Shown: piece after piece, positions 1 to 38,844 of the stretch
Layout of the letters: every line of letters begins with the position of its first letter
Position numbering within the stretch: the first letter of the stretch is position 1
Source: Bacteroidaceae bacterium
Lineage (GTDB): Bacteria > Bacteroidota > Bacteroidia > Bacteroidales > Bacteroidaceae
Assembly (NCBI GenBank): GCA_017517925.1
Contig: JAFWXS010000051.1
Location: 1 to 38,844, forward strand
DNA length: 38,844 nucleotides
Direction of reading: 5' to 3'
Made by a program: the position numbers and the translations under genes
The notes under the pieces: model-generated
The model's input: only the letters and a program-made list of their open reading frames with translations
What the model was told of the DNA's origin: nothing
Databases searched by the model: none

Positions 1-172
1 AAATGACAAAAAATAAGCTCCGCAAATTCTCCACGTCAGAAATATGTCTCAAAAATATGTGGAAATTTGGGAACCATCAAAAAGCAGCCTGAAAGTGTTA
101 AATTTTAGAATGTGTTGATAATTAAAGGTTTATGTTTGGTTGTTTCTGGTTAGTTTTGGTTGTTTAGGGCTT
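1..172. other. Intergenic, no gene seen
   Basis: AT-rich DNA with no supported ORF. The segment at about 131-166 is a T/G-rich tract repeating TTTGGTT/TTCTGGTT-like words. It may be the 3' flank of the short LRR ORF or an eroded remnant of a longer LRR gene. Confidence 0.5.
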
Positions 173-331
173 CTAAATACAATCTTCAAATGCACGTGTA
201 CCTATAGCCATAACACTATCAGGAATCACTATACTTTTTAGTTCCTTGCAATCCCGAAAAGCATAATCCTCAATGCATGTAGTTCCTTCCGGGATGATTC
301 CCACGCCGTCTTTAATTTCGTATTTTGCCAT
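173..331 (-). CDS. Short BspA-type leucine-rich-repeat protein (52 aa), possibly a truncated LRR gene
   Basis: A 52-residue ORF beginning MAKYEIKDGVGIIPEGTT and ending in RAFEDCI. It holds about two units of the BspA/LRR_5 pattern (CIEDYAFRDCKELKSIVIPDS followed by VMAIGTRAFEDC), in which 'I.DYAF..C..L.SI.IPDSV..IG..AF..C' is the family signature. Family members usually carry many units and are surface or secreted proteins; this one has no signal peptide and stops after the second unit. It starts at an ATG with an AT-rich leader at 332-378. It lies downstream of the nuclease-like gene in the same direction, 47 bp away, so it could be cotranscribed. It may be a genuine mini-LRR protein, a decayed gene, or a cassette for recombination with longer LRR genes; the sequence does not decide this. 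Confidence 0.6.
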   Translation of the reverse strand: MAKYEIKDGVGIIPEGTTCIEDYAFRDCKELKSIVIPDSVMAIGTRAFEDCI

Positions 332-378
332 GGTTTATATGGTTTTAATATTACACTATTTTATTATATAGATTTCCC

Positions 379-1755
379 TTACTGCATCTCCTTAATCCTT
401 CTGAAAAACTTCTCTTGCATCTCGTAGTAGAGGTAGTCGTTTACGTTGTCAAGAGAGTGGCGATACATGGCTTCGTAGAAGGCGACAAAGTTGGCATCAG
501 TGGCGAACACGTGCTTATGCTGCGTCAAGTAGTCATACACATGAGCATAAGTAATCACCTGGTATGTGCTGGCCATCTCCTGATCCTCTACCGTAGGTAT
601 GTTGTACTTCGGAGTGAGGATGACGAAATGACGCTGCTTGCCATAGTCCGACGACTCTCTCTTCGCGGCGAGCCAGTTGGCATAGTTGTAATATCTGCGC
701 AGCTGCTTGCCCTCGCCATCTTCTTCCACACTGTTGATGTCGGACTTGATATTGTTTTCGATGACCACCAAGCTATTGCTTGTGCGCACCATCAGGTCGA
801 TGCGGCCACCGCTGGGGTATTTGGTAGGATTAACCTTCGTATCTTCTATCTTGGATGCCTCCTCACGCGCTATCGTGTAGCTCTCGCCCAACTCAATGCC
901 GAAGCCTGCAAAGAAATCTCTCCACAAGCGACGATACTCGGGGCGCAGCATGAAGTAGGCAAGCGCATTGGAGAACTTGTTCTCGTCGTTCTGAATCTGA
1001 CAGATGTCGAACAAAGAGACCTTGCGCTGGCTTACCTCGCTCAGCTCCTCCTCGTCGACCTTATTGTTTGACTCCTCCCATAGGGAGTTGTCATCGACGA
1101 GCATGGTGCGAATCTTGAGATAGTCCTCACGTTTCTCTGTCACATTCTGCTTGGTCAGGTCACCGCTATATGTACCTTCGGGATAGACGTACTGCTTGAG
1201 CGATGCCTTTGCTTGTTGGTAGCCACCAAGAACGACTACGATATCTGATGCCTCGTGCACAGGATATGCCACGGGCTTATCGGAGTGGAAGCGGATAAAC
1301 AATCGTTTACCCTTTCTTGGGATATAGACCTTGTCAGCCTTATAGGTAATGAATACACTCTGTTGGCCTACCTCTCCGAAGATGTCGAAAATAGACACGC
1401 CACCATAGGTGATGCCACCCTCGTTCTTTACGAAGCGTTGCTGGTCGGCAAACACCTCTTTGTTTATGCCTTCGTACTTGTTTGCAAATTTACGACTAGC
1501 ATCAAAGACATCGTGAAGCCCCTTTGCCATACCGATGACCTCGACCTCGCCAATGCCATAATACTTGACAAAGAGCATATAGCCGATTTGGTCTTGGTGT
1601 GCCTTGACAAAATCGCCAGTCGAGTTAAGGTAGATATAGCTACCCCCATTATCCGCTTGGTATAGGTTGATTACCTCGTGTCCGAGATTGGACGCGAGAT
1701 AATTACCTACATACATGCGGTTGAGTACTATGCCTTGATTGTTAAGATTCGTCAT
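379..1755 (-). CDS. PD-(D/E)XK nuclease-superfamily protein with unknown N-terminal domain
   Basis: 458 aa, no signal peptide or membrane segment, so cytoplasmic. The C-terminal third (about 245-425) looks like the PDDEXK_4 type: helix with Glu258 in ENKFSNALAYFML, then GGRIDLMV with the metal-binding Asp320, then VVIENNIKS with Glu333, and Gln351 in QLRRYYNYA. The usual E-x-K lysine is Asn335 here; Lys337 is two residues further on. The N-terminal part (about 10-190) is beta-rich and contains YIYLNSTGDF and IGYMLFVKYYGIGEVEVIG; I do not recognise it. A DNA-reading module in front of a nuclease would fit a restriction or defence role, but this is inference. The 120-aa gene upstream is 44 bp away in the same orientation, so the two probably form an operon. 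Confidence 0.75.
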   Translation of the reverse strand: MTNLNNQGIVLNRMYVGNYLASNLGHEVINLYQADNGGSYIYLNSTGDFVKAHQDQIGYMLFVKYYGIGEVEVIGMAKGLHDVFDASRKFANKYEGINKEVFADQQRFVKNEGGITYGGVSIFDIFGEVGQQSVFITYKADKVYIPRKGKRLFIRFHSDKPVAYPVHEASDIVVVLGGYQQAKASLKQYVYPEGTYSGDLTKQNVTEKREDYLKIRTMLVDDNSLWEESNNKVDEEELSEVSQRKVSLFDICQIQNDENKFSNALAYFMLRPEYRRLWRDFFAGFGIELGESYTIAREEASKIEDTKVNPTKYPSGGRIDLMVRTSNSLVVIENNIKSDINSVEEDGEGKQLRRYYNYANWLAAKRESSDYGKQRHFVILTPKYNIPTVEDQEMASTYQVITYAHVYDYLTQHKHVFATDANFVAFYEAMYRHSLDNVNDYLYYEMQEKFFRRIKEMQ

Positions 1756-1799
1756 GGCTGGTACACTCTTTGTCAGTCTGCTTAGTTCCGGAAGTTACA

Positions 1800-2162
1800 T
1801 CAATACTCCCCACGAGCTGCCTGGCCCAGGGTGATCTCGTTGGGCACGAGCTTCTTGCCTTCAGCGTCCTTGATCTGTACGGTAACACCGAAGTTGGTAT
1901 CGAAGAGTTTCTCAGCATCGCCCACCTTCATGCTGGCCTTGATCTTGAGGCCATCGGCGGCAAGCTTCACATCCTTGGTGGTCTTCTTGTTGAGTGCAGC
2001 GAGGGTGAGCTCACCATCGGCAATCTGCACGCCCTTGTAGAATACGAGCGAGAGGTTAAAAGCCTTCTTGAAATCTGCTGAGATGGTCTTCAGTTTCTTC
2101 TGCGGAGCTATGGTAAATTCAGCATTCTTGAATTTATCCATGAAATTGTTTAAAAGTCCCAT
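1800..2162 (-). CDS. Conserved-looking 120-aa protein with an internal duplication, function unknown
   Basis: I do not recognise a named family. The protein has no signal peptide. It has an N-terminal amphipathic stretch (MGLLNNFMDKFKNAEF) and then two similar halves: residues about 25-57 (ISADFKKAFNLSLVFYKG, ADGELTLAAL) and about 78-116 (AEKLFDTNFGVTVQIKDAEG, VPNEITLGQAA). Each half has the pattern F-x-FxVxV-x-TLxxAA, suggesting a duplicated beta-beta-alpha unit. It is lysine-rich. It is the first gene of a probable operon with the nuclease-like protein and could be its partner or regulator, an inference from position only. The nearest promoter candidate is about 330 bp upstream. Confidence 0.7.
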   Translation of the reverse strand: MGLLNNFMDKFKNAEFTIAPQKKLKTISADFKKAFNLSLVFYKGVQIADGELTLAALNKKTTKDVKLAADGLKIKASMKVGDAEKLFDTNFGVTVQIKDAEGKKLVPNEITLGQAARGEY

Positions 2163-2491
2163 AGTAGGTCAGTCATTATGCCTGCAAGTCTCCCGAAATC
2201 AGCATTAGTAAATTTTGTGCTTGATTAGTATATACAAGAAAAGCGTAGAGACTTGTCGCGCTCATCATGTTACTGGCATCGCCAAACGCCATCGTAGAAA
2301 TGAACTGAGAAACAAATACCCCACGCTGTCGTATATACCTTGTGAGGTACAGCATGGGCTGTACGCGGTAATACACTAACAGAATGAGCGTTGCATTGTC
2401 CTCATCCCTCTACTAAAATTTGGCGATTTCGTAACATGGGATAAAGCAAGAAACGCATTCTTGGCCCAAGGATTTCTCCCCTCAGGTTTTG

Positions 2492-2539
2492 CAAAATTAG
2501 AGCAAACCGAACGAAATATCAAATATATTTGAATATTTC
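2492..2539 (-). promoter_or_regulatory. Promoter with AAATATTCAA/TTGATATTT inverted repeat (single copy of the cassette)
   Basis: Read on the minus strand, an inverted repeat (AAATATTCAAA, TATA, TTTGATATTT) is followed by CGTTCGGTTT and a -7 box TAATTTTG at 2492-2499. The order and spacing match the tandem cassettes at 9847-9988 and 33103-33247, with 2 bp fewer in the spacer. The central CAAATATATTTG (2520-2531) is itself palindromic and contains TATATTTG in both directions, so a second -7 box is possible. Confidence 0.6.
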
Positions 2540-2748
2540 TGAGGTGCCGCCTAATTAAAAGATGTGCGCAACACAGATTAAAGATAGTCTGTCTAATTTT
2601 AGATTGCAAAACGAGTTATTCCCTCAGGGAACACTGCATTTGCAACCGAGTTGCGCCCCTCGCAGCCCGTAGGCAAGAACAAAGCGAACGCTCATCTGGG
2701 TATTTGTTTCTCATCATTAGGATAGCGATGACTTTGCAATACGTACAA

Positions 2749-2778
2749 AGGAGTGGCGATGAGTCCATCGCCACTCCT
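2749..2778 (-). terminator. Hairpin terminator of the WG-repeat lipoprotein gene
   Basis: Perfect 13-bp stem, AGGAGTGGCGATG paired with its complement around a 4-nt loop. It lies 21 bp past the stop codon at 2800; the minus strand continues TTTG after the stem. Confidence 0.75.
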
Positions 2779-2799
2779 ATAACAGCAACAGCGACTTAG

Positions 2800-4107
2800 T
2801 TAAAATGCATCTATAAGATTATATAGGTAATCCTCTAAACTTTCCGCAACGTCTTCGTCATAGGTCTCTTCGGCTATTTCAATGATATTGTCGATTTGCT
2901 CCTCCAAGTTATCTACGAGGTCGTCATTGTCTGCCAATGCCGCTTGAATATAGGCATCGACCAATTTGTCAACCTTTAATGCAGAGACAATCTCGGCGAG
3001 TTCTTCAGGAATATTGTTTTTCAGTCCTTGTATCTCGGCTTGGTTAATAGCCTTTTTGACGGCATAATAGAATAAATCCTCAATATCTTTATATTCTTCG
3101 ATATAGGTATCTTCATCTATAGTGCCAACAACCTTTCCTTTTTTATCAATGAAATTGAAGACACACTCATCCCCTTCTATGCTTACAGTCAAAGCCTTGC
3201 CTTCGTTGAAGGTGTCAGCCGCAGGATACTCAAGTGGAAGGGCGATTTCGAATTTGGTGTTATAGTATCCAAACTTACCGGTTTTCATGTCGCATACGAG
3301 AAGAAGTCCGTCATGATATGAACCTCCAGGTATGATGTTTTTGTCAAATGTATACAACTCCTCACCCGTCTTGTTGATGACCTTGATTTTCTCATCCTTC
3401 TCTACAATGGCCAAGCCTTCGCTGAATGGCAGCGCATCGTCATACTTTGCAGCTGTAAGCAATTCGCCCTTTGCGTTGATATAGCCATAGCCATTTTTTG
3501 TTCTAACGGCAGCCATGCCTTCATGGAAATCATCTGCATCAGAGTACATCAGAGGAATAACTTCTTCTCCTTTTGTATTGATGTATCCATACTTATAATT
3601 CCAGCCATCTTCAGTGCCGACGAAGGCCAAGCCCTCACTGAACGTTGAGGCTGCTGCATCGTACTTGGTGGGGATGACTTCCTTTCCTGCCTTGTCCACA
3701 AAACCATACTTGCCATCAACCTTAATTCTGGCTAAGCCTGAACAATAGTTCTTCATGTCATCATATTTGAAAGTCACCATGAGTTCTCCTTTAGTGTTGT
3801 AGGCGCCGTATTGTCCCTCTTTATCTTGTACAACAATCATGCCTTCAACTACTCCACCCAACTCGTGCTTGTCGGCAGGGATAATCTCTTCACCCTTTGC
3901 ATTAATGGCTCCTTTCTGGTTCCATCCATTGCTAACAAGGCTAACGCCGTCTACGAAATTCCCGACAGACTCGTACTTGTTTACAACCTGTGCGTAGACT
4001 TTCTTCTTGAGAACCTTTTCTGCGGGTCCTGTTTTGGAACCGCCACATGAAACTAAGGTTACCAATGTTACCAACGCCACGGATAAAAGTGACACACTTT
4101 TTTTCAT
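2800..4107 (-). CDS. WG-repeat lipoprotein with acidic helical C-terminus
   Basis: 435 aa. The N-terminus MKKSVSLLSV...LVSCGGS is a lipoprotein signal with the lipobox cysteine at residue 21, so the mature protein is anchored in an outer or inner membrane leaflet. Residues about 45-335 hold roughly eight WG-type repeats of the form 'F.EGLA.V...GKYGYIN.KGEEVIP.KYDDA', a fold associated with extracytoplasmic interaction scaffolds of unknown ligand. Residues about 340-435 are helical and strongly acidic (for example NDDLVDNLEEQIDNIIEIAEE). A -7 box lies at 4192-4199 and a hairpin terminator at 2749-2778, so it looks monocistronic. It is divergent from the beta-flower-like gene. The biological role is unknown. 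Confidence 0.85.
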   Translation of the reverse strand: MKKSVSLLSVALVTLVTLVSCGGSKTGPAEKVLKKKVYAQVVNKYESVGNFVDGVSLVSNGWNQKGAINAKGEEIIPADKHELGGVVEGMIVVQDKEGQYGAYNTKGELMVTFKYDDMKNYCSGLARIKVDGKYGFVDKAGKEVIPTKYDAAASTFSEGLAFVGTEDGWNYKYGYINTKGEEVIPLMYSDADDFHEGMAAVRTKNGYGYINAKGELLTAAKYDDALPFSEGLAIVEKDEKIKVINKTGEELYTFDKNIIPGGSYHDGLLLVCDMKTGKFGYYNTKFEIALPLEYPAADTFNEGKALTVSIEGDECVFNFIDKKGKVVGTIDEDTYIEEYKDIEDLFYYAVKKAINQAEIQGLKNNIPEELAEIVSALKVDKLVDAYIQAALADNDDLVDNLEEQIDNIIEIAEETYDEDVAESLEDYLYNLIDAF

Positions 4108-4191
4108 AATATAATACTGTTTATAACTTTTTTCGCCTACTCTTTATAGGATTTTCGGCATACTCCCAGTCTTTTGTTTGTGTTTGTGTTG

Positions 4192-4199
4192 CAAAGGTA
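4192..4199 (-). promoter_or_regulatory. -7 box of the WG-repeat lipoprotein gene
   Basis: TACCTTTG on the minus strand matches the Bacteroidetes -7 consensus TAnnTTTG exactly. It would give a leader of about 80 nt before the ATG at 4107. No clear -33 TTG is seen at the usual distance. Confidence 0.6.
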
Positions 4200-4290
4200 T
4201 GAAACAAGTCGACAGGTTGGAGATGTCTTTTTTTGTCTTTTTCAAGATGACTGAACGAAGGAGAGAAACATCATCATTGTGCGACATCTT

Positions 4291-4313
4291 TCAAAAAAAA
4301 TGATTACATTCGC
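4291..4313 (+). promoter_or_regulatory. Promoter of the beta-flower-like gene (A-tract plus TGATTACATTCGC)
   Basis: An A-tract runs into TGATTACATTCGC; TACATTCG at 4305-4312 is a near match to TAnnTTTG, 27 bp before the ATG. Almost the same block (TCGAAAAAA then TGATTACTTTCGC) lies at 6471-6492 in front of the HTH-like gene. Confidence 0.5.
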
Positions 4314-4339
4314 AGCAGATAAGAAAAAGTAACTATACT

Positions 4340-4747
4340 ATGGCAAGCATTCATATTCATTCGGGCCGCTACGACAATACTTCGGATATCACCACCACAT
4401 GGGATGGCAAGCACCTCTATCGAGGCCGCTACACCAATACGTCGGACATCCTATACACTTGGGATGGCAAGCACCTTTATCGAGGGCGTTACACGAACAC
4501 TTCAGATATATTGTATACCTATGACGGCAAGCACGTCTACAGAGGTCGCTATACTAATACATCGGACATCCTCTACACATGGGATGGAAAGCATGTATAC
4601 AAGGGACGCTACGACAATACATCGGATATCATCTATACCTTTGATGGGAAGCACCTCTACAGAGGTCGCTACACCAACACGTCGGACATCTTGTTTACTG
4701 TCGATAGCTTGGTGCCCATCATCGTGCTGCTTGCTGCAACGCTTTAG
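4340..4747 (+). CDS. Six-repeat beta-flower-like protein with hydrophobic C-terminal tail
   Basis: 135 aa, no signal peptide. After MASIHIHS, residues 9-123 are five complete 20-residue units and a partial sixth, each of the form GRY(T/D)NTSDI(L/I)YT(W/Y/F)DGKH(L/V)YR. The last unit breaks off after FTVD into the hydrophobic tail LVPIIVLLAATL. The pattern of short aromatic/Gly-Lys repeats plus a hydrophobic tail resembles the recently described beta-flower fold (Pfam '4-fold beta-flower'; from memory, no search done). Those proteins have no established function. The units differ at many third codon positions while the protein is almost unchanged, indicating old repeats under selection. A promoter with TACATTCG lies 27 bp upstream. 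The gene stands alone, divergent from the WG-repeat lipoprotein. Confidence 0.75.
   Translation: MASIHIHSGRYDNTSDITTTWDGKHLYRGRYTNTSDILYTWDGKHLYRGRYTNTSDILYTYDGKHVYRGRYTNTSDILYTWDGKHVYKGRYDNTSDIIYTFDGKHLYRGRYTNTSDILFTVDSLVPIIVLLAATL
4364..4723 (+). repeat. Six tandem 60-bp coding repeats
   Basis: Units start at 4364, 4424, 4484, 4544, 4604 and 4664, exactly 60 bp apart, each beginning with a GRY codon triplet. The sixth unit diverges after about 40 bp. Differences between units are mostly synonymous. Confidence 0.9.
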
Positions 4748-4796
4748 ACTGACTATCCTAAATTGACGAAGAACCCTATGGTCTTTGCATTTCATC

Positions 4797-5152
4797 TGCC
4801 ACCGTCCGCCAGCATACCACAACATGATGATTATCTAACATATAGTGGCGGACATTGCGTACAATTCTACCTGTCTGCCAGTGTCGGCCAACCACTCATT
4901 GCCAGTCACAGGTGCAGACGCGTAGAAGATTCATCCGCAGGAAAAACATCCTACAAAGTTATTTACCGCTGCGCAGCGGTAAATAAAAAACGTATATTCA
5001 GACGGGAAAAACTCTTTGCAAATATGTAGGGTAGGTTCTATAAATTCTCACAGAAATTATCCCTCATAAGTTTGGTTAGCGATAAAAACCAAACCGATGC
5101 ATAATGGCGGACACTGGCGCACATGGATTCCTGTACTCAGTATCCGCCACTA
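4797..5152. repeat. REP-like cluster: five alternating copies of TGGCGGACAyTGg
   Basis: Copies at 4797-4813 (minus, TGCTGGCGGACGGTGG), 4844-4859 (plus, AGTGGCGGACATTGCG), 4875-4892 (minus, TTGGCCGACACTGGCAG), 5101-5119 (plus, AATGGCGGACACTGGCG) and 5135-5152 (minus, TAGTGGCGGATACTGAG). Orientation alternates strictly, so neighbouring copies can pair into hairpins. This resembles repetitive extragenic palindrome clusters. Confidence 0.6.
4959..4986. repeat. 28-bp perfect palindrome
   Basis: The half-site TTATTTACCGCTGC is followed directly by its exact reverse complement, with no loop. It sits in the middle of the REP-like cluster. An A-run follows on the plus strand, which is a T-run preceding it on the minus strand, so it is not a canonical terminator for either direction. 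Confidence 0.85.
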
Positions 5153-5296
5153 AGCATCACAATAACAGCAAGTTGTAGCCTGTCGGCTGATGGTGGCAGA
5201 TAAAAACGGGAACAATAAGAAAGGCTTTGGATGACATAGTGATAGTCATCATATCGTACCCTCAGGAAATTTGCTATATGCTAAAAAACAAGTTTC

Positions 5297-6436
5297 TCAC
5301 CAATCAAACTGCGCCTTCATCCACCGTTCGGAGGCTTTGACCAATTGAGTTTGATAGGTGGCGTATAGGTGGTTGCTGTAGCTCTCCAGTTGACTCTGCG
5401 TGGTCTTGTCGGTAACCGACGAGAGAGCCTCGGCCTTGATATCGCCTGTACGCTGATAGAAACGACTGATCATCAGCATCGCCTCGCTGTAGGGTTCGGC
5501 AGCAGTGGGGACGATGGAGCGGATGGAATCGAGCGTCAATAGGTACGCCTGCTCATACCCCTTGTCGATCGCTTGGAACAATGAGTCGACCACCTGCTGC
5601 TCTCGCTTGATGGCTTGCATGTATTGCAAGCGTTGCTGGCGTTCGCCCATATACAATAAGGTGGGCAGAAGGATTAGGACTGCAACGGCCAGTGCCCCGA
5701 CCAGCTGGAGAGGGAGCCGACGATATCTCCATGCACGTGCCAGACTGTCCACATCGGCATAGCGACGCTCACACTTGGGGTGTGTACAACGCCCTGCGAT
5801 ACGCTTGTAGCGACCAGGGAACAGCTGCTGCATGATGTGCCCCAGTGAGTAGATGTCGCTACGGGTATCTATGCCATGGGCTTGCGCCGCGAGTTCGGGC
5901 GAGGCATAGCCTCGTGTGCCGCCCAGAGCGCGGAGCCTGTCGTGGCTGTCGTCATCGGAGAAGCCGAAGTCGATGAGGCGCACGTCATGGTCGGTGCGGG
6001 TGATGAGTATATTGTCGGGCTTGAGGTCATTGTGCAGCACACCGGCCTTGTGGAGATAGGCGGTGGCCGAGAGCAGCTGCTCGAACACACGCTGGCGGGC
6101 TGCCTTATTGGGGCGACTGGCAAGGTACTCGGTCAAGGTGCATCCATCGACATACTCCATGATGATGGCCGGGCCCACGGGAGTGGTTGCCTCGTAGGTG
6201 TAGACGTGGATGACGTGGGGATGCGATAGCCTCAAGGTGAGTTCATACTCGCGTTGGAGCAGTTCGAGGCTACGCGCATCGTCACTCATCGTGGTCTTGG
6301 CCATGAAGAGTCGGCCTGCCCGACGCATACGGTAAAGCCGTGCATGGGAGGTAGTGGCCATGAGTTCGACATCGGTGTACCGACCGCTATAGTCTAACTC
6401 CGCGCTGATGGGACGAAAACTCTCACTCTCAATCAT
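5297..6436 (-). CDS. Membrane-anchored Hanks-type Ser/Thr protein kinase
   Basis: 379 aa from the ATG at 6436; an open frame extends to 6634, but it would run through the divergent promoter and into the neighbouring gene. Kinase domain about 18-235: ATP-binding Lys47 (LFMAK), helix-C Glu in QREYE, catalytic loop H135-N-D137-LKPDN, DFG at D156, and SPE at 180-181. HND replaces HRD, so this is a non-RD kinase. The glycine-rich loop is poor. A Cys pair lies at about 217/222 (CTHPKC). One membrane helix at about 241-263 is followed by a roughly 115-residue helical segment, probably outside the cytoplasm and a sensor. The gene is divergent from the HTH-like gene across a short promoter region, which suggests linked regulation. 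Confidence 0.88.
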   Translation of the reverse strand: MIESESFRPISAELDYSGRYTDVELMATTSHARLYRMRRAGRLFMAKTTMSDDARSLELLQREYELTLRLSHPHVIHVYTYEATTPVGPAIIMEYVDGCTLTEYLASRPNKAARQRVFEQLLSATAYLHKAGVLHNDLKPDNILITRTDHDVRLIDFGFSDDDSHDRLRALGGTRGYASPELAAQAHGIDTRSDIYSLGHIMQQLFPGRYKRIAGRCTHPKCERRYADVDSLARAWRYRRLPLQLVGALAVAVLILLPTLLYMGERQQRLQYMQAIKREQQVVDSLFQAIDKGYEQAYLLTLDSIRSIVPTAAEPYSEAMLMISRFYQRTGDIKAEALSSVTDKTTQSQLESYSNHLYATYQTQLVKASERWMKAQFDW

Positions 6437-6452
6437 AGGTGTATTTTCGCAG

Positions 6453-6491
6453 CGAAGATACGGCATTTTTTCGAAAAAATGATTACTTTCG
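6453..6491. promoter_or_regulatory. Divergent promoter region with 18-bp palindrome
   Basis: Minus-strand -7 box TATCTTCG at 6453-6460 (kinase ATG 17 bp away) and plus-strand -7 box TACTTTCG at 6484-6491. Between them, 6464-6481 is a perfect palindrome made of CATTTTTTC and its complement GAAAAAATG, a candidate shared operator. Confidence 0.6.
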
Positions 6492-6499
6492 CGTCCATT

Positions 6500-7096
6500 A
6501 TGAGCATACTGGCAAATATACCTCAGATTGCGGCCCTGCGTGGCGAGATAGAATCCGCGGAGGGCAGTGCCTTGCATACGCACCTGCACTTCGTCGCCTT
6601 GACCGAGAAGATTGAGGAGCGACTGCGCGAACATATCTCACCCACCACGCTCGAACGTGTATGGGGCTACTCGACCCGCCACTACGACACGGTCTCGCGC
6701 CGTACGCTTGATGTGCTGGCACGCTATATCGGTACCGAAAGTTGGGACGACTACGTCTTCCGCTTGCGTAGCATGGCAGGTCGCGAGTCCGAGGAGTTCT
6801 CAGGTGATATACTCAATGTGTCTTCGCTTGCCGTGGGTACCCGGCTGCTCATCGGGTGGCAGCCCGACCGCCTATGCGAAATACGTTACTTGGGCGACTA
6901 TCGCTTCGCCGTGGAGCGTGTGGAAAATAGTGCTTTGCGCGTGGGGGATAGCTTCTCGTGTATGCAGCTCCAGCTGGGGAGGGAACTCTATATGGATTGC
7001 TTCCAACGTGCCGATGCTCCCTCCGATGAGCGTGCAAGATATGCCGTGGGTCAGAGCCATGGGCTGACCACGCTGCGCATGATAGAGAATGAGTAA
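6500..7096 (+). CDS. HTH-like regulator candidate, divergent from the kinase
   Basis: 198 aa from the ATG at 6500. An ATG at 6479 is in frame, but it overlaps the palindrome and precedes the -7 box at 6484-6491; the same ATGATTAC word occurs upstream of the beta-flower gene where it cannot be a start, so 6500 is preferred. With that start the leader is nearly absent. Residues about 30-85 (KIEERLREHISPTTLERVWGY, then TLDVLARYIGTESWDDY) are a helical pattern common in uncharacterised Bacteroidota proteins and look DNA-binding-like. Residues about 100-190 look beta-rich (LLIGWQPDR, GDSF, GREL). No signal or membrane segment. A role in kinase signalling is inferred from the shared promoter region only. 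Confidence 0.7.
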   Translation: MSILANIPQIAALRGEIESAEGSALHTHLHFVALTEKIEERLREHISPTTLERVWGYSTRHYDTVSRRTLDVLARYIGTESWDDYVFRLRSMAGRESEEFSGDILNVSSLAVGTRLLIGWQPDRLCEIRYLGDYRFAVERVENSALRVGDSFSCMQLQLGRELYMDCFQRADAPSDERARYAVGQSHGLTTLRMIENE

Positions 7097-7143
7097 GCTT
7101 CTATATTATTATTATTGTCATGATCTGATAAGTATTGTTCATT

Positions 7144-7689
7144 ATGAAAAGCAATGAAGGTATTTCTGTCTCATTCCATCGAGGGCTTTCTGATAAACTG
7201 GATTGGATAGTTAGTTTGGGAATCTTGGGAATTGTTGGTCCAGGTATGTATATTTGGGGTGCTATTGAACTTTGGCACCTCGAGAGAGGGGCCTCATATA
7301 TGTTCCTATCGTGCGCGCTAATGTTGGTCGTAGGTTTCGTGTGGGGATTAAACTGTATTCCTATGCGCTTACAAGTTGAGGGTAGTGAGATCATTCTGAC
7401 AAAGATGTTGGTTCCTTTGAGGATTTCATTAGATGATGTGGAAGAGGTAAAGACCACTACCATTTCCTTTGTAAAGGGAGGACTAGACTCCTGGCAAAGG
7501 CCGAGGTTTTGGGGACGATGTAAGCACAAATCCTTGGGAAAGGTGTACTGTTATATCCCTGCTCCATTTCCTGAGCGGTTGGTGCTTATTCGTACGAAGA
7601 ATGGGCAGCATTATGTATTCGGTTGTACGTGCGTTGATGAATTTATTAAATATGTGAATTCAAGGATTTTAAAAGGAACGATTCAATAG
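7144..7689 (+). CDS. Membrane protein with a bacterial PH-like domain
   Basis: 181 aa from the ATG at 7144; a TTG three codons earlier is possible but weaker. Two membrane helices at about 22-42 and 52-70 form a hairpin with a short outer loop. Residues about 74-175 (LQVEGSEIILTKM, ISLDDVEEVKTT, VLIRTKNGQHYVFGC, DEFIKYV) follow the beta-strand pattern of the small bacterial PH domains found after such hairpins. Function in this family is largely unknown. It lies 47 bp after the HTH-like gene and 9 bp before tex, so it may be transcribed with them. It is lower in GC than its neighbours. Confidence 0.65.
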   Translation: MKSNEGISVSFHRGLSDKLDWIVSLGILGIVGPGMYIWGAIELWHLERGASYMFLSCALMLVVGFVWGLNCIPMRLQVEGSEIILTKMLVPLRISLDDVEEVKTTTISFVKGGLDSWQRPRFWGRCKHKSLGKVYCYIPAPFPERLVLIRTKNGQHYVFGCTCVDEFIKYVNSRILKGTIQ

Positions 7690-7698
7690 CAATAAAAA

Positions 7699-9816
7699 AT
7701 GAACAAATATATTTCCCAAACTCTCAACCTCTCGGAGCAGGCGGTGGCTAATACGTTGAAGTTGCTCACCGAGGGGGCTACCATCCCCTTCATCAGTCGC
7801 TATCGTAAGGAGGTGACGGGAGGACTCGATGAGGTGCAGATTGCTGCCATCGACACGGCACACAAGAAGTTGGTAGAGTTGGAAAAGCGCAAGGAGACCA
7901 TCCTCGCCACCATCGAGGAGCAGGGAAAACTCTCCGACGAGCTGCGCTTACGCATCGCTCGCTGCATGGATGCTACGGAGCTGGAGGACATCTACTTGCC
8001 CTATAAACCCAAGCGCCGCACCCGTGCCGAGGTGGCACGTGGCAAAGGGCTGGAAACCCTGGCCAAGATGCTGATGGCGCAAAACTCCAATGGTGTGGAG
8101 TCCATGGCCATGCGCTTCGTCAAGGGCGAGGTGAAAGACGCCGATGAGGCCCTGCAGGGTGCCCGCGACATCATCGCCGAGTGGGTCAACGAGAGCGAAC
8201 GCTCAAGGAACACCGTGCGCAACATCTTTGCCCGCGAGGCCCGCATCACCTCCAAGGTGATAGCCGGTAAGGAGAGCGAGGGCGACAAGTACCGCGACTA
8301 CTTTGACTGGAGTGAACCGCTCTCGCGCTGCTCGTCGCACCGCATGCTGGCCATACGCCGTGGCGAGAAGGAGGGCTTCCTGCGTGTGAGCATTGCTCCG
8401 GCCGATGATGCGGTGGCCGTGGAGCGCCTTGAGCGCCAGTTTGTGCGCTCGCAAGGCGAGTGCGCCGAGCAGATTGCGGTGGCCGTGCGCGACGGATACA
8501 AGCGATTGCTGCGTCCCTCCATCGAGACCGAGTTTGCCAACAGTTCCAAGGAGAAGGCCGATGAGGAGGCCATTCGTGTATTTGCCGCTAACCTCAAACA
8601 GCTGCTTCTGGCACCGCCTCTCGGACAGAAGCGTGTGCTGGCCATCGACCCCGGCTATCGCACAGGCTGCAAGGTGGTGTGCCTCGATGCGCAGGGCAAT
8701 CTGCTGCATAATGAGACCATCTTTCCCCATCCGCCAAAGTCGGACTATGCCGGTGCAAGCCGCAAACTGGCGCGCTTGGTGGAGCAATATAAGATAGAGG
8801 CCATATCCATCGGTAATGGTACGGCGAGTCGTGAGACGGAGCAGTTTGTCACCTCACAGCGCTACGACCGCCCCCTGCAGGTGTTCGTGGTGAGCGAGGA
8901 TGGTGCCTCCATCTACTCGGCCTCGAAGGTGGCTCGCGATGAGTTCCCCGACTATGATGTCACTGTACGCGGGGCTGTCTCCATCGGTCGCCGACTGATG
9001 GATCCCTTGGCCGAACTCGTAAAGATTGACCCCAAATCCATCGGGGTGGGGCAGTACCAGTACGATGTGAACCAAAATGAACTGAAATCATCGCTCGACC
9101 GCACCGTGGAGCACTGTGTGAACTCCGTAGGTGTAAACGTGAATACGGCGAGCAAGCACCTGCTCACCTATGTGTCGGGACTCAATGCTACGCTGGCACA
9201 GAATATCGTCGACTACCGTGCCGAGCATGGAGCCTTTGCCTCGCGCAGCGAGCTGAAGCGCGTGCCGCGTATGGGCGAGAAGAGCTTCGAGCAGTCTGCA
9301 GGCTTCCTGCGCATCCCCGATGCCAAGAACCCGCTGGACAACTCGGCTGTGCACCCTGAGCGCTATCGCTTGGTGGAGCAGATGGCCAAGGACCTGGGCT
9401 GCTCGGTGGGCGAACTGATTGCCGATACCAAACGCCGTGCGCAGATACAGGTAGACCGCTATGTGAGTGGCGATGTGGGTCTGCCCACGCTACACGATAT
9501 CATGAGCGAACTGGAGAAGCCCGGCCGTGACCCACGCCAAGCTATCGAGGTGTGGAGCTTCGACGAGCGCATCCGCACGATAGATGATGTGAAAGCAGGG
9601 ATGGTGCTCCCCGGCATCGTCACCAACGTCACCAACTTTGGCTGCTTCGTGGATATAGGCGTCAAGGAGAATGGATTGGTGCATGTGTCGCAACTGGCCG
9701 ACCGCTACGTGAGCGACCCTACTACCATCGTCTCGGTGCATCAGCACGTCACCGTGCGTGTGCTCGAAGTGGACTATGCCCGCAAACGCATCAGCCTGTC
9801 GATGAAGGGGGTGTAG
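7699..9816 (+). CDS. tex: Tex-family RNA-binding transcription accessory protein
   Basis: 705 aa, the usual full length for Tex. Order of domains: N-terminal helical Tex region (EGATIPFISRYRKEVTGGLDE), a YqgF/RNase H-like domain about 310-435 (KRVLAIDPGYRTGCKVV), tandem helix-hairpin-helix about 480-550 (NVNTASKHLLTYVSGL, LKRVPRMGEKSFEQ), and an S1 RNA-binding domain about 635-704 (GIVTNVTNFGCFVDIGVKENG). The cytoplasmic protein binds nucleic acid and associates with transcription complexes in other bacteria. It starts at an ATG 9 bp after the PH-domain gene. The two promoter cassettes of the next operon follow its stop codon. Confidence 0.97.
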   Translation: MNKYISQTLNLSEQAVANTLKLLTEGATIPFISRYRKEVTGGLDEVQIAAIDTAHKKLVELEKRKETILATIEEQGKLSDELRLRIARCMDATELEDIYLPYKPKRRTRAEVARGKGLETLAKMLMAQNSNGVESMAMRFVKGEVKDADEALQGARDIIAEWVNESERSRNTVRNIFAREARITSKVIAGKESEGDKYRDYFDWSEPLSRCSSHRMLAIRRGEKEGFLRVSIAPADDAVAVERLERQFVRSQGECAEQIAVAVRDGYKRLLRPSIETEFANSSKEKADEEAIRVFAANLKQLLLAPPLGQKRVLAIDPGYRTGCKVVCLDAQGNLLHNETIFPHPPKSDYAGASRKLARLVEQYKIEAISIGNGTASRETEQFVTSQRYDRPLQVFVVSEDGASIYSASKVARDEFPDYDVTVRGAVSIGRRLMDPLAELVKIDPKSIGVGQYQYDVNQNELKSSLDRTVEHCVNSVGVNVNTASKHLLTYVSGLNATLAQNIVDYRAEHGAFASRSELKRVPRMGEKSFEQSAGFLRIPDAKNPLDNSAVHPERYRLVEQMAKDLGCSVGELIADTKRRAQIQVDRYVSGDVGLPTLHDIMSELEKPGRDPRQAIEVWSFDERIRTIDDVKAGMVLPGIVTNVTNFGCFVDIGVKENGLVHVSQLADRYVSDPTTIVSVHQHVTVRVLEVDYARKRISLSMKGV

Positions 9817-9846
9817 GTCGCTTTTTTTATGAGGAATAGGGGCTTA

Positions 9847-9988
9847 GTGATAAATATTCAAGAAAATTTGATATTTCTCGTTCGTTTATTGCTATCTTTG
9901 CACTGAAGCGCGAAGATACTTTCACTCTCAGTGATAAATATTCAAGCAAGCTTGATATTTCTCGTTCGTTTATCCGTATCTTTGCGCT
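9847..9988 (+). promoter_or_regulatory. Tandem duplicated promoter cassette of the GH27 operon
   Basis: Two copies, 9847-9904 and 9931-9988, 84 bp apart. Each has GTGATAAATATTCAAG, four or so bases, TTGATATTT, CTCGTTCGTTTAT and the -7 box TATCTTTG (9893-9900 and 9977-9984). The arms AAATATTCAAG and CTTGATATTT form an imperfect inverted repeat lying where a -33 region would be. The proximal -7 box is 44 bp before the GH27 start codon. Confidence 0.8.
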
Positions 9989-10027
9989 AATGGGAAGCGT
10001 AAAAACAATTTCTAATATCATATCTGT

Positions 10028-13000
10028 ATGAAGAAACTTAAGACTTTAGGCGTGGCCATGCTGGCAGTAGCATCGCTTTGTGCACAAACGGGAACGGAAC
10101 AGACTTTCAAGACGTGGGCGCAGACTCCTCCCATGGGATGGAACTCGTGGGACTGCTTTGGCCCTACGGTTGTGGAAGAGGAGGTGAAACAGAATGCCGA
10201 TTACATGGCCGAACGTCTGGCGGCCTATGGATGGGAATATGTGGTGGTAGATATTCGTTGGTATGTGGAGAATGACAAGGCTGGTGGATATAACCAAACC
10301 AACCCCATCTATGTGTATGACGAGTATGGGCGGTATACCCCTGCCCTCAATCGCTTCCCCTCTGCTGCCGATGGTGTGGGGTTCAAGGCACTGGCCGATT
10401 ATGTGCACAACAAGGGGTTGAAGTTCGGAATACACCTTATGCGCGGATTGCCCAAGGTGGCTGCCGAGAAGAAGTTGCCGGTGAAGGGTACCGATGGCAT
10501 CACGTGTGACATGATTTGCAACAATGACTCGGCATGTACATGGCTACGTGACAACTATAAGGTGGACTGCACCAAGCCTGGTGCGCAGGAATACTATAAC
10601 TCCTGCTTTGATATGTATGCCCAGTGGGGAGTGGACTTCGTAAAGATTGATGACCTGTCCCGTCCCTACCATACAGGGGAGATAGAGATGATACGCAAGG
10701 CCATTGACCAGTGCGGACGCCCTATCGTGCTCAGCATATCACCGGGTGAGACACCGCTCGATAAGGTAGACCACGTGAAGGAGCATGCCAACATGTGGCG
10801 CACAGTGGATGACTTCTGGGACAATTGGAGCCAACTGAACTATCAGTTCCAGGTGTGTGCCAAGTGGGCGCCCTACATCGCTCCCGGTACGTGGCCCGAC
10901 GCAGACATGCTCCCTCTTGGAAAAATCAGTATCCGTGGTGAGCGAGGAGCAGAGCGATGGACACAGTTTACACGCGATGAGCAGTATACGATGATGAACC
11001 TCTGGACCATCTTCAAGAGCCCGTTGATGTTTGGTGGTCATCTGCCTGAGAACGATGCGGCTACCGACTCTCTGCTAACCAATCGCGATGTACTCTACAT
11101 GCACCACTACTCCATGAACAACCGTGAAGTGACAAATCAGGACAATCATGTGATGTGGAGTGCTGACGACCCTGCCAACGGAGATAAATTTGTTGCGCTC
11201 TTCAACCTCGGTGGCTCTGAGTTCGTGAACCCCAAGAATGTGCTGTGGCGCAGTGGAACCATATCGTACCTTACCACAGGCTATGCTACCAATGTTGAGG
11301 TGGACATCCCTGAGGGAAGCCGCGAACTGGCGTTGATTGCTACGGATGGCGGTGATGGATATGACTGTGACCATGCAGACTGGATCAATCCCATCGTGAC
11401 CATGCAGGATGGTTCGACCATAGACCTGACCTCTTACAAATACCTGCGTTCGACTTGTGGATGGGGTAGTGTGGCCATCAACAAGAACCTCAATGGAGGT
11501 AAGCTTAGTATTGATGGGACTACTTATGATAAAGGTATTGCTACCCATGCCAATTCCATTCTCCTCTATGAATTGCCTGAAGGTGCCGTAAAGTTTACGG
11601 CTCTTGTGGGTATAGACAATACAGGTAGCGATCAGGGTAGTAAGTCGTCGATAGAGTTTATGGTATTCAATGAAGACCCCACCATACGTATTGAGACTAC
11701 CGATCAGTGGAGCGGAGGAAACAAAACTATCAAGGTTGATCCCAACAAGCAGGTGGGTTATAGTGGATTCATCGGTCGCGTGGCTGGTCGCCAACAAGCT
11801 GTCGTGGAGGCCGATATTACTGGTGCCGAGAAACTTTATTTAGTAGTGACCAACGGAGGTGACGGACTTAGCTATGACCATGCAGACTGGGCCAACCCTG
11901 TGCTCATTGACAAGGATGGCAATGAGACCTCGCTCACCGAGATAAACTGGGATGCCAACCCCATCAATGGCTGGAATGCTCCCAAGAAGAACAAGAACAA
12001 TGACGGTAACACGATGGCTATTGCAGGGAAAACCTATGCCAAGGGATTCGGGGTGAACGCCCCCTCTATGCTCACATTCACCTTGCCCGAAGGACATGAA
12101 TATGTCGCTTTTAAGTCTACCGTGGGCTACGATGATGATGTGAAGAATGCTTCGTCTGGCGTCACCATGGAGTTCCGTCTCTTTACACAGGACCCCGCAC
12201 CGAGCAATACGGCTGTTGTGCCTCTTGACCTTACTCGATTAGGCTTCAGCGCGGAGCAGGAATGTCGCATTGTCGAAATGTGGAAGGGTGTCGACATGGG
12301 GACTTATAAGGGTTGTGAATTCGCACCTGTGCTTCGATCTCATGAAAGTGCTCTTTATCGTGTGTCGCCACAAGGACGTGCCGAGGGAGCTACAGTCTCG
12401 CTTTATCAGCCCGAGGCCGAGGAGGGCAAGCCCAATACGGAGTTATATATCCGAGTGTCTGATGCTGCCACTGAAGAAGGGTATGTGCAGCTACTTTGCA
12501 ATGGTAAGGTGCTGAGTGTGCAGGCTCTCGATGCAGATGGGCGGGCAACCTATAACTATGGTGGTCTGTATGCTGGTACCTATACTTTTCAGGCACTTTA
12601 TAGCGGCACCACCACTACCGCTGGTGTTGCATCGGAGAAACTCACCATTACTATGGCTGGAGAGGCTGAAGACCTCAGCATATTGCAGAACCGTCTTGCC
12701 GATCTGGTTTCAGAGGCGGAGTCTATAGACCAGAGTAATGTCGCCGGTGCATTGCGCGCTTCATTGGATGAGGCCATTGAGATGGCAAAGAGTGCTGATG
12801 TCAATGTGAAAGCAGAACTGGAATCGGCTATTGTTACCCTGCAAGAGGCTATGGAGAAGGCTCGGCTCTCCATGAGCAGCATGCGTAACCTGCAGTCGGC
12901 CATTGCAGAGGCCAATGCCTTCGTCAATCTTATGGCCGAAGGTGAAGTACGTACAGCCTTGGTGGATGGCATTGCTGCAGCTTCGGATGTTCTCATGGGA

Positions 13001-13768
13001 ACGGCTTCGACTCTTGATGAGGTGAAGGGGGCTGTCACGGCTCTCAATGATCTTCTCCTTGAATCAAAGAAAACTGGTGAGCCATTGGCTGGGCAGATGT
13101 TCGAGATGACAGAGTTTCTCACTAACCCCAGTTTTGAACTCGGTACCACAGGATGGGCTCTCGATAAGCAGGCTTCAGGATGGTCAGACTTTGCTACCTG
13201 GAGCGACCGCCCTGCAGCAGGGGGGAATAGCTTTGTTAGTGTTATTTGTCAGAGCATTACCCGTCTTGACCTCAACCAGACCGTTCGGGAACTTCCTGCG
13301 GGGGTATATACTGTGGAGGCGAGCCTGCGCAACACCGATGGGGCACACTGTTTGAGCGATCAGCATATCTATGCCCAGGCAGGAGATGTTACCTATAGTT
13401 CGAATCCCTTAACGACAGTGAGCGGGACGGGCAATAATGATTGGACACGCTTGGTGGTGACAGATGTTGACTTGGCAGCTAATGCTCCATTACGTATAGG
13501 GGCTTGTTCTACGGGCGATGGATCAAGTACCAAAGGCTGGTTTCAGGCTGATGACTTTCACCTTTATTATTGGGGAAAGAAGAGTGACCCGGGAACGGGA
13601 GTTGATAATAGGCTTCAGCAGGTTGTAGGACGCCAATATTTTGATTTGCAGGGTACACAATTGTCAACTCCTAAGTGGGGCTTTAACATAGTCAAGGAGG
13701 TTCTTGATAATGGAAGAGTCAGGGTAAGGAAATTGCTGGTTGATGAGAAACATGTTCTTGTAGAGTAA
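10028..13768 (+). CDS. Secreted GH27-family alpha-galactosidase with two NPCBM modules and C-terminal CBM
   Basis: 1246 aa. Signal peptide about 1-19. GH27 catalytic domain about 25-430 (TPPMGWNSWDCFG at the start); nucleophile Asp208 in VKIDD and acid/base Asp261 in MWRTVDDFW. It should release terminal alpha-galactosyl (or related) residues; a few GH27 enzymes act on arabinopyranose or N-acetylgalactosamine. Two NPCBM-like modules follow (about 430-560 and 590-725; both contain DGG/GGDG...DHADW and 'KGIATHA/KGFGVNA'). Then come an Ig-like region, a FIVAR-like helical linker about 885-1000, a jelly-roll CBM (LTNPSFELGTTGW) and a degenerate YFDLQGTQLSTPKWG sorting-type tail. First gene of the operon, 10 bp before the fusion gene, driven by the tandem cassette upstream. 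Confidence 0.92.
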   Translation: MKKLKTLGVAMLAVASLCAQTGTEQTFKTWAQTPPMGWNSWDCFGPTVVEEEVKQNADYMAERLAAYGWEYVVVDIRWYVENDKAGGYNQTNPIYVYDEYGRYTPALNRFPSAADGVGFKALADYVHNKGLKFGIHLMRGLPKVAAEKKLPVKGTDGITCDMICNNDSACTWLRDNYKVDCTKPGAQEYYNSCFDMYAQWGVDFVKIDDLSRPYHTGEIEMIRKAIDQCGRPIVLSISPGETPLDKVDHVKEHANMWRTVDDFWDNWSQLNYQFQVCAKWAPYIAPGTWPDADMLPLGKISIRGERGAERWTQFTRDEQYTMMNLWTIFKSPLMFGGHLPENDAATDSLLTNRDVLYMHHYSMNNREVTNQDNHVMWSADDPANGDKFVALFNLGGSEFVNPKNVLWRSGTISYLTTGYATNVEVDIPEGSRELALIATDGGDGYDCDHADWINPIVTMQDGSTIDLTSYKYLRSTCGWGSVAINKNLNGGKLSIDGTTYDKGIATHANSILLYELPEGAVKFTALVGIDNTGSDQGSKSSIEFMVFNEDPTIRIETTDQWSGGNKTIKVDPNKQVGYSGFIGRVAGRQQAVVEADITGAEKLYLVVTNGGDGLSYDHADWANPVLIDKDGNETSLTEINWDANPINGWNAPKKNKNNDGNTMAIAGKTYAKGFGVNAPSMLTFTLPEGHEYVAFKSTVGYDDDVKNASSGVTMEFRLFTQDPAPSNTAVVPLDLTRLGFSAEQECRIVEMWKGVDMGTYKGCEFAPVLRSHESALYRVSPQGRAEGATVSLYQPEAEEGKPNTELYIRVSDAATEEGYVQLLCNGKVLSVQALDADGRATYNYGGLYAGTYTFQALYSGTTTTAGVASEKLTITMAGEAEDLSILQNRLADLVSEAESIDQSNVAGALRASLDEAIEMAKSADVNVKAELESAIVTLQEAMEKARLSMSSMRNLQSAIAEANAFVNLMAEGEVRTALVDGIAAASDVLMGTASTLDEVKGAVTALNDLLLESKKTGEPLAGQMFEMTEFLTNPSFELGTTGWALDKQASGWSDFATWSDRPAAGGNSFVSVICQSITRLDLNQTVRELPAGVYTVEASLRNTDGAHCLSDQHIYAQAGDVTYSSNPLTTVSGTGNNDWTRLVVTDVDLAANAPLRIGACSTGDGSSTKGWFQADDFHLYYWGKKSDPGTGVDNRLQQVVGRQYFDLQGTQLSTPKWGFNIVKEVLDNGRVRVRKLLVDEKHVLVE

Positions 13769-13778
13769 AAAATCTGTT

Positions 13779-16106
13779 TTGATAGAGAAGCGTAGTTTAT
13801 TTATAGCATTAGTATTGGTTTGCAGTTTTGCAGCCAATGCACAGGTGTATAGTTTGGAGGGCCCCTACGAAGTGGTGGCACGCGATGGTGTGTATCGTCA
13901 TACCAAGGGGGGAAGTGAGCGCGATATGCGTGCGGCCTATGACCTTGCCGTAGCAGGCGATGAGGCTACCTCGGTGGCCATCATCAATGCCTATGCACAT
14001 ACACTACAGCGATTCGACGGACATGATGCTCCGCTCTGCACGATACAAGCCTACGACCTGTTGCAGGCGATGATTCTCATGAAGGAGCACGCCACACCCG
14101 AGTGGGCGGCCATGGTGCGCCGGGCCATACTGCCCACGATAGATAGGTTTGAGGCCGCCAGCCCCTATACCAACGGCAATTGGGGTGCCATCGTGAACCG
14201 CTGCCGTATGGCATGCGGTATCTTCCTTGAGGATAGTGTTATCTATCGCGCAGCCATAGACTATTATCTCCATGCCAATGACAATGGCTCGCTACCCAAG
14301 TATGTGGGCGAGACGGGGCAGTGTCAGGAGACAGGACGCGACCAGGGACATGTGCAGCTGGGTCTTGAGGCTTTGGCGCAGACCTGCGAGATGGCATGGC
14401 AGCAGGGTGACGACTTGTGGGGAGCGCTCAATAACCGGTTGATGCAGGGCTTCGAGTATACTGCCCGCTATAACCTCGGACACGAGGTGCCTTTCGAAAC
14501 GTGGACCGACTGTACGGGACTCTACAATGATTGGACTGTACCCGGGTCGATGGGACGTGGCAAGGTTTGGGACATCTACCGACTCCCCTATAGCCACTAC
14601 GTGAAGCGCATGGGGCTCAAGATGCCCTACACGAAGAGAATACTTGCCTTGCAGGATAAGGCGGAGCGCAAGGGTAAGAGCCGTATGCTCAATGTACCCG
14701 GTGTGAAGGAGGAACTCAAGCTGCATACGATATACACCTATCCCGCTCCAGAAGGTGCACCGCTGAAGAACGACTATGACGTGTTCGTCCGTCCGCGTGG
14801 GGTAGAGGAGTGGACCAAGATCGACACCTACATGGCCAAGGTGAATGCGCCCATCGGTGACAACAAGCACCGCGTGACACAGATATCCTACGCCCTTTTC
14901 GACTTCACGGGCGATGTCTTCGTCCGTGTGGTGTGTAAGAACAGGAAGTTCAAGAGTGCCCGCATATGTCCCGACTACCGAGGCACCATTGCTAATGTGC
15001 AGAACGACTCTACGGTGCAGTTCATCCTCTTCCAACCCGAGAACGTGAGCGTGGAGTTTGATGGCAGTATCACCGACAACCTGCTGCTCTTTACTTCGCG
15101 TCCCCCAGTGACCGAGGCTGAGGTCGAGGCTGAAGCACGACGCCAAGGCTGCCAGTTTATCAGCTATGCCCCCGGCTACTATACCGACAAGACCATTGCT
15201 GTACCCTCAAATACCACTATATACCTTGCAGGAGGTGCCTACTTCACTGGTACGTTTACCATCGAAGATGCCGAGAACGTGAGCATCATCGGACGTGGTA
15301 TTGCCCGTCCCGGTGACGGATACGAGGGTTGCCACGTACACCGTAGCAAGAACGTGAGTATTGACGGGCTCATCCTCAACACCTGTCCTATAGGGGGCAG
15401 CGATGGAGTGACGCTGCATGATGTGCGCTGCATCTCGCACCCTTCATGGGGCGACGGGCTCAATGTGTTTGCCTCATCGAATGTGCTCTACGACCGTGTG
15501 TTCTGCCGTACTTCGGACGATTGCACTACTGCCTATGCCACCCGCAAGGGATTCGGTGGCTCGGTACGCAATGTACGCATGACCAATTCTACCCTTTGGG
15601 CCGATGTGGCACACCCTATCTTCATCGGCATACACGGTAACTCGGAACGTCCCGACAGCATCGTGGAACTCGTGTATGAGAATATCGACATCATCTGCCA
15701 GAGCGAACCGCAGGTCGACTATCAGGGCTGCATGGCCATCAACTGTGGCGACAACAACTACGTGAAGGATGTGCTCTTCGACAACATCCGCATCGAGAAC
15801 ATACATCAAGGTTCGCTGCTCCAAATCAAGGTAAGCCACAATGCCAAGTACTGTACCGCACCCGGTCGAGGTGTTGAGAATGTCACCTTTCGTAACATCC
15901 GCTACAACGGCGAGCAGCCCTACATGTCCATTATCAACGGCTACAACGAGGAGCGCAAGGTGAAGAACATCACCTTTGAGGGGCTCAAGATCAATGGTTG
16001 CCCCATCTATGATGACATGTCCGGCAAGCCCCGCTGGTACCAGACGGCCGATTTCGTGCCCATCTACATAGGTAACCATGTGGAGGGAGTGGTGTTTAAG
16101 CAATGA
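13779..16106 (+). CDS. Secreted alginate-lyase-like / GH28-like beta-helix fusion
   Basis: 775 aa starting at TTG 13779; the residues that follow (IEKRSLFIALVLVCSFAANAQ) are a signal peptide, and no ATG lies before residue 50. The N-terminal half (about 30-310) is an alpha/alpha-toroid alginate_lyase (PF05426) type domain with NWG at 134-136, QETGRDQGH at 183-191 and QGDDLWG at 209-215. The C-terminal half (about 315-775) has a beta-sandwich (LHTIYTYPAPEG, SYALFDFTGDV) and a right-handed beta-helix of the GH28/GH49 type (YLAGGAYFTGTF, IIGRGIARPG, SWGDGLNVFAS, CRTSDDC). This predicts both eliminative and hydrolytic attack on an acidic glycan; the substrate is unknown. It lies 10 bp after the GH27 gene, likely translationally coupled. 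Confidence 0.8.
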   Translation: MIEKRSLFIALVLVCSFAANAQVYSLEGPYEVVARDGVYRHTKGGSERDMRAAYDLAVAGDEATSVAIINAYAHTLQRFDGHDAPLCTIQAYDLLQAMILMKEHATPEWAAMVRRAILPTIDRFEAASPYTNGNWGAIVNRCRMACGIFLEDSVIYRAAIDYYLHANDNGSLPKYVGETGQCQETGRDQGHVQLGLEALAQTCEMAWQQGDDLWGALNNRLMQGFEYTARYNLGHEVPFETWTDCTGLYNDWTVPGSMGRGKVWDIYRLPYSHYVKRMGLKMPYTKRILALQDKAERKGKSRMLNVPGVKEELKLHTIYTYPAPEGAPLKNDYDVFVRPRGVEEWTKIDTYMAKVNAPIGDNKHRVTQISYALFDFTGDVFVRVVCKNRKFKSARICPDYRGTIANVQNDSTVQFILFQPENVSVEFDGSITDNLLLFTSRPPVTEAEVEAEARRQGCQFISYAPGYYTDKTIAVPSNTTIYLAGGAYFTGTFTIEDAENVSIIGRGIARPGDGYEGCHVHRSKNVSIDGLILNTCPIGGSDGVTLHDVRCISHPSWGDGLNVFASSNVLYDRVFCRTSDDCTTAYATRKGFGGSVRNVRMTNSTLWADVAHPIFIGIHGNSERPDSIVELVYENIDIICQSEPQVDYQGCMAINCGDNNYVKDVLFDNIRIENIHQGSLLQIKVSHNAKYCTAPGRGVENVTFRNIRYNGEQPYMSIINGYNEERKVKNITFEGLKINGCPIYDDMSGKPRWYQTADFVPIYIGNHVEGVVFKQ

Positions 16107-16141
16107 ACAATCGTCAGACAAACGAATAGAAACGATATACT

Positions 16142-18942
16142 ATGAAAAAGAATGGATTATGCAAACATCTCCTATGCATGAGTCTCATGCTGTTCGTACC
16201 TATAATGTTATGGGCCGAAACGAATGAAACATACGATACCAATCGTGGTTTCCTCCATCCTGGCGGGTTGCACACCGAGGCCGACTTTATCCGTATACGC
16301 CAGCAGTTGGCCGAGGGTAACGAGAAGGTTACATCTGCCTATAACGTGCTTAAGAATGCTGCCTACGCCCAATCATCGGCAGCTACTTATCCCGTCGAAA
16401 CCATCGTGCGCGGTGGTGGCGTAGGAGAAAACTATATCAATGCTGCACGTGGAGCTACCATTGCTTATCAGAATGCCTTGCGTTGGAAAATTGAAGGGAG
16501 CGAAGCACATGCCCGCCATGCCGTGGCTGTGCTCAACCAGTGGGCACGCACAACGAAAAGTATCGGTGGCGACAGTAATTATGCCCTTGCAGCAGGACTC
16601 TATGGCCACCAGTTTGCCCAGGCGGCCGAGCTGATGCGTGACTACGAAGGATGGAAACCCGAAGAGTTTGCCCAATTCAAGCGCTGGATGCTCGATGTGT
16701 GGTATCCGCAGTGCATCGGATTCCTCCGTGGCCGTAACGGTACGTGGGAGAATAGTGGAAAGTGGTGGCAGGCCCCGGGGCACTATTGGAGCAACTGGGG
16801 ACTGTGTAATGTGCTGGCCTTGGTGAGCATAGGCATACTGTGCGATGATGTGTATATCTACAACCAAGGAATGTCGTACTTCAAGTACGATCAGGTGGGC
16901 ACCTATACCGACCCGCGCAGGGATAACCCCATCAAGAATGACGGACTGACCGAATTCTTGGGTAACCTTGTGGTGACAACGGCAGAGACCGACCTTGAGA
17001 CGGGTGCCTATGGCCGTATGGGACAGATGCAGGAGAGCGGACGTGACATAGGCCATTCTGCCATGGCACTTGGGCTTGCCATCGATATCGCCAAGGTGGG
17101 ATGGAATCAGGGCGACGACCTCTTTGCCTATATGGCCATCGTCTGGCTGCTGGTATAGAATATGTAGCGGCACAGACACAGAATGTAGGGAACCTTCCGT
17201 GGACAAACTACCATTATGGCTCCAGTGGATACTACTATTCGGATAGTCGGGCTTGGCTTATGACGGGGCCTGCTCTCGGCGCACAGATGCGTCCCTATTG
17301 GGGGACGGTCATCGGTATCTATGAGGGCATCAAAGGGGTGTCAATGCCCTATTCCAAGATAGCCTACGATGAGATGGGTGTTGATGCCGGCGGGCAAGGT
17401 AGTACTAGTGGCGGTTACGACCACTTAGGCTATTCTGTCTTGATGAACACGTATGATGGGTTGGCCACGGCCGACAGGATACCGACTGAACTGACTCCAA
17501 AGATGGAATATAGTGGAACCTTCACAGGACTCGTCCCTAGTGTCGCAGTGGAAACCGCATTGGGCAATATCAATGGTAAAACCATTGCGCATAATGAGTT
17601 GGGCGGCCTCATTAACACCTTTACGATAAATAATAAGACCACATTACCCAAGGGACAGACTGTATGCTTGATGCCTCAGTTGCCCGAAGGTGAGGAGGAC
17701 AGCGGTCAATGGCATTGGAACACGGGCGAGACTACGCGCAACATCACCGTAACCACCGACCGTAGCTACATGTACCGTGTCACCTATACCAATACTCATG
17801 GTGTAGAGAGCCATCTCTGCTTTTCGCTTGCTGTAGCAGGTGATTGCGAGACTACAACACTCGTACCTTCGGTTAAGGTCGATGATGTTACCTATGATGG
17901 CTCTACAGAGATTACTGTATTCTACGGGGGCAGCGTTACGCTCTCGGTGAGCGATGCGGGTGGATGGGGTACCTATACGTGGAGCAATGGTAGAAGTGGC
18001 TCTGCGGTCACTCTCACTAACATCAAGGAAGATACGGCTGTCACCGTCACCTTCACTAATCAGGGAGGAAGCAAGAGCACAAAGACTTTCAACATCAAGG
18101 TGCGCCGCACGAGTCCCGAGGTCACCATCAACGGAGAGGTCTTCAGAGATAGGACAACCCTTGTAGTGAACTCAGGAGACGATGTGGTACTGGGGCTATT
18201 TGTCCCCGATGCCTTGAGCCGTGGCACCTGGGAATGGAGCGATGGTAGTACTGCCTCATTGCTACAACTCGATTCTGTGACCACCTCAGGAGAATATACC
18301 GTGAATTACAAGTATTCCCAAGAGGTCACAACATGCACATTCCATATATATGTCAGCGAGGGGAAATCAGTGTACCGTACTATTGAAGATGGTAACTACC
18401 TTATCCGCCATCGCTATACCGACACCTACCTCACCTCACCCAATGAGAAGGAGGCCTCGGCAACGCTTGCTTCACTTATGGTAGGGAGCAGTGTCAAGGA
18501 GGTTGACCTTTCCCAAGTATGGTACTTAGAGCAACAAAACGGGCGATATAGCTTCATCAACTTGAAGGATAGCTTGCACCTTAACAAAGAGGGAGTGATG
18601 AAGTCGAGGACAACCCGTTCATTCCGCTTCAAGGGAGCAGTAGAGACGAACTATCTCTCTATTCAGAATACATCAACCTCGGGCAACGTTTGCTGGACGG
18701 TAACGGAGGATGGAACCGTTAATTATGCTGGTGCGGAAACCCCGATAGACTATCCGTTCGAACTGATACCCTATCATAGTGGAGTACAAGGTGTAGATGC
18801 TCTTAATGCAACACGTGTGGCAACAGTACAATATTATACCCTTGAGGGAAAACAACTCTCCGAACCTCGTAAAGGTATACTAATCTGCCGCACCATTCAT
18901 ATGAATGGTACGGCAGAGGTCAAGAAAGTGTTCTACAAGTAG
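16142..18942 (+). pseudogene. Secreted alginate-lyase-like protein with Ig-like and ricin-like modules, broken by a one-base frameshift
   Basis: Two overlapping frames join into one protein of about 933 aa. The first frame (16142-17158) has a signal peptide (MKKNGLCKHLLCMSLMLF), the toroid domain and the QESGRDIGH motif, and reads WNQGDDLFAY before running into a TAG at 17156. The other frame resumes the expected text as GHRLAAGIEYVAAQ. Adding one base between 17131 and 17132 restores a full ORF (2802 nt). After the catalytic part come Ig-like modules (TYTWSNG, WEWSDG), a ricin-like module about 18360-18770 (NYLIRHRYTDTYLTS, QVWYLEQ), and the tail YYTLEGKQLSEPRKG. A recent mutation, a sequencing error or programmed shifting are all possible; no slippery site stands out. 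Third gene of the operon. Confidence 0.85.
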
Positions 18943-18967
18943 GGTCTCTCTATAATTCCCTCTTCCC

Positions 18968-20200
18968 TTAAAGGTACATCGCAGAGTGTTCATTACCCCA
19001 CATCTGCTTGTAGTCCTGTGCGAGGCCACCTTCGGAGGTCTCCTTGTAGAGTGAGGGCAGGTCGTGACCGGTTTTCTTCATCACTTCTACTACCTTGTCG
19101 AACGATACGCGGTGTACACCATCGGTGAACATGGCGTAAGAGTTGGCATCCATGGCACGGGCTGCAGCATAGGCATTTCGTTCGATGCAGGGAATCTGTA
19201 CAAGTCCGCACACAGGGTCGCAGGTGAGGCCAAGGTGGTGCTCGAGACCCATCTCGGCAGCATACTCAATCTGTGAGGGCATACCGCCGAAGAGCTGTGC
19301 AGCGGCAGCAGCGGCCATGGCGCAGGCTACGCCCACTTCACCTTGACAGCCCACCTCGGCACCTGAGATGGAGGCGTTGGTCTTGACGATGTTGCCGAAG
19401 AGCCCGGCCGTGGCCAAGGCACGCAGGATGCGTTGCTCGGAGAAGCCACGCGACTTGTACAGGTGATAGAGTACGGCGGGGAGTACACCACACGAACCGC
19501 AAGTGGGGGCGGTGACAATCTTGCCACCTGCAGCATTCTCCTCACTCACGGACAAAGCGTAGGCAAAGAGGAGTCCGCGGGTACGCATCGACTGCTGGTA
19601 GCCCTCGGCACGCACATAGTAGTTGGCCGCCTTGCGGCGCAGGGCGAGCGGACCGGGGAGTACGCCCTCCTGTTCGAGTCCACGCTCCACGGCACTTTTC
19701 ATCGTGTGCCACACTTCGCGGAGGTAGTCCCATATTTCGTGACCTTCACACTCCTCCACATATTCCCAATAGCTCTTGCCGGTGCTGATACACCAGGAGA
19801 GTATATCGGTGGCGGTGTTCATGTCGTATACCTGCTTGTGCTCGATGGGGGCTTGTCCCTCTTCGGCCAGTGCACCGCCTCCTACGCTGAAGACGGTCCA
19901 TTCGGCTGTGCGCTCGCCCGTAGCATCCAGCGCGCGGAACTTCATGCCGTTGGGGTGGAAGGGGAGGAACTGCTTGGGTTCCCATACGATGTTGGTACGC
20001 TCCTTACCCAATACCTCGAGGATGGCGGCATCGGTCATGTGCCCCTTGCCGGTGGCGGCGAGACTGCCATAGAGTGTTACTTCGAAGCGTACGGCTTCGG
20101 GGTTGCGTGCCAGAAATTGGGTAGCTGCATTGCGCGGACCCATCGTGTGACTGCTCGAGGGGCCGTGGCCTATGCGGTAGAGTTCTTTGAGTGAATACAT
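18968..20200 (-). CDS. sdaA: L-serine dehydratase, iron-sulfur type, single chain
   Basis: 410 aa; converts L-serine to pyruvate and ammonia in the cytoplasm. The N-terminal beta domain (GPSSSHTMGPRNAA) and C-terminal alpha domain are fused. Cysteines 285 (GCQGEVG), 327 (TCDPVCG) and 338 (PCIERNA) have the 42 and 11 residue spacing of the [4Fe-4S] ligands in studied enzymes; the TAPTCGSCGV motif at 230-239 is also present. The C-terminal tail (GNEHSAMYL) lacks the extra cysteine reported for some members. Last gene of the Lrp-regulator operon, 23 bp after the fusion gene; it converges on the frameshifted lyase-like gene with only 25 bp between the two stops. Confidence 0.95.
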   Translation of the reverse strand: MYSLKELYRIGHGPSSSHTMGPRNAATQFLARNPEAVRFEVTLYGSLAATGKGHMTDAAILEVLGKERTNIVWEPKQFLPFHPNGMKFRALDATGERTAEWTVFSVGGGALAEEGQAPIEHKQVYDMNTATDILSWCISTGKSYWEYVEECEGHEIWDYLREVWHTMKSAVERGLEQEGVLPGPLALRRKAANYYVRAEGYQQSMRTRGLLFAYALSVSEENAAGGKIVTAPTCGSCGVLPAVLYHLYKSRGFSEQRILRALATAGLFGNIVKTNASISGAEVGCQGEVGVACAMAAAAAAQLFGGMPSQIEYAAEMGLEHHLGLTCDPVCGLVQIPCIERNAYAAARAMDANSYAMFTDGVHRVSFDKVVEVMKKTGHDLPSLYKETSEGGLAQDYKQMWGNEHSAMYL

Positions 20201-20223
20201 GATATGGAATTATGAATTTTGAA
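20201..20223. repeat. Short direct repeat GAATTATGAATT in the intercistronic spacer
   Basis: The sequence between the fusion gene and sdaA repeats GAATTATGAATT, separated by TTT. It lies inside an operon, so it is not a promoter by position. Confidence 0.6.
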
Positions 20224-21975
20224 TTATGAATTATAGGCTTGCGCGATGCGCATGACGCGGAGGAAGTTGGCTCCCCAGAGCTTTTCGATATCTTGTTCGG
20301 TGAATCCTTCGGCGCGCAGGTGGCGGGTGAGGTTGATGACCTCAGAGGCGTCGGAACAGCCGATGATGCCTCCGTCGCCGTCAAAGTCGGTACCGATGCC
20401 TACATGGTCGATACCGGCCACCTGAACCATATGCTTGATGTGGCGCACGGCATCGTCTATGGTAGCACCGCCCTCCTTGCGTAGGAAACCGTCGTAGAGG
20501 CAGGTCTGCACCACACCGCCCGAGGCGGCAAGTGCGCGTAGCTGGTCATCCGTGAGGTTGCGCGGATGGTCACACAGGGCGCGTGCCGAAGAGTGACTAC
20601 ATACGATGGGTGTACGGCTTGCTTCGATAGCCTGATAGAAACTGCTCTCGGCTGCATGCGAGAGGTCCACCATCATCCCCACACGGTTCATCTCACTGAT
20701 GACAGCGCGGCCTAAGGCGCTGAGCCCACCATGCTCGGCGTTGCCCCGCGCTGAGTCGCACAGGTCGTTGTCGCCGTTGTGGCAGAGCGTCATGTATACC
20801 ACACCCCGTTGGCGGAAGTACTCCACGCGGCTGATGTCGTCGCCTATGGCGTATCCGTTCTCTATGCCCAGCATCAGGGCGCGTCGTCCCTCGCGCTTCA
20901 GTCGGTAGAGGTCGTCGGGTGTGTAGGCAATGCTTACGCTCTCGGCGCTCCGTGCCACCATGGCCTCTATCTCGGTGAGCAGGCGTTCGGCCTTGGTGAA
21001 GGCGGCATCGAGCGATGCTTTGTCGCGTTCCTGTTGGCGCAGGTAGGCCACCATGATGGTGGCATCGAGCCGGCCTTCGGTCATTTTGTGCAGGTCAACG
21101 AGGATGCGTGGGTCACGCTGGTCGAAGCGTATCTGCTGGTCAAACTTCATCGGGGTGTCGCAGTGCGTGTCGAGGGTGAGTATACGGCTGTGCAGTTCGC
21201 GTGCCTCGGCGAAGGAGCGTGCCTCGCCCACCACCCACTCGAAGAGCGGCATCATGGATCGGTCACCACCGAGTATCATGCACTCGGGGTGCCACTGCAC
21301 GCCAAGCATCGACTTGTGCCCGGTGCTCTCGACGGCTTCGATGAGTCCGTCGGGCGACAGGGCCGACACGGCAAAGCCCGGTGCGACCTCCCTCACCGCC
21401 TGATGATGGAAGGAGTTGACGGGCAGCACTTCTGGGCCGAACAGCTTGTGTAGGAGGCTTTCTCTTGTAATGCGCACCGTATGTGTCGCCACGTGGCGCT
21501 CGGTCTCCTGACTGTGCTTGAGCGTAGCCGCAGACTCCTTGTAGATGTCTTGATAGAGCTTACCTCCGAGGGCGGCCATCATCACCTGTATGCCACGGCA
21601 GATGCCGAGGACAGGCAGCTGCCGGTTGGCTGCGAGGCGCACGAGCATCAGTTCGTGCCAGTCGCGTGCGGGGTTCACAGAGGAGAGTTCGCGCAAGGGC
21701 TCCTCGCCCAAGTAGAGCGGGTTGATGTCGCCACCGCCCGATAGGATGAGTGCGTCCACACGGTCGAGCAGGCTCACCATGGCATCGGTATCGTCGGTAG
21801 GGGGTATGATGAGTGGCATGCCTCCTGCCTCGAGTACCGAGCGGTAGTACCCCTCGAGCAGCGTGCACTTGCCAGCATCGTAGTTGCCCGTGATGCCGAT
21901 GATGGGGCGACGCTTATATATGGGAAAAGAGGAATGTAGCGCTGCATATCCCTCTTCCATGTTGAATCGTGGCAT
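20224..21975 (-). CDS. Class I glutamine-amidotransferase (C26) :: membrane-dipeptidase (M19) fusion
   Basis: 583 aa, no signal peptide. Residues about 23-250 form a peptidase C26 domain (gamma-glutamyl-gamma-aminobutyrate hydrolase type) with Cys126 in GICRGIQ and His229/Glu231 in VQWHPE. Residues about 262-578 form an M19 dipeptidase domain with HCDTP (His271, Asp273), IENG, SHSSAR and GTDFDG for the dinuclear zinc site. The fusion could cleave gamma-glutamyl bonds and then dipeptides, feeding amino acids to the serine dehydratase downstream (inference). It lies 6 bp after the Lrp-type regulator; an AT-rich repeated spacer separates it from sdaA. Confidence 0.9.
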   Translation of the reverse strand: MPRFNMEEGYAALHSSFPIYKRRPIIGITGNYDAGKCTLLEGYYRSVLEAGGMPLIIPPTDDTDAMVSLLDRVDALILSGGGDINPLYLGEEPLRELSSVNPARDWHELMLVRLAANRQLPVLGICRGIQVMMAALGGKLYQDIYKESAATLKHSQETERHVATHTVRITRESLLHKLFGPEVLPVNSFHHQAVREVAPGFAVSALSPDGLIEAVESTGHKSMLGVQWHPECMILGGDRSMMPLFEWVVGEARSFAEARELHSRILTLDTHCDTPMKFDQQIRFDQRDPRILVDLHKMTEGRLDATIMVAYLRQQERDKASLDAAFTKAERLLTEIEAMVARSAESVSIAYTPDDLYRLKREGRRALMLGIENGYAIGDDISRVEYFRQRGVVYMTLCHNGDNDLCDSARGNAEHGGLSALGRAVISEMNRVGMMVDLSHAAESSFYQAIEASRTPIVCSHSSARALCDHPRNLTDDQLRALAASGGVVQTCLYDGFLRKEGGATIDDAVRHIKHMVQVAGIDHVGIGTDFDGDGGIIGCSDASEVINLTRHLRAEGFTEQDIEKLWGANFLRVMRIAQAYNS

Positions 21976-21981
21976 AGGCCT

Positions 21982-22446
21982 TTACTTTTGTATGGTAATG
22001 GGTATCTCTTTCTTGATGCTCTGGTCAAGCGATATCATCGTCTCGGTGTTCATCACACCAGGTATCTCCTGTATGCATTCGTTGAGCAGGTTCATCAGGT
22101 GCTCGTTGTCGCGGGCATAGAGCTTCACGATGACGCTGTAGGGACCTGTGGTGAAGTGGGCTTCTACGATTTCGGGTATCTTTTTCAGCTCCTCTATGGC
22201 TTCCTTGTACATCGAGCCTTTGGCAAGGTTCAGCCCTACGTAGGTGCAGGTGTGGAATCCTAATTTCTTGGGGTTGATGTAGTAGCCTGAACCGTTGATG
22301 ACCCCGAGGTCTATCATGCGCTGCACTCTCTGGTGTATAGCAGCACGCGACACTCCGCACTCATCGGCCACATCCTTGAAGGGTATGCGGGCATTGCGGG
22401 AGATGATGTCCAATATGCGCTTGTCTAATTCGTCAATCTTTTCCAT
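21982..22446 (-). CDS. Lrp/AsnC-family transcriptional regulator
   Basis: 154 aa from the ATG at 22446 (MEKIDELDKRILDIISRNAR); an upstream extension to 22515 crosses the promoter and is rejected. Winged HTH at about 4-60 (DVADECGVSRAAIHQRVQRM), then a RAM effector-binding domain about 68-150 (YVGLNLAKG, VEAHFTTGPYSVIVKLYARD, IPGVMNTETMISLD). Lrp/AsnC proteins bind DNA as oligomers and respond to amino acids. It heads the operon with the C26::M19 fusion and sdaA, so it probably controls amino-acid catabolism here and its own promoter. Confidence 0.93.
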   Translation of the reverse strand: MEKIDELDKRILDIISRNARIPFKDVADECGVSRAAIHQRVQRMIDLGVINGSGYYINPKKLGFHTCTYVGLNLAKGSMYKEAIEELKKIPEIVEAHFTTGPYSVIVKLYARDNEHLMNLLNECIQEIPGVMNTETMISLDQSIKKEIPITIQK

Positions 22447-22485
22447 CGTATCAGATATTCTTTGTTGACTAAGTAAAAGTGGTAG

Positions 22486-22493
22486 CAAATATA
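22486..22493 (-). promoter_or_regulatory. -7 box of the Lrp-regulator operon
   Basis: TATATTTG on the minus strand is an exact match to TAnnTTTG, 40 bp before the ATG at 22446. No clear -33 element is seen. Confidence 0.6.
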
Positions 22494-22649
22494 AGCCATT
22501 TTTTTGAATTGGCATATATTGCTACCGCATTTTATGTGGTTAGGACGGGATATATTGTGCTATATCCCTTATATTGGACAACTTAGCCTTTTATAAAGTT
22601 ATTTTAGTAATCAGAATATATGCTCCTAATATTTGGTAATCTCATGTTA

Positions 22650-24086
22650 TCACAGCAAGGGTGAAAGCAACCTTACCAGTGACTCCCAGAAACGGTTCCA
22701 TAGCGGACGCTGTTTCCATTCGGCAGGGACGATGCGCGTTGATTGCTGTTGGTCGGTCATGAAGATGCGCTTCATCGTTTTCACCACCTCGGGGTCATAG
22801 ATGAAGGCATTGATCTCAAAGTTCTGTTCGAAGCTGCGGAAGTCCATGTTGGTAGAGCCTACCGTGACAAAGTTGTCATCAGCGAGCAGCATCTTGGCAT
22901 GCAGGTAGCCCGGCTCGTACTGGTATATCTTCACACCTGCCATCATCACCTCTTTATAATAGGAGTGAGAGGCGAGGTCGGTCACTAAGCTGTCGCCGCG
23001 GTGTGGCACCATGAGGCGTACGTCCACACCCGCCAATGCGGCATTACGTAGTGCCATGAGGATAGGTTCGGTGGGCAGGAAGTAAGGAGTCTGTATGTAG
23101 AGGTATCTCTGGCTCTGGCTGATGACCTGTAGCAGTCCCTGCATGATGCTCTTCCATTCGCCCATAGGGTAGGAGGTGACAATCTGCATCGCTGTATCAC
23201 CGCATCGCTTCACCTTGGGAAAATAGGAAGGCTCGCTCACAAGAATGCGGGACGCATAGTACCAGTCTACAAAGAAGGAGGTCTGCAAGGCATTCACAGC
23301 CATGCCTTCTATACGGACATGCGTGTCGCGCCAACCTCCCCATGAGATTCCCTTGTAGTAGCGGTCGGCAATATTCACTCCGCCAATGTAGCCCACCTTA
23401 CCGTCTATCACTACCACCTTGCGGTGGTTGCGGTAGTTGACACGTTTGGTGAGTGCGGCAAACTTCACCTCACCGAAGGGGTAGACCTCAATACCCTCTT
23501 GCTGCATGGCTCGGAAGAAGCTGTTCTTGGCTTTCCACGAACCTACATCGTCGTAGAGCAGGCGCACTTTCACTCCTTGGCGTGCCTTGTCAATGAGGGC
23601 ATCGCGTAGCAGACGGCCCACGGCGTCATCCATGAAGATGTAGAACTGCACGTGCACATGGTGCTGCGCCGAGGCTATGGCGCGTAGCATGTCGTGAAGA
23701 AGTATGGCGTAGTCGGTGAAGGGGATTACCTTGTTCCCTCTCAAGAGATACGACTGTCCGGCTTGCCGCATCATGCGGGTCAGCTTTTCGTAGGGTGCCG
23801 GAGCTTCGGGAGCCACATAGTCTTGATAGTTGAGCAACGGCTCTTTCATCAGACGCGACAAACTGCGCCGCCCGATAATCTTCTCCTTGCGCATGTCCAT
23901 GCCGAAGAGAAGGTAGAGTACAAAGCCTATGATGGGCAGGAATACCAGTACCATGACCCATGCCAGAGTCTTCACTGGATTGCGGTTCTCTGTGATAACC
24001 ACAATGATGGTACTCACCCATACGAGGATGAATAGTGCCTCCAGAATATGGAGAATGGAACTTGAGGTGGCTATCAGTGGGAGCAT
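22650..24086 (-). CDS. cls: Cardiolipin synthase (phospholipase D family)
   Basis: 478 aa, the usual length. Two N-terminal membrane helices at about 8-30 and 38-62 are followed by two PLD domains with HKD motifs: HRKVVVID in NYRNHRKVVVIDGKVGYIGG and HAKMLLAD near the C-terminus (each H-x-K-x4-D). It condenses two phosphatidylglycerols into cardiolipin at the inner membrane. It follows the histone-like gene, separated by a weak hairpin; no promoter is obvious in the gap, so it may be transcribed partly from upstream. Confidence 0.95.
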   Translation of the reverse strand: MLPLIATSSSILHILEALFILVWVSTIIVVITENRNPVKTLAWVMVLVFLPIIGFVLYLLFGMDMRKEKIIGRRSLSRLMKEPLLNYQDYVAPEAPAPYEKLTRMMRQAGQSYLLRGNKVIPFTDYAILLHDMLRAIASAQHHVHVQFYIFMDDAVGRLLRDALIDKARQGVKVRLLYDDVGSWKAKNSFFRAMQQEGIEVYPFGEVKFAALTKRVNYRNHRKVVVIDGKVGYIGGVNIADRYYKGISWGGWRDTHVRIEGMAVNALQTSFFVDWYYASRILVSEPSYFPKVKRCGDTAMQIVTSYPMGEWKSIMQGLLQVISQSQRYLYIQTPYFLPTEPILMALRNAALAGVDVRLMVPHRGDSLVTDLASHSYYKEVMMAGVKIYQYEPGYLHAKMLLADDNFVTVGSTNMDFRSFEQNFEINAFIYDPEVVKTMKRIFMTDQQQSTRIVPAEWKQRPLWNRFWESLVRLLSPLL

Positions 24087-24114
24087 AGGGATGTTATGGT
24101 TTAGGTAGGTACAA

Positions 24115-24149
24115 TATAGGCCACCATACTATACGTATTGGCGGCCTAT
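24115..24149 (-). terminator. Hairpin between the histone-like gene and cls
   Basis: Arms ATAGGCCACC and GGCGGCCTAT (one G-T type mismatch) around a loop of about 15 nt. No T-run follows on the minus strand, so it may attenuate rather than stop transcription. Confidence 0.45.
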
Positions 24150-24171
24150 TTGTTCTTCAAGCAGGACAATA

Positions 24172-24345
24172 TTACTTTGCTGCCTCAAGAGAAGCCTTGC
24201 GGAACTCCTTCATCATCTTCTCGATTGCGAGAGAAGCCTTACGAGCGCGAGTACCGGCTGCCTTGTTACCTTTTTCTACTTGGAGAGCTGCATCAGTAGC
24301 GAAAGCTGCATACTGTTCCTGAATTTTTTCAACGAGTTCTTTCAT
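24172..24345 (-). CDS. Histone H1-like protein, Hc1 family (57 aa)
   Basis: A 57-aa ORF from ATG 24345 to TAA. It begins MKELVEKIQEQYAAFATDAA, continues with GNKAAGTRARKASLAIEKMM and ends in KEFRKASLEAAK. The Lys/Arg/Ala-rich helical pattern is that of the small Hc1-type (PF07432) proteins found in most Bacteroidota, thought to bind DNA. A -7 box TATATTTG lies 33 bp upstream with a TTG 18 bp before it. Confidence 0.9.
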   Translation of the reverse strand: MKELVEKIQEQYAAFATDAALQVEKGNKAAGTRARKASLAIEKMMKEFRKASLEAAK

Positions 24346-24377
24346 ATTCTCTTAGATTTTAAATTATATTACGGATG

Positions 24378-24406
24378 CAAATATAATAAAAATCAAAACA
24401 TTGCAA
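24378..24406 (-). promoter_or_regulatory. Promoter of the histone-like gene
   Basis: Minus strand: -33 TTG at 24404-24406, 18 bp, then -7 TATATTTG at 24378-24385. This is a good match to the Bacteroidetes primary sigma factor consensus. Confidence 0.65.
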
Positions 24407-24448
24407 GCATTTTTGGCAAAGAAATCGAAGAAAGTGGCATTTTTTTCT

Positions 24449-27400
24449 TTACATAGGGCCAAAACCACCGCTAAAACCACCTCCAAAGCCCATTCCAGGC
24501 CCTCCCATAGGCATACCTCCACCTCTTGTCGGGAACATGGGAGGACGCTCACCGTTAGGCATCGGGGGCATGGCTCTTTCGGTCTTGTTGGTGCGTGCTT
24601 CCTTGCGCGACTGCTTGTCGCCAAAGAGGTTGAGCTTGTAGATGAAGTGTACCATGAAGTAGCTGTTTACCGTGTTGTACCACGTATCGCTGCGCATGGT
24701 GGCGTTCACTATGCGACTCACGTTGCTCTGCTGACCGAGGATGTCGTAGAATTGTACGCTCACGGTGGCTGCTTTCTGTGCGAGGAAACTCTTCGACAAT
24801 TGTGCGTTCCAGATGAGTTCGTTAGTATTGAACTCGGGGTCGCTGAATCCGCGGCGGCTGTTCATGCCGATGTCCGATGATATTTTGATGTTCCACCAGG
24901 GCAATTGGATATTGGTCGACGGGCCATACGAGAAGATATAGGTGTCGCGATTGGCTGTGGGCTGCAAGTTATTGCGGGCACGATTGTAGTTGAGCGAGCC
25001 CTGCAGTGTGATCTCCAGCCAGTCATTCTGATAGGTTCCCGACAGGTGCTCCGAGAGCGTCACAGAACGTGTCGCAGCAAGAGGAAAGCTATTGTCATCA
25101 CTCTTGGTACGCACGTAGCCCTCCTGATAGTTGTAGTTGGCATTGGTCGACGAGCTTACTTTGTAGCGTTGATTGGGAAGTGCTGTGTTATAGGCGATAC
25201 CCGCAGCGGCACTCCAGTTGCTCCACCAACCATCTAAGTTGGTAGGTTGCGACTCTCGACCACCAGTCTCCTCATTATAGGTAATCTTGTTTACGATGCT
25301 GTTGAGCGTGCTGTTGAAGCGCAGGTTGGCAGAGATATTCTGCAGACGGTCTACATTGAAATCCTGGAACTGTAGGTTGAGGCTGTTGGTAAACGTGGGT
25401 TTCAGTCCAGGATTACCCTTTGTAATATTCAGTGGGTCGCTGTCGTCGGTGATGTCCAGTAGGTCGGTCATCGAGGGCTGACTGCTACGTCCGCGGTAGT
25501 TGATGCGTAGACTGCGTTGCTTGGTCCAACGGTAACGGAAGTTCATCGTAGGGGTAAAGTTAAACACGGTACGCACGGTGTCGATATCCACTCCCATATA
25601 CTGGTAGCTCATCTTGCTGCGTTGGGGGAGCAGAGTGAAGCCGACATTCATGTTATACTTTTCGCGGATGAAGCGCAATTGTGCCGTGATGTCGTGGTCA
25701 AAGTTCTCGTATGTGGCAAATTGGCTCAATGCCTCGCTACGATAGCGTTCATAGTCGTCGGGGAGTATCCAGTCGGGCAGTTGCCAATTGTCCAACTTGT
25801 CAGGTAGTTCGTAGGTAGAGCGCTGGCTGTCGTTGTAGCGGTAGCTGAACTGATAGCTGAGTTGCAGGAAAGTGGCTTTCCACAAAGGTTCGCTCCACAT
25901 GGCGCGTGTGCTATAATTATAGTTCTTCGAGGGTGTAGTATTATAGCGGTTGATAGTGGAAATACTGTCGTTACGCTGATAGAAGCGTGTAAACGATGTG
26001 GAGTTAGAGAAACTCTTGCTTACGCTATATCCTCCGTTGAGGCTGAGGGTGAGATTACGTCCCTCGGAGTTGAACTTGCGGTTTATCTCCAAACGGCCGT
26101 TTACCGAGGTGTTCTCGCTGCCTCCGCCCGACTGGCGGCTGTTATAGTTGATGCGGCTGTCGTCAATCCATGCCGAGTCCAAGGGATCGTAGCCTTCATC
26201 GGCATATTTCTCATCAAGCACCTCATAGGGGTCCTTATTGAATGTTGCCGAAAGATTTTCCGATGCATTGTTCGACTTCGAATATCCTACGCTGGGGCGG
26301 AAAATGATATTGGTCATCGTGTCGGGGCGCCATTGCAGACGGAGGTCGGCATTTACACGTAGGCTCTCGTTGTTCGACCGGCTGGCACTGTTCGAGAACG
26401 AGTTGTCGCTGCCCTCTTCGAGGAAGGTCTCCGATGCTGTCATGCTCTGCACGTCGGAGTCATTGTGGAAGAAGCGCAGACCACCACCAATCTGGAACTG
26501 GTACTTGTTCTTCTCCACCTCTTCACCCAAGTTCTTGGCTAAGGAGAAACCGCCCATTGAACTCTGGTTCATGCCGTTGCCACCGCCACGGCCTCCACGA
26601 CCGCCTCCTCCACCAGGGAAGCCTCTGTCGTTGATGTTATTCGTAGAGAGTATCACCGAGTAATGCTCGTTGTCCTTGAAGCGGTTTACCATACCCTTCA
26701 CGGTGTACAGGTTGTTTATATTGTACTCGTTGCTTTGCATGGGACGTCCATAGCCCATGTCGATGTTCGAGAACCATCCCTTCTTGGCATCCTCCTTCAC
26801 GGTGAGGTCGAGTACCAGTTCCTCTTCGCCGTCATCGATGCCGGTCATCTCAGCTAGGTCGCTCTTCTTTTCATAACTCTTCACCTTCTTCACCATGCTG
26901 GCAGGCAGGTTCTTCATGGCGATGCTCTTGTCTTCAGAGAAGAATTCCTTACCGTCGACGAGAATCTTCGATACGGTCTTGCCGTTGTAGGTCACCGTTC
27001 CGTCATCTCCAACCTCGTAGCCGGGCAGTTTACGGATAAGTTCCTCAAGCATTGAACCCTCTGGCACACGGAATGTCTCGGCATTGAATATTACCGTATC
27101 CTCTGATATTTGTACCTGTGCCATCTGTGCCTCTACTATCGCTTCTTTCAAGAGTAGTGCGTCGGTTTTTAGACGGATAGAGTCGAGTTGTACGCGGTGG
27201 GTACTTTCTGTTACAGAAAAGTTTCGGTAGGCATCACCATAACCTACGAACGATACTTTCACGGCATAATTGCCGAGGGGGAGGCGTCCTTCGAGTTCAA
27301 AACGTCCTTTCATGTCGGTCGTTGCACCGGATTGGAAACTGCTGTCGGGCAAGATCAACAATTGTACTGTAGCTGCAATCACCGCCTCTGTGGTCTCATA

Positions 27401-27499
27401 GTCGGTGACATCGCCCGTCACCTTTACCTTCTTGTCCTGTGCAAAGGCCAAACCGATGTGCCATACGGCTAATGTCATTAGGAGTAACTTTCTCTTCAT
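24449..27499 (-). CDS. Outer-membrane beta-barrel protein (OMP_b-brl_3, TonB-receptor-like)
   Basis: 1016 aa. Signal peptide about 1-20 (MKRKLLLMTLAVWHIGLAFAQ). A CarboxypepD_reg-like Ig domain at about 24-105 (KGRFELEGRLPLGNYAVKVS) is followed by a plug-like region about 115-225 (LEELIRKLPGYEV, SKILVDGKEFFSEDK) and a large barrel to about 975. A Gly-rich loop (GGGGGRGGRGGGNG) sits near residue 300, and the C-terminus is a Met/Pro/Gly tail (RGGGMPMGGPGMGFGG) instead of the usual final aromatic strand end. Family members lack a known ligand. It is flanked by the histone-like gene and a terminator for the ROK gene at 27592-27620, and appears monocistronic. Confidence 0.85.
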   Translation of the reverse strand: MKRKLLLMTLAVWHIGLAFAQDKKVKVTGDVTDYETTEAVIAATVQLLILPDSSFQSGATTDMKGRFELEGRLPLGNYAVKVSFVGYGDAYRNFSVTESTHRVQLDSIRLKTDALLLKEAIVEAQMAQVQISEDTVIFNAETFRVPEGSMLEELIRKLPGYEVGDDGTVTYNGKTVSKILVDGKEFFSEDKSIAMKNLPASMVKKVKSYEKKSDLAEMTGIDDGEEELVLDLTVKEDAKKGWFSNIDMGYGRPMQSNEYNINNLYTVKGMVNRFKDNEHYSVILSTNNINDRGFPGGGGGRGGRGGGNGMNQSSMGGFSLAKNLGEEVEKNKYQFQIGGGLRFFHNDSDVQSMTASETFLEEGSDNSFSNSASRSNNESLRVNADLRLQWRPDTMTNIIFRPSVGYSKSNNASENLSATFNKDPYEVLDEKYADEGYDPLDSAWIDDSRINYNSRQSGGGSENTSVNGRLEINRKFNSEGRNLTLSLNGGYSVSKSFSNSTSFTRFYQRNDSISTINRYNTTPSKNYNYSTRAMWSEPLWKATFLQLSYQFSYRYNDSQRSTYELPDKLDNWQLPDWILPDDYERYRSEALSQFATYENFDHDITAQLRFIREKYNMNVGFTLLPQRSKMSYQYMGVDIDTVRTVFNFTPTMNFRYRWTKQRSLRINYRGRSSQPSMTDLLDITDDSDPLNITKGNPGLKPTFTNSLNLQFQDFNVDRLQNISANLRFNSTLNSIVNKITYNEETGGRESQPTNLDGWWSNWSAAAGIAYNTALPNQRYKVSSSTNANYNYQEGYVRTKSDDNSFPLAATRSVTLSEHLSGTYQNDWLEITLQGSLNYNRARNNLQPTANRDTYIFSYGPSTNIQLPWWNIKISSDIGMNSRRGFSDPEFNTNELIWNAQLSKSFLAQKAATVSVQFYDILGQQSNVSRIVNATMRSDTWYNTVNSYFMVHFIYKLNLFGDKQSRKEARTNKTERAMPPMPNGERPPMFPTRGGGMPMGGPGMGFGGGFSGGFGPM

Positions 27500-27591
27500 G
27501 CCTTCTTCTTATCTGTTTATATTGTTTGTCCGAAACGGGTATACAATACCTAAGACTTTGCTTTGTATAAAAGGTTTAATATATATGTAAA

Positions 27592-27620
27592 AAAAGCATG
27601 CACTCAAGGTACATGCTTTT
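27592..27620 (-). terminator. Rho-independent terminator of the ROK kinase gene
   Basis: Nine-bp perfect stem AAAAGCATG / CATGCTTTT with an 11-nt loop; the minus strand continues with a T-run. It lies 19 bp past the ROK stop codon. Confidence 0.85.
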
Positions 27621-27639
27621 CTTTATATAGATATGGGGG

Positions 27640-28590
27640 TTATTCCCAAGCTAAGGCACTGGCTCCGAGCACTGCGGCATCCGAGTCTTTGAGTTCTGAG
27701 ATGAGAAGCTTGGTTTTTCCCTTCCAGATGCTGAGTACATTGGCTTCCATGGCCTCGTAGGTAGGCTTCATTATGTAATCGCCAGCTTTGGTGAGTCCGC
27801 CGAAGAGCACGATAGCCTCGGGTGCGCTGAATGCGATGAAGTCTGCCAATGCCTCGCCGAGTACGGTGCCGGTGAAGTTGAAAACCTCCTGTGCTACCTT
27901 GTCACCGCGAACGGCTGCATCATACACGTCTTTTGAAGTGATGGGACCTTCCAATTCGCGCAGCAAGCTGGGCTCATCGGTGCAGTCGATAATTTCCTTC
28001 ACTGTGCGTGCCACACCAGTAGCCGAGCAGTAGGTCTCCAAGCATCCGCAACGTCCGCAACCGCATTGGCGGCCATTGTGACGGCGTACGATGACGTGAC
28101 CCAGCTCGCCGGCAAAGCCATCGTTGCCGTATACGAGTTGTCCGTTCACTACGATACCGCTGCCTACACCTGTACCGAGGGTTATCTCGATAAAGTTCTT
28201 CATACCGCGTGCCGCACCATAGGTCATTTCGCCGATGGCGGCAGCATTGGCATCATTGGTCACGGTGATGGGTACGCCGATGGCCTTGTTAAATTCCTCA
28301 GCAAGGGGTACGATACCCTTCCAGGGTAGGTTGGCCGAGTGCTCGATGTTGCCGGTATAGTAGTTGCCGTTGGGAGCACCTATACCCATGCCTTTAATCT
28401 TTTCCACTCCTCCCACAGCGTCAATCATGGGGAGTAACTTTTCGGCTACGGCAGCCACATAATCACTGAATTCCTTGTAAGCCTGAGTCTTGATTGAGTC
28501 AACGCTAAGGATGTTTCCACGTGCATCTACGATACCGAATACGGAGTTGGTTCCGCCGATATCCATGCCCACTACATAAGGTTTGTCCAT
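27640..28590 (-). CDS. ROK-family sugar kinase (glucokinase type)
   Basis: 316 aa, typical for the family. N-terminal phosphate-binding motif GMDIGGTNSVFGIVD, catalytic Asp in VTNDANAAAIGE, and the ROK zinc motif with cysteines in RQCGCGRCGCLETYCSATGV. It phosphorylates a hexose (glucose or a relative) with ATP in the cytoplasm; exact sugar not determinable. It lies 36 bp after the small outer-membrane barrel gene, so the two may form an operon, and ends at a strong terminator. Confidence 0.92.
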   Translation of the reverse strand: MDKPYVVGMDIGGTNSVFGIVDARGNILSVDSIKTQAYKEFSDYVAAVAEKLLPMIDAVGGVEKIKGMGIGAPNGNYYTGNIEHSANLPWKGIVPLAEEFNKAIGVPITVTNDANAAAIGEMTYGAARGMKNFIEITLGTGVGSGIVVNGQLVYGNDGFAGELGHVIVRRHNGRQCGCGRCGCLETYCSATGVARTVKEIIDCTDEPSLLRELEGPITSKDVYDAAVRGDKVAQEVFNFTGTVLGEALADFIAFSAPEAIVLFGGLTKAGDYIMKPTYEAMEANVLSIWKGKTKLLISELKDSDAAVLGASALAWE

Positions 28591-28626
28591 AATGGTACGT
28601 TTAAAAGTTATTATTATTGGTGGTTA

Positions 28627-29367
28627 TCAGAATAAGTAGGCGGCAGATATTTGTATCGTGCCAGATTTGATGTTCTGCAAGGCATTGTTGAATTTATCTT
28701 TGGTTCCCAGCAGTGTCTTTACAGCGTCGTATGTGATTTTCTCGCCATTCCCAATATTTTCAGCATTCTCAATCTCTTCGGCGCTGATGTATATGTAATC
28801 ACCACTCTTTCCCCAAGGCATATTATAGTTAAGGCTTACTTGGAGATGATTGAATAGGGTAAATCCTAAGCCGGCATTGAGACTGAGGATATACTCGTCT
28901 ATTACATATGCTTTTATAGCACCGCTTTGAGGTTTCCCCTCTTTAGTATAAGTCAATGTACTGATTACTGTTTCTGTTTGTCCTACGTTGAAATCGAATT
29001 CGGGACCTGCGGCTATAAAAATATTGGCACTGTTTCCTAATCCAAAACTATACTTGATATTCAGTGGTATCTGTATGCTGTTTTGCCTAAACATATCGCT
29101 TTCACTTAATTTCATGCCTTGCTGTGCATACAGCGTTGCTGCCTCAATGCCGAATCCAAGGACAGGAATGCGTACTTCAATCTTGGGACCGATGAAAAAA
29201 CCCGTATAATTGGTCAGGTCAAATGCTGCCTCCTTGTTTGCCAATACAGTTAGATCCTTGTTCCCTAAGTTAACTCCTCCCTTGATGCCCCAACTGAACT
29301 GGGCTTTTGCTGGGGTTCCAACCAACAGACCTATAAGTATTACCGTAATATATGTGAATCTTTTCAT
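28627..29367 (-). CDS. Small outer-membrane beta-barrel protein (OMP_b-brl type)
   Basis: 246 aa. Signal peptide about 1-22 (MKRFTYITVILIGLLVGTPAKAQ). The mature protein has an alternating-strand pattern of an eight-stranded barrel (FSWGIKGGVNLGNK, FGIEAATLYAQQGMKL, IQIPLNIKYSFGLG, NIFIAAGPEFDFNVG, YILSLNAGLGFTLF, LQVSLNYNMPWG) and ends in SAAYLF with a terminal aromatic. Such proteins are porin-like or PorT-like in Bacteroidota; function unknown. It lies 74 bp after the sulfatase stop and 36 bp before the ROK gene. Confidence 0.85.
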   Translation of the reverse strand: MKRFTYITVILIGLLVGTPAKAQFSWGIKGGVNLGNKDLTVLANKEAAFDLTNYTGFFIGPKIEVRIPVLGFGIEAATLYAQQGMKLSESDMFRQNSIQIPLNIKYSFGLGNSANIFIAAGPEFDFNVGQTETVISTLTYTKEGKPQSGAIKAYVIDEYILSLNAGLGFTLFNHLQVSLNYNMPWGKSGDYIYISAEEIENAENIGNGEKITYDAVKTLLGTKDKFNNALQNIKSGTIQISAAYLF

Positions 29368-29441
29368 AAAATGGGATTATCGTAAAATACTCAATTCTAA
29401 ATTCTTCTGAGGGTGCAATCTCCTCTGCTATATTCTTGCGT

Positions 29442-30965
29442 TTACTGAGGTAACGTCACACGGAACATGTCGCTGTGAGTATGCTCACGCAGCAGGATGG
29501 CCTTCATCTCCTCCACAACCTCGGGGTACTGTGCTGCAAGGTCGTTGTCCTCGTGCAGGTCGGTAGCGAGGTCGTAGAGCTGACAGTTGCCGCTCTGTAC
29601 TACTAACTTCCAATCCCCCATGCGAAGGGCCATCATATTGGTTTCGTGGAACTCCCAATAGAGAAACTCGTGCTTCTCCTGTTCACCATCACCAAGCAAT
29701 GTCGGAGCAAAGGAGATACCGTCGAAGAATTCTTTACCTTCTTTCACTAATTGGGGGTTGGCATATCTCTCAGCATAGTTGTCGATGCCGGCCACCTCGC
29801 AGAAGGTAGGCATGAGGTCGTAGAAGGCCAATTGGTGGTCGTTGACTGTACCAGCCTCTATCTGTCCTGGCCACCAGGCGATGAAGGGTACACGGATACC
29901 GCCCTCTGTGGTCGAGCGCTTGGTGCCGCGCAGCAGTTTCTCGGTGTTGAAGTAGTCGGGGTCGGCACCGCCTTCGGTGTGGGGACCGTTGTCGCTGGTG
30001 AAGATGACGAGCGTGTTCTTGTCCAATCCCTTGCGGCGCAAGAGGTCGAGCACCTCTCCCACATGCTTGTCGAGGCGGGTCACCATGGCGGCAAACTGCT
30101 GATGGCCCACATCAGTGGGGTTATAGCGCGAACCGGCATCACCACCGTAGGTCTTCTCCACGCAGAAGGCTCCCTGGTATGCCTTGAAGATGGAGTCTTC
30201 GGGCTGTGCCAGCTCGGCATGGGGCAGGGTATAGGTGAGTACACCGAAGAAGGGCTTGTCGGCTGTCTGCTTGTCAATCCACGCCATGGCACGCTGGTGT
30301 ATGAGGTCGGCCGAGTAGTCGCGGCGGTTCTTGTATTCTGTGCCGTGCATGGGATGGTCGATGTTGTTCTCCAGTATCTCACGGCGTACCTCCTCGTCAA
30401 TGCCACGGGTGTAGGCATTGAGGAAGTTGGGGTAGTAGAGGTGTGCCTGGAACTGGCACATGAAGCCGTAGTACTCGTCGATACCTCGCGTTGCAGGTGT
30501 CGAGATGGAGCCCTCGTAGCCACCGGCCCACTTGCCGAACATGCCGGTAGTGTAGCCGTTGTCCTTCATGATTTCGGGCAGGATGACGTGTGCCGTGTCG
30601 TACGGCTCCTGGCCTGTCTGCACAGGGTCTTGGTTGTTACCATACATTATGCTGCCTATGCGATATTCCTTGTTGCCACGAACCTTGGTGTGTCCCGTGT
30701 GTTGTCCAGTCATGAACGATGCACGCGAAGGCGCACTTACGGGGCTTCCCGCGTATGCTTGGGTGAAGCGCATGCCTTCCCGTGCCATGCGGTCGAGGTT
30801 GGGGGTGCTGATGTACTCCTGTCCGTAGCAACCCACATCGGCGTAACCGAGGTCGTCGCACATGATATAGATGATGTTGGGCCGTTGTGTTTGCTGTGCT
30901 TGTGCCTGTATTCCTGGAACTGCCATCAGTCCGCAGCCGAGGAGGAACCATTGCTTGTTTTCCAT
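29442..30965 (-). CDS. Secreted sulfatase, serine type (S1 family)
   Basis: 507 aa. Signal peptide about 1-22. Type I sulfatase fold: metal-binding Asp37/Asp38 in MCDDLGYADVGCYG, active-site motif S77-A-P-S-R81 in SPVSAPSRASFMTGQHTG, and FTSDNGPH for the calcium site. Ser77 would have to be oxidised to formylglycine by an anaerobic sulfatase-maturating enzyme, which is not in this window. It removes sulfate from a glycan in the periplasm or outside; substrate unknown. It lies 25 bp after the GEVED-domain protein gene, so it is probably the second gene of an operon driven by the cassettes at 33103-33247. Confidence 0.93.
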   Translation of the reverse strand: MENKQWFLLGCGLMAVPGIQAQAQQTQRPNIIYIMCDDLGYADVGCYGQEYISTPNLDRMAREGMRFTQAYAGSPVSAPSRASFMTGQHTGHTKVRGNKEYRIGSIMYGNNQDPVQTGQEPYDTAHVILPEIMKDNGYTTGMFGKWAGGYEGSISTPATRGIDEYYGFMCQFQAHLYYPNFLNAYTRGIDEEVRREILENNIDHPMHGTEYKNRRDYSADLIHQRAMAWIDKQTADKPFFGVLTYTLPHAELAQPEDSIFKAYQGAFCVEKTYGGDAGSRYNPTDVGHQQFAAMVTRLDKHVGEVLDLLRRKGLDKNTLVIFTSDNGPHTEGGADPDYFNTEKLLRGTKRSTTEGGIRVPFIAWWPGQIEAGTVNDHQLAFYDLMPTFCEVAGIDNYAERYANPQLVKEGKEFFDGISFAPTLLGDGEQEKHEFLYWEFHETNMMALRMGDWKLVVQSGNCQLYDLATDLHEDNDLAAQYPEVVEEMKAILLREHTHSDMFRVTLPQ

Positions 30966-30990
30966 AATATATTTAAGGATGTGTTGATGG

Positions 30991-33075
30991 TTACTTGTTC
31001 AGATAGAGTTTCACGTTCTTGTAGCCGTTGGCTGTGGTGGCACGGGCGATGTAGGTACCTTGGGTGATGGGGGCTATCGGCAATGTGTTGCCGTTGCACT
31101 GTGCCACTAAGGCAGCCTCTATGGTATAGAGGCTAAGCGAGCATATTTCGGTGTTGCTTGTAGCTACGATATTGTCTCCTTGCACGCTGATTGTCACTTC
31201 ATCAGCATTGTCAATGGTGAGCGAGGGTACATCCGTATCCACTTGGGTGTTAGCCGTGAAGTAGGCTTTGAGTTTTACGTTATGGTCTACGGTAAAGGTG
31301 TATTCCGCATCGGTCGATACCACTACGCCCTCTTCGCGCCAGCATACGAAAGTGGCATCGCCCTTCGGTGTAGCCCTGGCGGTGAGTGTAGTGCCGTAGG
31401 TGTAGTTGTCGGCTGTGCTTGACAGGGTCGCTGTACCACGGTTGGCGGCATTGACAGCCACGGTGGCGGTGCGTTCCTCTTGTGGATCCACTACGGTGAG
31501 GTGGAAGTCGTATACAAATCCCTCCACATCATCATCGGCAAGTTCGAGTCCGTTGCTATTGATGCGTAGGCGCATGCGTACCGAACCTGCAGCTGCCGTG
31601 TCGGGAACGGTTACGCCGGCCGTTCCTGTTGTACCGTTGAGGGCGATGGGTGTTATTGCTTCAAATTCTCCGTCGGCATTCCAGTCAAAGTAGGCATTGG
31701 CGGTGAGGTCGGCTGTAGGAGTGCTTGCTATGGTGATGTCGATGTCGAATACGGCTCCACGTGCTACCTCCCCACGGTCGTGTGGATAGGTAACGTGCCA
31801 TTTTGAGGGCTTGTTTGAAGCTTCATAGATGATGTTGCCCGGGGCACCTTCGCCATGTACCTTGGCCGAGGTGAGGTAGTTGCTGCCGGCTGTCCCGCAG
31901 GGATTGAAGTAGATGTTCAGATTCTGTGCCAACGGGGTGTGCTGGGGAGCCTCATATACGTCGGTGGTCTCTACTAACTTCCAATACGAACCTACGCGGC
32001 TGGTACCTGCCTGCCAAGTGATGACGTAGCTCGATGCACCATCCTTGTTCAGTGCGCGTGGACCCTTGCTCTCGTCGCTGTAGTCGGCACAGTCGGTAGA
32101 GCTGAAGTAGTGGCATCCCACAATCTCACCGCTTGTGGCCGAGGTGGCCTTTACATAATATTCCACCGGTGTTTCCGAGGTGGTTATGCGCGATGCCGAT
32201 GAGGGGTTGAGGTTACAGCTGCCCATATAGCGGCCGGTCACCACGTTCTTGATATAGTAGCAATTAACGTTTGCTGTGGGGATGAGTGTCCAGAACTGTG
32301 CCTTGCTCACGTTCTTGCCAGCTACGGTGAGGTAGTGGTCGCTGCCTTCGGTGATTTGGTTCCCACCCGTGTTTTTCCATTGTATGTAATACACTTTGGC
32401 TTCGGTGTCGTCGGGCTCGGGCTCAGGTTTGGGAGTTGGCTCTGTGCTTGCTGTGTTCAACCTTACCTCGGAGAGTCCGAAGAAGCAACCTCCGTTAGTC
32501 ACGCCCTTGGTGACGGTGAGTTTTATGATGGTTGCGCCCTCGCTCTTGACGGTTTCCGAAGAGGCGATTTCCCACATCTTATGTACACTTACCTGAGAGA
32601 TACCTACACCGGCAGCGATATCGGTGTCGGTAAGTGTGCCGAAATCGGCAAGTGATTCTTCGCTGCTGCCTGTAGCTGCAGCGATGTTCCACTGGCGTGC
32701 CACCCCATCGTTGTTCTGCTGGTAATTGCTTCCTCCGTTGAGGGCATGGATGTCGAGTCCGATGTTGTTGAACGTGAAGCCGGCGGGGAGCCCGTTCACT
32801 TGCAGTGTCAGTTCGATGGTGGGGTTAGTGTTGGCGTTCACATTGGGGCATACGATGGATTCCGTTACGGCATTGCCTGTGGCTTTCAGCGTATGTGACG
32901 AGGTGAGTGTGGCTGTTGCACCGTCGATAGCTGTGCCCTCGGCATCGGTCACGCTCACTGCGACGCTGGCGGCATCAGTGCCTGTGCGATTGAATTTCAG
33001 GCTTACGACATTTTCTGAAGCCTGTATTCCTGTAAACGCGAAGAATAGGGCTGCAATAGTCAGGACTCTTTTCAT
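30991..33075 (-). CDS. Secreted multidomain protein with GEVED and bacterial-repeat modules
   Basis: 694 aa from the ATG at 33075 (MKRVLTIAALFFAFTGIQASE); a TTG seven codons upstream is less likely. Signal peptide about 1-19. N-terminal beta-domain to about 215, then a Pro/Glu linker (PTPKPEPEPDD), a ricin-like module (AQFWTLIP, GRYMGSC), a GEVED-type module (NPCGTAGSNYLTSAK, YFDWNADGEFE, VRMRLRIN), a bacterial-repeat domain (GTTLTARATPKGDATFVCW, FTVDHNVKLKAYF) and a C-terminal LYTIEAALV...QGTYIARA...KLYLNK tail of the sorting type. No enzyme domain; probably glycan-binding at the cell surface. First gene of the sulfatase operon. Confidence 0.8.
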   Translation of the reverse strand: MKRVLTIAALFFAFTGIQASENVVSLKFNRTGTDAASVAVSVTDAEGTAIDGATATLTSSHTLKATGNAVTESIVCPNVNANTNPTIELTLQVNGLPAGFTFNNIGLDIHALNGGSNYQQNNDGVARQWNIAAATGSSEESLADFGTLTDTDIAAGVGISQVSVHKMWEIASSETVKSEGATIIKLTVTKGVTNGGCFFGLSEVRLNTASTEPTPKPEPEPDDTEAKVYYIQWKNTGGNQITEGSDHYLTVAGKNVSKAQFWTLIPTANVNCYYIKNVVTGRYMGSCNLNPSSASRITTSETPVEYYVKATSATSGEIVGCHYFSSTDCADYSDESKGPRALNKDGASSYVITWQAGTSRVGSYWKLVETTDVYEAPQHTPLAQNLNIYFNPCGTAGSNYLTSAKVHGEGAPGNIIYEASNKPSKWHVTYPHDRGEVARGAVFDIDITIASTPTADLTANAYFDWNADGEFEAITPIALNGTTGTAGVTVPDTAAAGSVRMRLRINSNGLELADDDVEGFVYDFHLTVVDPQEERTATVAVNAANRGTATLSSTADNYTYGTTLTARATPKGDATFVCWREEGVVVSTDAEYTFTVDHNVKLKAYFTANTQVDTDVPSLTIDNADEVTISVQGDNIVATSNTEICSLSLYTIEAALVAQCNGNTLPIAPITQGTYIARATTANGYKNVKLYLNK

Positions 33076-33102
33076 GTTCTTTTTATGGTATTTCAAAGTT
33101 TC

Positions 33103-33247
33103 AGCGACAAAGATAATAATAAGCGGGCGAGAAACACGAAGTTTACTTCAGTATTTTTCAAAGCGAGCGAAAAATATCTTCGCGGTTAATCGCAAAGGTA
33201 GGAATAAACGAGCGAAATAATATCAAGATTGCTTGAATATTTTTCAC
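33103..33247 (-). promoter_or_regulatory. Tandem duplicated promoter cassette of the GEVED-protein/sulfatase operon
   Basis: Minus strand, distal copy 33189-33247: AAATATTCAAGCAATCTTGATATT, shown as arms AAATATTCAAG and CTTGATATT, then TTTCGCTCGTTTATT and -7 TACCTTTG (33193-33200). Proximal copy 33103-33160: AAATACTGAAG, four bases, CTTCGTGTTT, then CTCGCCCGCTTAT and -7 TATCTTTG (33108-33115). The -7 boxes are 85 bp apart. The proximal arms differ from the other copies but still pair (GAAG/CTTC). Confidence 0.8.
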
Positions 33248-33290
33248 AGCGAGTGCCATTTTATCTTCGCTGCTTTCGGAAATAAACAGC

Positions 33291-33316
33291 GGGGACGTGC
33301 CATGTGGCATGCCCCC
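33291..33316 (-). terminator. Hairpin terminator of the multi-CBM operon
   Basis: Strong stem (CATGCCA paired with TGGCACG including one G-U pair, extended by G/C runs) on the minus strand, 24 bp after the stop of the 56-aa gene and followed by GCTGTTTATTT. Confidence 0.65.
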
Positions 33317-33339
33317 GGATGTTCGATATGTGCATAGTG

Positions 33340-33510
33340 CTACTCCTCAGCCCACAGGTTGCCCCATGTACCGCGACGACCGGTGGCACCGGCATCGCTT
33401 CCATCATAGTCGTTTCCGCTTGCGGGATTGAAGTTGCTTGCGCTCATTATCTGTTCGCTTTCGAGTTGTATCTCTACAGCCTCGGGTTTGATATAGGTTC
33501 TCTTATCCAT
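33340..33510 (-). CDS. Small 56-aa peptide downstream of the multi-CBM protein
   Basis: ORF from ATG 33510 to TAG, beginning MDKRTYIKPEAVEIQLESEQ and ending in RGTWGNLWAEE. The opening (TYIKPE...E.IQLES) matches the style of short Bacteroidota peptides often found near secreted-protein genes, which have no known function. It has no signal peptide; the middle is Asn/Gly/Ser/Asp-rich. It starts 14 bp after the stop of the large gene and ends 24 bp before a terminator, so it is the last gene of that operon. Confidence 0.7.
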   Translation of the reverse strand: MDKRTYIKPEAVEIQLESEQIMSASNFNPASGNDYDGSDAGATGRRGTWGNLWAEE

Positions 33511-33524
33511 ATTCTAAATCCTTC

Positions 33525-36500
33525 TTATCTGATAACCTTTTTACCATTTACAATATACATCTTTCCTTTTTCCATGGTGGTCACCTTGCGTCCCATGAGG
33601 TCGTAGATGATTTCTGATTCCAAGAATGTGGATTCAGTGTCCTCGATATCTGTCTCCTCACCGAAAGCACGGTGGCGTACACGGGCCTGTTGGCCGTCGC
33701 TCCAGTTGATAGCACCTTTGGGCAGGCGGATGTAGGCACGGAAAGGCTTGAAGGTTATTACTTTCGTGGTCACGCCTTGCGATAGGTAGTAGAGCTGGCC
33801 ATCGGTACCAAAGAAGAGGATGTCGTATGTGCCGTCCTCCATCAGAACCGTAGAGCTCATGGTGGTGTAAGTACCGATGAACTCACCTTCAGAACCGTTG
33901 ACGGTTACGTTCATCGTTTCGGGTGTGGCCGCTACGGCTGTGTTGCTCAACGAAGCAAATAGGGCAGCAGTCTCTGTACTGTTTTTAATGATGTAGGGCT
34001 TGTTGGCCTCCATCGTACCCTTAACCTCATCGAAGGTGAAGGTCTTGGTGTCAAGATTTATAGCTCCTAATGTCTCCACCTTTACGTTTTCGGGGATTGG
34101 GTAAGCGAAAGGCAGGCATACGGTGAGCCAAGTATCCTTGGTGAACTCACGCTCATAACTCACTCCGTTAGCAGTGAAGTTTGTTGTGGCATTGAAGGCA
34201 TAGCCATCGGTGAGTGACAATTGTTTTGCAGTGCCGTTAACGATGACATTGCTTTCATTGCTTACCTGACCCTCATTGGCAATGATGAGAGCATTGGGAG
34301 TATCTGTGACGTTTACAGCGAGGCTACTCATTGCAGCGTTTGTAACGTCGTGAGTAGTATGGACAGCTGTAATGTCTTCAGTATATTCACCATAGTGTTT
34401 CACAATGTTGTCTTCTTTTATAGTGTAGTTGGGTCTCAGATAGTAGAGCATCATACCGCCGACATTGGCTTCACGATTATTGTTAGTATTTGACAGACTA
34501 ATGGCTATCGTATTCTCTCCAGCCTTAGCATCAAAGTAGATATATTGGTATACCCATCCGAAGCCCTTGTTGTCATTAGCAAACGTTTTTCCTGCTTCAA
34601 TACCAGCAGCGACACTTACCCATTCCGTGCCATCCGTTGCGATGGTACCTCCTGTGCGCCCGTGTGCTCCCATTGTTTTATGGCTCTTGCCATTGATGAT
34701 GATGTCAACATACGATGCTGACTCTACAGCTCTGGCTGCTACTTTCAACAGGTAAGTGCCATCCTTCGGTAAGTTAACTATCTGTGTACGAGCCGCTCCA
34801 TTCTCGTGGTTTTGTGCAAAGTATAGCTTTTCAGTTCCACTCCAATGTTCCGTAGTCCCAGTTGCACGTCCTGTACCATCCCATTTATCATTGCTTGCAC
34901 AATCTGCATTGGTAATCTTACTCGTATAATCTTCCAGCATTTTATACTTTAGGTAATCCTCAAATACCGCATCCATTGCGGCATTGAGGGCTACGGCAGC
35001 ATTGGAAAATCTATCATAGCTGTTAGTAATATCCTTGGCACACGCAGCTTCAGCAACGGCAGTAAGCAGCCCGTCCCATTCGACAATAAAGCGAAGAGCA
35101 CCATTTGCTCCATCGTTAAATTCTGTTTCGAAACGTTCAAGAGCGGTTACAAGCTTGTCCTTCTCGGTGTTATAGGTGCTGCGCCATGCATTGGCATTGG
35201 CAACGGCTGTCTTCAGTCCATCTACAGCCGCGTTTAATTCTGTAGGGCTAGATAGTTCGCTTTCTCCAATTGTGATGGCTTCAGCTAAAGCAGTGTTTTC
35301 AGCATCGCCCATCGGGAGGGTATTGACAAGAGTTTTTGCCTCTGCTAAGGGAGCATCAAGTTCCTTGCCATATACGGAGACATAAGTAGCATCGTCCATC
35401 CAAAGAGTGATGTCAGAGAAGCTTGCCCAACCATATACGCCATTGTAGTCACATTCAACCGTCAGTGTTACGGTGGTCTCTTCTGTTAACTCAAACTTGA
35501 CGAACTCCCATTCCCAACCGCGACCATTATTGTCGTTGGCATACGTGCTGTTGGGAGAGAAACTGGCCGCCCCGTTTATTGTAATACCATATCCCTGGTC
35601 TCCTTTTCCTTCTACATTTACAGTCTCGTCCAATACCGTGAGCTTGAGGGTGGTATTCTCATTTGAGCGAAGGGCGGCTTTTAGTACATAGTTTCCAGCG
35701 GGTAAAGTGATATTGGTTGTAGTGCTATGTGCGTTGCCATTCCATGAGTTATTATCATAGTACTTTGTAGCATTTTCGCCAGTAGTGCCATCCCAATGTT
35801 GTCCACCAGTGTTCTTGCCTCCCATGGTTCCTTCCCAACCTGTAACTTCAATGTTGTTGGGGAAAATGAGAGATGCAGCTTCAAATCTCAGCACATTCAA
35901 TTCCTGACGTGTAGTCTCTACATCAGTAGAAGCATATTCGCCATTGTTGTATTTAGTTGTATAACTTGTGACATCGGTAAATTCAGCTGTCATATCGATG
36001 TACTTCTTCAACTTGGCATAATCGTTGATAGAGGACTCGGCAGAAGCCATAGCTTCGTTCAAAGCATTAATCATGTTATCCAGTGTGGCTGGGTCAGTAG
36101 CTGTAGCATCGGAAGTCTGAATTGTACTGTTCAGTGCTCCCTTTATGGTAGCATTCATCGGTTTGCTGGCCATAGTGTTTGCTCCTGTAAGTAAATCAGT
36201 GAGGACGCTCTGCATGGTTTTGGCATCGTATGATCGGTAGAGTTTGAAGTTGTCCACAGAGAACCATGTGTTATTATTTGTTCCCTTGAGGCCTAACTCC
36301 ATAGAACCGCCATTGACAACAACAATATTTGGTACTGTTACCAATCCCCAAGGATTACCAGTGTCCTCACCACCGATAACGACTGTCTTATACTCTACAC
36401 CATTGCTGGTGGCATATACATAATACATATTTGCTCCATTGCCACGGGCCATAGCTGTCAAAGTGTATACACCATTTGCCAGATTGTTGATGGTTTGCTT

Positions 36501-38213
36501 GGCATATACAGTCGTACCGTTGGTGGAACCAGCATCCCATCTGTCCAAAGCGTAAACATCAGGAGCATTGGTATAATCCACATTGCTCGCAAGATTGGCA
36601 TTGGTCTCCCAATTGTCCTTAGATGTTACCTCTGCGTTTAGGATCTTGTATGTTACGTCAAAGCTATTCCCTGTTGTTGGATAGGCTACAGTGATGAATT
36701 CCTGGCGTGCAGCCTCCAAAGTGTTGTACACAGCATTCAAGGCTTCTAAGCTCTCAGCATCATTGGCATCATTCTTTGCCAAACTGATAGCTGATGTAAA
36801 TGTAGTGCGAATATCTGTAGTTTCTACGTTAGAGTAACTCTCTGCTGCATAAGTCTCACAAAGAGAGATAAGTTCGTTTATCGACGAGTAAATAGGAATA
36901 ACACCATTTGCCAAATTAATGGCAGCGTCCAATATGGCAACTTGATTTTCAAGACTCTCGACCGTTCTTGAAGCATCGCTCAATGCATTTTCGGCTGCTG
37001 TAATCTTGTTTGCAAGATAATCGCTTGTGTATGTATTCAACTTGGTCTTATCTATCGCTTTGGCAACTTCGATTTTGCTACTCAGTGCATTTTCATACGT
37101 GGTCAAATCCTTTCCACAATAGGTAATGGTGAAGTTATCGATGTTTGCCCATCTGTATTGAGCCGTTCCTGTAGAACTGGCAGTGATAGTCAGTTCTCCA
37201 TTCGCAACAACACATTCCACAGTCATGTATTGCCATCCTGCAACGCCTGACCCAAGAGTGACCTCTGTGCCATCTGCGCTAATGGAACCTCCTTCAGCTC
37301 CAATACAATTAAGGTTGGTAGACACACCGTTTGCCGTAAGTGTCAGCACAACATCTGTTGGAGAGGCTTGCCCAGCTGCCTTGACAATATATTTACCATT
37401 AGGGAGGGATGTGATGGTTTGTGTCATTGAGCCTTCCCAAGAAGAGGCGTTCCAATTACAGAACTCAAAAAAGCCACCTTTGCCATCATAACCATTATTG
37501 GTGTTTCTTGTTATGGTATTAGCTGTAGTCCATCCCCCTAAACCGACAACGGGGAGTGCTGCGTCCCTGTTGGCCATCATCACTGTCATGTCCACGGTGT
37601 TTGCGTTTGTGGCATTAGGGGCGAGAACATCTACGCAATAGGTCTTGTGTATAGCGTAAATCTGAAATTTACCGATGGCATCACCTGTTTTGTTGCAAGC
37701 AACTTCTGCTCCGTCCTGTACAGTGTTGCTCCAAGGACCCAAATATCCACTATCAGGATATTTGCCGTTTTGAATTGTCCAGCAAGCCTCACTCAGTGAA
37801 TATGTTGGAATAGTCGCAGTCCATTCGCATGCGTTGGCTTGGTCATGGGTGCGGTAATACCATGCAGCGCCCCACTCTGTTTGTAAAGCAAACTTTGTGT
37901 ATTCAGTATTTCTAAAGGTATAGTTGGTTCCCTCTATCGTCCATAACGCCGCCTTGTTCTGCAATGGATTAACAGAACTCTTATAATACATGGTATAGTA
38001 AGAACTTCCTTGATTGGCTCCAACTGCCATCGTTAACATCAGATCATTGCTGTTGTCTACGAGCGCATAGTAATAGTCTGTTAAGTTTGTGGGGATTTCT
38101 GTAATCTTTTGCCATCCTTCACTCTCCTTAAGGATAGAAGTGTCTGCCTTTGCGCTTGTTGTTACTCCCAGCACTGCAATAAGCATTGCGAAAAGTTTAT
38201 TTAGTTTTTTCAT
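33525..38213 (-). CDS. Giant secreted protein with repeated CBM and FIVAR-like modules
   Basis: 1562 aa. Signal peptide about 1-23 (MKKLNKLFAMLIAVLGVTTSAKA). A ricin-like N-terminal module (ALWTIEGTNYTF, ACWTIQNGKY) to about 195 is followed by four jelly-roll, carbohydrate-binding-like modules with a shared LPNGKYIVKAAG-type strand (LPNGKYIV, LANGVYTL, LPAGNYVL, LPKDGTYLL), separated by helical FIVAR-like linkers rich in Ala, Asn and Leu. A long beta-rich region follows, and the last residues are IIYDLMGRKVTT...KGKMYIVNGKKVIR, a sorting-type C-terminus. No catalytic domain is recognised; it probably binds glycan at the surface. It starts 12 bp after the metallophosphoesterase gene. The linker-plus-CBM layout also occurs in the C-terminus of the GH27 enzyme. 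Confidence 0.8.
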   Translation of the reverse strand: MKKLNKLFAMLIAVLGVTTSAKADTSILKESEGWQKITEIPTNLTDYYYALVDNSNDLMLTMAVGANQGSSYYTMYYKSSVNPLQNKAALWTIEGTNYTFRNTEYTKFALQTEWGAAWYYRTHDQANACEWTATIPTYSLSEACWTIQNGKYPDSGYLGPWSNTVQDGAEVACNKTGDAIGKFQIYAIHKTYCVDVLAPNATNANTVDMTVMMANRDAALPVVGLGGWTTANTITRNTNNGYDGKGGFFEFCNWNASSWEGSMTQTITSLPNGKYIVKAAGQASPTDVVLTLTANGVSTNLNCIGAEGGSISADGTEVTLGSGVAGWQYMTVECVVANGELTITASSTGTAQYRWANIDNFTITYCGKDLTTYENALSSKIEVAKAIDKTKLNTYTSDYLANKITAAENALSDASRTVESLENQVAILDAAINLANGVIPIYSSINELISLCETYAAESYSNVETTDIRTTFTSAISLAKNDANDAESLEALNAVYNTLEAARQEFITVAYPTTGNSFDVTYKILNAEVTSKDNWETNANLASNVDYTNAPDVYALDRWDAGSTNGTTVYAKQTINNLANGVYTLTAMARGNGANMYYVYATSNGVEYKTVVIGGEDTGNPWGLVTVPNIVVVNGGSMELGLKGTNNNTWFSVDNFKLYRSYDAKTMQSVLTDLLTGANTMASKPMNATIKGALNSTIQTSDATATDPATLDNMINALNEAMASAESSINDYAKLKKYIDMTAEFTDVTSYTTKYNNGEYASTDVETTRQELNVLRFEAASLIFPNNIEVTGWEGTMGGKNTGGQHWDGTTGENATKYYDNNSWNGNAHSTTTNITLPAGNYVLKAALRSNENTTLKLTVLDETVNVEGKGDQGYGITINGAASFSPNSTYANDNNGRGWEWEFVKFELTEETTVTLTVECDYNGVYGWASFSDITLWMDDATYVSVYGKELDAPLAEAKTLVNTLPMGDAENTALAEAITIGESELSSPTELNAAVDGLKTAVANANAWRSTYNTEKDKLVTALERFETEFNDGANGALRFIVEWDGLLTAVAEAACAKDITNSYDRFSNAAVALNAAMDAVFEDYLKYKMLEDYTSKITNADCASNDKWDGTGRATGTTEHWSGTEKLYFAQNHENGAARTQIVNLPKDGTYLLKVAARAVESASYVDIIINGKSHKTMGAHGRTGGTIATDGTEWVSVAAGIEAGKTFANDNKGFGWVYQYIYFDAKAGENTIAISLSNTNNNREANVGGMMLYYLRPNYTIKEDNIVKHYGEYTEDITAVHTTHDVTNAAMSSLAVNVTDTPNALIIANEGQVSNESNVIVNGTAKQLSLTDGYAFNATTNFTANGVSYEREFTKDTWLTVCLPFAYPIPENVKVETLGAINLDTKTFTFDEVKGTMEANKPYIIKNSTETAALFASLSNTAVAATPETMNVTVNGSEGEFIGTYTTMSSTVLMEDGTYDILFFGTDGQLYYLSQGVTTKVITFKPFRAYIRLPKGAINWSDGQQARVRHRAFGEETDIEDTESTFLESEIIYDLMGRKVTTMEKGKMYIVNGKKVIR

Positions 38214-38225
38214 AATGGTGTCAGA

Positions 38226-38844
38226 TTAAAAGGTTACAGTTTTAACTTCTACTACACCTACACCTTCTTTGCAGAGTACCACAAATGCTTCGTGGTTCAC
38301 AAAGTCTTGGATGGTGTGATCTCTGAATACCTTGCCGTTGTTGGCTGTCACGTCTATACCATCGTTGCGGTGTGAGTGGCCAGAGAAGTGACGGGGATTC
38401 TTGGTCTTCACGATGATGTCGGCCAACGCCTTCTTCTTCTTCTCGGCAAGAGCCTTACCCTCTTCTGAGGTATAGGTTACGGGAGTTCCGCCATTGTAGA
38501 ACTCTGAACTTGCAGCATCTACAGGCCATAGACATACGGGGTCGCGGTCTGCAGCGGCATTGTTCTGATCGAGCCACCAACGAGCAGCGGCATCATTGTA
38601 ATCATTGGCTTGTGAGTAGAAGGGATAGTGTGAAACCCATACAGATGCTTCATCAGCGTGAGCCTCCACATAGCTGTTCAGAGCATTGATGGTACCGTCG
38701 GCAGCGTAGGTTGTAGTACTCTTAGTAAATAAGCCTCCCTCATCATATGGCTTTTGGAACCAATAGTTGTTTGCACAATAGAAGCGTACTCCCTTGTACT
38801 TGAAGGTAAAGTGACCAACCTGCACATCTGCATCACAATTAGGG
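38226..38844 (-). CDS. Calcineurin-like metallophosphoesterase, C-terminal part (truncated by the window)
   Basis: The frame is open to the window end; residues PNCDADVQVGHF precede the first internal start-like codon, so the gene continues beyond 38844. Motifs seen are VSHYPFY and FSGHSHRN (the GHxH metal ligands), both in the second half of metallophosphoesterases; the N-terminal DxH and GDxxD blocks are outside the window. Substrate unknown; other Bacteroidota members are secreted. It is the first visible gene of the operon with the multi-CBM protein 12 bp downstream, so the two are probably cotranscribed. Confidence 0.85.
   Translation of the reverse strand, partial: PNCDADVQVGHFTFKYKGVRFYCANNYWFQKPYDEGGLFTKSTTTYAADGTINALNSYVEAHADEASVWVSHYPFYSQANDYNDAAARWWLDQNNAAADRDPVCLWPVDAASSEFYNGGTPVTYTSEEGKALAEKKKKALADIIVKTKNPRHFSGHSHRNDGIDVTANNGKVFRDHTIQDFVNHEAFVVLCKEGVGVVEVKTVTF

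Follow-up and report, generated by a model that had tools for sequence, protein, structure and literature searches.

Promoter propagation in prokaryotes has been described under the name of putative mobile promoters. The repeated cassettes that we analyse here share with these the spread of promoter sequences to unrelated genes of one genome, and go beyond that concept in that their units have defined boundaries, are palindromic and join at the −7 box. They also resemble REP, BIME and REPIN elements, as short non-coding intergenic palindromes that are present in tens of copies, are arranged in tandem or in pairs and are apparently copied within genomes. REPs carry at the foot of their hairpin a tag, GTAG or CGTC, as named in the part of PMC3733652 that deals with it. 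Unlike in REP, BIME and REPIN elements, the arms and stems of our modules vary in sequence while pairing is kept; furthermore, the modules are oriented towards genes at promoters, carry −33 and −7 elements and, in contrast with REPINs and their RAYT partners, are not enriched beside RAYT-like genes.

Other mobile DNA offers partial parallels. As in MITEs, the element is short and non-autonomous, has inverted arms, occurs at many loci and is polymorphic as a whole unit between aligned sequences. Unlike in MITEs, the terminal arms, although inverted in relation to each other within the unit, have no fixed sequence and covary from one unit to the next. The box itself was the only target duplication noticed, and the Y1 families searched yielded no parent transposon. 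With the ends of IS200/IS605 elements, going by the relevant portion of PMC6006769 and by general knowledge, the modules share two hairpins, a short guide-like stretch with the capacity to pair with the end, and a junction 3′ of a short invariant sequence in which the element also terminates. This likeness is one of resemblance only: the hairpins vary in sequence and no transposase gene is linked to the modules, the Y1-like genes of several unit-bearing genomes included. Finally, PINSR of Prevotella intermedia is an intergenic repeat amplified within a Prevotella (177 and 184 copies in two strains), but it is 188 bp long, has no terminal inverted repeats, and the word promoter does not occur in those sections of PMC4755523 that describe it. 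No description of the present element was recognised among the open-access papers listed for the terms chosen. Searched with Rfam covariance models, the cassettes of nine sources contained nothing that reached the gathering score; the window itself contains one unrelated match, to the DUF805b RNA (RF02914; 4134-4168, minus strand; 39.3 bits against a gathering score of 35.6).

The window is the whole 38,844-nt contig JAFWXS010000051.1 of a Bacteroidaceae bacterium (GCA_017517925.1), the genome of which is referred to below as G000. On balance, we think it probable that the cassettes in this window belong to a set of dispersed, promoter-carrying palindromic modules that are copied between loci, are joined at −7 boxes and rebuild the promoter.

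Two arrays in the window

Two tandem arrays were found, one before an alpha-galactosidase gene and another before a sulfatase operon (Table 1). The original prediction described the cassette as duplicated at both operons with almost the same spacing, and both pairs are real: the −7 boxes are 84 bp apart in the galactosidase array and 85 bp apart in the sulfatase array. The linker-plus-box pattern occurs four times in the window against 0.10 expected, and none of 100 shuffles reached four. A TTG at 9952-9954 lies 22 nt before the box of the proximal galactosidase unit; no clear TTG was seen at the −33 position of the proximal sulfatase unit, and no left arm was recognisable in the distal galactosidase unit.

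Table 1 Features of the galactosidase and sulfatase arrays in the window
Feature	Position	Strand	Detail or basis
Distal galactosidase unit	9843-9900	+	Inner hairpin 9852-9876; −7 box 9893-9900
Palindromic spacer between the galactosidase units	9900-9912	+	Family test
Proximal galactosidase unit	9913-9984	+	Left arm 9913-9918; inner hairpin 9936-9960; −7 box 9977-9984
Alpha-galactosidase gene with NPCBM domain	10028-13768	+	Served by the galactosidase array
Sulfatase gene	29442-30965	−	
First gene of the sulfatase operon (GEVED and InlB B-repeat domains)	30991-33075	−	
−7 box TATCTTTG, gene-proximal sulfatase unit	33115-33108	−	32 nt before the ATG at 33075-33073
Inner hairpin, proximal sulfatase unit (AAAAATACTGAAG TAAA CTTCGTGTTT)	33132-33158	−	Direct reading
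Left arm AAGATA, proximal sulfatase unit	33175-33180	−	Direct reading and family test
Palindromic inter-unit spacer, sulfatase array, including the last base of the distal box	33181-33193	−	Direct reading and family test
−7 box TACCTTTG, distal sulfatase unit	33200-33193	−	Linker-plus-box pattern match
Inner hairpin, distal sulfatase unit (AAAAATATTCAAG CAAT CTTGATATT)	33219-33244	−	Direct reading
Left arm AAGATA, distal sulfatase unit	33262-33267	−	Comparison with the family
Remnant GTTTATTTCC of a further upstream unit, without −7 box	33287-33278	−	Direct reading

By direct reading, the left arm of the proximal sulfatase unit pairs with its own end TATCTT and not with the TACCTT of the previous unit; in the distal unit the left arm is identical, and one of its bases does not fit the end TACCTT of that unit. 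The two arms changed jointly, from CAAG...CTTG in the distal unit to GAAG...CTTC in the proximal one. It had been proposed from this joint change that pairing or dyad symmetry matters, a view strengthened by the covariation of the arms across the family. A degenerate third unit had also been predicted distal to the pair. What looks like a decayed remnant is indeed present there, but the adjoining GCGAAGATA (33270-33262), which had been assigned to it, belongs to the distal unit, whose left arm it forms. An ORF of 1562 aa (33525-38213, minus strand) without Pfam match at 0.001 is situated upstream of the array.

Copies and distribution of the family

G000 is a draft of 2.36 Mb (76.6% complete), and the closest relatives compared are drafts as well, many of them 60–93% complete. 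Copies were searched by pattern, so that units with other cores are missed and all counts are lower bounds. The box-plus-linker pattern gave 53 matches in G000 with up to three mismatches, against 11 for the reversed control, and a stricter pattern gave 21 against none. Among the fetched loci of this genome (L001-L050) we have identified 26 arrays with 36 units, nine of the arrays having two or three units; an ORF start is close downstream in 25 of the 26. Not all units are whole: when the core of the pattern was slightly altered, a left arm could be recognised in 18 units of this genome. The genes that follow are unrelated to one another and, as recognised by eye from N-terminal sequences, include those for RNase HII, valyl-tRNA synthetase, a DEAD-box helicase, XerD, DapB, XseA, an LptF/G-like protein, PrmA and IlvD.

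At least one match to this type-1 pattern was found in 17 of 18 other sampled genomes of the genus. A second type of unit with other linkers (type 2) is present in G016, G003 and G009, all poor by the type-1 pattern; a wider pattern gave 47, 51 and 33 exact matches in these genomes, respectively, with 1, 0 and 0 in the controls. Outside the genus sample, the exact type-1 23-mer occurs in 69 stretches of public genomes, whose record titles all name Bacteroidales, many from ruminant gut and a few from isolates. It was absent from viral contigs, and the plasmid and phage collections contained nothing relevant, only four short Parageobacillus matches. Seventeen of the 69 loci were viewed in context and comprise complete units (e.g., L064 and L104) as well as bare promoters that match only the right half of the unit (L068, L070 and L084).

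The same gene may differ in its array between genomes. Among the loci displayed, only G000 has a type-1 array pointing towards xseA and xerD. The type-2 arrays of G003, G016 and G017 at xseA sit in a stretch of approximately 700–930 bp, which is missing between the same neighbours in G009 and G011.

Anatomy of the unit and conservation of pairing

The module is a nested palindrome of approximately 67 nt, repeated with its spacer at a period of 83–85 nt. It begins with a left arm, followed in turn by a CTCG-containing linker, the inner hairpin, CGCTCG with eight further bases, and the box TAnnTTTR. The left arm (e.g., AAGATA or AGATAGG) pairs with the TAnnTTT end of its own unit. This match holds for 141 of 179 units, where independence would predict 99.6; the highest value in 5000 shuffles was 115. 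In the 73 pairs of consecutive units caught by a regular expression, the arm followed its own box in 18 of the 18 pairs with differing boxes and the previous box in none; with identical boxes, the arm matched in 47 of 55 pairs and was mismatched in eight. Two loci from other Prevotella-like records, both outside the regular expression, depart from this rule: the left arm AGTTA of L112 fits the previous box TAACTTTG rather than the unit's own TATCTTTG, and that of L116 fits neither box.

The spacer is also palindromic. Its 63 distinct sequences in the 73 pairs showed 83.6% Watson–Crick pairing, against 45.6% with shuffled halves (maximum 53.8%). The last base of the upstream box takes part, being A opposite T in 52 cases and G opposite C in 11, with other combinations in 10. 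The effect in the inner stem is modest, because the stems share a consensus: in 96 distinct stems the energy was −5.06 kcal/mol with their own arms and −4.20 (s.d. 0.20) with permuted arms, and none of 2000 permutations was as low. Scoring the folding of the inner stem over 36 nt likewise gave a weak signal (mean z −0.82, against −0.15 in the control). One nested hairpin is formed by a type-2 unit (z −5.07), whereas folding is weak for both type-1 units in the window (z −0.68 and −1.97), so that the folded state of the window copies is deduced from the family. Taken over the whole family, covariation shows that the strand can fold as one nested hairpin.

Another palindromic insert, of approximately 70–78 bp and of the form AACGGACGGAGCAGCGAG...GAGTCGYGACGGACGAAAACGCAGTTAAA, was observed after CTCGG inside units at L281 and L365 (L340 and L375 appear similar by eye); it is present or absent between close genomes.

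Promoter content and orientation

The Bacteroidetes consensus comprises TTTG at −33 and TANNTTTGY at −7, in the wording of the relevant part of PMC8748976. In 202 of 241 distinct units a TTG ends 19–22 nt before the TAnnTTTR box, and the units thus have the form of a Bacteroidetes housekeeping promoter: −33 and −7 elements at fixed spacing upstream of a gene. This sequence pattern suggests that the right half of the unit acts as a promoter.

Box sequence depends on position. In arrays of at least two units, G is the last base of 38 of 43 gene-proximal boxes and A that of 33 of 46 upstream boxes. In many apparent exceptions a further, slightly different unit follows that ends in TTTG; the rule is not universal, since the upstream boxes of G000 often keep TTTG. 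The gene-proximal box is located at a median of 25 nt from the ORF start. For the 166 G-terminated arrays with enough flank, a co-oriented ORF start was found within 250 nt in 161 and within 60 nt in 147. Random points gave 57% and 34%, respectively, a high baseline because in-frame starts inside genes count. In a mirror test, looking back on the other strand, only nine of the 166 arrays had an ORF start within 60 nt.

Presence, absence and apparent copying of units

Three close genomes (G003, G016 and G009) were compared in 31 groups of orthologous arrays (51 cross-genome pairs), and a second set comprised 12 groups (20 pairs). Both scans kept only gaps of 55–130 bases with conserved flanks. 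The trio yielded five clean differences of one unit (83–86 bp) next to the gene, each with its break between TAnnTTT and G (L289/L297, L360/L292, L354/L303, L309/L350 and L349/L371); in all five, the longer array has an A as the last base of its inner box and the shorter array a G as the last base of its box. The second set added one difference, of type 1 and at a box further up (L106/L069). In total, therefore, six of 71 aligned pairs differ by one unit, each at a −7 box.

The remaining rows of the scans (five of 10 in the trio and two of three in the second set) are not unit additions. In the trio, L281 and L365 carry the second kind of insert described above, L289 differs from L284 by other DNA, and two identical rows for L331/L375 represent one 76-bp difference of which only the left part is unit-like. 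Both remaining rows of the second scan reflect one different insert, in G002 and in a near-identical record. A deletion between boxes would leave the same ends as an addition, so that gain and loss are not settled case by case; for L303/L354 the box bases fit deletion slightly better.

The similarity between units bears on their origin. Identity averaged 0.774 between adjacent units and 0.776 between units picked at random from one genome, and 10 of 23 adjacent pairs lie above the average. Two of the 23 (L253 and L293) are at least 95% alike, hence local duplication does occur. As the main source of arrays, tandem duplication is not supported on average, adjacent units being no closer than random ones. 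The identity of 0.662 found for the same locus is a maximum over few comparators and offers no fair contrast. Of 126 full units, 32 have a match of at least 95% at another locus of their genome, although this number may be inflated where one locus was assembled twice.

Identical units of 67 nt precede two different genes in G016 (L303, where it is the extra unit, and L330) and two in G003 (L333 and L343). A third near-identical pair, L280/L367, has identical flanks, is probably one locus assembled twice and is not counted. The spacers differ within both of the pairs counted, each being palindromic, which indicates that a unit can travel without its spacer. At L297, spacer and unit match L276/L279 together, over 84 nt at 96.4%. 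We have also observed apparent replacement of a whole unit at one gene between close genomes (L316/L333 and L322/L355/L368).

RAYT-like proteins

RAYT-like proteins were searched with PF01797, a four-sequence alignment and NF047646. The protein found is long, shows HxH and YIxDNP motifs by eye and matches the NCBIfam model REP_Tyr_transpos with an E-value of 3e-11 and 43.4 bits, below the cut-off of 80. In several loci (L135, L140, L134 and others) it has 340–560 aa with a C-terminal extension of about 150 aa, which by eye looks DprA-like; in G000 and G013 it contains a long low-complexity insert. Y1 subclasses with a large C-terminal domain and without associated REPs are listed in the part of PMC6006769 concerned with them, and the protein would fit such a subclass. 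A different palindrome (CTCGGCGGGACAACGCCGAG-like) was seen beside the RAYT-like gene in the flanks of L140 and L134, and is perhaps its real REP.

Alternative explanations

The original prediction read the cassettes as a sign that the galactosidase and sulfatase operons are co-regulated; in such a regulon a transcription factor would bind the dyad. The same element does lie upstream of both operons, but the genome-wide count and the gene list speak against a two-operon regulon: 26 arrays precede diverse genes in G000, many of them unrelated housekeeping genes rather than members of one glycan pathway, and the inner-arm sequence varies from locus to locus. Homologues of the galactosidase gene (79% identity in G002; 50–52% in G004, with two copies, G014, G001 and G010) and of the first gene of the sulfatase operon (65% in G001 and 69% in G006) have no such unit at their promoter, and one G004 copy (L179) has type-2 units that face the other way. 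As the relatives compared are not very close, their lack of units counts moderately rather than strictly. Co-regulation of the two operons was rejected on these grounds, and a factor-binding dyad is in our opinion very improbable. An RNA element in the transcript, such as a leader or an attenuator, would account for strong pairing in the face of sequence change, and many type-2 spacers look like intrinsic terminators with a GC stem and a T-run. The arrays lie upstream of the gene-proximal −7 box, however, and the transcript would not contain them; together with the lack of Rfam families in the cassettes of the nine sources, this makes such an element quite unlikely.

A serious rival, which concerns the mechanism rather than the anatomy and to which we would give about one chance in three, is recombination or template switching alone: ordinary promoters that share sequence would exchange or add unit-length pieces by homologous or microhomology-driven copying, with no mobile element or enzyme, and hairpin (quasipalindrome) correction would keep the arms complementary. 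The right halves of units are similar, the breakpoints lie inside a repeated box, whole units were apparently replaced at one gene, and the two near-identical adjacent pairs fit as well. Moreover, NF047646 remained unmatched at E ≤ 1 in eight of 19 genomes of the genus, including the unit-rich G003, G016 and G009, in which PF01797 was not found either (these drafts are 88–89% complete). Against it stands the average similarity of adjacent units, which is no greater than that of random ones and is not what local slippage alone would leave, and the retention of three palindromes (outer arms, inner stem and spacer) through sequence change exceeds what recombination explains by itself. That the modules are instead REPIN-like elements moved by the RAYT-like Y1 protein of the genus appears improbable, and this transposase is a weak candidate for the mover. 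Among the genomes that have 11 or more type-1 matches, 10 of 14 contain the protein at a score above 60 bits, as do four of the 47 that have fewer; this association is partly an artefact of the pattern, since type-1 counts miss type-2 units. The hairpins, the guide-like left arm and the cleavage-like end recall IS200/IS605 ends, within what the part of PMC6006769 on them covers, and an array lies downstream of the RAYT-like gene in G014 and G012; it faces the next gene and, in G014, is approximately 190–390 nt away. Nevertheless, the unit core was found in two of 26 RAYT-like loci (overlapping fetches included) and in six of 75 control loci of the genus, i.e., without enrichment. Across 38 Y1 loci the type-1 pattern had no match with up to three mismatches, one with four and five with five, and palindromes of other sequence, as judged by eye, adjoin some RAYT-like genes.

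Proposed mechanism and implications

Returning to dispersed promoter modules, the reading that we favour, each cassette would be one copy of the family, and a new module would be added to an existing promoter between the TAnnTTT and the G of its −7 box; from the six presence/absence cases we infer gain rather than loss. As the module brings a TAnnTTT end of its own, the old G would serve again and a full promoter would still stand before the gene. The old box would usually turn into TTTA and become part of the palindromic spacer, and repeated additions would result in tandem arrays pointing at genes. The source of a module would mostly be another locus, not the neighbouring unit. Candidate movers are an enzyme acting on the folded single strand, and recombination or template switching between repeats.

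A more specific version, which we regard as rather unlikely, is an element that homes to promoters: a single-strand hairpin, defined by structure and not by a fixed sequence, would be inserted by some factor at the same point of the promoter box. The left arm would possibly act as a guide by pairing with the −7 box. Because the promoter would be regenerated each time, spread would be nearly harmless while rewiring promoter strength across the genome.

For annotation, a word of caution follows: in Bacteroidales, cassettes may recur upstream of genes without signalling a shared regulon. The covarying palindromes also provide a natural series for testing whether the cell reads folded DNA and not sequence. 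If the proposed mechanism is true, this would be mobile DNA that avoids harm by landing on, and replacing, the promoter's own box, and it would give unrelated genes a route to gain, lose or swap promoters between close species.
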